DNA from: Enteroscipio rubneri
GTDB lineage: Bacteria > Actinomycetota > Coriobacteriia > Coriobacteriales > Eggerthellaceae
Length of the DNA: 64,000 nt
Direction: 5' to 3'
NCBI RefSeq assembly: GCF_002899715.1
Contig: NZ_PPEK01000003.1
Location: forward strand, 62,001-126,000
Positions within the stretch are counted from its first letter, which is position 1. The number at the start of each line of letters is the position of its first letter. Of this stretch, positions 1 through 64,000 are shown piece after piece. A model generated the notes under the pieces. That model worked only from the letters and a program-made list of their open reading frames with translations. It had not been told where the DNA came from and did not search any database. A program made the position numbers and the translations under genes.

Positions 1-41
1 CACTTAAAAGTGCGGTAGTCACCTTTTGGTTACTTTAAGTG
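1..41. repeat. imperfect inverted repeat at the end of the Fic gene
   Basis: An 11-base arm at 1-11 (CACTTAAAAGT) pairs imperfectly with 31-41 (ACTTTAAGTG core), and the TAA stop of the Fic gene lies inside the right arm. It may act as a transcription terminator or as a protein-binding palindrome; the sequence to its left is outside the window. Weak call. Confidence 0.3.
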
Positions 42-961
42 CGCGGCACGTAGCCTCTACCGTGCCCTTCCTGCTCCAGTTGCAGCATGCGCTGGCCGAC
101 GGAGTCTTCCAGCCGGTGCGCCACGAGGTCGACCATTGCCGAGCCGTCGCGGCCTTCTATGTCACGCGTGAACGACTTGATGGCCTGGTAGTATGCGGCG
201 ACGCCCTGCTCGTCCGCTTTGAGGCTCACCGGTGGGAAACCGCCGCTCATCAACATGAAGTTGAGCAGGATGCGGCCCGTGCGGCCGTTGCCGTCCTGGA
301 AAGGGTGGATGTCCTCAAACGCCAGGTGGAAGAGCGCTGCCGTCTCTATCGCGCGGGCTTCCGCCTTCGCCGCCCATGCGACGAGATTGCCCATGAGCGT
401 GGGAACGCGCGCCGGTGGCGGGGGGATGATGGGCGAGGACGAGATGTAACGCTGATCCCTGCGATACTCGCCCGGCTCGCAATCTTCCAAGTGCGCCGAG
501 GCGACGCGATGGACTGCGAGGACTACCTCCTCCGAGAGCCGCTTCCTTTCGCGCACGAAACCGACCATGAGGTCGAAGGCGGCGGCGATGTCGATCACTT
601 CAAGGTGCTCGCTCAGTGGCTTGCCGGGAATGACGGCGTCCTCCTCCAGCACCAGGCTGGTCTCTTGGAGCGAGAGTGTGTTGCCTTCGATGCGGGCGGT
701 GGTATGCACGAAGTCGACCTTCATGGCGTTGAGGATGCGATCCTCCTTCGCGGGGTTGAAGCCGCGCTCGGCAAGGATCGAGCATTGGCTTTCAAGGCGC
801 TCGATGAGTTCTTTGTCGCAGTTCGGAGCCGTGGGAAGCGTGTCAAAGCGGCGAAGCTGGGATTGTAGAAGTCGCAGGTAGCTCTCGCGCTCGTCGGTGA
901 CGCCATACATCTTCTCGTAACCGGTGGCGTATTCGAGGTCGCTTAAATCCTGTTCTGGCAT
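35..961 (-). CDS. Fic family protein (class II, self-inhibited AMPylase)
   Basis: Fic enzymes usually transfer AMP from ATP to a hydroxyl side chain of a target protein in the cytoplasm. The 308-residue product carries the complete Fic motif HPFQDGNGRTGR at about residues 219-230, including the catalytic His and the phosphate-binding GNGR. An N-terminal inhibitory-helix motif TTARIEGN at 87-94 fits the (S/T)xxxE(G/N) rule of class II Fic proteins, so the enzyme is expected to be auto-inhibited. The start at 961 is chosen because AAGGGAG lies just upstream; a longer in-frame extension to 1102 has no support. No antitoxin gene is adjacent, as expected when the inhibitor is built in. The target is unknown. 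Confidence 0.9.
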   Translation of the reverse strand: MPEQDLSDLEYATGYEKMYGVTDERESYLRLLQSQLRRFDTLPTAPNCDKELIERLESQCSILAERGFNPAKEDRILNAMKVDFVHTTARIEGNTLSLQETSLVLEEDAVIPGKPLSEHLEVIDIAAAFDLMVGFVRERKRLSEEVVLAVHRVASAHLEDCEPGEYRRDQRYISSSPIIPPPPARVPTLMGNLVAWAAKAEARAIETAALFHLAFEDIHPFQDGNGRTGRILLNFMLMSGGFPPVSLKADEQGVAAYYQAIKSFTRDIEGRDGSAMVDLVAHRLEDSVGQRMLQLEQEGHGRGYVPRT

Positions 962-1117
962 TGCGTGCTCCCTTGTGAGTGCTTGCGATGAGATTTTACC
1001 ATGCTTTCGCAAGGGTCTCGAAGCTGGCGCCTTCTGCCAAAATTGTAGGGAGTGTTCTGCAATTGGACTACTTTGAGCAACAATGCAGAGTATATCTGGC
1101 ACCTGCGAACGACACTC

Positions 1118-3664
1118 TTACAAATACCTTCCCGTGACGCTGTCCGGGTTGGCGGCCACCTGCTCGGGCGTGCCGGCGGCGACGATGTGGCCGCCGGATG
1201 CGCCGCCGCCGGGACCGAGGTCGATCACGTAGTCGGCGTTCGCGATGACGTCCAGGTCGTGCTCGATCACCACCATGGTGGCGCCTTGCGACACCAGGCG
1301 GTCGAACACCTCGAGCAGCGTGCGCACGTCGAGCGGGTGCAAGCCGATGGTGGGCTCGTCGAACACGAACACGGCATCGTCCTGCGTGCGCTTCATCTCG
1401 CTGGCCAGCTTCAGGCGCTGCGCCTCGCCGCCGGAAAGCGCCGGCGTGGCCTCGCCGAGGGTGAGGTACCCCAGTCCCAGGTCGCAGAGGGTTTGCAGCT
1501 TCGCGGCCACCTTCCTGAGGTCGGAGGTGGCGGCCAGCGCCTCGCTCGCGCTCATGGCCATGAGGTCGGGTAGAGACACGAGGTCCACCGGGTCGTCGGC
1601 GTGCGGGCGGCGGATGCGATCGGCCTCGGGGGCGTAGCGCGAGCCGCGGCAGGCGGGGCAGGTGATGTCCACGTCGGGCAGGAACTGCACGTCCAGGCTG
1701 ATGGAGCCCGTGCCGTCGCATACGGGGCAGCGCAGCTTTCCCGTGTTGTACGAGAAGTCGCCCGCCTTGAGCCCCGCCGCCTTCGCGTCCGGCGTGCGGG
1801 CGAAGGCGCGGCGCAGCTCGTCGTGCACGCCCGCGTAGGTGGCCACGGTCGAGCGCACGTTGATGCCGATGGGGGAGGCGTCGATGAGGTTCGCCCGCTC
1901 GATGCCCGCAGCCTCGAGGGCGCGCACGTGGGCGGGCGGCCTCTCGCCGGCGGCCCACGCCTTCAGCGCGGGCACGAGGCTCTCCAGCACGAACGTGGTC
2001 TTGCCCGAGCCCGACACGCCGGTGACGGCGGTGAGCCGGCTGCGGGGAACGTCCACGGCAAGCGGCTTGACCGTGTGGAGCGCGTCCGTTTCCAGATGGA
2101 TGCGGCCGAGGGCGAACACGTCGTCCGCATCTGCCCGGTCGCGCACGCAGACGGTGCGCGCGCCCGACAGGAACGGCCCGATGAGCGAGGCGGGGTCGGC
2201 CTCGATCTCGGCCACGGAGCCCTGCGCGATCACGCGCCCGCCCGCGGCACCCGCTCCAGGGCCTATCTCCACGATATGGTCGGCCGCGCGCAGGATGCGC
2301 GCGTCGTGGTCCACCATGGCCACCGAGTTGCCGTCGGCCAGAAGGTCGCGCATGACCTCCACCAGGCCGTCGACGTTCAGGGGGTGCAGGCCGATGGACG
2401 GCTCGTCCAGCACGTAGAGCACGCCGGTGGTGCGGTTGCGCACGGCGCGGGCCAGCTGCACGCGCTGCCGCTCGCCGGTGGAGAGCGTCGAGCCCGCGCG
2501 GTCGAGCGAGAGGTACCCCAGCCCCAGGTCCACGAGGCGGCGCGCCGTGTGCTGGAACGACTCGCAGATGTTTCGCGCCATCGGGCGCATCTCGGGGGAG
2601 AGCCCGCCCGGCACGGCGTCCACCCAACCGGTGAGGCCGTCGAGCGTCTTCTCGGTGGCTTCGGCCAGGTTGACGCCCGCCACCTGCGGCTTCAGTGCGT
2701 CGGCAGACAGGCGCGTGCCGTGGCACACGGGGCAGGTGCCCTGCTTGAGGAACCGCGCCACGCGCGCCAGGCCCTTCTCGTCCTTCACCTTCGCCAGCGC
2801 GTTCTCCACGGTGTAGACGGCGTTGTAGTAGGTGAAATCAAGCTCGGCGAAGGTGTCGGATTTCTTCGCCTTGTACAGGATGTGCTTCTTCTCGGCGGGG
2901 CCGTGGAACACGATGTCGCGCTCCTTGGGCGTGAGCTGGTTGAACGGCACGTCGGTGCGCACGCCCATCTCGCGCGCAACCTGCTTCATGAGGTCCCACA
3001 TGAGCGTGCCCCACGGTGCCACCGCGCCCTCGTCGATGGTGAGCGACTCGTCGGGCACAAGGGCGCTTTCGTCCACGGTGCGCACGATGCCGGTGCCGTC
3101 GCATTCAGGACAGGCGCCGTCGCCGTTGAAGGCCAGCGCCTCGGCGCTCGGGCCGAAGAACTCCACGCCGCAGACGGGGCACGTGATGGGGCGCTCGGCA
3201 GCGACGTTCAGCGTGGGCGGCACGCGGTGGCCGTTGGGGCACACATGGCTGCCCACGCGCGAGAACAGGAGTCGGAGGCTGTTCAAGAGCTCGGTGGAGG
3301 TGCCGAACGTGCTGCGCACTCCGGGCACGGCGGGCCGCTGGTGCAGCGCGAGGGCGGCGGGCACGTGCAGCACCTCGTCCACGTCGGCGCGCCCTGCCTG
3401 CGTGAGGCGGCGGCGCGTGTAGGTGGAGAGCGCCTCGAGGTAGCGCCGCGAGCCCTCCGCGTACAGCACGCCGAGGGCGAGCGACGACTTTCCCGAGCCC
3501 GACACGCCCGCGATGGCCACGAGCTGGTTCAGCGGGATGTCCACGTCGAGGTTCTTCAGGTTGTGCACGCGCGCCCCGCGCACCTGGATGCGGTCAGGGG
3601 CGGGCGAGGCGTCAGAAAAGAGCTGAGCGGGCGTGTGCGAGGAATGCTGGGTCGTGTCGTCCAC
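1118..3664 (-). CDS. UvrA-like ABC ATPase lacking the UvrB-binding domain
   Basis: The protein has two ABC modules of the UvrA class: Walker A motifs GVSGSGKSS and GVSGSGKTT, signatures LSTGERQRVQLARAV and LSGGEAQRLKLASEM, and zinc-finger CxxC pairs (CPVCG, CPECDG, CPVCHG, CPVCDG, CPACRG). It is about 848 residues, roughly 100 shorter than canonical UvrA. The missing part is the UvrB-binding insert: after the TEL-N-LRLLFSRVGSHVCP segment it passes directly to the next zinc-binding region. Such UvrA2-like proteins have been linked to drug tolerance or DNA protection rather than classical excision repair. The start is uncertain: GTG at 3664 has GGGAGGA about 13 bases upstream, and an ATG at 3775 would add 37 low-similarity residues. 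Confidence 0.88.
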   Translation of the reverse strand: MDDTTQHSSHTPAQLFSDASPAPDRIQVRGARVHNLKNLDVDIPLNQLVAIAGVSGSGKSSLALGVLYAEGSRRYLEALSTYTRRRLTQAGRADVDEVLHVPAALALHQRPAVPGVRSTFGTSTELLNSLRLLFSRVGSHVCPNGHRVPPTLNVAAERPITCPVCGVEFFGPSAEALAFNGDGACPECDGTGIVRTVDESALVPDESLTIDEGAVAPWGTLMWDLMKQVAREMGVRTDVPFNQLTPKERDIVFHGPAEKKHILYKAKKSDTFAELDFTYYNAVYTVENALAKVKDEKGLARVARFLKQGTCPVCHGTRLSADALKPQVAGVNLAEATEKTLDGLTGWVDAVPGGLSPEMRPMARNICESFQHTARRLVDLGLGYLSLDRAGSTLSTGERQRVQLARAVRNRTTGVLYVLDEPSIGLHPLNVDGLVEVMRDLLADGNSVAMVDHDARILRAADHIVEIGPGAGAAGGRVIAQGSVAEIEADPASLIGPFLSGARTVCVRDRADADDVFALGRIHLETDALHTVKPLAVDVPRSRLTAVTGVSGSGKTTFVLESLVPALKAWAAGERPPAHVRALEAAGIERANLIDASPIGINVRSTVATYAGVHDELRRAFARTPDAKAAGLKAGDFSYNTGKLRCPVCDGTGSISLDVQFLPDVDITCPACRGSRYAPEADRIRRPHADDPVDLVSLPDLMAMSASEALAATSDLRKVAAKLQTLCDLGLGYLTLGEATPALSGGEAQRLKLASEMKRTQDDAVFVFDEPTIGLHPLDVRTLLEVFDRLVSQGATMVVIEHDLDVIANADYVIDLGPGGGASGGHIVAAGTPEQVAANPDSVTGRYL

Positions 3665-4055
3665 AGTGTGTTCGTCTGTCCTCCCTGTTCGATCGGCGGC
3701 GTCCGGGTCGACGCTGCCTTGTTCGCCGGCTATCTTATCATGCCGAGCTCCGCCGGGACCTTCCCTTCGTCGCACATGGCGCGCTGGCGCCCGTTCGCGT
3801 CCGGTTCATTACGTATCTGTTGACCGCAAGCTTCGCGAAGGGGGCTTCGTCGCAGGGCGCGATGCAGCGTCGAAAGCGCACGAAACTTAAAAAAGAGTTG
3901 AAACACCCTTCTTTTCCGAGCGCCGCACCGCGGTTTTGACATACTGAATGATTTGGTGAGGCTTTGCGCGATCGCTATGAGCAAAAGCGGGGCGCTGGAT
4001 TGTGCGAATGCTCAACGCGTACAAGGACAGGGTGTGTACAGGAAGGAACAAAGCC
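3665..4055. other. intergenic region, no gene seen
   Basis: This 391-base gap separates the divergent UvrA-like gene and the solute-binding protein gene. I find no credible ORF. A perfect -35 hexamer TTGACA occurs at 3936-3941 on the plus strand, but no good -10 follows at normal spacing. AGGAAGGAAC just before 4056 is the ribosome site of the next gene. Confidence 0.5.
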
Positions 4056-4889
4056 ATGGCTGCAAAGGGAGGGCGTGTCGCGTTGGTTGCGGCACTTGCG
4101 CTCGTATGCGCGCTTGCAGGACTGGTCGGATGTGCTAGTGCATCGGACGGGAATCTTGTCGCAGCAGGCGAGCGCACACTGCGCGTGGGCGTGCGCAGCG
4201 ACGTGGTGGGCTTCGGGTACCTCAATGAGACCACGGGGAAGTATTACGGCCTCGAGATCGATATTGCCGAGGAAATGGCCTCGCGTTTGGGCTTCTCCGA
4301 CGTCGAGTTTGCGACCGTGTTGCCGGAGACACGCAAGGACATGCTCATGAACGGCGAGATCGACTGTCTCGTGGCGTGCTACTCCATAGCCGAGTCTCGT
4401 CAGAAGAACTTCGACTTCTCGGCGGCGTATTACGCTGACAACTCCGTCATCGTGGTGGAAAACAGCTCGCTCGTCGACGACGTCGAGGATCTCAAAGGTC
4501 TCACGTTCGGCACCATGGCGGGATCGAACACCGCGCCTCAACTCGTGATCAAGCTCACTGAGTCCGGATTCACCTCCGGCGAGGCCCTTTCGGCAAGCGA
4601 AGATAATTCGGACGTCCAGTTCGACACGTTCCATCTTGTGCAGATGGCGTCCTATCAAGAGCTCGCCCAGGCGCTCGAAGAGGGCAGAATCGATGCCGCC
4701 TGCATGGACGGCAGCATTGCCAAAACCTATATGAGCAGCGACCGCAGCATCCTCGACTTTACGATCGATACGCAAAAGTATGGTGTCGCCACACAAAAGG
4801 ATTCCGCGCTCAGCCAGCCGGTGGCCGAGGCTGTGCAGGGAATGCTCGACGACGGCACCATCGCTCGGCTTACGGACAAATGGAATTGA
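4056..4889 (+). CDS. family 3 extracellular solute-binding lipoprotein
   Basis: This 277-residue protein has a lipoprotein signal peptide with lipobox LVGC (Cys26) followed by a family 3 periplasmic-binding fold (RTLRVGVRSDVVGFGY, YGLEIDIAEEMASRLG, LKGLTFGTMAGSNTAP, AVQGMLDDGTIARLTDKWN). Family members bind polar amino acids or small organic acids outside the membrane. AGGAAGGAAC precedes the chosen ATG at 4056. No ABC permease or ATPase follows. Instead the stop is only 14 bases from the start of a giant Cache-MscS channel, with that gene's ribosome site in the gap. This suggests the binding protein works as a ligand sensor for the channel, or serves an unlinked transporter; the pairing is inference. 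Confidence 0.88.
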   Translation: MAAKGGRVALVAALALVCALAGLVGCASASDGNLVAAGERTLRVGVRSDVVGFGYLNETTGKYYGLEIDIAEEMASRLGFSDVEFATVLPETRKDMLMNGEIDCLVACYSIAESRQKNFDFSAAYYADNSVIVVENSSLVDDVEDLKGLTFGTMAGSNTAPQLVIKLTESGFTSGEALSASEDNSDVQFDTFHLVQMASYQELAQALEEGRIDAACMDGSIAKTYMSSDRSILDFTIDTQKYGVATQKDSALSQPVAEAVQGMLDDGTIARLTDKWN

Positions 4890-4903
4890 GGAGGCGAGCG
4901 AGC

Positions 4904-7900
4904 ATGTCTCGGAAACTCAAGGTCAAAATCATTTGCCTCATCGCGGTGGCGGCCATCAGCATGGCAGCTATGGGCATACTGCTATCCTCTATGCAGAACG
5001 AACTCTCGCTCGACGGTTACACGACCGAGATGAAGCAGGAGGCTGACGCGCTCGAAGGGCTGCTGAGCGTGGCCGATGAAGGCGTGGCGCAAAGCACCGT
5101 CACGTACGACGAGATCTACCAATCAAAAGCCGAGAGCGTTGCCTTCATGGCGAACAACGATGCCGGTTTCGAACCAACCGATGCGAAAATGGTCGAGTAT
5201 CAGGACCTCCTCGGCGTGGATAACGTTGTAGTGGTTTCCCGCGACGGCGCGATCCTCGCGAAGGCCCGCGACACGCTCGCCAATTTTTCGTTTTCGCGCT
5301 TCAATCAGCTGCGCACCGTTTTTGCCGATGGAGAGCCTTCTGAGGCGGTTGAGATCGAGCTTCCCGAACAGGATTGGCTCTTCCGGTATTACGCCGCGCG
5401 CATCGATGACGGCTCCATGGTTGTGATCGAACAGAATCCCGATGAGCTGCGCCAGCTCGTGGCGGACACGGGATCGATCGAGAGCGTGCTCAAAGACATC
5501 GCCATCGGCCAGCACGGCTACCTGTTCGCGGTGTCCGCGCAGGACTATGTGATCGCCTACCATCCGAATGCCGATCTCGTGGGCGCCGATGCCCTTGACG
5601 CCGGCATCGATGCGGTCGATTTGGAAGACGGGAATCTCGCTTGGATGAAGCTCGCCGGCGAGTCGTTGTACTGCGAGGTCAGCAAGATCGGCGACATGTA
5701 CTACGTGGCCGCCGTGCCCGAAAGCGACATGGCGACCACCCGCAATATCACGGTGGGCGTCATCCTGTTCATCTTCTTCGCGGTCATGTGCGTGGTCATC
5801 ATGTATGGCATCTTCGTCATGCGCGAGGACGAGCGCGAGGGGCGCAGCCCCGAGGATTACTGCACCATGGGGCCGCTGCGCTACAACAAGGCGATCGGGA
5901 GAAAGGCGGCGGTGCTCTCGCTTGTGGGCTTCATCGGCATCCTGGGCGTGTCGTTCTACATGCAGACGCTGTTCGCCCTGTCCTCGGAGTCGGTGGCCAA
6001 CAACGAGCGCGCTGCCGAAGCGGTGGAGACCATCCAACGCGCCGACGAGCGCATGACGGCTCTGCAAGATCAATACAGTGAGCGCTACCTGAGCAAGGCG
6101 CGCGTGGCCGGCTATATCCTCGATCACAATCCAGCGCTCGCGAACCGAGACGATCTGCAGAGGCTCGCCGACACGCTCATGATCCAATACCTGTTCACGT
6201 TTGACGGAAACGGCGTAATGACCGCCACCAACTCATCGTATGCAAACTTCACCATGAGCGAGGATCCCGAGAGTCAATCCTTCGAGTTCCGCAAGCTGCT
6301 GCAAGGCGCCGATTCGGTAGTGCAGGAAGCGCAGCCCGACGAGATATCCGGGCAGCTGCGGCAGTACATTGGCGTGCCACTTCACGCCGAGTCGGGCGAG
6401 GTGGACGGAGCCGTACAGATCGGCATTCGCCCGACGCGCTTGGAGAAGCTGCTCGAGACCGTTACGGTGGACAGCGTGCTCAACGGCGTGAAGGTGGGAG
6501 CCGACGGATTCGCCTTCGCCGTGAACAAGGAGGACGACACGTTCGTCTCCTTTCCTGATCAGCGACTCGTGGGCAAGAACGCGCTTGAGCATGGCATGAC
6601 CGAGAATCAGTTCAAGGACGGATACTGCGACTACGTCACCGTCGAGGGCGTCACCTATTACGCCTCGTCAGCCGAGACGGACGACTACTATCTGTACATC
6701 GCCGGCACGGAAGGCGAGCTCATGGCCGAGCGCGTACCGCTCACCATGGCCACGGGCGGTGTCGCCTTCGTGTGCCTTGCGGCGATATTTCTCCTGTTGG
6801 CGTTCGAGCCGCGCCGCAGTGTGACCGTGGCGAAGGGGGTCGGCGCCGAGGAGCGCGACGCGCGCATGATCGACGTGAAGATGCCGAGCGGGCGCACTGC
6901 AAAAACCGAGAGCGCCGCCAGCCGCTGGCTTGATCGCTCGTTCAAATGGAGCGAGAAGACAGCCGAGCAGAAGACGGCAACGGTGGTGCGCTGGCTGGTG
7001 GGCGTGTCGGTGATCGCCGTATTTGCAGCCGTGGTGTTCCAAGATCGCATCTTCGGGCAGGGTTCTCTCTTCTCCTACATCCTGGGCGGAAACTGGGAGC
7101 GTGGACTGAACATTTTTGCGTTCACGGCGTGCATCATGTTCGTGTGCGTGGCCCTGACCGTGGTGACCATCGTGCACAAGCTGCTGAACCTGCTGTCCTC
7201 CGTGCTGGGCGCGCGCGGCGAGACGGTATGCAGGCTCCTTGGTAGCTTCATCAAATACGCCACCATCATCGGCATGGTGTACTACTGCCTCATGCTCGTA
7301 GGCGTGGACACCACCACGCTTCTGGCTTCGGCCGGCATCCTGTCCATCGCCATCAGCTTCGGCGCCAAGGAACTCGTATCCGATATCCTGAGCGGGCTTT
7401 TCATCATCTTCGAGGGCGAGTTCCGCGTGGGCGACATCATCAAGGTGGGCGACTGGCGCGGCACCGTGGTGGAGATAGGCGTGCGCACCACGAAGGTGCA
7501 GGATGGATCGCAGAACATCAAGGTCATCCGCAACAGCGACATCAGCAATGTGATCAACATGACGAAGGAGACGTCCTATGCCTCGTGCGACGTCGGCATC
7601 GAGTACGGCGAGTCGCTCGAACGCGTGGAGAACATCCTTTCCAAGGAGCTGCCGAACATACGCAAACGCCTGCCCGCCATCATTGACGGCCCGTTCTACA
7701 AAGGCGTCGTGGAGCTGGGCGACAACAGCGTAACTATTCGCATCGTGGTGCAGTGCGCCGAACCCGATCGCTTGCAGCTTGAGCGCGATCTGAATCGCGA
7801 GATGAAGCTGATCTTCGACAAATACGACATCAGTATTCCGTTTCCGCAGGTGGTCGTCAATCAACCTGTGGAGTTCAAGAAAGCGACGGCGAGGGAAAAG

Positions 7901-7981
7901 CGCAGCGCCGACCGGTTCAACGCGGAGCAGAAAGCCGCGGCGAAGGAGCTGGGCAACGATGAGGACGACGAGACGCGGTAG
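4904..7981 (+). CDS. double-Cache sensor fused to an MscS-type mechanosensitive channel
   Basis: This 1025-residue membrane protein starts with a transmembrane helix (about 4-30), an extracytoplasmic Cache-like region (about 31-280), helices near 283-305 and 335-360, and a second extracytoplasmic Cache-like region (about 361-610). Helices near 611-634, 695-714, 736-764 and 782-801 follow, then a canonical MscS pore and beta domain (LLASAGILSIAISFGAKELV at about 806, FRVGDIIKVGDWRGTVVEIGVRTTKV). The C-terminal tail is charged. MscS channels open under membrane tension; Cache domains bind small ligands in chemoreceptors and kinases. Having both suggests a ligand-modulated channel. GAGGAGG precedes ATG 4904. 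The upstream binding-protein gene is 14 bases away, so the two are almost certainly co-transcribed. Confidence 0.87.
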   Translation: MSRKLKVKIICLIAVAAISMAAMGILLSSMQNELSLDGYTTEMKQEADALEGLLSVADEGVAQSTVTYDEIYQSKAESVAFMANNDAGFEPTDAKMVEYQDLLGVDNVVVVSRDGAILAKARDTLANFSFSRFNQLRTVFADGEPSEAVEIELPEQDWLFRYYAARIDDGSMVVIEQNPDELRQLVADTGSIESVLKDIAIGQHGYLFAVSAQDYVIAYHPNADLVGADALDAGIDAVDLEDGNLAWMKLAGESLYCEVSKIGDMYYVAAVPESDMATTRNITVGVILFIFFAVMCVVIMYGIFVMREDEREGRSPEDYCTMGPLRYNKAIGRKAAVLSLVGFIGILGVSFYMQTLFALSSESVANNERAAEAVETIQRADERMTALQDQYSERYLSKARVAGYILDHNPALANRDDLQRLADTLMIQYLFTFDGNGVMTATNSSYANFTMSEDPESQSFEFRKLLQGADSVVQEAQPDEISGQLRQYIGVPLHAESGEVDGAVQIGIRPTRLEKLLETVTVDSVLNGVKVGADGFAFAVNKEDDTFVSFPDQRLVGKNALEHGMTENQFKDGYCDYVTVEGVTYYASSAETDDYYLYIAGTEGELMAERVPLTMATGGVAFVCLAAIFLLLAFEPRRSVTVAKGVGAEERDARMIDVKMPSGRTAKTESAASRWLDRSFKWSEKTAEQKTATVVRWLVGVSVIAVFAAVVFQDRIFGQGSLFSYILGGNWERGLNIFAFTACIMFVCVALTVVTIVHKLLNLLSSVLGARGETVCRLLGSFIKYATIIGMVYYCLMLVGVDTTTLLASAGILSIAISFGAKELVSDILSGLFIIFEGEFRVGDIIKVGDWRGTVVEIGVRTTKVQDGSQNIKVIRNSDISNVINMTKETSYASCDVGIEYGESLERVENILSKELPNIRKRLPAIIDGPFYKGVVELGDNSVTIRIVVQCAEPDRLQLERDLNREMKLIFDKYDISIPFPQVVVNQPVEFKKATAREKRSADRFNAEQKAAAKELGNDEDDETR

Positions 7982-8329
7982 CGCGAAGCTGCCGCGCCGC
8001 GACGCGAACGCCTCGGGAGCGCATCGTTCCCGAGGCCGTTTTCGCGAGGAGGAGAGCGGAATCGAGCAGCGATGCGTTTGCACGTCTGCCCATCGAAGCG
8101 AAAGCCATCATGAGTGGAAAAGCGCCATAGGTGCACTACCTTCTTGTGCATGTTCGAACGGAGTTTCTTTCGGAGCGCTGCGATCGGTAAACATCGGCGG
8201 CGTAGCGGCGAGCTTCGTGACCGATGCCGCATGGACCTTCGGCTTCTGAATCTCACGATGCTCCATCGCTTGGAATAGCCAAGAGCTTTTTATGTCATAA
8301 TCGGGGGGAACGAAGAGAAAGGCTCCCTC
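7982..8329. other. intergenic region with a terminator, no gene seen
   Basis: This 348-base gap lies between two plus-strand genes. It holds the hairpin at 8010-8042 and then about 280 bases in which I find no convincing coding sequence. The promoter of the ABC exporter should lie in its right half, but I could not fix a -35/-10 pair. Confidence 0.5.
8010..8042 (+). terminator. intrinsic terminator after the Cache-MscS gene
   Basis: A perfect 9-bp stem GCCTCGGGA (8010-8018) / TCCCGAGGC (8028-8036) is followed by CGTTTT. It sits 29 bases past the stop codon and should end the binding-protein/channel transcript. Confidence 0.75.
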
Positions 8330-10117
8330 ATGGCACGATCCGCTGCTCCGTCGACGACGCGACGCACGCTGCACTACTTCTGGCTGGTCACCCGCAAACA
8401 CCTCGGGCTGTTCGCCACGCTCATGACTGCGACGCTTCTGTTCGTGGCGCTGCTGTCGTACGGCAACCCCTACGTCATGAGCCTCGTGGTGGACCGCGTG
8501 AGCGCGGGCTCGGTGGCGCCCGACGAGGTGTTCGCGGTGTTCGGCCCTTATATCGTCGCGCTCATCCTCATCAACGTGGCTGGCCAGGCGGCCAGCAAGG
8601 TGCAGGACTACGCGATGTACCGGCTGCAGATCGCCGCCTCCTACGACCTGGCCACCATGTCGTTCGACGCGCTGTCCAACCAGTCGATGTCGTTCCACTC
8701 CAACCGCTTCGGCGGCACGCTCGTGAGCCAGACGACCAAGTTCATGAGCGCCTACCAGCTGCTGCTGGAAACCATCACGTTCCCGTTTCTGCCGGTCATC
8801 TGCTCGGTGGTGTTTACGTGCGCCATCCTCGCGCCGCGCGTGCCGGTGTACGTGGCCATCCTCATGGCGCTGCTCGCGGTGTACGCGGGCGTGTCCTACT
8901 ACATGTACAAGCGCATCCTGCACCTCAACGAGCAGGCGGCCAGCGCGCAGAACCAGCTGTCGGGCGAGCTGTCCGACTCGGTTGCCAACATCCTGGCGGT
9001 GAAGACCTACGGGCGCGAGGACTACGAGCGGGGGCTGTTCGATCAGGCGAACCGCGAGGTGGTGGCGCGCGACTCGAAGCGCATGTGGGCATCGCTCACG
9101 CGCGGCATCGTGACGGCGTGCATCACCATCGCCATCATGAGCGTGGTGGCCGTGTTCATCGCGGGCGGGAACGCCTGGTACGGCATCACGCCGGGCACGC
9201 TCGTGGTGATGTTCACGTACACCTACACGGTGACGAACCAGTTCAACTTCATCAACAACGGCCTGCAGCGCTTCAACCGCGCCTTCGGGGACGCGAGCGG
9301 CATGACCGTGATCCTCGACGAGCCGCGACTGGTGGCCGACAAGCCGGGCGCGCCCGAGCTCGAGGTGCGCGAGGGCGCCATCGACTTCGAGGACATCGGC
9401 TTCTGGTACACCGACGGCGAGGCGCGCACGCGGGTGTTCGACGACCTCGACCTGCACATCCCCGCCGGCCAGCGCGTGGGCCTCGTGGGATCGAGCGGGG
9501 CGGGGAAGACCACGCTCACGAAGCTGCTGCTGCGCCTGTCCGACATCCAGGAGGGGCGCATCCTCGTGGACGGGCAGGACATCTCCGAGGCCACCCAGCA
9601 ATCGCTGCGCCGCCAGATCGCTTACGTGCCGCAGGAGGCGCTCCTGTTCCACCGGAGCATCGCGGAGAACATCGCCTACGGGAGGCCCGACGCCACGATG
9701 GAGCAGATCCGCGAGGCGGCGCGCCAGGCGAACGCGCTCGAGTTCATCGAGCGGCTGCCGCAGGGCTTCGACACCGTCACGGGCGAGCGCGGCGTGAAGC
9801 TGTCGGGCGGCCAGCGCCAGCGCATCGCCATCGCGCGGGCGCTTCTGGCCGACTGCCCGTTGCTCGTGCTGGACGAGGCCACGAGCGCGCTCGACTCCGA
9901 GAGCGAGCAACTGGTGCAGGACGCGCTGGCCACGCTCATGCGCGGGCGCACGGCCATCGTGGTGGCGCACCGCCTGTCGACGGTGGCCAGCCTCGACCGC
10001 ATCGTGGTGCTCGACGGCGGCCGCGTGGTGGAGGACGGCCCGCACGCCGAGCTCATCGAGGCCGGCGGGGCCTACGCGAACCTGTGGAGCAGGCAGACCG
10101 GGGCGTATCTGGAGTAG
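8330..10117 (+). CDS. ABC transporter, fused permease and ATPase (exporter half-transporter)
   Basis: This is a 595-residue type IV ABC half-transporter. The N-terminal six-helix membrane domain spans about 25-310, followed by a nucleotide-binding domain with Walker A GSSGAGKTT (about 387), Q-loop YVPQEALLF, signature LSGGQRQR (about 490), Walker B LLVLDEATSALD and switch His in VVAHRLSTVA. Such proteins dimerise to export lipids, peptides or drugs; nothing here fixes the substrate. GAAAGGCTCCCTC precedes ATG 8330. It stands alone: the next gene is on the opposite strand and overlaps its last 65 bases tail to tail. Confidence 0.9.
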   Translation: MARSAAPSTTRRTLHYFWLVTRKHLGLFATLMTATLLFVALLSYGNPYVMSLVVDRVSAGSVAPDEVFAVFGPYIVALILINVAGQAASKVQDYAMYRLQIAASYDLATMSFDALSNQSMSFHSNRFGGTLVSQTTKFMSAYQLLLETITFPFLPVICSVVFTCAILAPRVPVYVAILMALLAVYAGVSYYMYKRILHLNEQAASAQNQLSGELSDSVANILAVKTYGREDYERGLFDQANREVVARDSKRMWASLTRGIVTACITIAIMSVVAVFIAGGNAWYGITPGTLVVMFTYTYTVTNQFNFINNGLQRFNRAFGDASGMTVILDEPRLVADKPGAPELEVREGAIDFEDIGFWYTDGEARTRVFDDLDLHIPAGQRVGLVGSSGAGKTTLTKLLLRLSDIQEGRILVDGQDISEATQQSLRRQIAYVPQEALLFHRSIAENIAYGRPDATMEQIREAARQANALEFIERLPQGFDTVTGERGVKLSGGQRQRIAIARALLADCPLLVLDEATSALDSESEQLVQDALATLMRGRTAIVVAHRLSTVASLDRIVVLDGGRVVEDGPHAELIEAGGAYANLWSRQTGAYLE

Positions 10118-11375
10118 GGCGCGCGCAGGCAGCGGCCGGCGCGCATAGGCGAGGTGTGGGACGAACAGCCGAGTTTGGGGGATGCGGATCGCTTCCTGCG
10201 CCGGAGATATCGTAAGTTGTGGCCGGATTCGACGGAAATTCGCCGCATCGCAGCAAGAACTCGTGCACTCGTAGGATCAACGCGTTCTTGAACAGGGAAA
10301 ACGCAAAAGGCTTGCGATGCATGACGAGTGCAGGTCGCGAAACTCGTCTTCTGATAGCGAATTTCCGGCGGAATTGGCCACGATTTCGCTTTTTGATGGC
10401 GTTGGCGTGGCGGTCAAAGCGAAGTAGCTCGGAGCGAAGGGATAGCTGTCTGCTGGAGTAGTCGCAACAACGAGGCCTCATCCTCGTGGCAAGATGCCCA
10501 GCGAGAATGCGCGCGAATCGGTTGTACTCGCGATAGTTCTCGACCTGTCGCCAGGTGGCGGTCACCACGGTAAGCCCGATGGATTCGAGTGCGTTACGGC
10601 GCGCGGCGTCTTCGGCGATGCGCTCGGCACCCGTGTGGCACAGGGTGCTGTCGTACTCGACGGCCACCTTCTTCTCGGGCCAGAGCAAATCGCATCGGAA
10701 GAACGACTTATCTGTCGACCAGCTGTTCCGCCTTCCGAGAGGGACGGAAGCGTTCATGCGCGGCGGAGCGACACCGCTTCCTCCGCTCGTGTACGGCAAC
10801 GTCAGCAGCTCGGCCAATATCGATTCCCGCGGCGAAGCCGACCCGCTCAATACGTGGCGTATCGCGACCCGCGCACGCTTGGCGCCGCGGACGCGCTCAG
10901 TTTTGTCGAGGTAGGCTTCGAGCTTCTCCGGCGTGGTGAGGGGTGGCCTGCTTCGCACGCCGTAGGGCCGGGTTTCGTCGGGAGCGTACGTGCCGCAGAG
11001 CTCGTAGCCGAGATGCACGAGACGCGGGAAGCTCAGCAGGGAGGCCATGTGGACAAAGGTCAACTCGGGGCTCGTGACGAACACGGCTTCGCCGCCGCTC
11101 TGGAAGGGCGTCGCGCGTAGCGACTGGGCCGGCAAAACATACATCTGGTGAACGGCAAGATCGGTTGCGCGATTGCGGCGTCCGTAGAGTGTCAGGACGT
11201 GGATCGGCTTGGAGAGTATCCCGTTGTCGAAAAGTGCATCGACATCGGTACGAGGAATGCTCGGCATGTGCTCGGGAAGCGAGCATGCGCGGCATCGCGC
11301 ACGCGGGAGCCCTGCGTCGCTTAGGGAGGATCTCCAGAATTCGAGGGCGGAGGAATATGCGAGCACCGTTTTCAT
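10053..11375 (-). CDS. DUF559/Vsr-like endonuclease-fold protein with odd C-terminal tail
   Basis: The product is 440 residues. Residues about 220-280 resemble the restriction-endonuclease fold of DUF559 and very-short-patch-repair-type proteins: CDLLWPEKKVAVEYDS gives an acidic residue at 229 and E240-Y-D242, followed by RRNALESIGLTVVTATWRQV. The N-terminal about 170 residues look like the helical regions found in related Eggerthellaceae proteins of unknown role. Beyond about residue 302 the sequence becomes basic and then Pro/Arg-rich, and its last 65 bases run antisense to the ABC exporter gene. The tail may be read-through after loss of an earlier stop. ATG 11375 is chosen over a longer reading; the ribosome site is weak. 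Function unknown. Confidence 0.6.
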   Translation of the reverse strand: MKTVLAYSSALEFWRSSLSDAGLPRARCRACSLPEHMPSIPRTDVDALFDNGILSKPIHVLTLYGRRNRATDLAVHQMYVLPAQSLRATPFQSGGEAVFVTSPELTFVHMASLLSFPRLVHLGYELCGTYAPDETRPYGVRSRPPLTTPEKLEAYLDKTERVRGAKRARVAIRHVLSGSASPRESILAELLTLPYTSGGSGVAPPRMNASVPLGRRNSWSTDKSFFRCDLLWPEKKVAVEYDSTLCHTGAERIAEDAARRNALESIGLTVVTATWRQVENYREYNRFARILAGHLATRMRPRCCDYSSRQLSLRSELLRFDRHANAIKKRNRGQFRRKFAIRRRVSRPALVMHRKPFAFSLFKNALILRVHEFLLRCGEFPSNPATTYDISGAGSDPHPPNSAVRPTPRLCAPAAACARPTPDTPRSACSTGSRRPRRPR

Positions 11376-11503
11376 GGCGCGAGTGTAACATGCAATATGA
11401 CCAGGAGGAACAATAAATTCTACGCGATTGATCGGTGTGTGCACCGCGCTGGAACGGGAGAAGAACGGTGTCGGATCCGTGCTGGATTCGTTTGGAAAAG
11501 CGC

Positions 11504-11526
11504 TATACTAATACGTACAAACGTTT
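11504..11526 (+). promoter_or_regulatory. probable -10 element and small palindrome before the Y-family polymerase
   Basis: TATACT at 11504-11509 is a good -10 hexamer; no clear -35 is seen. The 8-bp palindrome AAACGTTT at 11519-11526 lies just downstream, where a repressor such as LexA could bind, but it does not match the known actinobacterial SOS box. Low confidence for the regulator. Confidence 0.4.
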
Positions 11527-11554
11527 TGGTTATCGTAAAGCAAGGAGGCGAGCG

Positions 11555-12946
11555 GTGGCGGAAGGTCGCACGTACGTGTGCATCGACTTGAAGAGCTTCT
11601 ACGCCAGCGTCGAGTGCGTCGATCGCGGCCTCGACCCGCTGAAGGCGAACCTCGTCGTGGCCGATCCCGACCGCACGGAGAAGACCATCTGCCTGGCCAT
11701 CACGCCGTCGATGAAGGCGCTCGGCCTGTCGAGCCGCTGCCGCGTGTTCGAGATTCCTGAAGGCGTGGACTACGTCATGGCACGTCCGCGCATGCAGCGC
11801 TACATGGAGGCGTCGGCCGACATCTACTCGATCTACCTGCGCTACGTGTCGCCCGAGGACGTCCACGCGTACTCCATCGACGAGTGCTTCATCGACGCGA
11901 CGCCGTACCTCGCGCTGTACCGGATGGAGCCTAAGGAGTTCGCCGTCATGCTCATGGACGCGGTGCTGGCCGACACGGGCGTCTGCGCCACCGCGGGCAT
12001 CGGTCCGAACCTGTTCCTCGCCAAGGTAGCGCTCGACATCACGGCGAAGCACGCCGAGGACCATATCGGCTACCTCGATCAGGCCGAGTTCGAGCGCTCG
12101 ATCCAAACCCACCGGCCCATCACCGATATCTGGAACATCGGTCCTGGCATCGCGAAGAGGCTGGCGAAGTACGCCGTGTACGATCTGCGCGGCGTGTGCG
12201 AGATGAGCGAGGCCACGCTCTACCGAGAATTCGGGGTGAACGCCGAGTACCTGATCGACCATGCCCATGGCGTTGAACCGTGCACCATCGCCGACATCCA
12301 CGCCTACGAGCCGAGCGGCCATTCCCTGGGGAACGGCCAGGTGCTGCCCTGCGACTACTCGTTCGAGGAAGCGCGCGACGTGCTCAAGGAGATGGTGGAC
12401 CAGCTCGTGCTCGACCTCGTGGAGAAGCGCCTCGTAGCCGGATCGATATCGCTGTACGTGGGCTATGCTAAGGGGCGCCGCGCGGACGGCGGGAGCGATG
12501 CGCAAGGCTGCGGCGCGGCGCGCGGGGAGGGCGACAGGGTGGATGACGACGGTACGGACGCGTTCTTCGACGGCGACCACGGCAGGCGCCCCGCAAGCGG
12601 CCGCCGCGGTTTCCCTCACACCGGCTCCACGCGCAGGCAGGCGGATCGCACGAACCTCTACTCAAAGCTCATGCCGCGCTTCCTCGACCTGTTCGACGAG
12701 ACCACGCGCAAAGACGCACCCATCCGCCGCATCAACGTGGGCGTCGGCGGGGTGCTTCCCGAGGAATTCGCCACGATGGATCTGTTCTCGGATGCGGAGG
12801 CGGAGGCCGAGGAGCTCCGGCTGCAGCAGGCCGTGCTGGCCGTGAAGGGGCGCTTCGGGAAGAACGCGCTTCTGCGCGGGACCAGCTTGAAGGAGAAGGC
12901 CACGGCGCGCGAGCGCAACGAGCAGATCGGGGGCCACCATGCCTGA
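11555..12946 (+). CDS. Y-family translesion DNA polymerase (UmuC/UvrX type)
   Basis: This 463-residue polymerase copies damaged DNA. It has the first catalytic motif CIDLKSFYASVECVDRGLD at the N-terminus and the second acidic motif SIDECFID near residue 110, plus the helix-hairpin-helix region TDIWNIGPGIAKRLAKYAVYDL. An atypical Gly/Asp/Arg-rich stretch at about 310-365 interrupts the little-finger domain. Translation starts at GTG 11555, preceded by AAGGAGG; upstream in-frame codons lack support. The next gene, a YolD-like protein, overlaps it by 8 bases, an arrangement known from Bacillus UvrX/YqjW operons, where these genes are DNA-damage inducible. A second Y-family enzyme (DinB) lies at 60 kb, and sequence differences show they are separate paralogues. 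Confidence 0.9.
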   Translation: MAEGRTYVCIDLKSFYASVECVDRGLDPLKANLVVADPDRTEKTICLAITPSMKALGLSSRCRVFEIPEGVDYVMARPRMQRYMEASADIYSIYLRYVSPEDVHAYSIDECFIDATPYLALYRMEPKEFAVMLMDAVLADTGVCATAGIGPNLFLAKVALDITAKHAEDHIGYLDQAEFERSIQTHRPITDIWNIGPGIAKRLAKYAVYDLRGVCEMSEATLYREFGVNAEYLIDHAHGVEPCTIADIHAYEPSGHSLGNGQVLPCDYSFEEARDVLKEMVDQLVLDLVEKRLVAGSISLYVGYAKGRRADGGSDAQGCGAARGEGDRVDDDGTDAFFDGDHGRRPASGRRGFPHTGSTRRQADRTNLYSKLMPRFLDLFDETTRKDAPIRRINVGVGGVLPEEFATMDLFSDAEAEAEELRLQQAVLAVKGRFGKNALLRGTSLKEKATARERNEQIGGHHA

Positions 12947-13283
12947 GCGCCGCCCGCGCGCCGACCGCGCCCAGCAGTTCATGCCCTTCGCCGCGCTCAA
13001 AGGCTACTACGATCTCATCCGCGAACGCGAGCGCGTGGCGGAGCCGAAGCGCGAGCTGACCGACGAGCAGGCGCTCGAGCTGTCGCAGCGCCTCGCCCGG
13101 ATGGAGCGCCGCACGATGGCGACCGTCATTCACTACGACGGGGAGGCCTATGTGGTCGACCGGGGTCTCGTGAGCGACATAGACGAGGCTCGCCGGACCA
13201 TCACGGTCGTGCGTACCCGCATCGACTTCGAAGATATCTGGGATATCGAGCGAGACGGCGATGATACGGCTGATGCCTTGTGA
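12939..13283 (+). CDS. YolD-like protein
   Basis: The 114-residue protein has the family signature RADRAQQFMPFAALKGYYD at the N-terminus and a C-terminal small beta region ending in IDFEDIWDIERDG. YolD-like proteins are regularly encoded next to UvrX/UmuC-type polymerases and are thought to assist or regulate them; the mechanism is not established. It overlaps the polymerase gene by 8 bases, so translation is probably coupled. Confidence 0.88.
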   Translation: MPERRPRADRAQQFMPFAALKGYYDLIRERERVAEPKRELTDEQALELSQRLARMERRTMATVIHYDGEAYVVDRGLVSDIDEARRTITVVRTRIDFEDIWDIERDGDDTADAL

Positions 13284-13411
13284 GCGCCCGCACAAAGTCC
13301 TCTCACAAAGCCCTCTCTCGCCGTTGCGACACGGCGCGCCTCGCGTATGGGCAATCGAGGGATCGGCCATTGTGGGTATAGGAGGGCTCACACGCGTTTG
13401 CGCCCTCACGC

Positions 13412-13454
13412 GCCGCCCCTTCCACCGAGGGGAGGGGCTCGGGGAAGGGGCGGC
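13412..13454 (+). terminator. long GC-rich hairpin, probable terminator of the polymerase/YolD operon
   Basis: A perfect 12-bp arm GCCGCCCCTTCC (13412-13423) pairs with GGAAGGGGCGGC (13443-13454), and an inner CCGAG/CTCGG adds 5 bp with one bulged A. It lies 129 bases past the YolD stop and 41 bases past the end of the convergent haem c gene. It has no T-run on either strand, so it may also be a dispersed palindromic repeat. Confidence 0.5.
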
Positions 13455-13494
13455 GACAGGAGGGGGCGGGTAGGCGATAAGCTGCTTTCAGCTC

Positions 13495-13938
13495 TTACTC
13501 GAGGTGATGGATGGGTCCCGCACCCTGTTCGGCACTTTGCCAGCCGTCGGGCAAGGGGATATCATGGCATTCGTTGCAGCTCAGCGTTGAGGTCGCGTCC
13601 ACCGAATGGCACGAGAGGCATTCTCCTGATTCGAGGTGAGCCTTGTGTGGGTTGACTCCCTCGATGCCGGCGAAATCCTCGTTTCCTTTATTGATGACGT
13701 CGCGAGGATGGCAGCTCAAGCAGAATTTGTTGCTGTAATCATCGGTTTTGTCAAGCTCTCCGTTGACATGCAATGCCATGAGCGAGCCCGTTGGGAACGA
13801 GTCGGGGGAGGCGGATGCTCCGCCCTTGTCGGAATCCGCCTGCTGGGGCGCGCATCCTGCGATTGTCGCAGCCAAGGCTGTTGTGGCCAGGGCGGTTAAA
13901 AGCAACATCAATAGTCTTTTGTTCTTCACGTCAAACAC
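13495..13938 (-). CDS. three-haem cytochrome c lipoprotein, electron donor of the flavoprotein reductase
   Basis: This 147-residue exported lipoprotein has a hydrophobic signal segment and lipobox IAGC (Cys29). Three CxxCH haem c sites follow: Cys73-His77, Cys107-His111 and Cys121-His125, with other His residues (57, 98, 101, 143, 144) available as axial ligands. It resembles the small cytochrome part of Shewanella flavocytochrome c, here encoded as a separate chain. The start is GTG 13938 with AGGAAGG upstream. It follows the Tat-exported flavoprotein gene by 24 bases, so the two form one operon and presumably one extracytoplasmic reductase that receives electrons from the quinol pool. Confidence 0.88.
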   Translation of the reverse strand: MFDVKNKRLLMLLLTALATTALAATIAGCAPQQADSDKGGASASPDSFPTGSLMALHVNGELDKTDDYSNKFCLSCHPRDVINKGNEDFAGIEGVNPHKAHLESGECLSCHSVDATSTLSCNECHDIPLPDGWQSAEQGAGPIHHLE

Positions 13939-13962
13939 CTTCGCCTTCCTCGGTCTCAGTCC

Positions 13963-15729
13963 CTAGATATTTGCGTGGATGTAATCCATGCCGAGGATGT
14001 CCTTGATGGCGAGCCAGGCGAAGCACTGGCCGTGGCCGATGCCGGAACCCATGACGTTCGGCGGATACACGTTGCCGTAGAAGGAGCCTGCGGTATTCCC
14101 TGCAACATAGAGGCCGGGAATGGGCTTGCCGTCCTTATCGAGCACGCGGCACCGCTCGTCGTTCTTGAGGCCACCGCGTGTCGAAGTCATCGACGAGCAA
14201 TGCTTCGAAGCGTAGAACGGCGGCGTGTCGATGGGGGTCATCCAGAGAGGATCCTTGTAGAAGTCCAGGTCTTCCCCGGCAGCGCATAGCTCGTTGTAGC
14301 GGTTGAACGAGGCCGTGAAAATGTCCTTGTCGAATCCGCAGTGCTCGATAAGCTCGTCGATGGTGTCGAACTTGAAGGTCACGCCCAACTCCACGTTCTT
14401 GTCCACTTCCTCCTGCGTGTTGGAGGCGGTGTAGTCCTCGACCATGTAGCCGCCTTCGGGGAACTTCTCTTTCCATGCGCTGTCCCAGATGCTCCATGCG
14501 CATCCATCGGAGGTGCAGGTGAGCTTCGGGATGGAGGGGGACTGGAACGGCAGGTTCTCGGCCATGAGACGGCGGCCTGCGCCGTCCACCATAAACACAG
14601 GGAGGTTCGCAACGCCAGCGTAGAAGTGCGTGCCGTCAAGCTTGGGCAGCGTGCCGTCCGTCATGACGGCGGCGAACGGCCACAGATCGCCGCAGGCGAA
14701 CTCATCCATATCGGCGCCTATCCACATGCCCATCTTCTGGCCGTCGCCGGTATCGTTCGTATTGATGTTGTAGCGGATGATCTTGCTCAGCGATACGTTG
14801 TAATGGGCCATCATTTCACGATCGCCGGACATGTCACCGGTGGTAAGCAGCACGCCCTTTGCGGCGTTGTACTTTACGTACTCCTCGGATTCGTTCTTGG
14901 CGATGACGCCTGTGCACCGACCGCTGTCGTCGCGGATCAGCTGCACGGCTGGCTGGCCGTAATGGAAAGTCGCGCCCTTCTCGGTCGCGTATTCTTCCAT
15001 GATGCCGGTCCAGTCGACGTCGCCGCCGGTGGCGAAGAACTTGCCTTCGGAATCAGCGAAGAAGATCATCTGGGCGAACGCTTGCCACAACGGGCTGGCT
15101 CCGGGCATGCCGATGCCGTCGTTCGTGATCTTGTAGTCCAGCGAGGCGGCCGGAATGAGCTGGTAGCCCTTGCTGTTGAAGATGCCTTCGAGCCAGTTGA
15201 CGTAGGGGCCGGAGTTGTCGAACCAGAGACCGTACGAGGACGTTCTACCTTGCACGCCGTTGCTGATGGCCCAGGTGGAGGTCACAAACTCCTTGCGATC
15301 GGTGGTCAATCCCAGCTTCGTCTGAACATCGGAATTGAAACCAGCAGTGCAGAGGCGCGCGACGCCGTACGAGCTGCCCTTTTCAAGTACGTGGACGTCT
15401 GCTCCGCTTTCTGCGGCCAGCATCGATGCGGGCAAGCCGCAAATGCCGGCGCCGCAGATGACGATGTCGCAGTCGATGGTTTCCGCTATCTCGTCGTCCG
15501 AGATGGGATTGGGCGGCGTGAGGAACGCGGGTTCTCCGGAGGCGCCGGCCTCGGCACCGGTTTCGGGCGTCTCGCTGCTCCCCTTGTCCTCCGCGGGCGC
15601 TCCGCTCGCGCAACCGCTCATAGTCCCTACCATCGCCGTGCCGACGCCGGCGAGGGCGGCACCTACGAGAAAGTCTCGACGGGATAGACCCTGGTGCTCG
15701 GATTCGATTGCGTCGAATTTGTTTTCCAT
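13963..15729 (-). CDS. Tat-exported FAD-dependent reductase (fumarate reductase/flavocytochrome c family)
   Basis: The 588-residue protein has a twin-arginine signal (SRRDFLVG at 16-23) ending at a possible lipobox Cys40, a low-complexity Glu/Gly linker, then the FAD-binding motif DIVICGAGICG at about 88-98. The C-terminal FAD motif GLYVAGNTAGSFYGNVYPPN is also present. It belongs to the family of fumarate, urocanate and cardiac-glycoside (Cgr2-type) reductases, which reduce an activated carbon-carbon double bond of an electron acceptor outside the cytoplasmic membrane. The substrate cannot be read from sequence. AAAGGGAG precedes ATG 15729. The downstream partner is a three-haem cytochrome; the divergent LuxR gene is the probable regulator. 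Confidence 0.9.
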   Translation of the reverse strand: MENKFDAIESEHQGLSRRDFLVGAALAGVGTAMVGTMSGCASGAPAEDKGSSETPETGAEAGASGEPAFLTPPNPISDDEIAETIDCDIVICGAGICGLPASMLAAESGADVHVLEKGSSYGVARLCTAGFNSDVQTKLGLTTDRKEFVTSTWAISNGVQGRTSSYGLWFDNSGPYVNWLEGIFNSKGYQLIPAASLDYKITNDGIGMPGASPLWQAFAQMIFFADSEGKFFATGGDVDWTGIMEEYATEKGATFHYGQPAVQLIRDDSGRCTGVIAKNESEEYVKYNAAKGVLLTTGDMSGDREMMAHYNVSLSKIIRYNINTNDTGDGQKMGMWIGADMDEFACGDLWPFAAVMTDGTLPKLDGTHFYAGVANLPVFMVDGAGRRLMAENLPFQSPSIPKLTCTSDGCAWSIWDSAWKEKFPEGGYMVEDYTASNTQEEVDKNVELGVTFKFDTIDELIEHCGFDKDIFTASFNRYNELCAAGEDLDFYKDPLWMTPIDTPPFYASKHCSSMTSTRGGLKNDERCRVLDKDGKPIPGLYVAGNTAGSFYGNVYPPNVMGSGIGHGQCFAWLAIKDILGMDYIHANI

Positions 15730-15824
15730 GATACTCCCTTTCCCCTTGCTTCCTTGTTCTGCTTCCTTGAGCCGACCGTCGATGGCAGCCGCCTTCGCCA
15801 AGCAATGCTAGGGCCTGATCCGGT

Positions 15825-15874
15825 GCTAACCCCAGGTTTAACTTCAAGGGGAAACGGGTTATTCGCCTAACCCG
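15825..15874. promoter_or_regulatory. inverted repeats between flavoprotein operon and luxR-type gene
   Basis: A perfect 7-bp inverted repeat CGGGTTA (15855-15861) / TAACCCG (15868-15874) with a 6-base spacer lies in the divergent intergenic region. A related imperfect pair, TAACCC and GGTTTA, lies at about 15827-15840. Shared TAACCC half-sites suggest a dimeric regulator, plausibly the divergent LuxR protein, controlling both directions. Confidence 0.5.
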
Positions 15875-15954
15875 CCCGCTCTGGGGTTCGTGCTCGAAGC
15901 TGGTCGTAGGGAAAGAGGTGCGAAAGAGGCCTTTCGTCCGCGTGGATTTATCCC

Positions 15955-15960
15955 TACAAT
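15955..15960 (+). promoter_or_regulatory. probable -10 of the LuxR-type regulator
   Basis: TACAAT at 15955-15960 lies 27 bases before the ATG and a GGAGAGGGG ribosome site follows. No convincing -35 was found, which fits an activator-dependent or weak promoter. Confidence 0.4.
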
Positions 15961-15987
15961 TTGCAGGATACGGGGAGAGGGGTTCGA

Positions 15988-17427
15988 ATGAGGGCAGCAG
16001 TGAAGGATTCCGCAGGGCATACGATGCGATCATTCGCGAAGTCGTTGCTCGTATACGCAAGCTATTGGTACCTGCTCGGGCCCGCGTTCGGTGTTTCGCT
16101 GCAGCTTTATTTGAACCACCGGTTCGGCCTCGTGAATGCACTCGGACCAGCTACGTTCCCCGACGTCATCTGCGTGGCTAGCTGCATCGTCCTCATGTGC
16201 TATATGGCGGCCAGCTCATTCTTCTCGCTGCGTGCACAGCGCAGGCGGCTTGCTCTGGCGTCGTCGGTATGCGGTGTCGCCTCGATGCTGGCTATGGTGC
16301 TGCCCACCCTGGTGGGAGTTTTTTCGGGTGCGTGGGCGCTCGTTGGCATCATGCTGTTCTCGTTCTTCCTTATGACCCATCTTCTGCTCTGGCTTGAAGT
16401 CTTTGTCTGCTACGACAATATGGTGAATCTCGTCTATGTTTTGGCCGTGGCCGCCTTGGCATGCTGCCTGTGCTGGTTTCTTATCGGACTCGAAGGTCCG
16501 CGCTTGCTGTGGGCGCTCGCGTTCGTGGTGGCGTTGGCGGGAGGTATCCTGCTAAAAGGCTTCCGCTCCACCGTGGAACTTGATTCGCCTCGATCAGAAT
16601 CCACCGGTCGCGTGGGGAGGGCCGGGGGGGGGCTTCTCGTTGTGACCTTCTTCTTCGGCGTGGGCTTCATGTACACCACGAGCTTCATGTCGTTGGAAGA
16701 GTTCCATACGAGCTTCGATTGGACCGTTCCCGTCTATGCGCTGCTGCTGTGCGCAGCGGTGCTCGTATTCTCGCGGCGGATCCGCGTGTCCACGTTGTAC
16801 GGCATCGCGATGCCGGTGGCTATTGCGGGCATCCTTCTGGCGCTGTTCGATAATCCGCTGCAGCTTTCGCCGACCATCCTGAACGAGATCGGTTTCTTCA
16901 CCTATCTGGTCTTCATCCTGGTTTTGTACTGCATCCTGGGTCGCGAGTGGAACTCCGACTCCCCGCGAGTCGCTTGTCTGCTCATACTCGGACTCTACCT
17001 CGGTTTGTTTGCCGGTCGACAGCTTTTTTCTGCGATAGACGCGCTTGTTGACGAGGGGTCGCAGGCGTTTGTGCACGAGCTGCTTGCCGTATCGCTGCTC
17101 GTCGTTCTGGTAGTGTGCATGATGGGAGGTTGGCGCATTATCAATAAGATCGTTTCGAACGGTCTCTCTCGTCCGCGGTTCGACCACATCACCGAACTCG
17201 AGAGCCGTGAAACTGCGATGCACATCGCGAGCATCTACAAGTTGAGCGAGCGCGAACGCGAGGTGCTGGAACTGATGTTGGAGGGCAAGACGGCCACCGA
17301 GATAGCCGAATCGCTCATCATCGCACATGGGACGGCGAAGGCGCACATCAACAACATCTATAAGAAGGTGGGCATCCACACCCGCGAAGAGCTTTTGGCC
17401 ATGATTCCGGGGAGGCTGTCGTCCTAG
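15988..17427 (+). CDS. membrane-anchored LuxR-family transcriptional regulator
   Basis: This 479-residue protein has about twelve hydrophobic helices in residues 15-400 and then a C-terminal LuxR helix-turn-helix (YKLSEREREVLELMLEGKTATEIAESL, followed by GTAKAHINNIYKKVG). In Eggerthellaceae such MFS-like LuxR proteins are commonly encoded beside respiratory reductases and are thought to sense the substrate through the membrane part. The gene diverges from the flavoprotein/cytochrome operon with 258 bases between, which holds TAACCC-type inverted repeats. The start is ATG 15988, with GGAGAGGGG upstream. Confidence 0.9.
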   Translation: MRAAVKDSAGHTMRSFAKSLLVYASYWYLLGPAFGVSLQLYLNHRFGLVNALGPATFPDVICVASCIVLMCYMAASSFFSLRAQRRRLALASSVCGVASMLAMVLPTLVGVFSGAWALVGIMLFSFFLMTHLLLWLEVFVCYDNMVNLVYVLAVAALACCLCWFLIGLEGPRLLWALAFVVALAGGILLKGFRSTVELDSPRSESTGRVGRAGGGLLVVTFFFGVGFMYTTSFMSLEEFHTSFDWTVPVYALLLCAAVLVFSRRIRVSTLYGIAMPVAIAGILLALFDNPLQLSPTILNEIGFFTYLVFILVLYCILGREWNSDSPRVACLLILGLYLGLFAGRQLFSAIDALVDEGSQAFVHELLAVSLLVVLVVCMMGGWRIINKIVSNGLSRPRFDHITELESRETAMHIASIYKLSEREREVLELMLEGKTATEIAESLIIAHGTAKAHINNIYKKVGIHTREELLAMIPGRLSS

Positions 17428-17614
17428 CGCACAGTGCCGATCTGCATCGGATACACGCGGCCGTATGCCGCCGATCTGTTTGTCGGGCGCCCCTGGTTGC
17501 AAGATGCCGGCTCGTCTCGTACGTTCGCGGGCGTGAGACTCCGCCATGTCGTCGTTGGCCTGTGGCGAAGCCCGACATCGTTCCTCCGATTTCTGCAAGA
17601 TGCAGAAGGAAGAA

Positions 17615-17631
17615 GTGTAGGAGGGTTACAC
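17615..17631. promoter_or_regulatory. short inverted repeat before the nitroreductase
   Basis: GTGTA (17615-17619) and TACAC (17627-17631) form a 5-bp palindrome around GGAGGGT, with TACACT at its right edge resembling a -10. It lies 48 bases before the nitroreductase start and could be an operator; the match is short. Confidence 0.25.
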
Positions 17632-17678
17632 TGTGTAGGTGGATATCGGCGTTCGCCTCGAAGCGGAAAGGAGCATGT

Positions 17679-18356
17679 ATGACCGTCATGGACACCATAC
17701 GAGCACGCCATTCGGTGCGCGATTATCTTAATCGGCCCGTCGAGGGAGAGGACTTCGCGGCGCTTGAGGGCGCCGTGGCAGATGCGGGCGTGGCAGGCGG
17801 TCTGAACGTGCAGCTGGTGCGCGACAACCCCGAAGTGTTCAAGTTGTTCCTTGCACGCTATGGCGTTATCAAGGGCGCACGTACGAGCATCGTGTTTGTT
17901 GCTCGCGACGGCGAGCAGGATGAAGCGATAGGGTACTGGGGTGAACGTATCGTGTTGATCGCTCAAGAGTTGGGGCTGAACACGTGCTGGCAGGCTATGT
18001 CGGCGCGCAAGAAGTCGAAGGCGGAGGTGCCCGAAGGCGAAGACGTGCGCATCGTCATCGCTGTGGGTTATGGTAAGACACGGGGGAAGCCGCGCAAGAC
18101 GAAGCCGCTTGAGGTGTTGTGCACGTTTGAGGGCACTGGTCCGATGCCCGCGTGGTTTGAGACTGCCATGGAGGCGGCCCAGCTTGCGCCTACCGGCATG
18201 AACAGTCAGAAATTCCATATCACCTTGCGTGCCGACGGTCGTACCGTGACAGCCGAGGCGCCCGAAGGCGGTTTGAATGCCATCAACCTGGGCATCGTGA
18301 AGCGCCACTTCGAACTGGCTGCCGATGAGACGGGCGCCGACTGGGCATGGGAATGA
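17679..18356 (+). CDS. nitroreductase family protein
   Basis: This 225-residue FMN-dependent oxidoreductase of the nitroreductase fold starts with the FMN-phosphate motif DTIRARHSVRDYLNRPV, followed by a shortened helical region (GGLNVQLV, where typical members have SxxNxQPW) and a second similar block AAQLAPTGMNSQKFHI. The internal duplication of the APTGxNxQ block towards the C-terminus marks it as the two-part subfamily found in clostridia and coriobacteria. Such enzymes use NAD(P)H to reduce nitro groups, quinones or other acceptors; the natural substrate is unknown. AAAGGAG precedes ATG 17679. It converges with Tex, leaving 3 bases. Confidence 0.85.
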   Translation: MTVMDTIRARHSVRDYLNRPVEGEDFAALEGAVADAGVAGGLNVQLVRDNPEVFKLFLARYGVIKGARTSIVFVARDGEQDEAIGYWGERIVLIAQELGLNTCWQAMSARKKSKAEVPEGEDVRIVIAVGYGKTRGKPRKTKPLEVLCTFEGTGPMPAWFETAMEAAQLAPTGMNSQKFHITLRADGRTVTAEAPEGGLNAINLGIVKRHFELAADETGADWAWE

Positions 18357-18359
18357 CGC

Positions 18360-20516
18360 TTACAGCTTCTCCCTCACCATGGAGAGCGAGATCTTGCCGC
18401 GGTCCTTGTCGACGGCGGTGACCCAGACGGTGACGGTGTCGCCCACGGCCACCACCTCGCTCGGGTGCTTGACGAAGCGGTCGGACAGTTTAGAGACGTG
18501 CACGAGGCCGTCCTGTTTCACGCCCACGTCCACGAACGCGCCGAAGTCCACCACGTTGCGCACGGTGCCGGTGAGCTCCATGCCGGGGGCGAGGTCGTCG
18601 AAGGAGCGGATGCCCTTGCTGAACACCACCTCCGGCGCGCTGTCGCGGGGGTCGCGCCCCGGCTTCTCCAGCTCGGCCACGATGTCGCGCAGGGTGGGCA
18701 GGCCCACTCCCAGCTCGGCCGCGAGGGCGGGCAGGTCGCCGAGGCGGCCCGCGATGTCGGGGACGCCGCCGCGCGCGAGCGCCTCGGGCTTCACCTTCGC
18801 GCGCTTCAGCAGCTCGCGCGCCACAAGATAGCTCTCGGGGTGGACGCTCGTGGCATCGAGCGGGTTCGCGCCGCCGGTCACGCGCAGGAAGCCGGCGCAG
18901 TTCTGGTAGGCCTTGGCGCCGAGCTTCGGTACCTTCTTGAGCTCCCGCCGGTCGGAGATGCGCCCGTGCTCCTCGCGGTAGGCCACGATGTTCTTAGCCA
19001 CGGTGGCGCTCACGCCCGACACGTAGCCCAGCAGGCTCGCGCTGGCCGTGTTGAGGTCGACGCCCACGCGGTTCACGACGCGCTCCACCACGCCGGCGAG
19101 CGCGCAGCCGAGCTCCGCCTGGTTGAGGTCGTGCTGGTACTGGCCCACGCCGATGGACTGCGGCGGTATCTTCACCAGCTCGGCGAGCGGGTCCTGCAGG
19201 CGGCGGCCCAGGCTCATGGCGCCGCGCGTGGTGACGTCGAGGTCGGGGTACTCCTCGCTCGCCAGCTTGGAGGCGGAGTACACCGACGCGCCTGCCTCGT
19301 TCACGATGGTGTAGCGCAAGGGGGCGTCCGACTTGGCGATGAGGTCGGCCACCACCTCCTCCGTCTCGCTGCTGCCCGTGCCGTTGCCGATGACGATGGT
19401 GTTGGCGCGGTGGCGCTTCACGAACTCGGCCAGCTTGTCCTGCGTCTTGCGCACCTCGCTGCGCGGCGGGGTGGGGTAGACGGTGGTGAAGTCGAGCAGC
19501 TTGCCGTACTCGTCGAGCACCGCCACCTTGCAGCCGGTGCGGTAGCCCGGGTCGATGGCGATGACGCGCGCGCCGCGCACGGGGCGCTGCGAAAGCAGGC
19601 TCTCGGTGTTCTTGGCGAACACCTTGATGGCGTCGGCCTGCGCGCGCTCGGTGAGGAGGCTGCGCATCTCGCGGTCGAGCGCGGGGGCCATGAGGCGCTT
19701 GTAGCCGTCGGCCGCGGCCTCGCGCAGCACGGGGGCGAAGGGGCTTGCCGGGTTCCTGACCACGCGGCGCTCGAGTTGTTCGATGGCGGCGTCTGCGTCC
19801 ACGCGCACCTTCGCGCGCAGCTTGCCCTCCTTCTCGCCGCGGTTCACGGCGAGCACGCGGTGGTTGGGGATGCGCGAGAGCGGCTCCGAGAAGTCGTAGT
19901 ACGCCTCGTAGACGGTCTTCTCCTGCGGGTCGACCGCCTCCACGGCCAGCGCTCCGGTGCGTTTGGTGAAGTTGCGCAGGGCCTCGGTGTGCTCGGCGTC
20001 GTCGGCGATGACCTCGGCCACGATGTCCTGGGCGCCCTGCAGCGCCGCCTCGGGCGTGGGGAAGCCGGCCTCGGCGTTCACGAGCCCCGCCGCCTGGGCG
20101 AGCGGGCTCAAGGCGTTGCGTCCCTGCGCCAGGATGAGCAGCGCAAGGGGCTCCAGCCCCGCGTCGCGCGCCTTCGACGCGCGGGTGGCGCGCTTCTTCT
20201 TGTACGGCTTGTACAGGTCCTCCACACGCTGCATGACCGCGGCGTCCTCGATCTTCGCGCGCAGCTCGGGCGTGAGCTTGCCCTGCTCGTCGATGGCCCG
20301 CAGCACCTCGTCCTTGCGGGCCTCGAGATTGCGCAGATAGGTTAGGCGCTCGTCGAAGGCGCGCAGCTGGGCGTCGTCCATGCCGCCCGTGGCCTCCTTG
20401 CGGTAGCGGGCGATGAACGGGATGGTGTTGCCCTCGTCGACAAGGGCGATGACGGCCGCGACCTGGGCTGCGGAAAGGCTGAGTTCGTGCGCGAGGGTTG
20501 TTTGGATGGTGGGCAT
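18360..20516 (-). CDS. tex: Tex-type S1 RNA-binding transcription accessory protein
   Basis: The 718-residue protein has the Tex order: N-terminal helical domain (LSLSAAQVAAVIALVDEGNTIPFIARYRKEATGGMDD), YqgF/RuvX-like nuclease fold (VIAIDPGYRTGCKVAVLDEYG), tandem helix-hairpin-helix (VDLNTASASLLGYVSGVSATVAKNIVAYREEHG) and a C-terminal S1 domain (GTVRNVVDFGAFVDVGVKQDGLVHVS). Tex binds nucleic acid and RNA polymerase and affects transcription of some genes; the exact task is unresolved. AAGGAG lies 9 bases before ATG 20516. The HxlR regulator gene is upstream on the same strand. Confidence 0.95.
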   Translation of the reverse strand: MPTIQTTLAHELSLSAAQVAAVIALVDEGNTIPFIARYRKEATGGMDDAQLRAFDERLTYLRNLEARKDEVLRAIDEQGKLTPELRAKIEDAAVMQRVEDLYKPYKKKRATRASKARDAGLEPLALLILAQGRNALSPLAQAAGLVNAEAGFPTPEAALQGAQDIVAEVIADDAEHTEALRNFTKRTGALAVEAVDPQEKTVYEAYYDFSEPLSRIPNHRVLAVNRGEKEGKLRAKVRVDADAAIEQLERRVVRNPASPFAPVLREAAADGYKRLMAPALDREMRSLLTERAQADAIKVFAKNTESLLSQRPVRGARVIAIDPGYRTGCKVAVLDEYGKLLDFTTVYPTPPRSEVRKTQDKLAEFVKRHRANTIVIGNGTGSSETEEVVADLIAKSDAPLRYTIVNEAGASVYSASKLASEEYPDLDVTTRGAMSLGRRLQDPLAELVKIPPQSIGVGQYQHDLNQAELGCALAGVVERVVNRVGVDLNTASASLLGYVSGVSATVAKNIVAYREEHGRISDRRELKKVPKLGAKAYQNCAGFLRVTGGANPLDATSVHPESYLVARELLKRAKVKPEALARGGVPDIAGRLGDLPALAAELGVGLPTLRDIVAELEKPGRDPRDSAPEVVFSKGIRSFDDLAPGMELTGTVRNVVDFGAFVDVGVKQDGLVHVSKLSDRFVKHPSEVVAVGDTVTVWVTAVDKDRGKISLSMVREKL

Positions 20517-20557
20517 GGGGTGGGCTCCTTGGTTCTGGCTCGAAATCGGGCTTGACA

Positions 20558-20971
20558 TTATACGCGAAGGCCTTTGCCGGGGATGCCCGCGTTCTCGGTG
20601 TCGTCCGCACGCTCGTCCGATGCGCCGCCTGCACCCGGGTCGTGCTCCCGTCCCCATGCGCACATGGCCTCCATCAGGGGGTAGAGCGACGTGCCCTTCT
20701 CGGAGAGGCGGTACTCCACCTTCGGCGGGATCTGGGGGTACTCGGTGCGCACGATGAGACCGTCGGCCTCCATGCCCTTGAGCTGGCTGCTGAGTGTCTT
20801 GTCGGTGATGCGGCCGATCTTGCGTTTAAGCTCGTTGAAACGCATGGTCTCGCATTCCACGAGCCAGTACATGATGACGAGGCGCCACTTCCCGCCGATC
20901 ATCGACAATGTGTAGCCGAACGGCGTGTCGGCGAGCGACGAGAGGCTTCCCTCGTAGGGCTCCATGCTCAT
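20558..20971 (-). CDS. HxlR-family winged-helix regulator
   Basis: The 137-residue protein matches HxlR/MarR-like winged helices: PFGYTLSMIGGKWRLVIMYWLVECETMRFNELKRKIGRITDKTLSSQLKGMEADGLIVR, then PKVEYRLSEKGTSLYPLMEAMCAWG. These dimeric repressors or activators often respond to aldehydes, quinones or redox stress and control the divergent gene. Here that gene is the TIGR04076 protein. AAGGGAAG precedes ATG 20971. The C-terminal 20 residues are Asp/Glu/Arg-rich and unlike the family. Confidence 0.9.
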   Translation of the reverse strand: MSMEPYEGSLSSLADTPFGYTLSMIGGKWRLVIMYWLVECETMRFNELKRKIGRITDKTLSSQLKGMEADGLIVRTEYPQIPPKVEYRLSEKGTSLYPLMEAMCAWGREHDPGAGGASDERADDTENAGIPGKGLRV

Positions 20972-21020
20972 AGCGCTTCCCTTCAGGATAGTACCTATTC
21001 TGAATGACCGTACTTCCGCT

Positions 21021-21050
21021 GCGGCCTCGCTCACAGTATAACGAGGCTGC
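21021..21050. promoter_or_regulatory. inverted repeat spanning a -10 before the TIGR04076 gene
   Basis: GCGGCCTCG (21021-21029) and CGAGGCTGC (21042-21050) pair at 8 of 9 positions. TATAAC at 21037-21042 between the arms resembles a -10. This is a good place for the divergent HxlR protein to bind, though the repeat could also be a different operator. Confidence 0.4.
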
Positions 21051-21086
21051 AAGCACGCATGCCCAACGATCGCGAAAGGATGCGCC

Positions 21087-21437
21087 ATGGCCATGACCAA
21101 GGTGAGGATCACCGTTTTGAAGGCCACGTTCGACGAGGAGCTGGCCGCCGAGTACGGCGCCGAGGGGCTCGCGCCGTGCCCCATGATGAAGGCCGGGCAG
21201 GTCTTCCTCGCCGACTACGCCAAGCCCGAGGGTTTCTGCGACGAGGCGTGGAAGGCCGTCTACCAGTACGTGTTCGCGCTCGCCCACGGCGGCGGCGACT
21301 TCACGTTCTACTTCGACGACTGGATGCGCGTGCCCGGATGCGCCATCGTCAGCTGCAACGACGGTCTGCGCCCCGTCATCATGAAGCTCGAGTCCACCGA
21401 CATTCCTGCCCAGCTGGACTACGAGCCCGTTCGCTAG
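21087..21437 (+). CDS. TIGR04076 family protein
   Basis: This 116-residue small protein has the TIGR04076 pattern: KVRITVLKATFDEELA near the N-terminus, the APCPMMKAGQVF segment, GFCDEAWKAVYQYVFALAHGG and a closing segment with GCAIVSCNDGLRPVIMKLE. Four Cys residues are present. The family is common in anaerobes and its function is unknown. It is divergent from the HxlR regulator, which probably controls it. Its stop overlaps the stop of the convergent acetyltransferase gene. Confidence 0.85.
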   Translation: MAMTKVRITVLKATFDEELAAEYGAEGLAPCPMMKAGQVFLADYAKPEGFCDEAWKAVYQYVFALAHGGGDFTFYFDDWMRVPGCAIVSCNDGLRPVIMKLESTDIPAQLDYEPVR

Positions 21438-21883
21438 AGGCGCATTTTCAGGTACACCATGTCCATGAGCTTGTGGCCGTCCTCGTACATGGGATGGTCG
21501 TAGTTGTCGACGAAGAAGTTCTCCACGACATGCGAGCGCTCGAACCCGCACCGCTCGTAGAAGCGCAGGATGCCGGGCACGTCGCCCGTGCCGACGAGGA
21601 GCCAGTCCCCGCGCCCCCGGTAACGCTCGGCGACAAGCGCGACGAGCCGCCGCCCGTAGCCCTTGCGCTGGTGCTCGGGCACGGTGACGATGTTCTTGAT
21701 CTCGAACACGTCGGGCTCTTCCTGCGTCACCACGCAGAGCGCCCGCGCCTCATCGTCCTCGATGAGGGCCAGCAGATCGCCGCGGTGCAGGTACCGCTCG
21801 ATCATGTCCGCCGACTCGTCGGCGATGAGCAACAGGTCGAGGTGCTGCGCTCTGTCGCTTTCGGGGATTTCGGCGAGTTCCAT
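21434..21883 (-). CDS. GNAT family N-acetyltransferase
   Basis: The 149-residue protein has the GNAT fold, with the acetyl-CoA motif A in VPEHQRKGYGRRLVALV (Q-x-x-G-Y-G) and the C-terminal motif ILRFYERCGFERSHVVENFF. GNAT enzymes move an acetyl group from acetyl-CoA to an amine; the substrate is unknown. GGAGGAG precedes ATG 21883. Confidence 0.87.
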   Translation of the reverse strand: MELAEIPESDRAQHLDLLLIADESADMIERYLHRGDLLALIEDDEARALCVVTQEEPDVFEIKNIVTVPEHQRKGYGRRLVALVAERYRGRGDWLLVGTGDVPGILRFYERCGFERSHVVENFFVDNYDHPMYEDGHKLMDMVYLKMRL

Positions 21884-22001
21884 ATAAGGCTCCTCCTCGT
21901 GTCTTAGAATCGCAGGCGTGATAATCCCAAAGAGGCATTATAGCGGGCTGACGCGTCTGGTTTCCCGGCGCGCGCACGCGAGCGAGCGGAAGGCGAAGGC
22001 G

Positions 22002-22343
22002 ATGAACATCCAGGTGTTCGGCACCAAGAAGAGCTTCGACACGAAGAAGGCGCAGCGCTACTTCAAGGAGCGGCGGGTGAAGTTCCAGTTCATCGACCTG
22101 GCGGAGAAGGGGATGAGCAAAGGCGAGCTGGAGTCGGTGCGCCGCGCGGTGGGCGGCATCGACGCGCTCGTCGACCCGAAGGCGAAGGACCAGGACACGG
22201 TGGCGCTGCTTGCATATCTCTCGCCCGACCAGAAGTTCGACAAGCTGTTGGAGAACCAGCACGTGCTGGTCGAGCCCATCGTGCGCAACGGCAAGCAGGC
22301 CACGGTGGGCTATGCGCCCGACGTGTGGAAAGGGTGGGAGTAG
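22002..22343 (+). CDS. ArsC/Spx-like thioredoxin-fold protein without the active Cys
   Basis: The 113-residue protein has the ArsC/Spx/YffB fold (IQVFGTKKSFDTKKAQRYFKERRVKFQFIDL, then GLENQHVLVEPIV-type C-terminal sheet with NGKQATVGYAPDVWKGW). The redox Cys that normally follows the first strand (NCDT in YffB) is replaced by SFDT, and there is no Cys in the whole protein. It therefore cannot act as a glutaredoxin-coupled arsenate reductase. Start ATG 22002 with GGAAGGCGAAGG upstream. Confidence 0.8.
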   Translation: MNIQVFGTKKSFDTKKAQRYFKERRVKFQFIDLAEKGMSKGELESVRRAVGGIDALVDPKAKDQDTVALLAYLSPDQKFDKLLENQHVLVEPIVRNGKQATVGYAPDVWKGWE

Positions 22344-22556
22344 TACCGCGGCAAGGGCGCAGTAAACAGTCGGCGCCGCCCGTCGTGCGCGCGTCGTTCG
22401 TGTGTCCTTCTTTGCGCTGCCCGACGCCGCACGCGATTCGGTGCCGGCGTTTCCGTCGAATAATCGCGCCGTTTCGGTGTCGCTTCGCCCGGTGCGGTCC
22501 AGTTGCGGGTACCATAGGGCCGTGCAAGCGCTGCAACATCCACAAGGAGGCCCTAC

Positions 22557-24512
22557 ATGGACGTGAGCGAAAAGCGGTACTTGGAGCTTCTCTCCCGGTC
22601 GTTTCCCACCGCCGCCAAGGCTTCGGCGGAGATCATTAACCTGAGCGCCATCTTGAACCTGCCGAAGGGCACCGAGTTCTTCGCCTCGGACATCCACGGC
22701 GAGTACGAGGCGTTCTCGCATATCCTGCGCAACGGCTCGGGCTCCATCCGGCTCAAGATCGACGCGGAGTTCGGCGACTCCCTGAGTGAGGAGGAGAAGC
22801 GCTCGCTTGCGACGCTCATCTACTATCCGCATGAGAAAATGGAGTTGGTGTTATCGCAAGTGAGCGATCCTGGGGCATGGTATGCCATCATGCTGCCGCG
22901 TCTCGTGGCCGTATGCAAACGCGCCGCGCGGAAGTACACGCGCTCCCGCGTACGCAAAGCGTTGCCGGACGACTTCGCCTACATCATCGAAGAGCTCATG
23001 ACCGAAGACCGTCACGGCGAGGACAAGCAGGCGTACTATGCGGCCATCATCGACGCGGTCATTCGCACTGACCGCGGTGGAGAGCTCATCGAGGCGCTGT
23101 GCCAGCTTATCCAGCGACTTGCCATCGAGCGGCTCCACATCATTGGCGACATATACGACCGTGGGCCGTATCCCGACGTCATCATGGAGACGCTCATGGA
23201 CCACCATGCTCTCGACATCCAGTGGGGCAACCACGACATCGTATGGATGGGCGCTTCGCTTGGACAGCGCGGCTGCATCGCCCACGTGGTGCGCAACTGC
23301 GCGCGCTACGGGAACCTCTCCATCCTCGAGGACGCCTACGGCATCAACATTCTGCCGCTCGCTTCGTTCGCGCTCGAAGCATACCGCGACGATCCGTGCG
23401 TTGCGTTCGGTCTCAAAGGCAACCCGGAGCTTACGCCGCAAGAACTGGAGATGAACGTCAAGATCCAGAAGGCCATGGCCATTATCCAGTTCAAGGTGGA
23501 AGCGAAGCTCATCGACGAGAATCCCGACTTCGGCCTGGAGGATCGCAAGCTGCTGGACAAGATCGACTACAAGCGCGGTACGGTCTTGCTGGACGGTTCG
23601 GAGTACGCGCTGACCGACACGGTGTTCCCCACGGTGGACCCAGACGACCCCTATCGCCTTACGCCCGAGGAGGAGGACGTCATGCAGCGCCTGGAGCAGG
23701 CGTTCACGGGGTGTGAGAAGCTGCAGCGGCACATGCGCTTCTTCTTGGACGCGGGCAGCCTCTATAAAATATACAACGGCAATCTGCTCTTCCATGCGTG
23801 CGTTCCGCTGAACGAAGACGGCTCGCTTATGGAGACGGACGTGTTCGGACAGAAGTACAAAGGCCGCGCGCTTTACGATGTCATGGAACGCTATGTGCGT
23901 GCGGCGTTCGATGATTCCGATCCTGAGATGCGCAAGCGCGGCCGCGACCTTCTGTGGTATATGTGGCTGGGTGAGGGATCGCCTCTGTTCGCGAAAAGCA
24001 AGATGGCTACGTTCGAGCTGTACCTCATAGCCGAGAAGGAGGCGCGCAAGGAGGTGAAGAACCCGTTCTACGCCTACCAAAACGACGAGCACGTGATGGC
24101 CGGCATCTTCGAGGACTTCGGGATGGATCCCGCAACTTCGCGCATCGTGTGCGGCCACGTGCCGGTGAAGGCGAAGGACGGCGAGGATCCGGTGCGATGC
24201 GGCGGGCGCGTGCTCACCATCGACGGCGGCTTCTCGAAGGCCTACCAGCCTACCACGGGCATCGCCGGTTACACGTTGATTTCGAATTCGCATGGCTTCG
24301 TGCTGGCTGCACACGAGCCGCTCGAGTCAACCCGCGCCGCCGTGGTCAACGAGCAGGACATCCACTCGTCGCGTCGGGTGGTAGAGCGCGTGGAGAAGCG
24401 CACGCTCGTGGCTGACACCGATACCGGTAAAGAGCTGAAGCGGCAGATTGTTGATTTGGAACAGCTGCTGGAAGCCTACCGCATCGGCGAGGTAGCCGAG
24501 GGCGGGAAGTAG
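22557..24512 (+). CDS. fbp: class 3 fructose-1,6-bisphosphatase
   Basis: The 651-residue enzyme removes the 1-phosphate from fructose 1,6-bisphosphate, a key step of gluconeogenesis. It is of the Firmicute-type class 3 with a metallophosphatase core: ASDIHGEYEAF, IGDIYDRGPYPD and WGNHDIVWMGASLG bind the metals, and GHVPVKAKDGEDPVRCGGRVLTIDGG closes the site. Length is normal for the class. AAGGAGG precedes ATG 22557. It is a single gene with a 213-base upstream region. Confidence 0.96.
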   Translation: MDVSEKRYLELLSRSFPTAAKASAEIINLSAILNLPKGTEFFASDIHGEYEAFSHILRNGSGSIRLKIDAEFGDSLSEEEKRSLATLIYYPHEKMELVLSQVSDPGAWYAIMLPRLVAVCKRAARKYTRSRVRKALPDDFAYIIEELMTEDRHGEDKQAYYAAIIDAVIRTDRGGELIEALCQLIQRLAIERLHIIGDIYDRGPYPDVIMETLMDHHALDIQWGNHDIVWMGASLGQRGCIAHVVRNCARYGNLSILEDAYGINILPLASFALEAYRDDPCVAFGLKGNPELTPQELEMNVKIQKAMAIIQFKVEAKLIDENPDFGLEDRKLLDKIDYKRGTVLLDGSEYALTDTVFPTVDPDDPYRLTPEEEDVMQRLEQAFTGCEKLQRHMRFFLDAGSLYKIYNGNLLFHACVPLNEDGSLMETDVFGQKYKGRALYDVMERYVRAAFDDSDPEMRKRGRDLLWYMWLGEGSPLFAKSKMATFELYLIAEKEARKEVKNPFYAYQNDEHVMAGIFEDFGMDPATSRIVCGHVPVKAKDGEDPVRCGGRVLTIDGGFSKAYQPTTGIAGYTLISNSHGFVLAAHEPLESTRAAVVNEQDIHSSRRVVERVEKRTLVADTDTGKELKRQIVDLEQLLEAYRIGEVAEGGK

Positions 24513-24784
24513 GCAGCAGGGGCGCGTTGCACAGCGTGTCTTCGACCAGGCGTTCTTCAAACGTAAATGCGATGCGTTATCGAATCCGCCTTCATGTCGG
24601 CTTTGTCTGCGCGCAGCGTCGATGCGATTGAGGTGATCGGCATCGACGTGCTGGCAAGCGCTGTAGCACACATTCATCCAAATCGGTTTTCTGCACTGAC
24701 GGCGAAAGAAAGGGAAGAATCTGCCGGTAGGCCGTGGCGAAGTCATCGAGGGATGACGCGGTGTTGTTCCATTTGAAATTGCCG

Positions 24785-26035
24785 CTATCCCGCCTGGGCA
24801 AGTCGCTTCGCCAATCTCTTCCCTATAAGCACGAGCACGATCCCTAGAAGCGACAATACGCCCGCAATGATCATTGCTCCTTCCCAGGAGCCGGTGGCTT
24901 CGGTGGTGCTTGCGGCGACCATGGGGCCGATGAACGCGGCAACCGTGTAGCCGGGATAAACGAACGACCAGTTCTGGCCGAAGAACTTCGATCCGAACGA
25001 ATCGCCCACGGTTGCCGGCATAACGCTCATAGTTCCGCCGAAGCAGCCACCAACGATCATCATGCAGGCAAGGAACGTGATGAACGTAGTGGCGTGGGCC
25101 AGGAACAGGAGCATGATCACGGCGTTGACGCCTAAGATGAGGATGAGCGTCGTGAAGCGGCCTATCTTGTCGGATACCGCGCCGAACCCGAGACGCCCCA
25201 GCACGCTGCCAACACCCAAAAGGCTGACCATCAGGGCTCCTTCAGCCGCGCTGAGGTGTGCGAGCTCCTGACCAAGACTCGAAGCGTGCCCGTTGATCAT
25301 CTGCCCGCTGGTGACCGCCACCATCAATATGAAAAAGAGTATGTAGAACAACGGTTGTCTCAGGATCTCCCGACCCGAGTAGTTCCGCCCCGACGATACG
25401 GCCGAGGAGGTCGTCTGATCGTCCGGATCCCAATTAGACGGTTTCCAGCCAGGGGCAGGCATGACAAGGAACCATGTGAACACGAGGTAGATGACCAGCC
25501 ACGCAATTCCCACGATGCGGAAGGCCATGAGGACATCGAAAGACTCGATGAGTATATTGCCTAAAGGAGCGAACACCACCGGCCCCATCCCTGCGCCGCA
25601 GGTGCAGACTCCATTGGCAAAGCCGCGTTTGTCTGGAAACCACGTTGTGGCAACGGAGAGCAGGGCATTGTAGGACAAGCCGTTGCCGATGCCGGCCAGT
25701 CCTCCGAAGAACAGATACAAAAGGGGGAGCGATTCAGCGGAGCCCGAAAGCAGCCAACCGCAAGAGAACAGCACGCCTGCTATCAGTATCACGTATCGAG
25801 GCTGGATGTGCTGCTGCATCCAACCGCCGAGAAAGCTTCCCACGCAGCTCATCAACATGAATAGAGAGTACGCCAGTGCGACGCCGGAAGCTGAGTATCC
25901 GAAAGCATCCATCAGAGGGACGTTGAAGATGGACCACATGTAGATCAAGCCGTTCCCCAGCGTCAAGAGCGTGGCAATGGCCAAGATCAAACCGCGTGGT
26001 AGCTTGCTTGCGCGTTCGGTCCGTATGTTCTGCAT
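24785..26035 (-). CDS. OFA-type MFS transporter
   Basis: The 416-residue protein has twelve predicted transmembrane helices. N-terminal signatures such as GNGLIYMWSIFNVPLM and GGLAGIGNGLSYNALL match the oxalate/formate antiporter (OFA) branch of the major facilitator superfamily, which exchanges or imports small carboxylates. The true substrate is not evident. AGGAGG precedes ATG 26035. It diverges from the aldose epimerase gene; the 251-base region between contains both promoters but no clear operator. Confidence 0.88.
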   Translation of the reverse strand: MQNIRTERASKLPRGLILAIATLLTLGNGLIYMWSIFNVPLMDAFGYSASGVALAYSLFMLMSCVGSFLGGWMQQHIQPRYVILIAGVLFSCGWLLSGSAESLPLLYLFFGGLAGIGNGLSYNALLSVATTWFPDKRGFANGVCTCGAGMGPVVFAPLGNILIESFDVLMAFRIVGIAWLVIYLVFTWFLVMPAPGWKPSNWDPDDQTTSSAVSSGRNYSGREILRQPLFYILFFILMVAVTSGQMINGHASSLGQELAHLSAAEGALMVSLLGVGSVLGRLGFGAVSDKIGRFTTLILILGVNAVIMLLFLAHATTFITFLACMMIVGGCFGGTMSVMPATVGDSFGSKFFGQNWSFVYPGYTVAAFIGPMVAASTTEATGSWEGAMIIAGVLSLLGIVLVLIGKRLAKRLAQAG

Positions 26036-26286
26036 GGTGTCCTCCTGTCGCCCAGAGAAAGTCTACCGCGTTATTCGCGATGCGAGTATAGAAAAAGACG
26101 AGAGAGGACAAAGGGAAAAGCATGAAAGGCGCAGTGCGGGAGGCGGAAAGTTCCAAATGCGCTGATTTCATCGCAGCGACTATGTTGCAAGTATATTCCG
26201 ATGAATACTCGTCGTAAAAGTAGAATCTAAGATAGGTTTGCATATGCGCTACTATAGTTTTGGAATCATCCGAAGCAAAGGACAAT

Positions 26287-27177
26287 ATGGTGTGGGATAT
26301 GACGATTATCGCCTTGAAAAATGACACGCTATCGGTTCTTGCGTCGAGCAAGGGTGCGGAGTTGCAGAGCGTCGTTCGCAACGGCGCTGAGCGCCTGTGG
26401 TCGGGCGATCCTGCGGTGTGGGGGCGGCGTGCACCGCTGCTGTTCCCGCTGATCGGGCGCTTGCGAAATGGCTGGTACGCGAATGACGGCAAGCGAGTGG
26501 GTGCGCCGATGCACGGGTTCTGCCGCGACCGCGCGTTCGCGGTCGAGCAGGTGTCGGACTCGCACGTGCGCTTCGAGACGGTGTCCGATGAGGGCACACG
26601 GGCTGTTTACCCCTTCGACTTCCGCCTGTGTGTGGAATTCTCGCTCGAGGACAACGCGATAGTGAAGTCGCATATCGTCGAGAACACAGGCAACGCGCCG
26701 ATGCCGTTCGAGCTGGGCGGGCACGAAGCATACGCGACGTGCTTGCTGCCCGGCGAGCGCATGACGGACTACTTCGTGCGTTTCGAGGGGCTCGATACGA
26801 TCGAGATGTTCGGAATGGACGAGGCGGGCATCCTCACGCTGCCGAAGATCGCAGTGCCGCTCGAGGACGGGCGTCTGACGAAGACGCCCGAGCAGCTGGG
26901 CATCGACACCATCGTGCTGGAGAACGTCCCGGGCAGCACGATCGCACTGGCGAGCAGCGCAAACCGTTGCGAGGTGACCGTGGAATTCCCGGACTTCCCC
27001 TATCTGGGCATTTGGACGAAGGCAGGCCAGGACGACGCCCGCTACCTGTGCCTGGAACCGTGGTCGGCGCTGCCCGACGCGCATTTCTCCCCGCGCGAGC
27101 TCGCCGAGAAGCCCGGCGTGCGCGTGCTCGCGCCGGGCGAGCGTGCGACGCTTGCGTACCGGATGACGTTTCGCTAG
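26287..27177 (+). CDS. aldose 1-epimerase family protein (LacX-like)
   Basis: The 296-residue protein has the galactose mutarotase beta-sandwich: LSVLASSKGAELQSVVRNGAERLWSGDPAVWGRRAPLLFPLIGRL, the catalytic His region PMHGFCRDRAF, and a C-terminal acidic site in LGIWTKAGQDDARYLCLEPW. Such proteins interconvert alpha and beta sugar anomers. AAAGGA lies 6 bases before ATG 26287, which I prefer to the ATG at 26299. The Tag gene follows after 8 bases, so they are co-transcribed. Confidence 0.88.
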   Translation: MVWDMTIIALKNDTLSVLASSKGAELQSVVRNGAERLWSGDPAVWGRRAPLLFPLIGRLRNGWYANDGKRVGAPMHGFCRDRAFAVEQVSDSHVRFETVSDEGTRAVYPFDFRLCVEFSLEDNAIVKSHIVENTGNAPMPFELGGHEAYATCLLPGERMTDYFVRFEGLDTIEMFGMDEAGILTLPKIAVPLEDGRLTKTPEQLGIDTIVLENVPGSTIALASSANRCEVTVEFPDFPYLGIWTKAGQDDARYLCLEPWSALPDAHFSPRELAEKPGVRVLAPGERATLAYRMTFR

Positions 27178-27185
27178 GAGGCACA

Positions 27186-27782
27186 GTGGAGGAGCGGACT
27201 AGGTGCTCGTGGGCGGGCGACACGCCGATCTACGTTGACTACCATGACAACGAGTGGGGAAGACCCACCCATGACGACCGCGAGCTGTTCGAGCTGCTGG
27301 TTCTGGAGGGCGCGCAGGCGGGCCTGTCGTGGCTTACGATCCTCAAGAAGCGGGAGGCGTACCGCGAGGCCTTCGACGGCTTCGATCCCGCCAAAGTGGC
27401 GCGCTACGACGAGGCGAGGGTCGAGGAGCTCATGGCGAACGCAGGGATCGTTCGCAACCGCCGCAAGATCGAGGCGGCCGTGGCCAATGCGGAGCTGTTC
27501 TTGGATGTGGCTCGAGAGTTCGGCAGCTTCGACACGTTCATCTGGGGGTACGTGGACGGCGAGCCCGTTGTGAACCACTGGGAGACCCAGGCGGACGTCC
27601 CGGCCACCACGCCGCTCTCCGACCGCATCAGCAAGGATCTGAAGAAGCGCGGCTTCAAATTCGTCGGCTCCACCATCGTGTACGCCTATATGCAGTCCAT
27701 CGGCATGGTGAACGACCACGTGGCCGATTGCTTCGTGCGGAGGGAGATGGTAGGAAAGTCTTCCGATGAGGGGATCAGCTGA
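27186..27782 (+). CDS. tag: DNA-3-methyladenine glycosylase I
   Basis: The 198-residue enzyme excises 3-methyladenine from alkylated DNA as the first step of base excision repair. Recognised features: RCSWAGDTPIYVDYHDNEWG near the N-terminus (zinc Cys and His), FELLVLEGAQAGLSWLTILKKREAYREAF in the helix-hairpin-helix core, and the C-terminal zinc ligands in MVNDHVADCF. It starts at GTG 27186 with AGGAGG directly upstream, 8 bases after the epimerase gene. The long in-frame extension upstream of it is a shadow of that gene. Confidence 0.95.
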   Translation: MEERTRCSWAGDTPIYVDYHDNEWGRPTHDDRELFELLVLEGAQAGLSWLTILKKREAYREAFDGFDPAKVARYDEARVEELMANAGIVRNRRKIEAAVANAELFLDVAREFGSFDTFIWGYVDGEPVVNHWETQADVPATTPLSDRISKDLKKRGFKFVGSTIVYAYMQSIGMVNDHVADCFVRREMVGKSSDEGIS

Positions 27783-28074
27783 ACCTATGTCGAAGGGCGG
27801 CAAGGTCGACCGTCGCCGGCCCGTAGCGCCCTTCGGCGTCGCGCGTGAACGCGCACTTTGCGGTCTGGCAAAAGTGCAACGTTGGCTTGTCGGATGGCGT
27901 TTCGGTAGATGCCGCAAGGGCAGCGGACTGGCTCTGCGGCTTTTAGCGCGGTAAACGGCGCGCTTACCTCCTGCTCGCCTTCGCGTCACGGTTCATCGCG
28001 CCCGCGGGGGCCTCGAATGCCTCGATCTATCATCGAGTTGCAGAGATTCCCATCCGCGAACACGAGGGTGCTCG

Positions 28075-28404
28075 ATGAACGTGAAGACCGGTACGCATAG
28101 ACGCATGGTGCAGAAGGCATCGGTGCATCAGGGAGGCATCAAACGCCATGCGAGGCCCATCGCTATAGTGGGGCGCATAGCCTCGGTGCTGTCGGTGTGT
28201 ATGTACGTCTCCTACATTCCGCAGATCATGGACAACCTGGCCGGGCACCCCGGCAATCCTGTGCAGCCCCTGGCAGCGTTCTTCAACTGCCTGTTCTGGA
28301 CCATCTACGGCCTCTTCAAGAAGGAGCGGGACTGGCCGATCGTGGTGGCCAACGTGCCGGGAATCTTCCTCGCGGCCGCCGCGTTCTTGACCGCCGTCTT
28401 CTAA
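28075..28404 (+). CDS. SemiSWEET-type sugar transporter
   Basis: This 109-residue protein has one triple-helix bundle with the PQ motif SYIPQI in helix 1, NCLFWTIYGLFKKERDWPIVVANVPG in helices 2-3 and a final hydrophobic helix. SemiSWEETs dimerise to let sugars move across the membrane. The N-terminal 30 residues are basic and not conserved, so ATG 28105 is a possible alternative start, but GAGGG lies before 28075. A strong terminator follows. Confidence 0.8.
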   Translation: MNVKTGTHRRMVQKASVHQGGIKRHARPIAIVGRIASVLSVCMYVSYIPQIMDNLAGHPGNPVQPLAAFFNCLFWTIYGLFKKERDWPIVVANVPGIFLAAAAFLTAVF

Positions 28405-28509
28405 TGCCGCTCCGATGCTCTCCCGTGCGCAGGAAGCTGCTCGCACGGATGGCGAGCGACAGCGGGAGTTGCGTAGTTCGAAAGCGGGTATAGCAAGCCT
28501 GTACAGCGA

Positions 28510-28545
28510 GGGCTGCGCGTCGCAAGGTACGCAGCCCCCGTTTTT
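28510..28545 (+). terminator. intrinsic terminator after the SemiSWEET gene
   Basis: The 8-bp stem GGGCTGCG (28510-28517) / CGCAGCCC (28530-28537) is followed by CCGTTTTT. It lies 106 bases after the SemiSWEET stop and just past the end of the convergent small gene at 28604. Confidence 0.85.
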
Positions 28546-28603
28546 CGCATCGATGGCTCGTGATCGTTTATCGGACTCGGTGGGAGGCTCCGATTTCTCG
28601 CTA

Positions 28604-28972
28604 TCAGAGTTCTATGCGGTCGAACTTCGCGAGGATCTCCGTGGCTGCAGAGCATGCCTCGCAATCGCAGTACTTCGCACCCGCCTCCTTGCGTTGCTGT
28701 TGGGCTGCAAGCGCGCTTGCAGCCGCGTCTTCGCCAAGCATCTCGATTGCCGGCCCTTGCAAGAAGGCGATCACGCCGTCGATCGTCGTCGGGCGCCCTT
28801 CGAGGACGTCGAGCAGGTCGTTCGTTGCCGCATCGATAGCAGCGTCGCTCGAATTGGCTGCTACTGCATCCTTCCATGCCTGCGCAGCATCCTTTGTCAC
28901 CTGCGTGCTGAATTCGGAATCCGCGAGCGTGTCCACGCGCTCGGTCACGTAATCGAACGTCTCCTTGTTCAT
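28604..28972 (-). CDS. small conserved-looking protein of unknown function after guaA
   Basis: I do not recognise this 122-residue acidic, mostly helical protein. It starts MNKETFDYVTERVDTLADSE and ends with a short Cys cluster CDCEACSAATEI that could bind metal. AAAGGAG lies 7 bases before ATG 28972. It is 23 bases downstream of the GMP synthase gene on the same strand, so the two are probably co-transcribed. Confidence 0.65.
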   Translation of the reverse strand: MNKETFDYVTERVDTLADSEFSTQVTKDAAQAWKDAVAANSSDAAIDAATNDLLDVLEGRPTTIDGVIAFLQGPAIEMLGEDAAASALAAQQQRKEAGAKYCDCEACSAATEILAKFDRIEL

Positions 28973-28995
28973 GACAACTCCTTTCAGCGATTCTT

Positions 28996-29979
28996 CTATT
29001 CCCACTCAATCGTCCCGATCGGCTTCGGCGTGAGGTCGTAGACCACCCTGCAGATGCCGGGGACTTCGGCGAGGATCCTCGCGGTGATCTTCTTCAACAG
29101 CGCCCAATCCAGCTCGGGGACCTCGGCGGTCATGGCATCCACCGTGTTCACCGCGCGGATGATGGCGGGCCACTCGAACGCGCGGACGCCGTCGCGGACG
29201 CCGGTGGCGCGGAAGTCGGGGACGCTCACGAAGTACTGCCAGACCTTGCCCTCGAGGCCGGCCGCGGCGAACTCGTCGCGCAGGATGGCGTCGGCTTCGC
29301 GCAGCGCCTCGAGGCGGTCGCGCGTGATGGAGCCGAGGCAGCGCACGCCCAGGCCCGGGCCCGGGAACGGCTGGCGCTCGACCATGCCCTCGGGCAGCCC
29401 GAGCTCGCGGCCGATGACGCGCACCTCGTCCTTGTACAGCAGCTTCACGGGCTCGCACAGCTCGAACTGCAGATCGTCGGGCAGACCGCCCACGTTGTGG
29501 TGCGCCTTCACGCCGTCGGACTCCAGGATGTCGGGGTAGATGGTGCCCTGCGCGAGGAAGCTCACCTCGTCGCCCACCTTGCGGGCCTCCTCCTCGAACA
29601 CGCGGATGAACTCGGCGCCGATGATCTTGCGCTTCGCCTCGGGCTCGGCCACGCCGTCGAGCAGATCGAGGAAGCGCTCGGAGGCGTCGACGTACACGAG
29701 GTTCGCGTCGAGCTGGTTCTGGAACACGTCCACCACCTGTTCGCTCTCGCCTTTGCGCATGAGGCCGTGGTTCACGTGCACGCAGATGAGCTGCTTGCCG
29801 ATAGCCTTGATCAAGAGCGCCGCCACCACGGACGAGTCCACGCCGCCGGACAGCGCCAGCAGCACCTTTTGGTCGCCCACCTGGGCGCGCACGGCTTCCA
29901 CCTGCTCGTCGATGAACGCGCTCGCCAGCTCGGGCGTGGTGATTCGCTCCATGTCTTCAGGGCGCTTGTTGGAATCCAT
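28996..29979 (-). CDS. guaA: GMP synthase ATP-pyrophosphatase subunit (no amidotransferase domain)
   Basis: The 327-residue protein is the C-terminal half of GMP synthase: the PP-loop KVLLALSGGVDSSVVAALL near residue 40, then VNHGLMRKGE, the LAQGTIYPDILES segment, RQPFPGPGLGVRCLG and the conserved terminal PKPIGTIEWE. It adenylates XMP and replaces the adenylate with ammonia. The N-terminal class I glutamine amidotransferase domain (about 200 residues) of the usual bacterial enzyme is absent, and GAGGAGG precedes the start codon, so this is a real start and not a truncation. Archaea use such split subunits. No amidotransferase gene is adjacent. Confidence 0.92.
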   Translation of the reverse strand: MDSNKRPEDMERITTPELASAFIDEQVEAVRAQVGDQKVLLALSGGVDSSVVAALLIKAIGKQLICVHVNHGLMRKGESEQVVDVFQNQLDANLVYVDASERFLDLLDGVAEPEAKRKIIGAEFIRVFEEEARKVGDEVSFLAQGTIYPDILESDGVKAHHNVGGLPDDLQFELCEPVKLLYKDEVRVIGRELGLPEGMVERQPFPGPGLGVRCLGSITRDRLEALREADAILRDEFAAAGLEGKVWQYFVSVPDFRATGVRDGVRAFEWPAIIRAVNTVDAMTAEVPELDWALLKKITARILAEVPGICRVVYDLTPKPIGTIEWE

Positions 29980-30227
29980 GCGGGGACCTCCTCGTGCTCG
30001 GTGATGTTCTGGGGGAAATTATACCGGATGGCGCAGGTTTCTCCCGATGATATGGTTGTGAGCTCGATAATTTGCAGAAAACGTGGAAGCGTGGCCGGCA
30101 CCGTCCGCCTTCGGCGCTTGGACGGGCAACGGGTAGGGAAGCGCCTCTCAACAAGAAGCGCATAGTGCGTGTCCGGCAAGGTTGCGCTGGAGTACAGTCA
30201 AGCTTGATAAGGAAAGGAGACGCTGCT

Positions 30228-30593
30228 ATGGACCCGGTTTCGCTCCCTGAATGGTTCACGGCTTTCGCCGAGATCTCGGCGGTGGCGGTCGCATTGTTCC
30301 TGCCTCAATACCAGGCGCATCGCGAACGCAAAACCAGTTTCACGCGCATGCGACGCGTGACAAAGGGCATGCTCTATGCTCTTGCGCATGATCGGGCCGC
30401 ATGCACGGAAAGCTGCGATTCGAGTCGGCTCGAAAGCGCAAAAGAGCTGAATCTCTACTTACAGGTGGCCTTTCTCGTTTTGAGCGATCAGCGCGAACTC
30501 GACCTAAGGGAGGAAGTTGCTCGCCTCTATCGTGCGCTTACTTCGCCGCATGCCGATATTCAGGCCATCGAACAGGAGATCGCGTTGTTGTAG
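30228..30593 (+). CDS. small membrane-anchored protein of unknown function
   Basis: The 121-residue product has one N-terminal hydrophobic helix (WFTAFAEISAVAVALFLPQY) and a charged helical remainder. I find no family signature. AAAGGAG precedes ATG 30228, which is good support for translation. It could be a small sensor or regulator of a membrane protein, but nothing shows this. Confidence 0.6.
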   Translation: MDPVSLPEWFTAFAEISAVAVALFLPQYQAHRERKTSFTRMRRVTKGMLYALAHDRAACTESCDSSRLESAKELNLYLQVAFLVLSDQRELDLREEVARLYRALTSPHADIQAIEQEIALL

Positions 30594-30628
30594 TGCGAGT
30601 TCTCCATGCCTGCGGTACGGCCCTGTGC

Positions 30629-30634
30629 TACCAT
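30629..30634 (+). promoter_or_regulatory. extended -10 placed for a leaderless transcript
   Basis: TGTGC-TACCAT ends at 30634, and the ATG of the DMT transporter is at 30642. That spacing puts the transcription start at or next to the start codon, and there is no ribosome site, so the mRNA is probably leaderless. Confidence 0.4.
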
Positions 30635-30641
30635 CGTCGGC

Positions 30642-31601
30642 ATGCATTCTCCGCTGCTGAAATATGCACTCGCCGTCTTTTTGGGTGGCGCCAGCTACGG
30701 CGCCATGGGCACGGTGGCGAAGAGCGCGTTCGCCGCCGGTTTCACATGGCCTCAGACGGTCATGAGCCAGGCGCTGTTTGGCACGCTCCTGTTCGGCCTC
30801 GCGTTCGTCGGCGAGGCGGCGCGCAACCGAAGCGCGGCGCACATGAATGCCCGCAAGTTGTTCAAGCTCATGGGAACCGGCGTCGCCACCTGCATCACAG
30901 GCGTGCTGTACAGCATCGCTCTCTCGAAGCTGCCGGTGGCTGTAGCCATCACGCTTTTGTTTCAATTCACCTGGATCGGCATCGTCATTCAGGTGGTTGT
31001 CACACGCAAACCGCCTCAAGCTGCTCAGGTGGGCGCCGCGGCCGTCATCATGGCGGGTACCGTGCTGGCGAGCGGGCTTCTCTCGGCTGACGTGGACTTT
31101 GCGTCGTTCGATCCGATCGGCATCGTGTGCGGGCTGCTCTCGGCGGTGACGTGCGCAGTGTTTATGTACCTGTCGGGCCATGTCGAGAACGACATGCCGG
31201 CCTTTCAGCGCGGATTCTTCATTTGCTGCGGGTCGCTCCTGGTTGGCATGGCTGTGTGTCCGGGCTATTTCCCTTCCGGCGTGCTTTTCGAGGGTATTGC
31301 GGGCTATGGCGTGCTGCTGGCAGTGACGGTGCTGTTCGTTCCCGTGCTCTTGTTCGGTATCGGCACGCCGAAACTGCCGGTGGGCGTATCCACGATCCTC
31401 GCCGCTTCGGAGCTTCCGTGCGGCATCTTCGTGTCGCTTGTTGTGCTGGGGGAAACCGTCGACGTTGTGCAGGTGGCAGGCGTGCTCGCCATCCTAGTCG
31501 GTGTGGCGATCGCTCAAGCGCCTTCGCTCAAGATGCGTCCTCGTCGCAGACGTGGAGCAGCCGTTGTAAACGACGAGCGAGCAAAAAGGAAGGTTCAGTA
31601 G
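30642..31601 (+). CDS. EamA/DMT-family membrane transporter
   Basis: The 319-residue protein has ten predicted transmembrane helices arranged as two EamA repeats (LKYALAVFLGGASYGAMGTVAKSAF in repeat 1; ASGLLSADVDFASFDPIGIVCGLLSAVTCAVF in repeat 2). DMT permeases export or exchange metabolites; the substrate is unknown. There is no ribosome site before ATG 30642, and a -10 element lies so close that a leaderless mRNA is likely. Its end overlaps the convergent metallopeptidase gene by 7 bases. Confidence 0.85.
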   Translation: MHSPLLKYALAVFLGGASYGAMGTVAKSAFAAGFTWPQTVMSQALFGTLLFGLAFVGEAARNRSAAHMNARKLFKLMGTGVATCITGVLYSIALSKLPVAVAITLLFQFTWIGIVIQVVVTRKPPQAAQVGAAAVIMAGTVLASGLLSADVDFASFDPIGIVCGLLSAVTCAVFMYLSGHVENDMPAFQRGFFICCGSLLVGMAVCPGYFPSGVLFEGIAGYGVLLAVTVLFVPVLLFGIGTPKLPVGVSTILAASELPCGIFVSLVVLGETVDVVQVAGVLAILVGVAIAQAPSLKMRPRRRRGAAVVNDERAKRKVQ

Positions 31602-31990
31602 CCCATTTCGTGCAGGCGCGCATCGTCGATGCCGAAGTAGTGGCCTATCTCGTGCACCACCGTCTTGCCGACCTCATCCACCAGCTCCGCGCGCGAGCGG
31701 AAGCAGCGCTCGTGCGGTCCTTTGAATACGGTGATCACATCGGGCAGGTCGCCTTCGTAGCCGTCGGCACGATCGACGAGGGACACGCCGTCGTACAGGC
31801 CTAAGAGTTCGTCCTTGCGCACCGATGCGCCTCGACAGCCGGGCTCGTCCAGAATGTCGAAGTGGTAATCATCGGGTTCGCTCTCTACCACAATCGCCAC
31901 GTTATCGAGTGCCCGGAGGAACCGCTCGGGTATGTTCGCGAGAGCCTCCTCGACCACGGTCTCGAACTCCTCGTCGGTCATGCGGGCCAT
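31595..31990 (-). CDS. minimal zincin metallopeptidase family protein
   Basis: The 131-residue protein carries the zinc motif HEIGHYFGIDDARLHEMGY at its C-terminus (HExxH and a third ligand) and the N-terminal pattern DEEFETVVEEALANIPERFLRALDNVAIVVE. This is the small DUF1025/MMP-like family of anaerobes and actinobacteria; the substrate is unknown. AGGAGG precedes ATG 31990. Confidence 0.88.
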   Translation of the reverse strand: MARMTDEEFETVVEEALANIPERFLRALDNVAIVVESEPDDYHFDILDEPGCRGASVRKDELLGLYDGVSLVDRADGYEGDLPDVITVFKGPHERCFRSRAELVDEVGKTVVHEIGHYFGIDDARLHEMGY

Positions 31991-32335
31991 CCCCGCCTCC
32001 TGTCATCGGTCTTTTTCGCTGGGGCGAGTATACCGGATGAACTGTAGGAGGAACGCGCGACTAGGAAGCTGCACGGTTTTTCGCCTATGCGATCTGTTCG
32101 CTCAGCACAGTTTTTCTCTTTCGAAAGGCATGGTTGCCTACCTGGGGCTTCTCTGATCCGGAAGGTACGGTTCCCCGAATCCAAGTTGCCGACATCCAAC
32201 AGTGCGCACAAACGAAAGGATCGTGCGATCGCATCGCAATCGCCAATCTGCGAACCTTTTACTGTGCGTCGCACGCTAATGTGCAATCTATGGTATAGTG
32301 TGCGACACACACTAAGCGAGAAGGGGCAGGGATGC
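31991..32335. other. divergent intergenic region, no gene seen
   Basis: This 345-base region separates the metallopeptidase and PadR genes, which point away from each other. I find no coding sequence. The PadR promoter/operator (32294-32314) occupies its right end. GTGCGTCGCAC at about 32264 is a second small palindrome of unknown meaning. Confidence 0.5.
32294..32314. promoter_or_regulatory. PadR-type operator overlapping the -10
   Basis: A perfect 7-bp inverted repeat TAGTGTG (32296-32302) / CACACTA (32308-32314) with a 5-base spacer overlaps TATAGT (32294-32299), a probable -10. It lies 22 bases before the PadR start. PadR proteins usually repress themselves through such sites. Confidence 0.6.
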
Positions 32336-32794
32336 ATGGATCGTAACGACATCGTGTCGAGCATGGTGCTGGAACTTCGCCGCGGCACGCTCGTGATGCT
32401 GGTGCTCAGTCGGCTGCGCGAGCCCGCGTACGGATACGCGCTGGTGAAGTCGCTCGCCGACCACGGCATACCCATCGAGGCTAACACGTTATACCCGCTC
32501 ATGCGGCGACTCGAGTCGCAGGGGCTGTTAGAAAGCAAGTGGGATCACGGTGGATCGAAACCGCGCAAGTACTACCGCACCACGTCCGAGGGCCTGCGCG
32601 TGCTGAGCGAGGTCGAGGAGCAATGGCAGGTTCTGTGCGGCGGCGTGAATGCCTTGCTGCGCGTCGCCGTAGACGGCTCCGGCGGCGAGGATGCCGGCGG
32701 AAGCGGTTACGGGCACGCTGATGAAAGTGATCGTCCTGGCAGCGTTTCTTGCTGTAGCGATGATAGTGACGGTAACGGAGGTGGGGTGCAATGA
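32336..32794 (+). CDS. PadR-family transcriptional regulator
   Basis: The 152-residue protein has a PadR winged helix (LELRRGTLVMLVLSRLREPAYGYALVKSLADHGIPIEANTLYPLMRRLESQGLLES, then SKPRKYYRTTSEG). PadR repressors sense toxic small molecules or envelope stress and often control a nearby membrane protein or transporter. The C-terminal about 40 residues are Gly/Ser/Asp-rich and unlike the family. The start ATG 32336 has a purine-rich AGAAGGGGCAGGG upstream. The ATGA overlap at 32791 couples it to the next gene. Confidence 0.88.
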   Translation: MDRNDIVSSMVLELRRGTLVMLVLSRLREPAYGYALVKSLADHGIPIEANTLYPLMRRLESQGLLESKWDHGGSKPRKYYRTTSEGLRVLSEVEEQWQVLCGGVNALLRVAVDGSGGEDAGGSGYGHADESDRPGSVSCCSDDSDGNGGGVQ

Positions 32795-33789
32795 CGATTC
32801 GAGATAACGATATGATCGAGCGCTACCTGTACGCCGTCACGCGGCACCTGCCTGCGAAGCAGCGCGACGACGTGGCTGAAGAACTGCGCACGCTCATCTC
32901 CGACATGCTCGAGGAGCGTTGCGGAAGCATGCCGCCTGCACAGAAGGATGTGCGCGTCGTGCTCACCGAGCTTGGAACTCCGGGCGAGATGGTTCGCAAG
33001 TACACCGCCGACGAGAACGCGTGCCTCATCGGCCAGCCGTACTACGCGCAGTATCTCTACGTGCTGAAGATCGTGCTCGCTTGCGTGGCCGGCGGCATGC
33101 TCGTAGCCGGCGCGCTGTCTCTCGCGACGGGCACGCAGGGGGGCGTTCTCGGCGGCGTGCTCGAAGGGATCGGCTCGCTCATCGCAGCGCTCGTCTTCGC
33201 TTTCGCGTTTGTCACCGCGTTGTTCGCCTTCTTCTCGCACCGCGGCATCGACGTTGAGGTGATGGGCTCGCTCGACGATCTGCCGCCCGTGCCGCGCGAG
33301 ACGAGAAACCCTGCGCGTGGCGATGCAGTTGTCGGCATCGTATTCTCTATCGTCGGTGCCGTCGTGCTCTTGCTGTTCCCCGATGTATTGAACGCGCTCA
33401 GCCACCGCAGTGACGGTATGCGGCTCGAACCCTTCAACGCCGAGGCCATCCGTGCGTCGGCGTGGGTCATCATAGCTTGGACGGTCGTGTGCGTCGGCGC
33501 CGAAAGCTTCAAGTTGGTGGAAGGCCGTTACACGAAGCGCCTGCTGGCGGTCACGCTCGTCAGCGATCTTGTGGTCGCAGTGCTTGCCGTCTTCTGGCTA
33601 ACGAATTTCCATCTGGTTGACGCTCAAGCAATCGTTCAGGCGATGCAGTCATCGGGCCTCGCGTTGGAGGGGCCGGTTCTTTGGGCGGTGTCGAATGTGC
33701 AGGTGGCGTTCTGCGGCTTCATTGTGGTTGCGCTCGTCATCGACGCAGTCGACTCCATCGTTAAAACCGCGAGGAACAGCCGAATCTAA
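32791..33789 (+). CDS. membrane protein with N-terminal HAAS-like domain, PadR partner
   Basis: The 332-residue protein begins with a soluble helical domain (MIERYLYAVTRHLPAKQRDDVAEELRTLISDMLEERCG) of the HAAS/DUF1700 type often found beside PadR regulators, followed by six to seven transmembrane helices from about residue 90. Proteins of this kind are thought to act as PadR-linked membrane modulators; no enzymatic motif is visible. Its ATG overlaps the PadR stop (ATGA), so expression is coupled. Confidence 0.8.
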   Translation: MTIRDNDMIERYLYAVTRHLPAKQRDDVAEELRTLISDMLEERCGSMPPAQKDVRVVLTELGTPGEMVRKYTADENACLIGQPYYAQYLYVLKIVLACVAGGMLVAGALSLATGTQGGVLGGVLEGIGSLIAALVFAFAFVTALFAFFSHRGIDVEVMGSLDDLPPVPRETRNPARGDAVVGIVFSIVGAVVLLLFPDVLNALSHRSDGMRLEPFNAEAIRASAWVIIAWTVVCVGAESFKLVEGRYTKRLLAVTLVSDLVVAVLAVFWLTNFHLVDAQAIVQAMQSSGLALEGPVLWAVSNVQVAFCGFIVVALVIDAVDSIVKTARNSRI

Positions 33790-33826
33790 GCCGGCAGCCG
33801 AGTCTACCCACCATGCGAGGAAGGGG

Positions 33827-33853
33827 CGCCAGGCCCCTTCCTCATGCGTCCCG
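33827..33853. terminator. hairpin between convergent genes
   Basis: A perfect 11-bp stem GAGGAAGGGGC (33827-33837) / GCCCCTTCCTC (33843-33853) with a 5-base loop lies between the ends of the PadR-partner gene and the FtsX permease gene. No T-run is present, so its efficiency as an intrinsic terminator is doubtful. Confidence 0.55.
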
Positions 33854-33880
33854 ACCATCTTCTTTGCTCATGAAGAACCC

Positions 33881-36799
33881 CTAGATTGCGTCGTCGCGCA
33901 GGGCCTCCACGATGCTGCCGGCGCGAGCACGAGCGAGCGCGTAGGCAACGCTGAGCGCCAGCACCGCGAGCACCACGCCCACTGCGGCTCCGACGTAGGA
34001 CCATGGCAGCGAGAACGTCGTGCCCGCGAACGTCATCGCGGTCGCCTGATGTAGCGCCCATGCTACCGCCGCAGCCGCCGCAAGGCCGATAAGCAGACCC
34101 CGCACGGCATAACTTACACATTCATAGGTGAGCATCCGGGCGAACGCGCGGTTGCCCATACCCACCGACTTCAGCACCGCGAACTCCCGCGTACGCAGGA
34201 TGATGCTGTTAGCCAGCGTGTTGAACACGTTCGCCACTGCAATGAGGGCCATGATGATGGAGAAGCACATCACGAACAGTTGCACGGCCTGCATCACGAG
34301 GCGGTCCTGGCGGGCGCTCTCTGCGAGGTCGCTCACGTTGATGGAGACGCCTTCGAAGCCTGCAGCCATCTTCTCCAGCTCTTCGGCGGCCTTCGCGTGA
34401 TCGGAGGCCTTGAACGAGAAGCCCGCGAACGAGTACGTGAATGGGCTGGTCTGGTAGTCGCCATTGAATGCTGCAGCGCTTTCGGGCAGGATGAGCGCGG
34501 GGAACTGTCCGCTTGCACCGACGGCGCCGAGAGCGTCCGGCTCCTCATCTGCGAGCGCGCCTACCTCGATCGGGATCGGCGTCGCAACATCATCGAGCGG
34601 AACCGTCTGCGCAGGAGCTTTAGGATCCACCACGTTCATGTAGGATACGAGCGGTCCTTCGGCGCTGTCGAGAATGCCCATGAAAGCGAATCCTTCGGGG
34701 CGGTCGATGGCGTAAAGGTCGATGCTTCCCGTGCTCGCGAACGGCACGGCCGACACGTAGGTCCCATCCATGAGCGTCTCCTGAAACGTGTTGAGTCCGA
34801 GAGCGCGCACGTTGTCCGGGTCGGTGTACTCGATCTCGTCAAGACCGAGCTCGGCCACGAGTGCGCGCCAGGAAGCGTCATCGAGGTAGAACAGCGATAC
34901 GGAGCCGTAATAGTCGCCTTGCTCGCCGAAACTCGGGGGCACGAAATCTGCGTTGCGCTCGGCATCGATGCGCTCGCGCACGCCTTTCGCCTCGGGCGTG
35001 ATCATGGTGGCGGGGATGATGCCCTCAGCTTGACCTTGCCGCGTTGAGCCGAGGAACTCGAGTCCCTCGATACTGCGCGTCTCGTCAAGGAATCGATCGA
35101 GGTCTTCACCGTGATCCGACAGATCGTCGACCATGCCGGTGGCTGTCGGCTCGACATGGGCAGATACGATGATGTCGGCTTCGCTTGCCGCACCGCCGCG
35201 GCCCGCGCGGTCGGCAATGGGGGACATCGCGGCCGCCAGGCTGCCGGTGGCAACGATAAGCACGACGCTCACTGCAAGGGAAGCGACCACGGTGCGTCCG
35301 CGGGATGCCGAGCGGGAGAGGTTGCGGTGCGCCACGAAGCCCGGCATGCCGAAGATCCGGCCAGCGAAACCGAGTTTGACGAGATTTCCAGACGATGCTC
35401 CTGCAGCCGAGCTGCGTATGGCGTGTTTGGACAGGCGCACGTCCTGCGTCTGGCGGATAGCATCGACGGCTGATACGCGGCTTGCTCGTAGGGCCGGTAC
35501 CCAGGCACTGACCGCGAGCGTTGCGAACGAGAGCGCCGCGGCGGCGGCCAGCATAAGCGGGTCCACCTGCACGGGTACGCCGCTTCCGGAGCCGACGATC
35601 GAAACGAACGCTTCCTGCGACACGGCGAAAGCACCAGCTGTCCCAGCCACGCCGAGCGCGAGCCCCAGCGGCACGCCCACGATCCCCAGCACGAGCGCCT
35701 CGGTCACCACCGTGCGCCTAAGCTGTCGTTTCGACGCTCCGAGTGAAGCAAGGAGACCGAACTGGCGCGTGCGTTCCGCCACCGAGATGGCGAAGGCGTT
35801 GTAGATGAGCGACACCGATGCCACGACGATCACGAGCGCGAGTACGGCCGCGATGGACCAGAGCGTCCCCCAGATGGGCCGGTCATCTGATACGCCGAGA
35901 TAGCGAAAGATGTTCGTGTGGAAATGCGTCGAGGCATCGTTTTCCACGCCGGTGGCCTCGACCATGAGCGCCTGCATGTCCTCCAGGCTGCCGATGCCCT
36001 GCGTGCGCACGTAGGCGCCCGTGAGTGCACCTTCTGTTTCGTCAGGGGTCGTGAGCGCCACGATAGAGGAGTACGCTGCGGTGAAATTGTTGCCCGTGAA
36101 AGGAGACTGGCGTTCGTAGAATCCCACCACCCGGTACGTCCGCTCGGACACGTCGCCCAGTTCTTCGTTCACCGTGCCGGTGCCCTGTTCGACGGAGTGT
36201 AGCCATTCGTCGACGCTGCTCAGCACGACGGGCTCGCCGCTTCCGTCATCGTACAGGCGTGTTCCCAGATCGAGCGAGAGCATGCTTCCCACGGCAAGAG
36301 GTCCGCTTGTCCGCGCTCCGCCTTCGCCGTCAGCGCCCAGCTCTGCGCCGCGCGCGTAGTCTGGAAGCACGATCTCGTCCGCCGCTTCGGGCATGCGCCC
36401 TTCCACGAGTTCGGGCATGATGGCGAGCGGCTGGCCGTCCGGATTGAAAGAACCTTTTGCCTCCTCGGGCAGCGTGCGCACCGCCACGAACTCGCCGTAG
36501 GTGTACGACTCCTCCTCCGAGAGTCTGGCCGAGCCCAACTCTTCGAACGTCGCGATGTCGCTTGTCCGACCGTCGGCTTCAAGTGCGTTCAGCGCCTCGT
36601 CGGATACATCGGTGGTGAAGATGTGCCACGATCCCTCGTCAGCAACGGTGCGCTCCAAGAGCGCCGCCTGCATGCTACCGACGCTTGTTAGCACGGCGGT
36701 CATAAGCGCTGTGGAAAGCGCGATGCCCGCCACGGTGACGGCGGTGCGCACGCGGTTTCTGGCGAGCGACCGCAGCGTGAAGCGCGTGAAGATGCCCAT
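33881..36799 (-). CDS. FtsX-type ABC transporter permease
   Basis: The 972-residue permease has an N-terminal helix, a large extracytoplasmic domain (about 50-310), a first FtsX bundle near 315-430 (VSLIYNAFAISVAERTRQFGLLASLGASKRQLRRTVV), a second long extracytoplasmic part and a C-terminal FtsX bundle near 835-965 (NVFNTLANSIILRTREFAVLKSVGMGNRAFARML). Such MacB/BceB-like proteins act with a LolD-type ATPase in antimicrobial-peptide resistance or envelope processes. It follows its ATPase gene by one base, in an operon led by a two-component system, the arrangement of peptide-sensing resistance modules. The ligand is unknown. Confidence 0.9.
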   Translation of the reverse strand: MGIFTRFTLRSLARNRVRTAVTVAGIALSTALMTAVLTSVGSMQAALLERTVADEGSWHIFTTDVSDEALNALEADGRTSDIATFEELGSARLSEEESYTYGEFVAVRTLPEEAKGSFNPDGQPLAIMPELVEGRMPEAADEIVLPDYARGAELGADGEGGARTSGPLAVGSMLSLDLGTRLYDDGSGEPVVLSSVDEWLHSVEQGTGTVNEELGDVSERTYRVVGFYERQSPFTGNNFTAAYSSIVALTTPDETEGALTGAYVRTQGIGSLEDMQALMVEATGVENDASTHFHTNIFRYLGVSDDRPIWGTLWSIAAVLALVIVVASVSLIYNAFAISVAERTRQFGLLASLGASKRQLRRTVVTEALVLGIVGVPLGLALGVAGTAGAFAVSQEAFVSIVGSGSGVPVQVDPLMLAAAAALSFATLAVSAWVPALRASRVSAVDAIRQTQDVRLSKHAIRSSAAGASSGNLVKLGFAGRIFGMPGFVAHRNLSRSASRGRTVVASLAVSVVLIVATGSLAAAMSPIADRAGRGGAASEADIIVSAHVEPTATGMVDDLSDHGEDLDRFLDETRSIEGLEFLGSTRQGQAEGIIPATMITPEAKGVRERIDAERNADFVPPSFGEQGDYYGSVSLFYLDDASWRALVAELGLDEIEYTDPDNVRALGLNTFQETLMDGTYVSAVPFASTGSIDLYAIDRPEGFAFMGILDSAEGPLVSYMNVVDPKAPAQTVPLDDVATPIPIEVGALADEEPDALGAVGASGQFPALILPESAAAFNGDYQTSPFTYSFAGFSFKASDHAKAAEELEKMAAGFEGVSINVSDLAESARQDRLVMQAVQLFVMCFSIIMALIAVANVFNTLANSIILRTREFAVLKSVGMGNRAFARMLTYECVSYAVRGLLIGLAAAAAVAWALHQATAMTFAGTTFSLPWSYVGAAVGVVLAVLALSVAYALARARAGSIVEALRDDAI

Positions 36800-36800
36800 G

Positions 36801-37481
36801 CTAGCGCCGCCTCTCGTCGGAGGCGACGCACCCGTCCTCGATGGCGATCACGCGATCGGCCGCGCAGGCGACGTCCTCATCATGGGTGATGACGACGAGC
36901 GTTTGGTTGAAATGGCGGTTCGAATCGCGCAGAAGCGCCATGATCTCAAGAGAGTTGCGCGAGTCGAGGTTGCCGGTGGGCTCGTCGGCGAGCACCACGG
37001 CAGGCGCGTTCATGAGCGCGCGCCCGATGGCCACGCGCTGCTGCTGGCCGCCGGAGAGCTGGTTGGGCAGAAAGCCCTCATGGCCGCGCAGCCCCAGGCC
37101 GTCGAGCAGCGTGCGCAAGCGCTCCTCGTTGACAGGTCGGCCGTCCATGAGTACGGGTAGCGTCATGTTCTCCACCACGTTGAGCACGGGAATGAGATTG
37201 TAGAACTGGTAGACCAGTCCCACTTCGCGCCGTCGAAGCACCGCGAGCTCCTCGTCGGAGCGCGCATACACATCGGCGCCGGCCAGGCGCACGGTGCCCG
37301 ACGTGGGGCGGTCGACGCCGCCCATGAGGTGCAGCAGCGTCGACTTGCCGGAACCCGACGAGCCCACGATGGCCGCGAATTCGCCCTGGGCAATGGAGAG
37401 CGATACGTTGTCGAGCGCCTTGAGCGCCGTCGCGCCCTGCCCGTACACCTTCGTCAGATGCTCGACCGTGAGGATGTCCAT
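36801..37481 (-). CDS. LolD/MacB-type ABC transporter ATPase
   Basis: The 226-residue ATPase has Walker [11 protein letters not shown]-loop [16 protein letters not shown], signature [15 protein letters not shown], Walker [13 protein letters not shown] and switch His in [10 protein letters not shown]. It powers the FtsX permease encoded one base downstream. It is preceded by the histidine kinase gene with a 115-base gap that may hold a kinase-controlled promoter. Confidence 0.94.
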
Positions 37482-37596
37482 AGGTTTCTGCCTTTCTCGC
37501 TTGAGCCTCTACGGACAGTGTCCCATCGCGCGGTTGCACCGGCATGAAACCCGCATTACGAAATTGTCATCTTGAACCTCGCTGAAGTTCCGCGCG

Positions 37597-38601
37597 TTAT
37601 ACCACCATCTTGGGAAACGTGAAGTCGAACTGCGCGCCGCCGGTCGCACGGTCGTTTCCGGCGCGCAGCGTGCCGCCTTGCGCGGCGACAAGCGAACGGG
37701 CGAGAGAGAGTCCGATGCCGAAGCCCTCGGAGCCTGCCCCGCGGTAGAAGCGTTCGAACAGGTGCGGCACGTCCTCGGGTGTGATGCCGGGGCCCGTGTC
37801 GGTCACGCGCAGCCTGAGCGCCACCGCGTCCTCCGAGGCGCTCAGGCGCACCGTGCCGCCGGCGGGCGTGTGCTCCAGACAGTTCTTCAGCACGTTGCCA
37901 AGCGCCTCGGCCGACCAGGCGGCATCCCCCGTGAACGACGTCCCCGGCGCCACGTCCACCTCGCAGGCCACGCCGCGTAGGTCGAACGCGCCTGCTAGCG
38001 GAGCGAGCGCGTCGCGTACGAGGCGCTCCACGTCCACGGGCGCGGCCTGCACGCGGATGGCCCCGGCGTCGGCCTTCGCCAGTTTGAGGAGCGTGGTCAC
38101 GAGCCACCCCACACGCTCCACGAGCGTCTCTAGCTCGCGCAGGGCGCGCGTGCGCTCGGCGGGGCCCGCAGCGTCCTCGATGGCGGGCACCAGGAGGCCG
38201 ATCGCCGTGAGCGGCGTTCTTATCTGGTGCGACACGTCGGCGAGCGCATCGGCGAGCGCGGCCTTCTCCTTCCCGAGGCGCTCGGTGGCCCCCGCGAGCG
38301 CGGCCGTCATCTTCGCCAGCTCGTTCTTGAGCACGGCCACGTCTCCCTCGCGGTAGTCCGCGAAATCGATGCGCCGGCCGCCGTGCAGCACCTCGTCCAC
38401 CTCGGCGGCCAGGCGCGCAATCTCGCGGTAGCGCCGGGTTGAAAATGCGGCGAAGAGGGCGCAGGCAAGGGCGAGGGACGTCAGCGCCGCAAGCCCCGCG
38501 CCCGGCCCGGCGAGTGCCCATGCGAGCGCGTCAACGACGCCGAGCGCAGCCGCCAGCACGGCGAGCTCCACCGCGAAGGAGCGATTGCGCAGAAGGCTCA
38601 T
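37597..38601 (-). CDS. sensor histidine kinase
   Basis: The 334-residue kinase has two N-terminal transmembrane helices with almost no extracytoplasmic loop, a short HAMP-like linker, the H-box ALADVSHQIRTPLTAIGLLV, N-box NVLKNCLEHTP, and G-boxes DTGPGI and GFGIGLSLARS. Kinases with such short sensors (intramembrane-sensing type) often read the state of a partner ABC transporter, here the FtsX pair downstream. Its ATG overlaps the response-regulator stop by 4 bases. Confidence 0.92.
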   Translation of the reverse strand: MSLLRNRSFAVELAVLAAALGVVDALAWALAGPGAGLAALTSLALACALFAAFSTRRYREIARLAAEVDEVLHGGRRIDFADYREGDVAVLKNELAKMTAALAGATERLGKEKAALADALADVSHQIRTPLTAIGLLVPAIEDAAGPAERTRALRELETLVERVGWLVTTLLKLAKADAGAIRVQAAPVDVERLVRDALAPLAGAFDLRGVACEVDVAPGTSFTGDAAWSAEALGNVLKNCLEHTPAGGTVRLSASEDAVALRLRVTDTGPGITPEDVPHLFERFYRGAGSEGFGIGLSLARSLVAAQGGTLRAGNDRATGGAQFDFTFPKMVV

Positions 38602-39290
38602 CGTGCGCCTCCTTCCTCGACGGGGCCCGCCTTGTATCCCAAGCCGCGCATCGTGAGCACGAGCTTGGGGTCGGCCGGGTCGTCCTCGATCTTGTCGCGC
38701 AGGCGCTTCACGTACACGTTTAACGTGTTGTCACTCACATACTCGCCGGCGCTGTCCCAGATGGCGTTGCGCACATGCTCGCGCGTGACCAGACGACCCT
38801 GGCTCTGCGCGAACAGCAGAAGCAGCCGATACTCCAACGCGGTCAGCTGCACCTCGCGTCCCGCTTTGCGCACGACGGCGGCCGTTGGATCCACTTCCAC
38901 GTCTCCCAGGTGCAGGGTCGCAGACGATCCCGATGTGCGGCGCAGGACGCTCTTGATGCGCGAGAGCAGCTCGCGGGCGCGGAAGGGTTTGGCGATGTAG
39001 TCGTCGGCGCCCATATCGAGGCCGGCCACGGTGCTGTATTCGTCGTCCGAGGCCGTAAGGAATATCACGGCCGGCGCGGGTTCGACCGCCTTCGCTGCCG
39101 CGCACACGGCGAACCCGTTGCCTTGCGCGAGTGATACGTCGACGAGCGCGAGGTCAAACCGTGCGCTCGTCAAGAGCGTCGCGGCTGCGCCTTGTCCGTC
39201 GGCATGCTCCGTTTCGTATCCCTCCCGATGCAAGAGGTCGGTCAAGCTGGCCACGATTGCTGCGTCGTCTTCCACGATGAGTATGCGCAT
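38598..39290 (-). CDS. OmpR/PhoB-family response regulator
   Basis: The 230-residue protein has a receiver domain (MRILIVEDDAAIV, phosphorylatable Asp in ALVDVSLAQGNG, FLTASDD, DYIAKPF) and a winged-helix effector (LTALEYRLLLLFAQSQGRLVTREHVRNAIW, TLNVYVKRLRDKI, VLTMRGLGYK). It heads the operon with the kinase and ABC transporter genes and probably activates them. AAGGAG precedes ATG 39290; a long N-terminal extension in the same frame is spurious. Confidence 0.94.
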   Translation of the reverse strand: MRILIVEDDAAIVASLTDLLHREGYETEHADGQGAAATLLTSARFDLALVDVSLAQGNGFAVCAAAKAVEPAPAVIFLTASDDEYSTVAGLDMGADDYIAKPFRARELLSRIKSVLRRTSGSSATLHLGDVEVDPTAAVVRKAGREVQLTALEYRLLLLFAQSQGRLVTREHVRNAIWDSAGEYVSDNTLNVYVKRLRDKIEDDPADPKLVLTMRGLGYKAGPVEEGGAR

Positions 39291-39442
39291 GTGCTCGGCT
39301 CCTTCTCCTGCGGACGTTTGCGAACACGGTAGCAGAAAAAGCGTGGCCGCGCAGACAAGGAACAGCTGAAGGCAAGATCTTCGGAATGGGGCAGGCAGGG
39401 AGGTTCGCTCTTGCGCCCGATACGGATGTCGAAGGAGCGCGT

Positions 39443-39838
39443 CTAGCGCTGCGGGTTGAAGACCCGGTCGACGAGCGGCATTGCGATGTAGGAAACGAGC
39501 GCGCCGATGAGCGCTCCCAGGGCGTCCACGAGCCAAAGTACCGGCACTGCGGCGAAGTCGGAAGTGCCCAGCGCGAGTTCGCCGATGATGGCGGCTAAGC
39601 CTGTGAGCGCGAACGCCATGATGCAGGCGCGCTTGAGGGGCACATGCTGCCACAGCGCGTTCGTCAAGAGGAACGTCAGCAGGAAGGTGGCGAACAGGCG
39701 GGGAATGGCAGGCCACAAAACAACGACCGCTCCAGCCCAGACGAGAGCGATGCTCCAGCGCGCGATCATGAGCGCCTGTCGCGTTTTCGGGCGGATGGGC
39801 CGATCGGCGGGTGTTTCAGTTGTTTTTCGCGTGTCCAT
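39443..39838 (-). CDS. small four-helix membrane protein of unknown function
   Basis: The 131-residue product has a charged N-terminus (DTRKTTETPADRPIRPKTRQ) and about four transmembrane helices (IALVWAGAVVVLWPAI, FATFLLTFLLTNALW, IMAFALTGLAAIIGEL, PVLWLVDALGALIGALVSYIA). No family is recognised. The ribosome site before ATG 39838 is weak. Confidence 0.6.
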   Translation of the reverse strand: MDTRKTTETPADRPIRPKTRQALMIARWSIALVWAGAVVVLWPAIPRLFATFLLTFLLTNALWQHVPLKRACIMAFALTGLAAIIGELALGTSDFAAVPVLWLVDALGALIGALVSYIAMPLVDRVFNPQR

Positions 39839-40183
39839 GCGGATCAGCCTAACAAAGAGCGGACGCAGCGCGATCTTGGTTCGCGAGCAGTCGCGCAACC
39901 GTTGCCGACTCATCGGCGCGATGTTACCGTGCGCAGAGTGGGATGCATCCGACATATATACCGCAATGAGTGTCAAGAGCAAACTTCGCCCTGTATCGAA
40001 GGGCGAAGGAAGTATCGTTCCGACTTCTTGCGCCACTGCAAATCACACCCTGCAGCGCCGACTTCCCAAGCTGGCTGCCGCCTGGCGAAAACGCCAGGCT
40101 AGCGTTCCCGTCTGGCCAAACGTGCGATGCCGCCCCTGGGCGGCATCGCAGCGGTTTATCAACAGCCGGACCCTTGTGGCCCG
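39839..40183. other. intergenic region with hairpins, no gene seen
   Basis: This 345-base gap lies between the small membrane-protein gene and the P-type ATPase gene (both minus strand). It contains the two hairpins at 40081-40149 and otherwise nothing I can identify as coding. Confidence 0.5.
40081..40149 (-). terminator. tandem hairpins after the P-type ATPase gene
   Basis: Two perfect stems lie downstream of the ATPase stop: GCGATGCCGCC (40124-40134) / GGCGGCATCGC (40139-40149) with a 4-base loop, and CCTGGCG (40081-40087) / CGCCAGG (40092-40098) with an AAAA loop. Neither has a T-run on the minus strand. Confidence 0.5.
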
Positions 40184-42106
<1,923 letters not shown>

Positions 42107-42305
42107 CTGGGGTTCCGCCATTCTGACGAAGCGGCGGAACACATCGACGCTGCGGGCTTCCGCAGCACCTCGTCTTGCCCCTTGTGTGCTGTCCCTTGCG
42201 TGCGAAGCACGCGCGGCCGCGCGGCGGGGCAATCTGGGGCGCTGCAAAAGCCCTCGCTGACTCTTGCGGGCATAGTGGCATCTCCTTTTGTTGGTTGAAG
42301 TGGTC

Positions 42306-42524
42306 CTAGCGCAGGATGACGCAATCCGGCTCGATCTTGCGGCACGCGCGCTCGGCCTCGTCGAGCACCGCTTCGAAGCGGTCGTCGTCGGCTTCCAACA
42401 CGAGCTTCTGCGTCATGAAGCTGACCGTGGCGCTTTTTACGCCGTCGATGTTCGAGATGGCGTTCTCCATCTTGGCCGCGCAGTTCGCGCAGTCGAGGTC
42501 TTGGAGCTTGAAGGCTTTGCGCAT
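42306..42524 (-). CDS. free-standing HMA metal-binding chaperone
   Basis: This 72-residue HMA domain has LDCANCAAKMENAIS (CxxC metal site) and the typical ferredoxin-like beta-alpha-beta repeat (GVKSATVSFMTQKLVLEADD). Such proteins hand soft metal ions to P-type ATPases. AAAGGACGAACT precedes ATG 42524. It lies between the ArsR regulator and the pump gene, with parS site 1 between it and arsR. Confidence 0.87.
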   Translation of the reverse strand: MRKAFKLQDLDCANCAAKMENAISNIDGVKSATVSFMTQKLVLEADDDRFEAVLDEAERACRKIEPDCVILR

Positions 42525-42584
42525 AGTTCGTCCTTTCACGTGCGCCGCGAGCGGCGCTATCCCTGATTCCGTCTCCGAGCGAGA

Positions 42585-42600
42585 TGTTTCACGTGAAACA
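42585..42600. other. parS site 1 (ParB centromere site)
   Basis: Perfect 16-bp TGTTTCACGTGAAACA, flanked by A/T to an 18-bp palindrome (42584-42601), matching the bacterial ParB consensus TGTTNCACGTGAAACA. It lies between the HMA chaperone and ArsR genes, first of four in this district. Confidence 0.85.
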
Positions 42601-42621
42601 TCTGTACGCATCGATCGTTCT

Positions 42622-43038
42622 CTATTCGCAGATGTGGGTCATGCCCTGGGCGAGCATGGTGTACACGTGATCGTCAGACAGCGAGTAGATGACGTTCTTG
42701 CCGTCGCGCTGGAACTTGACGAGGCGGGCCTGCTTGAGCGTGCGCAGCTGATGAGACACGGCGCTTTGCGTGGCGCCGATGAGCTCAGCGAGGTCGGCGA
42801 CGCACAGCTCCTGGCCCATGAGCGCGTACAGCATCTTGATGCGCGTCGTGTCGCCGAACACCTTGAACAGGTCGGCCAAGTCGTACAGCAACTCTTCGTC
42901 GGGCATGCTCTCGGATCCTGGTTCGGACGCGCCTGCATGTTCAGCGCAGCCGCACGAGCAGCCGTTGTCGTGCGCACTCTCCGCCGGGGCGGAGCCATCG
43001 TCGGGCGTCGTCGCGGTTGTGCTCTGGTTTTGCTTCAT
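42622..43038 (-). CDS. ArsR/SmtB-family metal-sensing repressor
   Basis: The 138-residue protein has a winged helix (ADLFKVFGDTTRIKMLYALMGQELCVADLAELIGATQSAVSHQLRTLKQARLVKFQRDGKNVIYSL) with ELCVADL in the alpha-3 metal position. A His-rich C-terminus (DDHVYTMLAQGMTHICE) gives further possible ligands, as in Zn/Cd sensors of the SmtB/CadC group. A Cys-rich N-terminal segment (GCSCGCAEH) adds more. It lies first in the chaperone/pump set and its own promoter contains a palindrome at 43057-43074, so it should repress all three. GAGAGGTTGACAGG precedes ATG 43038. Confidence 0.92.
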   Translation of the reverse strand: MKQNQSTTATTPDDGSAPAESAHDNGCSCGCAEHAGASEPGSESMPDEELLYDLADLFKVFGDTTRIKMLYALMGQELCVADLAELIGATQSAVSHQLRTLKQARLVKFQRDGKNVIYSLSDDHVYTMLAQGMTHICE

Positions 43039-43056
43039 CCTGTCAACCTCTCAACA

Positions 43057-43074
43057 TATGATCAACTGTTCATA
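43057..43074. promoter_or_regulatory. ArsR-type operator upstream of arsR
   Basis: TATGATCAACTGTTCATA has TATGA/TCATA ends and near-symmetric inner bases (7 of 9 positions in each half), as in SmtB/CzrA operators. It lies 18 bases before the ArsR start and fits metal-responsive self-repression. Confidence 0.6.
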
Positions 43075-43232
43075 AGTATACGGAGGAGGCGAGGCGTGTC
43101 AAGGGTAAAGCGAGGGAAATTCTCGCTTGTTGGATTTCCAACGAGGGCTGTCGACGCGACGTGCTATGCTCCCGGGCAAATTGGCGAGAACGTACGCGGG
43201 TGTACGTCGAGGATGCATGCGGGAGGAACAGT

Positions 43233-43907
43233 ATGAAACGGAAGATCATCGAGATCGACGAGGTGGCGTGCACCGGCTGCGGCCTGTGCGTTTCGGCGTG
43301 CCACGAGGGCGCGATCGGCCTGGTGGCCGGTAAGGCCCGCCTGTTGCGGGACGACTACTGCGACGGGTTGGGCGACTGCCTGCCCGCGTGCCCGACCGGT
43401 GCCATCGCCTTCGTCGAACGCGAGGCCGAAGCCTACGACGAGGCGGCCGTGCTCGCGGCGCGCGATCGAGCCACCGACGGGGCTGCCGAGATCGCCGCGG
43501 GCTCGCTGAACGCGGCCGGCCGCGATGCGCCGCGCCCCTCCGAGCTGACGACGTGGCCGGTGGAGATCAAGCTCGCCCCCGTTCGGGCGTCGTGCTTCCA
43601 AGGCGCGCACGTGCTGATCGCCGCCGACTGCACGGCGTTCGCCTACGCCGACTTCCATCGCGACTTTTTGCGCGGGCGGGTCGTCCTCGTCGGCTGCCCG
43701 AAGCTGGATGCCGTCGACTACAGCCAGAAGCTCGAGGCTGTCTTCGCGGGCAACGACATCGCCTCGGTCACCGTGGCGCGCATGGAGGTTCCGTGCTGCG
43801 GCGGGCTTGAGCACGCTGCGCGCACGGCCCTCGAGCGCAGCGGCAAGGACGTGTCCTTCGAGGTGACGGTGATCTCCACGTGCGGCGATCTGCTCGAACG
43901 GCGGTAG
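43233..43907 (+). CDS. two-cluster 4Fe-4S ferredoxin-like protein
   Basis: The 224-residue protein has an N-terminal 4Fe-4S motif CTGCGLCVSACHEGA and a second modified one in CDGLGDCLPACPTGA (about residues 12-60). A long C-terminal part without known family follows (VRASCFQGAHVLIAADCTAFAYADFHRDFLRGRVVLVGCPKLDA, then MEVPCCGGLEHAARTALERS and VISTCGDLLERR), with several Cys residues that may bind metal. It probably carries electrons or assists assembly of a redox enzyme; the partner is not adjacent. GGGAGGA precedes ATG 43233. Confidence 0.82.
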   Translation: MKRKIIEIDEVACTGCGLCVSACHEGAIGLVAGKARLLRDDYCDGLGDCLPACPTGAIAFVEREAEAYDEAAVLAARDRATDGAAEIAAGSLNAAGRDAPRPSELTTWPVEIKLAPVRASCFQGAHVLIAADCTAFAYADFHRDFLRGRVVLVGCPKLDAVDYSQKLEAVFAGNDIASVTVARMEVPCCGGLEHAARTALERSGKDVSFEVTVISTCGDLLERR

Positions 43908-43989
43908 CGCTCCGCGGCGAGAACGGGGAACGGCGACCGCAGCGGCGCGCCATCGCCGTTGCGGCGCCATCGCCCCATCGCCGCGGGAA

Positions 43990-44005
43990 TGTTTCACGTG
44001 AAACA
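43990..44005. other. parS site 2 (ParB centromere site)
   Basis: Perfect TGTTTCACGTGAAACA, again with A/T flanks, lies in the 223-base gap between the ferredoxin-like and AraC genes, 1405 bases from site 1. Confidence 0.85.
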
Positions 44006-44130
44006 TTTGTACGGGTTTGGCACTTGCGAGCTCGGGGCGTCGCGCCGGTCGCGGCGTCCCGCCCGCAATTTCGTTCAAGCGGGCCGTGCGGGTTCGTGGT
44101 ATCGTTTCCTGCTTGGACGAAAGGGTTTGC

Positions 44131-45045
44131 ATGGAGATGATCGAAGCGTGGAACGAGCGCCCCGACGTGCGGGGCGCTCGTTTGGCCGACCCCGAGATGG
44201 GAGCCGAGAACCGGCGCATCGCGCCGTTCGGGCCGTGTCCGGGCGTGGAGTTCGTCACGCTCGAGGGCATCGTGCAGCCCTTCCCGCTGCACTTCCACGA
44301 TTTCTGGACCATCGGGCAGATGGTGGGCGGCGGCCGCCGCATGCGCTGCCGCGGCGAAGAGCATGTGCTGGGACCCGACGATTTCGTGCTGTTCGAGCCG
44401 GGTGAGGTGCACGGTTGCGAGCCCGTGGGGGAGGCCCCGCTGGCGTATCGCAGCATCGTCGTTCCCGACGAGCTGTTCTCCCAGGTGGTGGGCGAGGCGA
44501 TCGGCGTGGCGGGCCCGCATCGCTTCAAGACGGTGGTCACACGCGACGTGTCGCTTTCGGCCTGCATGGCGCGCCTGTACGCGTTCGCCTGGAGCGAGGG
44601 GGCCGACCCGCTCGAGGAAGAGGAGGCCCTGCTCGCCCTGCTGGCGCGCGCCGCGCGTTGCTGCGAGGGCGGCCGGGCGGCGTTGACGGCGTCCGCCGCG
44701 CCGACGGGCGCCGTCGCTGCGGTGGCTCGCGCCCGGGCGCTCGTCGACGAGGCGTACGCTGCCGAGCTGACGCTCGCGGATTTGGCCGAAGCCGCCGGTC
44801 TGTCGCGGTTCGCCCTCATCCGTGCGTTCTCCGACGAGACGGGCCTCACGCCCCATCGCTACCTGCAGGCCGTGCGGGCGAACCGCGCGCGCGACCTGCT
44901 GGCCGTCGGTGATGCCCCGGCCGAGGCGGCCGCGCGTGTCGGCTTCTCCGACCAGGCGCACATGACCCGGGTGTTTAAGTCGTTCTACGGCGTCACGCCG
45001 GGCCGCTACCGCAGCGCCGCGCGCGCCTCGCGCGAGGAGCGCTAA
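44131..45045 (+). CDS. AraC-family transcriptional regulator
   Basis: The 304-residue protein has an N-terminal cupin-type ligand domain (VQPFPLHFHDFWTIGQMVGGG, VLFEPGEVHGCEP) and a C-terminal double helix-turn-helix (LTLADLAEAAGLSRFALIRAFSDETGLTPHRYLQAVRANRARDLL, AARVGFSDQAHMTRVFKSFYGVTPGRYR). It is directly followed, one base later, by an EamA transporter gene that it probably controls together with itself. ATG 44131 is preceded by AAAGGG. Confidence 0.93.
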   Translation: MEMIEAWNERPDVRGARLADPEMGAENRRIAPFGPCPGVEFVTLEGIVQPFPLHFHDFWTIGQMVGGGRRMRCRGEEHVLGPDDFVLFEPGEVHGCEPVGEAPLAYRSIVVPDELFSQVVGEAIGVAGPHRFKTVVTRDVSLSACMARLYAFAWSEGADPLEEEEALLALLARAARCCEGGRAALTASAAPTGAVAAVARARALVDEAYAAELTLADLAEAAGLSRFALIRAFSDETGLTPHRYLQAVRANRARDLLAVGDAPAEAAARVGFSDQAHMTRVFKSFYGVTPGRYRSAARASREER

Positions 45046-45046
45046 C

Positions 45047-45988
45047 ATGGTCGCGGCAGACGTCCGGGCAGCGGACGACGCGCAGACGCAGCAGCGGCCG
45101 GCGGTGCGCGGGCACGTGCTGGCGCTCGTCACCGTGCTCGTGTGGGCCGTGACGTTCGTGTCCACGAAGGTGCTGCTCGTGCACCTCGCACCCATCGAGA
45201 TCCTGTTCTTCCGCTTCATGATCGGCTTCGCCGCGCTCGCCCTGCTGCGCCCGCGCATCCTGCGCGTGCGGGGGTTCAAGGAGGAGCGCTGGTTCATGCT
45301 GGCGGGCGCCACCGGCGTCACGCTGTACTACCTGCTCGAGAACATCGCGCTCACGTTCACCACGGCCTCCATCGTGGGCGTGGTCGTGGCGGCGGCTCCG
45401 CTGTTCACCGGCATCGCATCGGCCGTCGTGCTCAAGGAGCGGCTGCGCGCGCCGTTCTTCGCGGGCTTCGCGGTGGCCATGGCGGGCGTGTGCCTGGTCA
45501 GCTTCTCGGGCGGCGCGGCGGGGCTTACGGGGGAAGGCGGCCTCGGCCAGACCGGGCTCGTGGGCGTGGCGCTGGCGCTGGCCGCGGCGGGCACGTGGGC
45601 CGCGTACTCCATCGTGACGAAGAAGCTCTCGACGTTCGGCTACGACAGCATCCTCGTCACGCGCCGCACGTTCGCCTGGGGCCTCGCTTTCATGCTTCCG
45701 ACGCTGCCCGTTTTGGGCTTCTCGCCCGACTGGGCCTCGCTCGCCGCGCCCGAGATGTGGGGCAACCTCGTGTTCTTGGGCCTGGGGGCCAGCGCGCTGT
45801 GCTTCGTGACGTGGAACATGGCGGTGAAGGAGCTGGGGCCCGTGAAGACGAGCCTGTACATCTACCTCGTGCCCGCGCTCACCGTGCTGGCCTCGGCGGC
45901 CGTGCTGGGCGATCCGCTCACGCCGCCCGTCATCGCCGGCGTGGCCCTGACCATCGCGGGTCTGTTCCTGTCCGAGCGCGGCAAGTAG
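45047..45988 (+). CDS. EamA/DMT-family membrane transporter
   Basis: The 313-residue permease has about ten transmembrane helices in two EamA repeats (HVLALVTVLVWAVTFVSTKVLLVHLAPIEILFFRF in repeat 1; GQTGLVGVALALAAAGTWAAYSIVTKKLSTFG in repeat 2). It probably exports an amino acid or metabolite; the substrate is unknown. It lies one base after the AraC gene with AGGAG upstream, so the two form one operon, and the AraC ligand may be the transported compound. Confidence 0.9.
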   Translation: MVAADVRAADDAQTQQRPAVRGHVLALVTVLVWAVTFVSTKVLLVHLAPIEILFFRFMIGFAALALLRPRILRVRGFKEERWFMLAGATGVTLYYLLENIALTFTTASIVGVVVAAAPLFTGIASAVVLKERLRAPFFAGFAVAMAGVCLVSFSGGAAGLTGEGGLGQTGLVGVALALAAAGTWAAYSIVTKKLSTFGYDSILVTRRTFAWGLAFMLPTLPVLGFSPDWASLAAPEMWGNLVFLGLGASALCFVTWNMAVKELGPVKTSLYIYLVPALTVLASAAVLGDPLTPPVIAGVALTIAGLFLSERGK

Positions 45989-46071
45989 CGTCCGCTGGCT
46001 CGGCGCATGCCGGGTCCGACGCTGCGTGGCCCGCGATGAACGCCACAAGAGCCACGTTTATCGCGAACAAA

Positions 46072-46087
46072 TGTTTCACGTGAAACA
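46072..46087. other. parS site 3 (ParB centromere site)
   Basis: Perfect TGTTTCACGTGAAACA lies in the convergent gap between the EamA permease and the HMCES-type gene, 2082 bases from site 2. Confidence 0.85.
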
Positions 46088-46186
46088 TTTGGGCGGGCGG
46101 AGGCGCTGTCGGGCTTGCCTGCTTGGCCGCCGCAAGGGGTGAGGTTCGCCGTCGCATGAGCATCGTCTCCGCGGAGACGACGTTCG

Positions 46187-46945
46187 CTAACGCTCGGGTG
46201 CGACACGCAGCTCGATGGCGCCGCGGTCGAGCAGCGGCGCGTAGACGCCGCGCAGCCACAGCGCGGGCTCGCCGGGCCCCAGCGCGAGCGGCATGCGGTT
46301 GTGCACGGGAGCCACCGCGTCGTTCGGCTCGGTGGTGACGAGCGAGAACCGGCCGCGATCGTGGATGCCCGCCAGCAAGAGCGGCGCGCCGTCGAGCGGC
46401 TCGAAGGCGTACTGGCGCTTCACGGGGCGCCCGGTGCGCTCGCTCGGCACCGTCTCGGACGCGTGCGACTCGTAGAAGCCCCAGGCGGGTATCAGGCAGC
46501 GGCGGCGCGCGAAGGACGGCGACCACATGCTGCCCTCACCCTTCAGCGCCGTCTCGATGCGCGTGTTGAATACGGGCCCGTTCTTCCATGGAACCTCGTA
46601 TCCCCAGGCCATATGCGCGACCGCGAGGCCGCATCCGTCCCCTGTGGCCACGATGAGCGGTACCACCGACGAGGGGAGCGCCTCGGCGCGCGGCGGGGGC
46701 GCGGAAGCCGGCGGGGCGGTGGGCCTGTTGTCGAACAGCGACAGCTGCGTCGCCGCATCACAGCGCGCTCCCTGCGCGCGGGAGGCCCGCGCAGCGTCGC
46801 CCGCGGGCGCGGATAGGTACGCCTCGAAAGACTCCAGCGGATCGAGCGATTCCAGCTCGTCGGCGTGATCGGCCAGGTCGCGCTCGATCTCCGCGGCGAT
46901 ACGCGCGACTTCGTCGCGGTCGACGGGTATGAAACGGCGGCACAT
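46187..46945 (-). CDS. HMCES/YedK-type abasic-site shielding protein (SOS response-associated peptidase)
   Basis: The 252-residue protein starts MCRRF, so Met removal exposes the Cys2 nucleophile that crosslinks to abasic sites in single-stranded DNA. Other family motifs: AWGYEVPWKNGPVFNTRIETA, RRCLIPAWGFYESH and NDAVAPVHNRMPLAL. Compared with YedK it carries an insertion of about 50 residues (near 40-100), rich in Ala/Arg/Pro, between the N-terminal strand and the core. GGAGGAG precedes ATG 46945. It protects stalled forks from error-prone repair. Confidence 0.93.
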   Translation of the reverse strand: MCRRFIPVDRDEVARIAAEIERDLADHADELESLDPLESFEAYLSAPAGDAARASRAQGARCDAATQLSLFDNRPTAPPASAPPPRAEALPSSVVPLIVATGDGCGLAVAHMAWGYEVPWKNGPVFNTRIETALKGEGSMWSPSFARRRCLIPAWGFYESHASETVPSERTGRPVKRQYAFEPLDGAPLLLAGIHDRGRFSLVTTEPNDAVAPVHNRMPLALGPGEPALWLRGVYAPLLDRGAIELRVAPER

Positions 46946-47104
46946 CGGCTACTCCTCCCTCGCGTTCCTGCACGTCTCCAGTGTAGCGGTTCACGGCCGA
47001 CCGAGAGGCTGCCGCGCGGTGTCCTTCGCATGACGGCCGGTTTGCGCCTTACGCCTGCGCCGCCCGCCAAGCACCGCGCGCCCCGCCGCTCGCGCGTCGT
47101 GGGA

Positions 47105-47158
47105 TTGACAATACCCATAAGGGGTATATACTCGCGCTAAGATACCCTCACGGGGTAT
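47105..47158 (+). promoter_or_regulatory. CsoR-type promoter with two operators
   Basis: TTGACA at 47105-47110 and TATACT at 47127-47132 form a near-ideal promoter with a 16-base spacer. Two near-identical 17-bp inverted repeats, ATACCC-N5-GGGTAT, sit at 47111-47127 (between -35 and -10) and 47142-47158. This is the classical G/C-tract CsoR operator, so copper should relieve repression of the csoR-copA operon. Confidence 0.8.
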
Positions 47159-47174
47159 AGAGGAAAGGAGCATC

Positions 47175-47501
47175 ATGGCGGAGAAGAACCTGCCGGCTGC
47201 AGAGGCCGGCGGCTGCTGCCGTCGCAAGGAGACGCCGCGCTCGGAGGAGCTGCAGGCCGATCTGCAGAAGCGGCTCAATCGCGTCATCGGCCAGCTGGGC
47301 GGCATCAAGACCATGATCGACGACAACCGGTACTGCGGCGACGTGCTCACGCAGCTCGCCGCCGCCGAAAGCGCCGTCCACAGCATTTCGGCCCTCATGC
47401 TGCAGAACCACCTGGAAACCTGCGTGGTCGAGCAGATCAGGCGCGGCAACGTGGAGGTCGTCGACGAAGTGATGCAGCTCATGAAGAAGTTCTCGCGATA
47501 A
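47175..47501 (+). CDS. csoR: CsoR-family copper-sensing repressor
   Basis: The 108-residue all-helical protein has the CsoR/DUF156 pattern LQKRLNRVIGQLGGIKTMIDDNRYCGDVLTQLAAAESAVHSISALMLQNHLETCVVEQI. Cys54, His79 and Cys83 match the x-Cys-His-Cys copper site. An extra Cys-Cys pair near the N-terminus (GGCCRRK) is unusual. It is followed by CopA and preceded by two CsoR operators. AAAGGAG precedes ATG 47175. Confidence 0.93.
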   Translation: MAEKNLPAAEAGGCCRRKETPRSEELQADLQKRLNRVIGQLGGIKTMIDDNRYCGDVLTQLAAAESAVHSISALMLQNHLETCVVEQIRRGNVEVVDEVMQLMKKFSR

Positions 47502-47532
47502 ACCGAGGAGGCCGTGCGAAAGACGGGCGAGA

Positions 47533-47548
47533 TGTTTCACGTGAAACA
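47533..47548. other. parS site 4 (ParB centromere site) between csoR and copA
   Basis: Perfect TGTTTCACGTGAAACA, 1461 bases from site 3. If copA started at GTG 47514 or ATG 47532 the site would be translated as MFHVKH. With the preferred GTG at 47598 the site lies in an untranslated spacer. Confidence 0.85.
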
Positions 47549-47597
47549 TCCGTTCGCTTTGCGCCGGGCGTCCATGACGTCCATGAAGGAGCATGAG

Positions 47598-50213
47598 GTG
47601 AAGCAAGCATTCGATGTGACCGGCATGACGTGCGCGGCGTGCTCCGCGCGCGTGGAGAAGGCCGCCCGGGCCGTGCCCGGCGTGGCCGACGTCGCCGTGA
47701 ACCTGTTGAAGAACAGCATGGAGGTGACGTATCGCGACGGCGCGGAGCCGTCGGCCGTCGCGAGCGCCGTCGAGGCCGCCGTCGACAAGGCGGGCTACGG
47801 CGCCGCCGCGCGCGTCCCGACGGGCCAGCAGGCTCCCGGTGCCGGAAGCCGCGCGGCCGGGGCGCGTCCCGTGGCCGACGCGGCCGCCGAGGCCAGGCGC
47901 GTGCGCATGCGCCTCGTCGTGTCCGCGGCGTTCACGATCCCGCTGTTCTACCTGTCCATGGGGCACATGTTCGGCTGGCCGCTGCCCGGGTTCTTCGTGG
48001 GCGACGCGAACGTGATGACGTTCGCGTTCACGCAGTTCCTGCTGTTGCTGCCCGTCGTGTTCGTCAACTTCAAGTTCTTCCGCGTGGGCTTCAAAACGCT
48101 CGCCCACGGCGCGCCGAACATGGACTCGCTCATCGCCCTCGGCTCGACGGCGGCCACCGCGTACGGCATCTACGCCATCTACAAGATCGGCATCGCGCTG
48201 GGCGCGGGCGACCTGCACGCCTCGCATATGGCGGCGATGGACCTGTACTTCGAGTCGGCGGCCATGATCCTCACGCTCATCACGCTGGGCAAGTACTTCG
48301 AGGCGCGCGCGAAGGGCAAGACCACCGACGCCATCGCGAAGCTCGTGGACCTCGCGCCCAAGGAGGCCACGCGGCTCGTGGACGGCCGCGAGGAGCGCGT
48401 CGCGGTGGAAGAGGTGCGCGCGGGCGACGTGCTGGCGGTGCGCGCGGGCGAGGGCATCCCCGTGGACGGCACCGTGCTCGAGGGCTCGGGAACGGTGGAC
48501 GAGTCGGTGATCACGGGCGAGAGCGTGCCCGTGGACAAGCGTCCCGGCGACGCGGTGACCGGCGCCACCGTGAACAGCACCGGGTGGTTCACCATGCGGG
48601 CCGATCGCGTGGGCGACGACACCACGCTGGCGGGCATCATCCGGCTCGTGGACGAGGCCACGTCGACGAAGGCGCCCATCGAGAAGATCGCCGACAGGAT
48701 ATCGGGCGTGTTCGTGCCCGTGGTCATCGTCATCGCCGTCGTCACGTTCGCCGTGTGGATGTTCGGCGGCTCGACGCTCGAGGTTGCCCTGTCGCACGCG
48801 ATCAGCGTGCTCGTCATCTCGTGCCCGTGCGCGCTCGGCCTGGCCACGCCCACGGCCATCATGGTGGGCACCGGGCGCGGGGCGGCATGCGGCATCCTCA
48901 TCAAGTCGGCCGAGGCGCTGGAAACCGCCCACGACGTGAAGACCGTCGTGCTCGACAAGACGGGCACGGTGACCGAGGGCGCGCCGAGCGTCACCGACGT
49001 GATGCCGGCGCCGGGCGTGGGCGAGGAGCGCCTGCTGGAGCTGGCGGTGTCCATCGAAGGTCGATCCGAGCACCCGCTCGCGCGCGCCGTGTGCGACTAC
49101 GCGCGCAGCCGTCATGTCTACCCGCTGCTCGTGGAGGACTTCAAGCAGGTGCCCGGCGAAGGGGTGGCAGCGCTTGTCGACGACCATCCGTCGTGCGCCG
49201 GCAACCTGCGCATGATGGAGGCCCGCAATGTCGCCGTGGGCGCGTTCGCCGAGGAGGCGCGACGGCAGGCCGACGAGGGCAAGACGCCGCTCTTCTTCGC
49301 TCAGGACGGCGAGCTTCTGGGCGTGATCGCCGTGGCCGACACGGTGAAGCCCTCGAGCGCCGCCGCCCTCGCCGAGCTCAAGGCCATGGGCATCCGCACG
49401 GTGATGCTGACCGGCGACAACGAGCGCACCGCCGCCGCCATCCAGCGCAAGGTGGGCGCCGACGAGGTCATCGCCGGCGTGCTGCCGGACGGCAAGGAGC
49501 GTGAGATCCGCCGCCTGTCCGAGCAGGGCCGCGTGGCCATGGTGGGCGACGGCATCAACGACGCCCCGGCGCTCGCGCGCGCCGACGTCGGCATCGCCAT
49601 CGGGGCAGGCACCGACGTGGCCATCGAGAGCGCCGACATCGTGCTCATGAGAAGCGACCTGCTCGACGTGCCCGCCTCCATCCAGCTGTCGCGCGCGACG
49701 CTGCGCAACATCAAGCAGAACCTGTTCTGGGCGCTCGTCTACAACGCGGTGTGCATCCCCGTGGCCGCCGGCGCGCTGTCGTTCATGGGCCTGAACCTCA
49801 ACCCTATGATCGCCGCGGCCGCCATGAGCCTGAGCTCGGTGTGCGTGGTGTCGAACGCCCTGCGCCTGCGCGGCTGGAAGCCCAACCTCCCCAAGGTGCC
49901 GACGGGCGCTCCCGCGAGCTCGCCCGTCGAAGGCGGCGACCCCGGCGAGGCCGCGGACCCCAAAGAAACCCCCGATGAAACCCCCAACGAAAAGGAGATC
50001 GCTATGGAGAAGACCCTGCATGTCGAAGGCATGATGTGCCAGCACTGCGTCGCCCACGTGAAGAAGGCCCTCGAAGGCGTGGAGGGTGTAAAGGAGGCCG
50101 TCGTCGACCTCGGTGCGAAGACCGCTGTCGCCAAGCTCGCGCGCGACGTGGATGCGGAAGCGCTGACCAGGGCCGTCGTGGAGGCTGGCTACGAAGTGGC
50201 CAGCGTCGAATAG
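47598..50213 (+). CDS. copA: copper-exporting P1B ATPase with N- and C-terminal metal-binding domains
   Basis: The 871-residue pump exports Cu(I). It has an N-terminal HMA (GMTCAAC, Cys12/Cys15), eight predicted transmembrane helices, the membrane site CPC (about 409-411), A-domain TGES, phosphorylated Asp in DKTGT (about 453) and [15 protein letters not shown] Pro/Glu-rich linker (about 755-800) then leads to a second HMA (GMMCQHC, Cys814/Cys817) ending at the stop; a C-terminal HMA is unusual for CopA. GTG 47598 is preferred because AAGGAG lies 6 bases before it, closer to the family's usual start. The GTG at 47514 (GAGGAGG only 2-3 bases away) is an alternative. It follows csoR in one operon. 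Confidence 0.93.
50004..50213 (+). CDS. possible internally initiated CopZ-like chaperone within copA
   Basis: ATG 50004 is in frame with copA and is preceded by AAAAGGAG with 6-7 bases spacing, as good as any ribosome site in the window. Initiation there would give a 69-residue HMA protein ([20 protein letters not shown]), exactly the size of free CopZ. Whether it is used is unproven; it may be a relic of an earlier separate copZ gene. Confidence 0.45.
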
Positions 50214-50440
50214 AGACCTTTCGCGTTCCTGATCCAATCGAGCGGACGTCGACGCCGGGGTCGAATGCTGGAGCCGGCTGGCGACGTCCGGCGGGCATTC
50301 GGCGTGCGGCGGCATCGAACGCCGAGGCTGGCATTCGACGTGTGGCGCTCGCGAGATGCGGACTGCGAGGCCATGCGCGTCCCGCAGTCCGCATCCGCGT
50401 TCGTCGCAGCCGCCCGCAGCGGCCTGCGGCGATCGACGCG

Positions 50441-51121
50441 CTACCGCGCCGGCATCTCGAAGCCCTCGAGCGCTCGATTAAGGAACGCATTGAGAGGCTG
50501 CATGCGCTCGAACGTCGCCGCCGCAGCGTCGACGAAGCCGGTCGCGGACACCTCTTCGTCGGGCACGTGATGTTCGATGTACCAGCTCTTGTGCTTGAGC
50601 CAGGAGCCTTGCGGATGATCGGGATCGAACTCTTGCGGCACTCGTTTGAGCGCTTCGCCTTCCACGGTGAAGCAGCCGACACCCGCAGGATCGGCGATGA
50701 GGGCCTCCCATTCGTCGCCCCGCTCGGCGATCGCACGGCGCACGCGGGCGGTCGCGTCCTTGAACATGCCGGCGAACAATCCCCCGCCGAGGAACGACCG
50801 GCCGTCGGGCTGGATCATGAGGTAGTACCCTACCGGCACGGGCAGCTTTCCGGCCGGGCCGATATGCGCGCGCAGCGAGGGGTTGTAGGGCGACTTATCG
50901 TGCGAGAAGCGCGTGTCGCGCGGGAATTTGAACGTGAGCGATTTCGGATCGCGGCCCAAAACGGACGGATCGAACGCGCCGATGCGCTCCATGAGGTCGG
51001 ATAAGAGCGCCTCGAAGGCCTGCTGCGCTTCGTCGCGCCGCGCTTTCGTGTCGTGGAACCACGTGCGGTTGTTGTTGTGTTCGAGGTCGGACAGGTACGC
51101 TAATGCTCCTTGCATGTCCAT
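50441..51121 (-). CDS. DUF2461 domain protein
   Basis: The 226-residue protein has DUF2461 features: YLSDLEHNNNRTWFHDTKAR, FKFPRDTRFSHDKSPYNPSLRAHIG and GYYLMIQPDGRSFLGGGLF. The family is widespread, often about 220 residues long, and of unknown function. AAAGGAG precedes ATG 51121. The 5' end overlaps the sigma-factor gene by 22 bases, so they form one operon. The DUF2461 protein is thus a candidate target or effector of that sigma factor's signalling. Confidence 0.85.
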   Translation of the reverse strand: MDMQGALAYLSDLEHNNNRTWFHDTKARRDEAQQAFEALLSDLMERIGAFDPSVLGRDPKSLTFKFPRDTRFSHDKSPYNPSLRAHIGPAGKLPVPVGYYLMIQPDGRSFLGGGLFAGMFKDATARVRRAIAERGDEWEALIADPAGVGCFTVEGEALKRVPQEFDPDHPQGSWLKHKSWYIEHHVPDEEVSATGFVDAAAATFERMQPLNAFLNRALEGFEMPAR

Positions 51122-52032
51122 GGTCGTGCGCTCCTTTCGGGTCGGTCTCCGACGGCCTGCTTGAAGTCGCCGGATGCAATGAGGTCTTTGATGAACGAGG
51201 CGGCCCCGTCCGGGCAGCGATAGCGTGGAAGCGAGGCGAACAACCCGGCTGCGTCGTCGAGCCTCTCCATCGCATCGGTCCTCGTTTCGACGTCGCCGGC
51301 GTGCGCGCTGCTTTCGCTCGCCGGTTCGCCGATACGCTCGCCGTCCGGAGCTTCTTCGACGCGCTTCAGGTTTTGCCAATCGAGACGGACAGGATCGATG
51401 CGCTTCGTCGCGATGGCGTAGTCGATGCGACGTTCGCAGCGGCACGCATCGCTGCCGGCTGCGCTGCAGTACGTCGAGAGGAACTCCGCCATGCGGGCCC
51501 GCGCGCGCGAGAGGCGCTTGCGGTACGCTTCGGGCGTGATGCCCAGCGCATCGGCCGCCACGCGGCTGTCCAGCTTGAACATGGTGCCCAGCACGAACGC
51601 GCTGCGCCCCTCGGCGTCCAGGCACTGCAGCATGCCGTTCATGCACGACAGCTTCAATTCGCGCGCAAGCAGGTCGCGGTCCACGCTGCCCGAGAGGTCG
51701 GGCACGTCTCGTTCGCGGCCGCTGACGATGTCCTCGCTGTAGATGTCGAAGCTTACCGGGAATCGTGCGAACAGGCCCTTGCGGTATGTCGCCAGGTGGT
51801 TGAGCGCGATGCGGTACACCCAGGTGGAAAACGAGCTCTCCCTTCGGAAGCTCGAAAGCCGCGTGATGGCCTTTATCAGCACCTCCTGGGTTGCGTCTTC
51901 GGCGTCGGGCACCGTGCCGAGCATTCTGAGCGCGAGATTGAACACATCGTCCTGCACACGTGCGAGCAGTTCTTCCAAAGCCGCCTCGTCTCCTGCGAGC
52001 GCGGCGTCAAGCGATACGGTCTCGTCTGTCAT
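51100..52032 (-). CDS. ECF-type RNA polymerase sigma factor with long C-terminal extension
   Basis: The 310-residue protein has sigma region 2 (VFNLALRMLGTVPDAEDATQEVLIKAITRLSSFRRESSFSTWVYRIALNHL) and region 4 (AFVLGTMFKLDSRVAADALGITPEAYRKRLSRARARMAEF). After region 4 it carries STYCSAAGSDACRCERRI, a Cys cluster seen in a branch of ECF factors, and then about 110 further residues, helical and unrelated to known domains. The extension may replace a separate anti-sigma factor, none of which is encoded nearby. AGGAGG lies 8 bases before ATG 52032. Confidence 0.88.
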   Translation of the reverse strand: MTDETVSLDAALAGDEAALEELLARVQDDVFNLALRMLGTVPDAEDATQEVLIKAITRLSSFRRESSFSTWVYRIALNHLATYRKGLFARFPVSFDIYSEDIVSGRERDVPDLSGSVDRDLLARELKLSCMNGMLQCLDAEGRSAFVLGTMFKLDSRVAADALGITPEAYRKRLSRARARMAEFLSTYCSAAGSDACRCERRIDYAIATKRIDPVRLDWQNLKRVEEAPDGERIGEPASESSAHAGDVETRTDAMERLDDAAGLFASLPRYRCPDGAASFIKDLIASGDFKQAVGDRPERSARPWTCKEH

Positions 52033-52223
52033 GATTTGCACCTCCTACATTCATTAGACACGAGTGCGAGCGGCTTCGTGACAGGCGATCGGGAGAAAAT
52101 CCGGAAAAAATCGAGCAACCGCGTGGAGATGCAAGGAGAGCGGTGCGGGCGGCGCACGATGCGGCGGCGCAACCGCCTTGTCAAAGGCGCGGGTTGTTGC
52201 GTGCAGCGCAGGATGCAGGCATG

Positions 52224-52258
52224 TGGTCGCTTTGCGCAACGGCTGCGCAAAGCGACCA
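52224..52258. repeat. perfect 15-bp inverted repeat
   Basis: TGGTCGCTTTGCGCA (52224-52238) and its exact inverse TGCGCAAAGCGACCA (52244-52258) flank a 5-base loop. It lies 19 bases past the flavin-reductase stop on the minus strand and about 190 bases before the sigma-factor start. No T-run follows, so it may be a terminator variant or a binding site. Confidence 0.7.
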
Positions 52259-52277
52259 TACTCGATGCGGCGCCACG

Positions 52278-52778
52278 TCAGTCTTGGACCAGCACCTTTT
52301 CGATAGATCCGATGTAGAGCGTGTGGAAGTCCTTTTGCGGGTACCATGCGCTTATGGCCTGATTGTCGACGAAGCAGCCCTCTTCGAGCGGCTGCGCGTA
52401 GGCTTTGCGGCAGACGAACACGAGCGAGGCCTCGGTGAAGTACGGCGTGCCGTCGGCGAACGCCGTCGAAAGGCCTGATTTCGCGATCTTCTCCTCATCG
52501 CGTCCCGACACGCTGCCGAAGTACTTGAGCGCATCGCGGTAGCCTTCGCCGAAGAAGCTCAGCGAGAAGGTGCTCTGTACGTCGACGAACTCCTTCGTGT
52601 AGCGCTGCGGGCGCAGGTAGATGGTAGCGGCCGGCCTTCCCCAGACGACGCCGAGGCCGCCCCAGCTCGCCGTCATGGCGTTCGCTCGTCGCTCGTCGCC
52701 CGCCGCGACTAGCATCCAGTCCGAGCCGATGAGATCGAACACGTTGCGGTCGATCTCGCCTGCGTTTATTTCTCTCAT
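52278..52778 (-). CDS. flavin reductase-like FMN-binding protein
   Basis: The 166-residue protein has the flavin reductase split-barrel fold: DLIGSDWMLVAAGDERRANAMTASWGGLGVVWGRPAATIYLRPQRYTKEFV. Small anaerobe members reduce or bind flavin and donate it to partner oxygenases or act as stress proteins. AAGGAG precedes ATG 52778 at about 10 bases spacing. Confidence 0.87.
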   Translation of the reverse strand: MREINAGEIDRNVFDLIGSDWMLVAAGDERRANAMTASWGGLGVVWGRPAATIYLRPQRYTKEFVDVQSTFSLSFFGEGYRDALKYFGSVSGRDEEKIAKSGLSTAFADGTPYFTEASLVFVCRKAYAQPLEEGCFVDNQAISAWYPQKDFHTLYIGSIEKVLVQD

Positions 52779-52878
52779 AGGACGTCCGCTCCTTCGCTTC
52801 GGTGACGTAGCCCCCGCATTGTACTCCAAAGCGCCGGCTGTTCGTTAATGCATGCGGAAGGGCCACCGGCAGGATCTC

Positions 52879-53718
52879 TCAACTTGCCCCTGAGATGCCG
52901 TCGGTTGCGCGGTTCTCCCCGAGAGGCTCGGCGTCTACGAACACGCCGGTGCGGGGATAGTATGTAATGCGCGCAATGCCGTTGGCGTCCACAATCTGCC
53001 GGAGCACGGCGCGGTCCTGTTCCTTGATGGACAGGCGCACAGATTGGCCGTCCTCTCCGATGAATTCGACGACGAGCTCCGCGGTGCTCAGTGAAGCGAA
53101 GCGGCCAGTGGGGCGGTGCTCGTCGAATCCGCTCAGGACGCATGTCTGCTTTCGAGGGCCTTCGAGGGTGTCGGCGGCCGCGCGCGAAGCCTGCAGGCCG
53201 CCCGCTGTTGCCGCCGCCGCGCTGAACGCGAGCATAACGAGCACGATGCCGATAGGCTTGATCAGTTCGTATGTTTGGCGGTTCCTCTTGCGGTGCCGTC
53301 GGTACAGTAGAAACGTGGCGACGCAGAGCACGAACGTCGCGCCTGCGGCTATCGGCGCGCGGTCGAGCGCGGTAAGGGCACCGAGCGCGACGAACGCCGT
53401 GCCGACGTAGCATACGAGGTTGAGCGCGATGATGCCCGCCTCCCGCGCTGCCTTGCGCCGTGCCATGCGTCGCCCCTCCGAGGTGCGCGGACGCGCGCGC
53501 CATGGGTCGCGCGCGACGAGTGGCACGAAGCAAAGAACGCCGGCCCCCATGGCCAAAAAGCCCGCGCCGCCGATGCCCTGGTCGACGAGGCCTTGGAATC
53601 CCACGGAAGGGGCGAACTCCCCATATATGAGCGCTGCGAACCCCCCGAACAACGCAACAAGGCCGCCTATGGCGAGCACCTTCTCGGCCAAAACTAAATC
53701 GGGGCGCAAAAAGGCCAT
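52879..53718 (-). CDS. multi-helix membrane protein of unknown function
   Basis: The 279-residue product has four to five transmembrane helices in residues 10-175, including VLAIGGLVALFGGFAALIYGEF and IGIVLVMLAFSAAAATAGGL, and a soluble C-terminal domain of about 100 residues (CVLSGFDEHRPTGRFASLSTAELVVEFIGEDGQSVRLSI). I do not recognise the family. The upstream GGGAGGATGAAACCGC gives a ribosome site for ATG 53718. It is upstream of the flavin reductase gene on the same strand, with a 100-base gap. Confidence 0.7.
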   Translation of the reverse strand: MAFLRPDLVLAEKVLAIGGLVALFGGFAALIYGEFAPSVGFQGLVDQGIGGAGFLAMGAGVLCFVPLVARDPWRARPRTSEGRRMARRKAAREAGIIALNLVCYVGTAFVALGALTALDRAPIAAGATFVLCVATFLLYRRHRKRNRQTYELIKPIGIVLVMLAFSAAAATAGGLQASRAAADTLEGPRKQTCVLSGFDEHRPTGRFASLSTAELVVEFIGEDGQSVRLSIKEQDRAVLRQIVDANGIARITYYPRTGVFVDAEPLGENRATDGISGAS

Positions 53719-53979
53719 GCGGTTTCATCCTCCCGGGATCGCGCGACGATACGAGATCAGTATAACGCGAGCAGGCGGCCGGCACGCCAGAGCCTTGACG
53801 TAGGATCAGGATGACGCGTACAGCGCGTACGGAATCGCGTGACAAGAGGACGCTTTGCAGCGCGCATGCTCTCCTTTGCGCGCAAGGGAGAGCATATGTT
53901 CAGGAAAGCTTCCCCATCCTTTAACGAATCTTTAGAAACGAGGCGCATCCTGTTCTCGAAGCTAGAGAAAGGAAAACGA

Positions 53980-54678
53980 ATGGCATATATGCTGGAAACG
54001 AACGCGCTCACGAAGACGTTCAAGGGACAGGCGGCGGTCGACCATGTGTCGCTGCACGTGCCGGAGGGCTCGGTGTACGGCCTTTTGGGGCCGAACGGCG
54101 CGGGGAAGTCGACGCTGCTTAAAATGGTGTGCGGCATGCTGCGCCCCACGTCGGGCAGCATCGCCTTCGCGGGGCGCCCGTGGACGCGTGCCGACCTCGA
54201 CGGCATCGGCGCGCTCATCGAGACGCCGCCGCTCTACGACAACCTCACCGCGCGCGAGAACCTGCGCGTGCGCACGACGCTCCTGGGCGTGCCCGAGAGC
54301 CGCATCGACGAGGCGTTGGCCACGGTGGAGCTCGCCCATACGGGCTCGAAGCGGGCGGGGCAGTTCTCGCTCGGCATGAAGCAGCGCCTCGGCATCGCGC
54401 TCGCGCTCGTGGGCAGCCCGCGCCTGCTCATCCTCGACGAGCCGACGAACGGCCTCGACCCGGTGGGCATCCAGGAGCTGCGCGCGCTCATCCGGTCGTT
54501 CCCGGAGCGCGGCATCACCGTGGTGCTGTCGAGCCATATCTTGAACGAAGTGGAGCACGTGGCCGACCTCGTCGGCATCATCGTGGAGGGCCGGCTGGCC
54601 TTCGAGGCGCCGCTCGACGCGGGCGTCGATCTGGAGAGGCTGTTCATGGACGTGTGCATGGGGAAGGCGGTGGCATGA
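53980..54678 (+). CDS. ABC transporter ATPase, lantibiotic/bacitracin-immunity type
   Basis: The 232-residue ATPase has Walker A GPNGAGKST, Q-loop LIETPPLYDNLTARENL, signature FSLGMKQRLGIALAL, Walker B LLILDEPTNGLD and the switch His in VLSSHILNEVEHVADLVGI. It is the ABC subunit of a three-gene transporter: the permease gene starts within its stop codon (ATGA). The closest relatives protect cells against lantibiotics and similar peptides. GAAAGGA precedes ATG 53980; a longer N-terminal reading from 53839 is not supported. Confidence 0.93.
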   Translation: MAYMLETNALTKTFKGQAAVDHVSLHVPEGSVYGLLGPNGAGKSTLLKMVCGMLRPTSGSIAFAGRPWTRADLDGIGALIETPPLYDNLTARENLRVRTTLLGVPESRIDEALATVELAHTGSKRAGQFSLGMKQRLGIALALVGSPRLLILDEPTNGLDPVGIQELRALIRSFPERGITVVLSSHILNEVEHVADLVGIIVEGRLAFEAPLDAGVDLERLFMDVCMGKAVA

Positions 54679-55451
54679 TGGGAGCCGAAGCGGGAACGTT
54701 TCCCTCCGTGTTCAAGGCGGAGGTGCTCAAGGGCCGCCGCAGCGCCCCGCGCAAGGTGGCGCTCATCGCGCCGCTGCCGTTCTGCGCGCTGGGCGTGCTG
54801 TCCTCGGGCGTGATCCCGGGCACGGGCGCCATCGGCGGCATCGCGACGTGCTTGTGGAACTACTGGTACGCGCTCATGATGCCGGTGGCCATCGCGCTCA
54901 TCTGCGCGTCCATCGCGAACCTCGACGCGCGGCAGAAGCTGCGCCCGGTGCTCGGGCTTCCGCTGCCGCCGGCGCGCACGTGGTGGGCCAAGGTGGCCTA
55001 CGCGCTCGCGCTCGTGCTGGGGGCGAACCTCGTCGTGCTCGCCTGCTCGACGGTGCTCACGGCGCTCGGCGCCGAGGGGCCGAGCTTCGCCGAGGGGCTG
55101 GCCGCGGCGGTCCTGCTGACCCTCGCCAGCTCGTGGATGGTTCCCGCCGCGCTCGCGCTGACCCTGCGCTTCGGCACGCTCGCCGGCATCGCGATTCCGG
55201 CTTTGGCGCAGGTGGGCGTGGGCATCGCGCTGTGGACGTCGGGCGCGTGGTTCGCGTTTCCCCCGGCCACGACGCTGTGCGCGGTAGCGCCGCTCTTGGG
55301 AGTGGCGCCTTCGGGCGTGCCGCTCGAGGCAGGGGACGCGCTCGGCACCTTCGGCGGGGACGCCGTGCTCGGCATCGCGGTGGCCCTCGCCCTGTTCGCG
55401 GCGCTCGCCATCGCCGGGGCGGCGTGGTTCTCGAAGCGCGAGGCCGCATGA
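54675..55451 (+). CDS. ABC-2-type permease, first subunit
   Basis: The 258-residue membrane protein has six predicted helices (APLPFCALGVLSSGVIPG, YALMMPVAIALICASIANLD, AYALALVLGANLVVLACSTV, AAAVLLTLASSWMVPAALALTL, AIPALAQVGVGIALWTSGAWFA, VLGIAVALALFAALAIAGAAW) of the lantibiotic-immunity EF/EG type. It starts within the ATPase stop (ATGA at 54675) and its own stop overlaps the start of the next permease, so all three are translationally coupled. Confidence 0.88.
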   Translation: MMGAEAGTFPSVFKAEVLKGRRSAPRKVALIAPLPFCALGVLSSGVIPGTGAIGGIATCLWNYWYALMMPVAIALICASIANLDARQKLRPVLGLPLPPARTWWAKVAYALALVLGANLVVLACSTVLTALGAEGPSFAEGLAAAVLLTLASSWMVPAALALTLRFGTLAGIAIPALAQVGVGIALWTSGAWFAFPPATTLCAVAPLLGVAPSGVPLEAGDALGTFGGDAVLGIAVALALFAALAIAGAAWFSKREAA

Positions 55452-56266
55452 TGGCGCGGGTGACGTTCGCGCACGCGCTGCGCTCGGAGGCTGCGCGGCT
55501 GCGCCGCTCGCCCCTCGTGTGGCTCCATGCGGTGTTGGCGACGGTCCTCGGCGGGCTGGCGGGCGCGTACTTCGCGTTCTCGGCCTGGGATTCGCTCATG
55601 GGGACCGACGCGTTCTTCCAGCTGCTCGGCGCCGGCGCGCCGCTTTTGGCGGGCATCTCGTGCGGGCTGGCGGCCGACGCGGAGCAGCGGGCGGGCGAGG
55701 CGGCGAACCTCTTGGGCGTGTCGTCGCGCAGAAGCGCGCTCGCGGCGAAGATCGTCGCGCTTTTGGGGCTCGGCCTTGCGGCGGCTGCCTGGGCGGCGGT
55801 GCTGTTCTGCGCGGCTTTGGCGCTGGCCGGGCGCCCGATGCCGGAGCTTCCGGCCCTCGCGCTGGCCGTGCTGGGCATCGCGCTGGGAAGCGCGTGCTCG
55901 TACGCGGTCTTCCTGATCGTGGCGCTGAAGTGGGGGCGCAACGCGTCCATCGGCCTGGGAGCGCTCGGGTTCATCGCCGCGATGGCGCTGCTCGGCGGGC
56001 TGGCGAACGGGCTGGTGACGGGAACGCTGTCGGGCGCGCTGGGCGTCGAGGCGGCCGCGCTCGTGCCGTTCGCCTGGCCGTCTCGCCTGGCGACGCTGCC
56101 CCTCGAGGCATCCATCGCCTCGGCGATGGGCGCGGCCGGCCAGGCCCGGGCGCTCGCGTCGGCCTGGATAACGGTGGCGCTCGCATGCGTCGTCCTGACG
56201 GCCGTCGTGGCAGCCGCGGTGCTGGCCTGCGCGAACCGTTTCGAAGGCCGGCGCGGCGGGGAATAG
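55448..56266 (+). CDS. ABC-2-type permease, second subunit
   Basis: The 272-residue protein has about six helices (VWLHAVLATVLGGLAGAYFAFSAW, LLGAGAPLLAGISCGLAAD, IVALLGLGLAAAAWAAVLFCAALAL, GFIAAMALLGGLANGLVTG and a final VALACVVLTAVVAAAVLACANRF). It resembles the first permease in layout but is only distantly similar, as expected for the EF/EG pair. Its ATG overlaps the stop of subunit 1. Confidence 0.88.
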   Translation: MMARVTFAHALRSEAARLRRSPLVWLHAVLATVLGGLAGAYFAFSAWDSLMGTDAFFQLLGAGAPLLAGISCGLAADAEQRAGEAANLLGVSSRRSALAAKIVALLGLGLAAAAWAAVLFCAALALAGRPMPELPALALAVLGIALGSACSYAVFLIVALKWGRNASIGLGALGFIAAMALLGGLANGLVTGTLSGALGVEAAALVPFAWPSRLATLPLEASIASAMGAAGQARALASAWITVALACVVLTAVVAAAVLACANRFEGRRGGE

Positions 56267-56415
56267 AGCGTACCCGCTTCGTCCGCATCGTTGCCCGATG
56301 CTGGTTGCCGCGGGAGAAATCGCGCTCTTCGGACGACAATGCAGGATCGAGATTCGGGCGGGTACGGAAACGAGGACCCATGTTACACTCGGCGGCGATA
56401 GGAAGGAGATCGCGG

Positions 56416-57065
<650 letters not shown>

Positions 57066-57078
<13 letters not shown>

Positions 57079-58697
57079 CGAAAGTGCGTTGCGACGACGC
57101 TGGCCGTGCGTCCTTTTGGTCGGGCATGGTCGATCCTGCCGCAGCCCCGGATTCCAAGGCGGCGGGCGCGAAGCGCGGTCTGCGTTTCCCCCTGAGCGCG
57201 CTCATCCTACGCTACTTCTTCTATGTGCTGGCGGTGACCATCGCGCTCGCGCTGTGCGTGTACATCGCATTTGGTCTGCTCTTGGAGACGGGCGTCGCGT
57301 ATCCGGCCAACTACGGCGACACGATGCTCGCGGAGACATCGGAACGTCTCGCCCCGCTTGGTTCGAACGACGTGGAGGCGATCGATGGTGCGGTACCGTC
57401 GAGCTTCCGCTGGGCTGTGTTCGCGGCAGACGGTGCGTACGTAGCCGGAGATGCGTCCGAGAGCACCCAGGAAGCGATGCACGCCGCTGCGTTTGATGGC
57501 TTGTCCGTCGAGTACGGGGCGCTCAGTACGACCCGTTATGATCCGGTCGAACTGGCTGACGGATCGGTGTGCGTGCTGATGCACGACTATCTGCCTCAGT
57601 TCGTATCGAAGGAGGTGCGTGATGCGCTGCCTAACCCGCAGAACCTGCTTCTCGCCTTGTTCGCCCTGCTGTCGCTCGTCGCGCTCGTCGGTATCGCCGC
57701 GCGTGCCTCGCACGTGCTGCAGCGGAAAATGGATCCCCTCGTCCGGGCTGCAGGGCGCATTGAGGATCGAGATCTGGATTTTGACGTGGGCAGCAGCAAC
57801 GTGAAGGAGATCGACATGGTGCTCGCGGCTATGGAGCGCATGCGAAGCTCACTTGAGGAATCGCTCGATGCACGCTGGCGTTCAGAACGGCGTCAACGCG
57901 ACCAGGTGGCTGCGCTCGCTCATGATTTGAAGACTCCGCTCACCGTGGTGCGCGGCAACTTGGACATGCTTTTGGAAGAAGACCTGGGCGTGGAGGCGCG
58001 TGCATGCGCGATCGATGCGGCCGCGGGCTGCACTCAGATGCAGCGGATGCTCACGGCGCTTCTGGAGGTGTCTGTCGCTGCGGATGATCAGGACAAGGAC
58101 GGCAGGATCCGATCGAAGCTGGCACTGCGTCCGTTCGCGGCCGATATGTGCAGACAGGCCGAGGCGCTTGCGGCGACGGGGCGAGTCAGGCTCTCGTACA
58201 ACGAGCGTGCGCTACCGGAGAGCGTTCCAGGTGACGAGGAGCTGCTCGCGCGCGCTGTCATGAATCTTGTGGCGAACGCCGTGGATCATGCGCCTGCAGA
58301 CTCGACGGTCGAACTCTCTTTCACGGTCGAGGATCCGGCAGCGCCAGCTTACGATGAGCCGGCGGATGAGTATGGCGGGAACGGCGGCGCGGGCGGCAGT
58401 GTTCAGGTAGAAGGGAGCGCAGTCCGAACGCACGGAGCTTCCGATTCCGCAATGCTCTCAATTCGCGTGAGAGACGAAGGACCCGGCTTTTCGGCGCAGG
58501 CCCTCGTGCATGCCGTCGAGCGCTTTTGGCGCGGAGATTCGGCACGTACGGTTGGCGACCATAGTGGATTGGGTCTGTCCATTGCGGCCTCCATCGCGCA
58601 GCGCCATGGAGGAAGGCTCGATCTGGCGAACCGAGAGGATGGAACAGGGGCCTGTGCGACGCTGCGCATCCCCCTCGTGCAGTCGATACCGGCGTAG
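57066..58697 (+). CDS. sensor histidine kinase with large extracytoplasmic loop
   Basis: The 543-residue kinase has a first helix near 42-70 and an extracytoplasmic sensor of about 120 residues, unlike the short-loop kinase at 38 kb. A second helix lies near 190-210, followed by HAMP (RKMDPLVRAAGRIEDRDLDF), H-box ALAHDLKTPLTVVRGNLD, N-box NLVANAVDHAP, a Gly/Asp/Glu-rich low-complexity insert between the N and G1 boxes (AYDEPADEYGGNGGAGG), then G1 RDEGPGFS and G2 GDHSGLGLSIAASIA. It senses an external ligand, plausibly the peptide exported or removed by the ABC transporter of the same cluster. Confidence 0.93.
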
Positions 58698-58733
58698 CCG
58701 GGCATTCGGATCAGACGCTGCAAGCACTCCGAC

Positions 58734-59852
58734 TCAACGCCGTATGATGATTTCGCGAAGCGCAGCGATGAGCTTCTCGTTGTCGGCGCGCGTGCGAACA
58801 GCCACGCAGAAGAACCGCTCGTCCAGACCGGTCGTGCTCTCAAGCTTGCGGATGAGGAAGCCGGCGAGTTGAAGGCGACTTGCCAGCTCGTCGGTGCTCG
58901 AGACGCCTAGATCGAGATCCGATCCGCCGTCGAAGGTGCACATGACATAGTTCGCCTCGGCGGGAAAGATGTCGATGCCTGGAATGAGGTTAAGCATGCA
59001 CTGCATCCAGGGGATCTCGGCGTCTAGGAACTCGCGCGTTCGTTCCAGGTGCTCGGTCTCGGCGAGTGCAAGCTCTCCTATGACCTCGGCGAACATCGGA
59101 ACGCCGGAACTGTCGTAGAAGCGCGCGATCTGAGCGATGGTATCGGTATGGGCGATGCAGTAACTCACGGGAATGCCCGGCATGGCGAATGGCTCGCAGA
59201 GCGATCGCACCACGATGAGGTTGCGATGCTCGGACACGAGCGGCACCATGCTCTCCCCGCCGAGCGTGAGTTCGATCGAGCGCTCGTCGACTACCACCCA
59301 GGTGCAGGACTTCAGATATGCGAGAAGCGTCGGCACCGGCAAGAGGCGACTTGTCGGGTATCCTGGATTGGCCAGCACAGCCGCGTCGAATTCGATGCCG
59401 CAGCGCTCGGCGGCCGAGGGGTCGGGCACCACGAAGCCTGCAGGGCTGGCGATGTCCACGACGCGGTGCCCGGCGTTTCCTGCGGCGAGGGCGTACTCGA
59501 CCGGTCCCGGCACGGCGACGCCCACGGTGCAGGGCTGATAGGTTTGAGCGACGGCGCGCACCATGTCGCCAACGGTGGAACCCACGAGAAACGACCCGAC
59601 GGGAAGCCCGAACTTGCGTGCGAGCACGCTTCTGAGCGCATGAGCCTCGCGATCGGGAGGGTAGTTCAACTCTCCGGCCTCCAACGCGCACTTCATAGCC
59701 TCAATAAACGAGGGAGGCGTGCCGAGTGGATTGGCCGTGCCTGAGAAGTCTATCCAGTTCATCTCAGTGCGGAGCTCGTAAGGAGGGGAGAGCAGCTGCT
59801 CAGGCAGTGCGGTCACGCAGTCGCGCACGTTGGGACGCGCATCGGCTCGCAT
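58734..59852 (-). CDS. CobD/HisC-like aminotransferase-fold protein without the PLP lysine
   Basis: The 372-residue protein has the aminotransferase I/II fold of histidinol-phosphate aminotransferase and threonine-phosphate decarboxylase: SGTANPLGTPPSFIEAMKCAL, NYPPDREAHALRSVLARKFGLPVGSFLVGSTVGDMV, the Asn loop AVLANPGYPTSR (N162), Asp189 in WVVVDERSIELT, and the C-terminal substrate-Arg region FFCVAVRTRADNEKL. The lysine that forms the PLP Schiff base (SKAFG in HisC) is replaced: here the segment reads RSLCEPFAMPGIPVSY, giving Glu220. It therefore cannot form the internal aldimine. AAAGGAG precedes ATG 59852. It diverges from dinB. Confidence 0.85.
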   Translation of the reverse strand: MRADARPNVRDCVTALPEQLLSPPYELRTEMNWIDFSGTANPLGTPPSFIEAMKCALEAGELNYPPDREAHALRSVLARKFGLPVGSFLVGSTVGDMVRAVAQTYQPCTVGVAVPGPVEYALAAGNAGHRVVDIASPAGFVVPDPSAAERCGIEFDAAVLANPGYPTSRLLPVPTLLAYLKSCTWVVVDERSIELTLGGESMVPLVSEHRNLIVVRSLCEPFAMPGIPVSYCIAHTDTIAQIARFYDSSGVPMFAEVIGELALAETEHLERTREFLDAEIPWMQCMLNLIPGIDIFPAEANYVMCTFDGGSDLDLGVSSTDELASRLQLAGFLIRKLESTTGLDERFFCVAVRTRADNEKLIAALREIIIRR

Positions 59853-60001
59853 CGTCTCTCCTTTCCGGCATGTCCTTGTCGGACCGCAGATGAGCTCGAT
59901 GTCTGAACCGGAGGGATGTTCCAGCTAGCGGGTGTGCGGTCTCGCTTGCAATGCTCACGCCCCGGAAGCGGGACGAGAATCCATATCCTAGCACAAATTG
60001 G

Positions 60002-60028
60002 TTGCATGCGAGCCGCGCATGGTAGACT
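60002..60028 (+). promoter_or_regulatory. promoter of dinB, probably giving a leaderless mRNA
   Basis: TTGCAT (60002-60007) and TAGACT (60023-60028) have a 15-base spacer. The ATG of dinB at 60039 is 10 bases after the -10, so the mRNA would start at or within a few bases of the codon, and no ribosome site is present. Confidence 0.45.
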
Positions 60029-60038
60029 TATTCAGGCA

Positions 60039-61364
60039 ATGACCGATAGATTTCAGCATACGCGTTTCGAAGAACCTGCCGTCGGCGGCGGGCTGCCGCC
60101 GCTTGATCCCTGGGAGGGGCCCGCTATCCTGCTCGTGGATCTCGATGCGTTTTTCGCTTCGGTCGAGCAACTCGACCATCCTGCTTGGCGCGGCAAGCCC
60201 GTCATCGTGGGGGGCGATCCCGACAAGCACGGCGTGGTATCCACGGCATCCTACGAAGCGCGCCCCTTCGGCGTGCGAAGCGCCATGCCGTCCTCCACGG
60301 CCAAGCGCCTCTGTCCCGATGCCATCTGGACGCATGGGCACTTCGACCGCTACCGCGAGATGTCCGATGCCATTATGGGAATCCTTCGTGCCGAAACGCC
60401 GCACGTGCAGCAGGTGAGCATCGACGAGGCGTTCCTCGATGTCACGCCAACCGCGGTGAACCGCGAGCATCCGGCGCGGGTGGCAGAGCGCATCCAGCGC
60501 CGCGTGGAGGAACAGGGCGTGACGTGCTCGATCGGCGTTGGCACGTCGAAGACTATCGCGAAGATCGCCTCCGACATGGACAAGCCGCGGGGCTTGACCT
60601 TGGTGTACCCCGGCGGCGAGCGCGACTTTTTGGCGCCGTTGCCCGTGCGCACGATGAGCGGGATCGGCGCGGCGGCCGAGGAGAAGCTGAGATCGCGCGG
60701 TATCTGCACGCTCGGGCAGCTGGCCGACGCCGACCTGCGCATGCTCGAGCGCGTGTTCGGCAAGCTGGGGCGCGTGATGCACGTGCGGGCCAACGGCGGC
60801 GATGACGCGCCTGTCGAGCAGGACGACGAGGTGAAATCGGTGTCGAACGAGATGACGTTCGCTCATGACCTCACGAAACGCCAGGATGTGGAGGCGGCTA
60901 TAGCCACCATGGCTGCGAAGGTAGGCCGGCGCCTGCGGCGCAAGGGCCTCCGCGGCCGCACGCTGGCCCTCCGCGTAAAGTTCGACGATCTGAGCGTGCG
61001 ATCGGTGCAGCGACAGCTGATCGAGCCGAGCGATGACGAGCTGGCGTACACGCCCCTTTTGTACCGTATGATAGACGAGGTATGGCGGCCCGGTACGCCT
61101 GTGCGGCTCATCGGCGTGGGTATGAGCGGCTTCGAGGAAGAGGGTGCTGTGCAGGAGAGCCTGTTCGACGTAACCGAAGCCGCACCGTCGACAGGCGACG
61201 TTGAGCCTGTCGTGCGCGACAAGTGCAAGCGTCGCGGTCTCATCGAGGCAACCGACCTCGTGAAGAATCGTTTCGGCGAGACAGCCGTCCGTTTCGGACG
61301 CGAGCTGCGCAACGAGGAGAACACGACCGGCTCGTCCAGCAAGAACCCGGCGGATTACAAGTAA
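60039..61364 (+). CDS. dinB: DNA polymerase IV, Y-family
   Basis: The 441-residue polymerase has the first metal motif ILLVDLDAFFASVEQLD, the second motif VSIDEAFLDVT, the fingers RPFGVRSAMPS, helix-hairpin-helix MSGIGAAAEEKLRSRGI and the little finger (SNEMTFAHDLTKR). It extends past damaged bases at stalled forks and is usually SOS-regulated. The C-terminal about 60 residues are variable and have no obvious beta-clamp motif. It differs clearly from the UvrX-type polymerase at 11.6 kb, so the genome has two Y-family enzymes. No ribosome site precedes ATG 60039; a -10 close by suggests a leaderless transcript. Confidence 0.94.
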   Translation: MTDRFQHTRFEEPAVGGGLPPLDPWEGPAILLVDLDAFFASVEQLDHPAWRGKPVIVGGDPDKHGVVSTASYEARPFGVRSAMPSSTAKRLCPDAIWTHGHFDRYREMSDAIMGILRAETPHVQQVSIDEAFLDVTPTAVNREHPARVAERIQRRVEEQGVTCSIGVGTSKTIAKIASDMDKPRGLTLVYPGGERDFLAPLPVRTMSGIGAAAEEKLRSRGICTLGQLADADLRMLERVFGKLGRVMHVRANGGDDAPVEQDDEVKSVSNEMTFAHDLTKRQDVEAAIATMAAKVGRRLRRKGLRGRTLALRVKFDDLSVRSVQRQLIEPSDDELAYTPLLYRMIDEVWRPGTPVRLIGVGMSGFEEEGAVQESLFDVTEAAPSTGDVEPVVRDKCKRRGLIEATDLVKNRFGETAVRFGRELRNEENTTGSSSKNPADYK

Positions 61365-61440
61365 GAGAAGCATCGCAGGTTGTTCCCCAAAGCGAAGCCG
61401 GTCGCAAGCCCCCCCAGTTTTCAGCCTGCAAACGACGAAG

Positions 61441-61556
61441 GGAGGCCAACGGGGCATGCCTCGCGCAGTTCCGCACGAGCCGAAGCGTCCTGTGGACGCT
61501 TCGCGCGAGCTCAGGACTGTCCGAGCACGGCATGCCCTGCCGGCCTCCCCGGCAGG
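61441..61556. other. structured intergenic element, candidate RNA or terminator complex
   Basis: In the 212-base gap between convergent dinB and the DegV gene, GGGAGGCC (61441-61448) and GGGGCATGCC (61452-61461) pair with GGCATGCCCT (61530-61539) and GGCCTCCC (61543-61550). This makes an 18-bp helix with one mismatch and a 3x3 internal loop. Inside is a perfect 10-bp hairpin, CGAAGCGTCC (61482-61491) / GGACGCTTCG (61495-61504), with a TGT loop. A competing hairpin CTGCCGG (61538-61544) / CCGGCAG (61550-61556) would use the same right-hand bases. It could be a terminator set, a small RNA or a dispersed repeat. Confidence 0.45.
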
Positions 61557-61576
61557 TTAAATCAGGTGGAAAGAGC

Positions 61577-62449
61577 CTAGCGCTTGTCGGCCAGGAAGAA
61601 CAGGGCCATCGTGCCGGGACCGGAGTGCGCGCCGATGACGGGGTCGACGTAGTTGATGACGACTTCTTTCACGCCGAAGCGCTCCTTCACCTGATCGGCC
61701 ACGTACTCGGCCTCCTCCAGGCAGTCGCCGTGCGTGATGAACACCATCTGGTTGTCAATGGGTTGGACGGCGCTCTTCTCCATATGGTCAACGAGCGCGT
61801 TCAGAGACTTCTTGCGCCCGCGCACCTTTTCGAGGGGGATGAGGTGCCCATCGTCGTCCACGTGCATGACCGGCTTGATGTTGAGCATGGTGCCTGCCCA
61901 GGCTGCCGTCTTCGATACGCGCCCGCCGCGGAACAGGAACATAAGGTCGTCCACCGTGAACCAGTGGGCCAGGTGCAACTTGTTCTCCTCCACCCAGTCG
62001 CGCACCTCCCCGATGGTGGCGCCGGCGCGGGCGCGCTGCACGGCGTGCCACACGAGCAGGCCCTCGCCACCGGAGGCCGCCAGCGTGTCGACCGCGTACA
62101 GCTTGCGCTCGGGAAATTCTGATGCAAGGTCGCGAATAAGCAACTCAGTGGCCTCGAACGTGCCGGAAAGCCCGCTTGAGAAACCGAGGTACAGGATATC
62201 GCGCCCTTGCTCCAGAAGGCCGCGCATGAGCGCTTCAGAGTCGGCCAGGTTCGGCAGCGAGGTGGTGATCACTTTGCCCTCGCGCATCATGGTGTAGAAC
62301 TGCTTGAGGTCGGTGTGCCGACCTTTGAGATAGCTCTGGTACTCCTTGCCGTCCACCATGAAGGTGAGGGGCAGGATATGCAGCCCGAATTCGTCGATCA
62401 TCTCCTCGACGAGGTTGCTGCTCGAGTCGGTGACGATTTCAAAATCCAT
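61577..62449 (-). CDS. DegV-family fatty-acid-binding protein
   Basis: The 290-residue protein matches DegV: FEIVTDSSSNLVEEM at the N-terminus, YFTMM-type region with KVITTSLPNLADSEALM, and ILYLGFSSGLSGTFEATELL. DegV proteins hold a fatty acid in a deep pocket and in some bacteria (FakB) present it to a kinase. No fatty-acid kinase gene is nearby. GGAGGAAC precedes ATG 62449. Confidence 0.93.
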   Translation of the reverse strand: MDFEIVTDSSSNLVEEMIDEFGLHILPLTFMVDGKEYQSYLKGRHTDLKQFYTMMREGKVITTSLPNLADSEALMRGLLEQGRDILYLGFSSGLSGTFEATELLIRDLASEFPERKLYAVDTLAASGGEGLLVWHAVQRARAGATIGEVRDWVEENKLHLAHWFTVDDLMFLFRGGRVSKTAAWAGTMLNIKPVMHVDDDGHLIPLEKVRGRKKSLNALVDHMEKSAVQPIDNQMVFITHGDCLEEAEYVADQVKERFGVKEVVINYVDPVIGAHSGPGTMALFFLADKR

Positions 62450-62606
62450 GTCGTTCCTCCGATGTGCGGGGCCGCCGCGAAAGGGCGCCGTGGTTACCTT
62501 CTAAAGTATACCTATTTCCCTGCAATTTCTTGTGTCGCATTTTTGAAATGTGGCTGAGGGGAGGGGAATATGCCCCTGGCGCGCGTGCAATCCGCGCACA
62601 ATCGCA

Positions 62607-62612
62607 TATACT
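62607..62612 (+). promoter_or_regulatory. probable -10 of ileS
   Basis: TATACT at 62607-62612 is a good -10 hexamer 62 bases before the GTG start; GTGCAA 16 bases upstream is a weak -35. The leader is too short for an isoleucine T-box riboswitch. Confidence 0.45.
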
Positions 62613-62673
62613 ATACAGGTTTGAATCGGAAACGCCCTGAAACTCATGCACAGGATGAAAGGTACTCACAACC

Positions 62674-64000
62674 GTGGCGAACAGTTACAAGGAAACGATG
62701 AACCTGCCCAAGACCGACTTCGCGATGCGGGCGAACCTGCCCGAGAACGAGCCGAAGCGCCTCGCGAAGTGGGAGGAAGAGCGCATCTACGAGCAGGTGC
62801 TCGAGAAGAACAAGGACGGCAAGCCCTTCATCCTGCACGACGGCCCCCCGTACGCCAACGGCCCCATCCACATCGGCCACGCCTTCAACAAGATCCTCAA
62901 GGACTTCGTGAACAAGTCCCATGCGCAGCGCGGCTTCTTCACGCCGTACGTGCCGGGTTGGGACTGCCACGGCCAGCCCATCGAGCACATGGTGGAGAAG
63001 ACCCTCGGGCCCGAGAAGATGGCGAAGATCGACCAGCCCACGCTGCGCCGCCTGTGCCGCGAGTGGGCCGAGAAGTACGTCGACGTGCAGCGCGAGGGCT
63101 TCAAGCGCCTCGGCGTGAACGGCGACTGGGAGCACCCCTACCTCACGTTCACTCCGAACTACGAGGCGGGCAACGTCGAGGTGTTCAAGAAGATGTACCT
63201 GGACGGCTCGGTGTACCGCGGCCGCAAGCCCATCCACTGGTGCAAGCGCTGCCACACCGCGCTCGCCGAGGCCGAGATCGAGTACTCCGACGAGACGTCG
63301 CCGTCCATCTTCGTGAAGTTCAAGATGGACCTCATGCCCGGCATGTTCGAGGCCGCCGGCGCGACGGGCGACGCCTACGTGCTCATCTGGACCACCACGC
63401 CCTGGACGCTGCCGGCGAACACGGCCGTGTCGCTGGCGCCCGACGCCGACTACGTGATGGTGCAGGTAGCGGGCTCCAACATGATCATGGCGCGCGAGCT
63501 GGTGGAGCAGGTGGCCGAGATCGCGGGCTGGGAGTCCTACGACCTCGTGCGCGGCGCGGACGGCGAGCCCGTCTCGCTCAAGGGCCGCGAGTTCACGGGC
63601 CTCACCTACACGTGCCCCATCCGCCAGGACCTCAAGGGGACCATCATCTATGGCGACCACGTCACGCTCGAGTCGGGCACGGGCGCGGTGCACACCGCCC
63701 CCGGCCACGGCCAGGACGACTACCTGGTCGCCCTCGAGTTCGACGTGCCGCTGCTCATGCCGGTGGACGACAACGGCGTGCTCACCGACGAGGCGGGCCC
63801 CTTCGCGGGCCTCGACGTGGACGAGGCGAACCCGGCCATCATCGCGTGGCTGCGCGAGCGCGGCACGCTCGTGGCCCAGAAGGAGATCCTGCACAGCTAC
63901 CCGCACTGCTGGCGCTGCCACGAGCCGGTCATCTTCCGCGCCACCGACCAGTGGTTCGTGTCCATGGACAAGAACTCGCTGCGCGAGAACGCCCTCGACG
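62674..64000 (+). CDS. ileS: isoleucyl-tRNA synthetase (5' part, truncated by the window end)
   Basis: The first 442 codons are present. IleS charges tRNA-Ile. Visible: ANSYKETMNLPKTDFAMRANLPENEP at the N-terminus, HIGH signature at about 66-69 in NGPIHIGHAFNKIL, GWDCHGQPIE, IHWCKRCHTALAEAEIEY, editing-domain WTTTPWTLPANTAVSL and AVHTAPGHGQDDY. KMSKS and the C-terminal part lie beyond 64000. The start is GTG 62674, keeping the SYKxTxNLP sequence known from other IleS; ATG 62698 with AAGGAAACG upstream is an alternative. Confidence 0.95.
   Translation, partial: MANSYKETMNLPKTDFAMRANLPENEPKRLAKWEEERIYEQVLEKNKDGKPFILHDGPPYANGPIHIGHAFNKILKDFVNKSHAQRGFFTPYVPGWDCHGQPIEHMVEKTLGPEKMAKIDQPTLRRLCREWAEKYVDVQREGFKRLGVNGDWEHPYLTFTPNYEAGNVEVFKKMYLDGSVYRGRKPIHWCKRCHTALAEAEIEYSDETSPSIFVKFKMDLMPGMFEAAGATGDAYVLIWTTTPWTLPANTAVSLAPDADYVMVQVAGSNMIMARELVEQVAEIAGWESYDLVRGADGEPVSLKGREFTGLTYTCPIRQDLKGTIIYGDHVTLESGTGAVHTAPGHGQDDYLVALEFDVPLLMPVDDNGVLTDEAGPFAGLDVDEANPAIIAWLRERGTLVAQKEILHSYPHCWRCHEPVIFRATDQWFVSMDKNSLRENALD

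Follow-up and report, generated by a model that had tools for sequence, protein, structure and literature searches.

In textbooks, the MscS channels of bacteria figure as pressure valves, and the question raised by this locus of Enteroscipio rubneri is what a solute-binding protein (SBP) is doing beside one. In the window, that is, the whole stretch of 64,000 nucleotides that was analysed, the SBP gene lies at 4056..4889 on the forward strand, as do all features given below. It encodes a family 3 solute-binding lipoprotein of 277 aa, assigned by its match to SBP_bac_3 (PF00497, 2.5e-25) and predicted to be of the Asp/Glu type, with a lipobox, LVGC, at residues 23-26 (Cys26; 4122..4133). A 14-base spacer carrying a GGAGG ribosome-binding site (4890..4903) separates it from the gene of a tandem dCache-MscS channel of 1025 aa (4904..7981), for which hydropathy and an AlphaFold model predict eight transmembrane (TM) helices, and of which the 2.83 Mb genome holds just one full-length copy. 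The preliminary description had given this geometry, an SBP 14 bases 5' of a 1025-residue protein, and its coordinates were confirmed. Its statement that ABC transporter genes are absent stands for SBP-dependent importers, none of which adjoins the pair in the window, but not for the class as a whole, since an ABC exporter-type ORF, read from the sequence, lies downstream of the channel at 8330-10117. A scan for promoters and terminators at the locus was uninformative.

The TM helices were assigned from family-mean hydropathy together with the AlphaFold model, and the topology derived from them begins with TM1 (aa 9-27, 4928..4984), the start of a model helix spanning residues 3-84, followed by the extracytoplasmic dCache-A (aa 28-282, 4985..5749) and TM2 (aa 282-300, 5747..5803). 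After a short inner loop come TM3 (aa 335-353, 5906..5962), the extracytoplasmic dCache-B (aa 354-614, 5963..6745) and TM4 (aa 615-633, 6746..6802), and an inner linker then leads to TM5 and the three MscS helices. A conserved cytoplasmic coupling segment (aa 655-690, 6866..6973) has R674, W675 and W682 invariant in 78/78 sequences. Between TM4 and the MscS part, residues 639-677 of the linker are modelled at low confidence, so that the model gives no clear sign of a rigid mechanical connection.

The two Cache-like regions first seen in the letters of the sequence are each, in the model, a full double Cache, giving four Cache subdomains in total, although region A alone stays below the Pfam cut-off. 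The dCache_1 score of the channel is 50 bits against a cut-off of 45, and that of region A by itself 17.6 bits. Region B (PF02743), which is flanked by TM helices on both sides, has the double Cache fold and its long N-terminal helix, as found by Pfam and the model, and matches the Mlp24 dCache (6iot_D, model residues 353-609, Z 12.2). For region A, the sensor model, which is confident (pLDDT 82.4), gave VIA-align matches to the Cache receptors 9a65_B (model residues 1-311, Z 13.6) and 8w7p_A (35-277, Z 12.9), both with an rmsd near 9, and these fold comparisons support a dCache fold for the modelled region despite its low Pfam score. Profile alignment also shows the two regions to be homologues (hhalign 99.9%, E 1.5e-35, 24% identity), with residues 2-281 aligning to 328-611. 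The sensor part consists of a TM-dCache-TM module in tandem duplicate, to which a complete MscS core is fused.

That the channel is complete had likewise been claimed, and all three of its MscS domains, PF21088, PF00924 and PF21082, score over the cut-off. The core (aa 737-987, 7112..7864) comprises three TM helices, placed by the model at 737-767, 770-799 and 803-836, followed by the beta and alpha-beta domains. The nearest solved channel core is that of TtMscS (3udc; E 5.3e-38, 215 residues aligned), and the model of the MscS part gives a Z of 12.3 against 3udc_A, with an rmsd of 10.5 over 249 residues. In a phmmer alignment to E. coli MscS, I815 and F819 of the pore helix, TM3 of the core (aa 803-836, 7310..7411), fall at the seal positions L105 and L109, and both columns are hydrophobic in 78/78 sequences. 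With the homology of its pore helix and upper vestibule, its three TM helices and its hydrophobic seal, the channel can be assigned to the MscS superfamily.

One argument for a joint function of the two proteins is the conservation of their pairing in relatives. In a family survey of 138 genomes, 33 of which had a match to the channel, the SBP gene stood immediately upstream in every relative of at least 50% identity, with spacers of 7-19 bases at the loci that have both ends on the contig. From 384 confirmed stretches, 80 named loci of two phyla, all of Coriobacteriia or gut Bacillota, were then drawn, covering 44-85% identity and leaving out the lower end of the range; the SBP gene adjoins the channel in 79 of these 80, and in the sole exception (L114), which comes from a MAG, the gene is broken. 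Among 395 genomes of the order, 66 carried the channel and 60 the SBP subfamily: 58 had both, eight the channel only, two the SBP only and 327 neither (Fisher p about 5e-58, taking no account of shared ancestry). The eight channel-only genomes comprise a contig edge (G040), a broken copy (G245), an apparent loss (G094) and divergent channels (G119, G205, G261, G264, G266), and of the two with the SBP only, G321 has a decayed copy and G382 has its SBP amid ABC importer-type ORFs. Chance adjacency is rejected by this recurrence at 79/80 loci and by the co-occurrence across genomes. The preliminary description had named two findings that would refute it, missing Cache folds in the predicted structure and pairing lost in relatives, and it withstood both checks, as the folds are present and relatives keep the pair. 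The divergence of the SBP tracks that of dCache-B (r 0.85) more closely than that of dCache-A (0.81) or the MscS part (0.75), a weak mirror-tree signal, since shared descent alone would give such a correlation. A third conserved partner gene was also sought and none runs throughout; recurring neighbours are confined to subgroups, such as LysR regulators (downstream, 9/67), aquaporins (upstream, 9/65) and ABC exporters.

Divergent tandem dCache-MscS channels of Coriobacteriia and Lachnospirales form a sister clade with no SBP in the flanks examined, and within the paired clade one locus (L159) has seemingly lost its SBP. On the tree, three changes account for the SBP label, against a mean of 10.8 when it is shuffled, with the SBP-free rows on long branches and of unsure placement. 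As tandem dCache-MscS channels without an SBP exist, the sensor part seems able to function by itself. Single-dCache matches of ~630-670 residues in Lachnospirales had been considered as a related channel type; two of them taken at full length (L171, L172) read as chemoreceptors.

What the SBP may bind can be predicted from its pocket. R93, R115, Y200 and D218 are invariant in 78/78 SBPs, R47 is kept in 77/78 and the S110 column is Ser or Thr in all 78. PEB1a of Campylobacter serves an ABC importer. It binds Asp/Glu, and its structure (2v25) is one of the nearest solved to the SBP (2.5e-22), the nearest of a natural SBP, with the same pocket residues; it differs in being without most of an insertion between N158 and Y200, which has a median of 41 residues in the SBP family against 25 in PEB1a and may be a candidate interface. 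GlnH of Mycobacterium uses S164, R169 and D250 to grip the backbone of the amino acid, and R147, W232 and T162 for the carboxylate of the Asp/Glu side chain (PMC6069109). R93, R115, Y200 and D218 match the spacing of R147, R169, W232 and D250, with identical distances of 17 from R93 to S110, 5 from S110 to R115 and 18 from Y200 to D218. R93 and Y200 would thus be suited to the side-chain carboxylate, and S110, R115 and D218 to the backbone, and the position of T162 is Cys, Thr or Ala in the SBP family. From these sequence comparisons, the SBP should bind aspartate or glutamate. A lipobox-like motif occurs in 54/77 SBP sequences and is absent from 23/77, so that not every SBP of the family is anchored in the membrane.

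Sequence analysis and modelling bear out the parts and folds, the duplicated sensor module, the conservation of the pairing and the Asp/Glu-type pocket. The reading that we prefer, to which we give an even chance, is that of a two-protein, ligand-modulated channel, in which docking of an Asp/Glu-binding protein on the dCache sensors adjusts the gating of the MscS pore. The lipid-anchored SBP would capture aspartate or glutamate outside the cell, and the loaded form would dock on the outward-facing sensors. The resulting change could be relayed through the membrane helices and the conserved cytoplasmic segment to the pore, whose opening or tension threshold would shift, in whichever direction, letting ions and small osmolytes pass, presumably for an osmotic purpose. 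As dCache sensors are mostly dimeric and MscS is a heptamer, the two dCache units of each chain may form an internal pseudo-dimer, through which a sensor of this kind could be accommodated on seven subunits. The conserved adjacency of an SBP and a membrane sensor is that of SBP-receptor signalling pairs, and the docking of loaded SBPs on the sensor domains of receptors is a described general mechanism (PMC9602780). Counting against this reading are the sister channels that have no SBP beside them, the apparent loss at L159, the SBPs that lack a lipobox and the low confidence of part of the linker model. A stronger form of this proposal, in which the pair would serve bacteria as an ionotropic receptor of acidic amino acids, with the Asp/Glu-loaded lipoprotein directly opening or closing the heptameric pore by way of the tandem dCache pseudo-dimer, is put forward tentatively, as something that could well be wrong.

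Among the other explanations, the one that survives best, while still unlikely, is that of an osmotic valve of the ordinary, tension-gated kind, with dCaches that sense something else directly and an SBP that merely recaptures amino acids leaked through the pore. The conserved hydrophobic seal and the sister channels that lack an SBP fit such a valve, as does a gene for an AqpZ-type aquaporin (NPARSFG/NPARSLG) that stands beside the pair in 12 loci. Its arrangement is one of three: divergent from the pair in Atopobiaceae (4), upstream on the same strand in Bacillota (7) and downstream in one Oscillospiraceae MAG. The loci within each arrangement are related, and these plain counts are a hint that the role may be osmotic. 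However, the recapture of amino acids by this SBP would lead nowhere, as no importer is linked to it and the amino-acid permeases of the genome stand beside other SBPs.

It is rather improbable that the SBP, instead of docking as a signal, feeds its ligand to a dCache pocket that in turn gates the channel. dCache domains usually bind small molecules, and the near-invariant F128, R132, N134, Y162, Y163 and D168 of dCache-A possibly mark an altered ligand pocket. Against this, the canonical motif of amino-acid dCaches is YxxxRxWY...Y...D (PMC9901441), and its contiguous RxWY is missing in 80/81 sequences and found in one, with degenerate versions possible, which favours a sensor that reads a protein over one that reads an amino acid directly; mapping of the dCache pockets onto solved dCaches by sequence profiles gave no significant match. 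By analogy with known receptors, docking of the loaded SBP would be at least as likely as the presentation of its ligand to the Cache domains, which is the option that the preliminary description had suggested. Least probable, and quite improbable in itself, is that the SBP works for an ABC importer whose genes lie elsewhere and that gene order reflects co-regulation only: the nearest outgroup SBP found, that of G382, does sit in an ATPase-SBP-permease-permease cluster as read from ORFs, but the SBP is paired near-perfectly with the channel and nothing else, and although the genome has eight family 3 SBP-domain matches and five amino-acid permease matches, all five permeases adjoin other, nearer SBPs (contigs C2, C4, C7 and C14) and none lies near the paired one, so that, with no cognate permease and ATPase genes adjoining the SBP in the window, a role as an importer component is disfavoured.

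The preferred reading, a docking SBP that modulates the channel, has partial counterparts among known systems. In LuxP-LuxQ, a binding protein acts on the outside sensor of a receptor, with AI-2 as the ligand and a cytoplasmic enzyme rather than a pore as the output. The same applies to NspS-MbaA of Vibrio (PMC8079147, PMC8967002), which differs from the present pair in its polyamine ligands and in its cytoplasmic enzyme outputs, where a pore is found here. Similar in its binding protein is the GlnH-GlnX-PknG system of mycobacteria (PMC6069109), where an Asp/Glu-type family 3 lipoprotein with the same ligand-holding residues stands beside a membrane sensor and not an importer; the sensors of GlnX, however, are four-helix bundles and its output goes to a protein kinase, whereas dCache sensors and an ion channel are found here. 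The dCache_1 chemoreceptors (Mlp24, PctA, McpB) share the sensor fold and differ in their chemotaxis output and in the canonical ligand motif, which is absent from the channel. On the channel side, TtMscS has neither sensor domains nor a partner protein. The domains added to the bCNG channels are cytoplasmic and bind cyclic nucleotides. These channels share the MscS pore and vestibule, and illustrate that additions in the MscS superfamily can include ligand-binding domains (PMC4560390), but they have no extracytoplasmic sensor and no partner SBP. The alpha2delta subunits of animal calcium channels also bring two dCache_1 domains to an ion channel, but as a separate subunit of a voltage-gated channel with an unrelated pore and no SBP (PMC9901441), and a 2016 census of Cache domains lists this animal type as the sole ion-channel output, with MscS unmentioned (PMC4822843). 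The components thus have precedents in SBP-receptor pairs, in dCache sensors and in MscS channels fused to ligand domains, and the preliminary description's remark that it knew of no characterised system of this design agrees with searches of the open-access literature, which found no Cache-MscS or SBP-MscS system.

The pair would offer a tractable system for studying the control of a mechanosensitive gate by a chemical signal, and the fit between a sensor of the dimer type and a pore with seven-fold symmetry. If the proposal is true, amino-acid sensing would be wired directly to membrane flux in many gut genera, and a functional counterpart of the glutamate-gated channels of animals, built from unrelated channel parts, would be widespread in gut bacteria.

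The segment of the channel, a tandem dCache-MscS protein, that is encoded at window 6866-6973 lies on the cytoplasmic side ahead of TM5, the membrane helix preceding the three MscS helices, and is a candidate coupling element; it contains three invariant residues (R674, W675 and W682), and confidence in the predicted model of this segment is low in part. Divergent channels of the same tandem design, with no SBP gene as a neighbour in the flanks examined, are present in Coriobacteriia and Lachnospirales (loci L153, L154, L155, L156, L157, L158, L167-L170 and L181).

As judged from their sequences, the SBPs of 23 relatives' loci lack a lipobox and look secreted (L110, L113, L115-L117, L120-L122, L124, L125, L127, L129-L132, L135, L137-L139 and L141-L144), and such proteins would have to be retained by a partner. 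The nearest channel-free relative of the SBP is found within an ATPase-SBP-permease-permease cluster (L189:4709-8015), which is a likely kind of source from which the paired SBP could have come.

An AqpZ-type aquaporin gene adjoins the SBP-channel pair at 12 loci, in three arrangements (L080, L084, L085, L088, L109, L111, L112, L118, L126, L132, L134 and L136), and in one MAG the neighbour is a pyridoxal-dependent decarboxylase gene (L099:5518-6912), possibly of the glutamate decarboxylase type. Immediately 3' of the E. rubneri channel is an ORF of the ABC exporter type (window 8330-10117), and related exporter genes likewise follow the pair at some Gordonibacter loci (L066, L070). Further along, a small multihaem cytochrome-like ORF stands next to a flavoprotein reductase-like ORF (window 13495-15801, minus strand), a pairing of a type common in Eggerthellaceae.

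At L161, L162, L163, L164 and L190, the channel or the SBP is broken or decayed although the Coriobacteriales genomes concerned are otherwise fairly complete, so the pair is at times lost.
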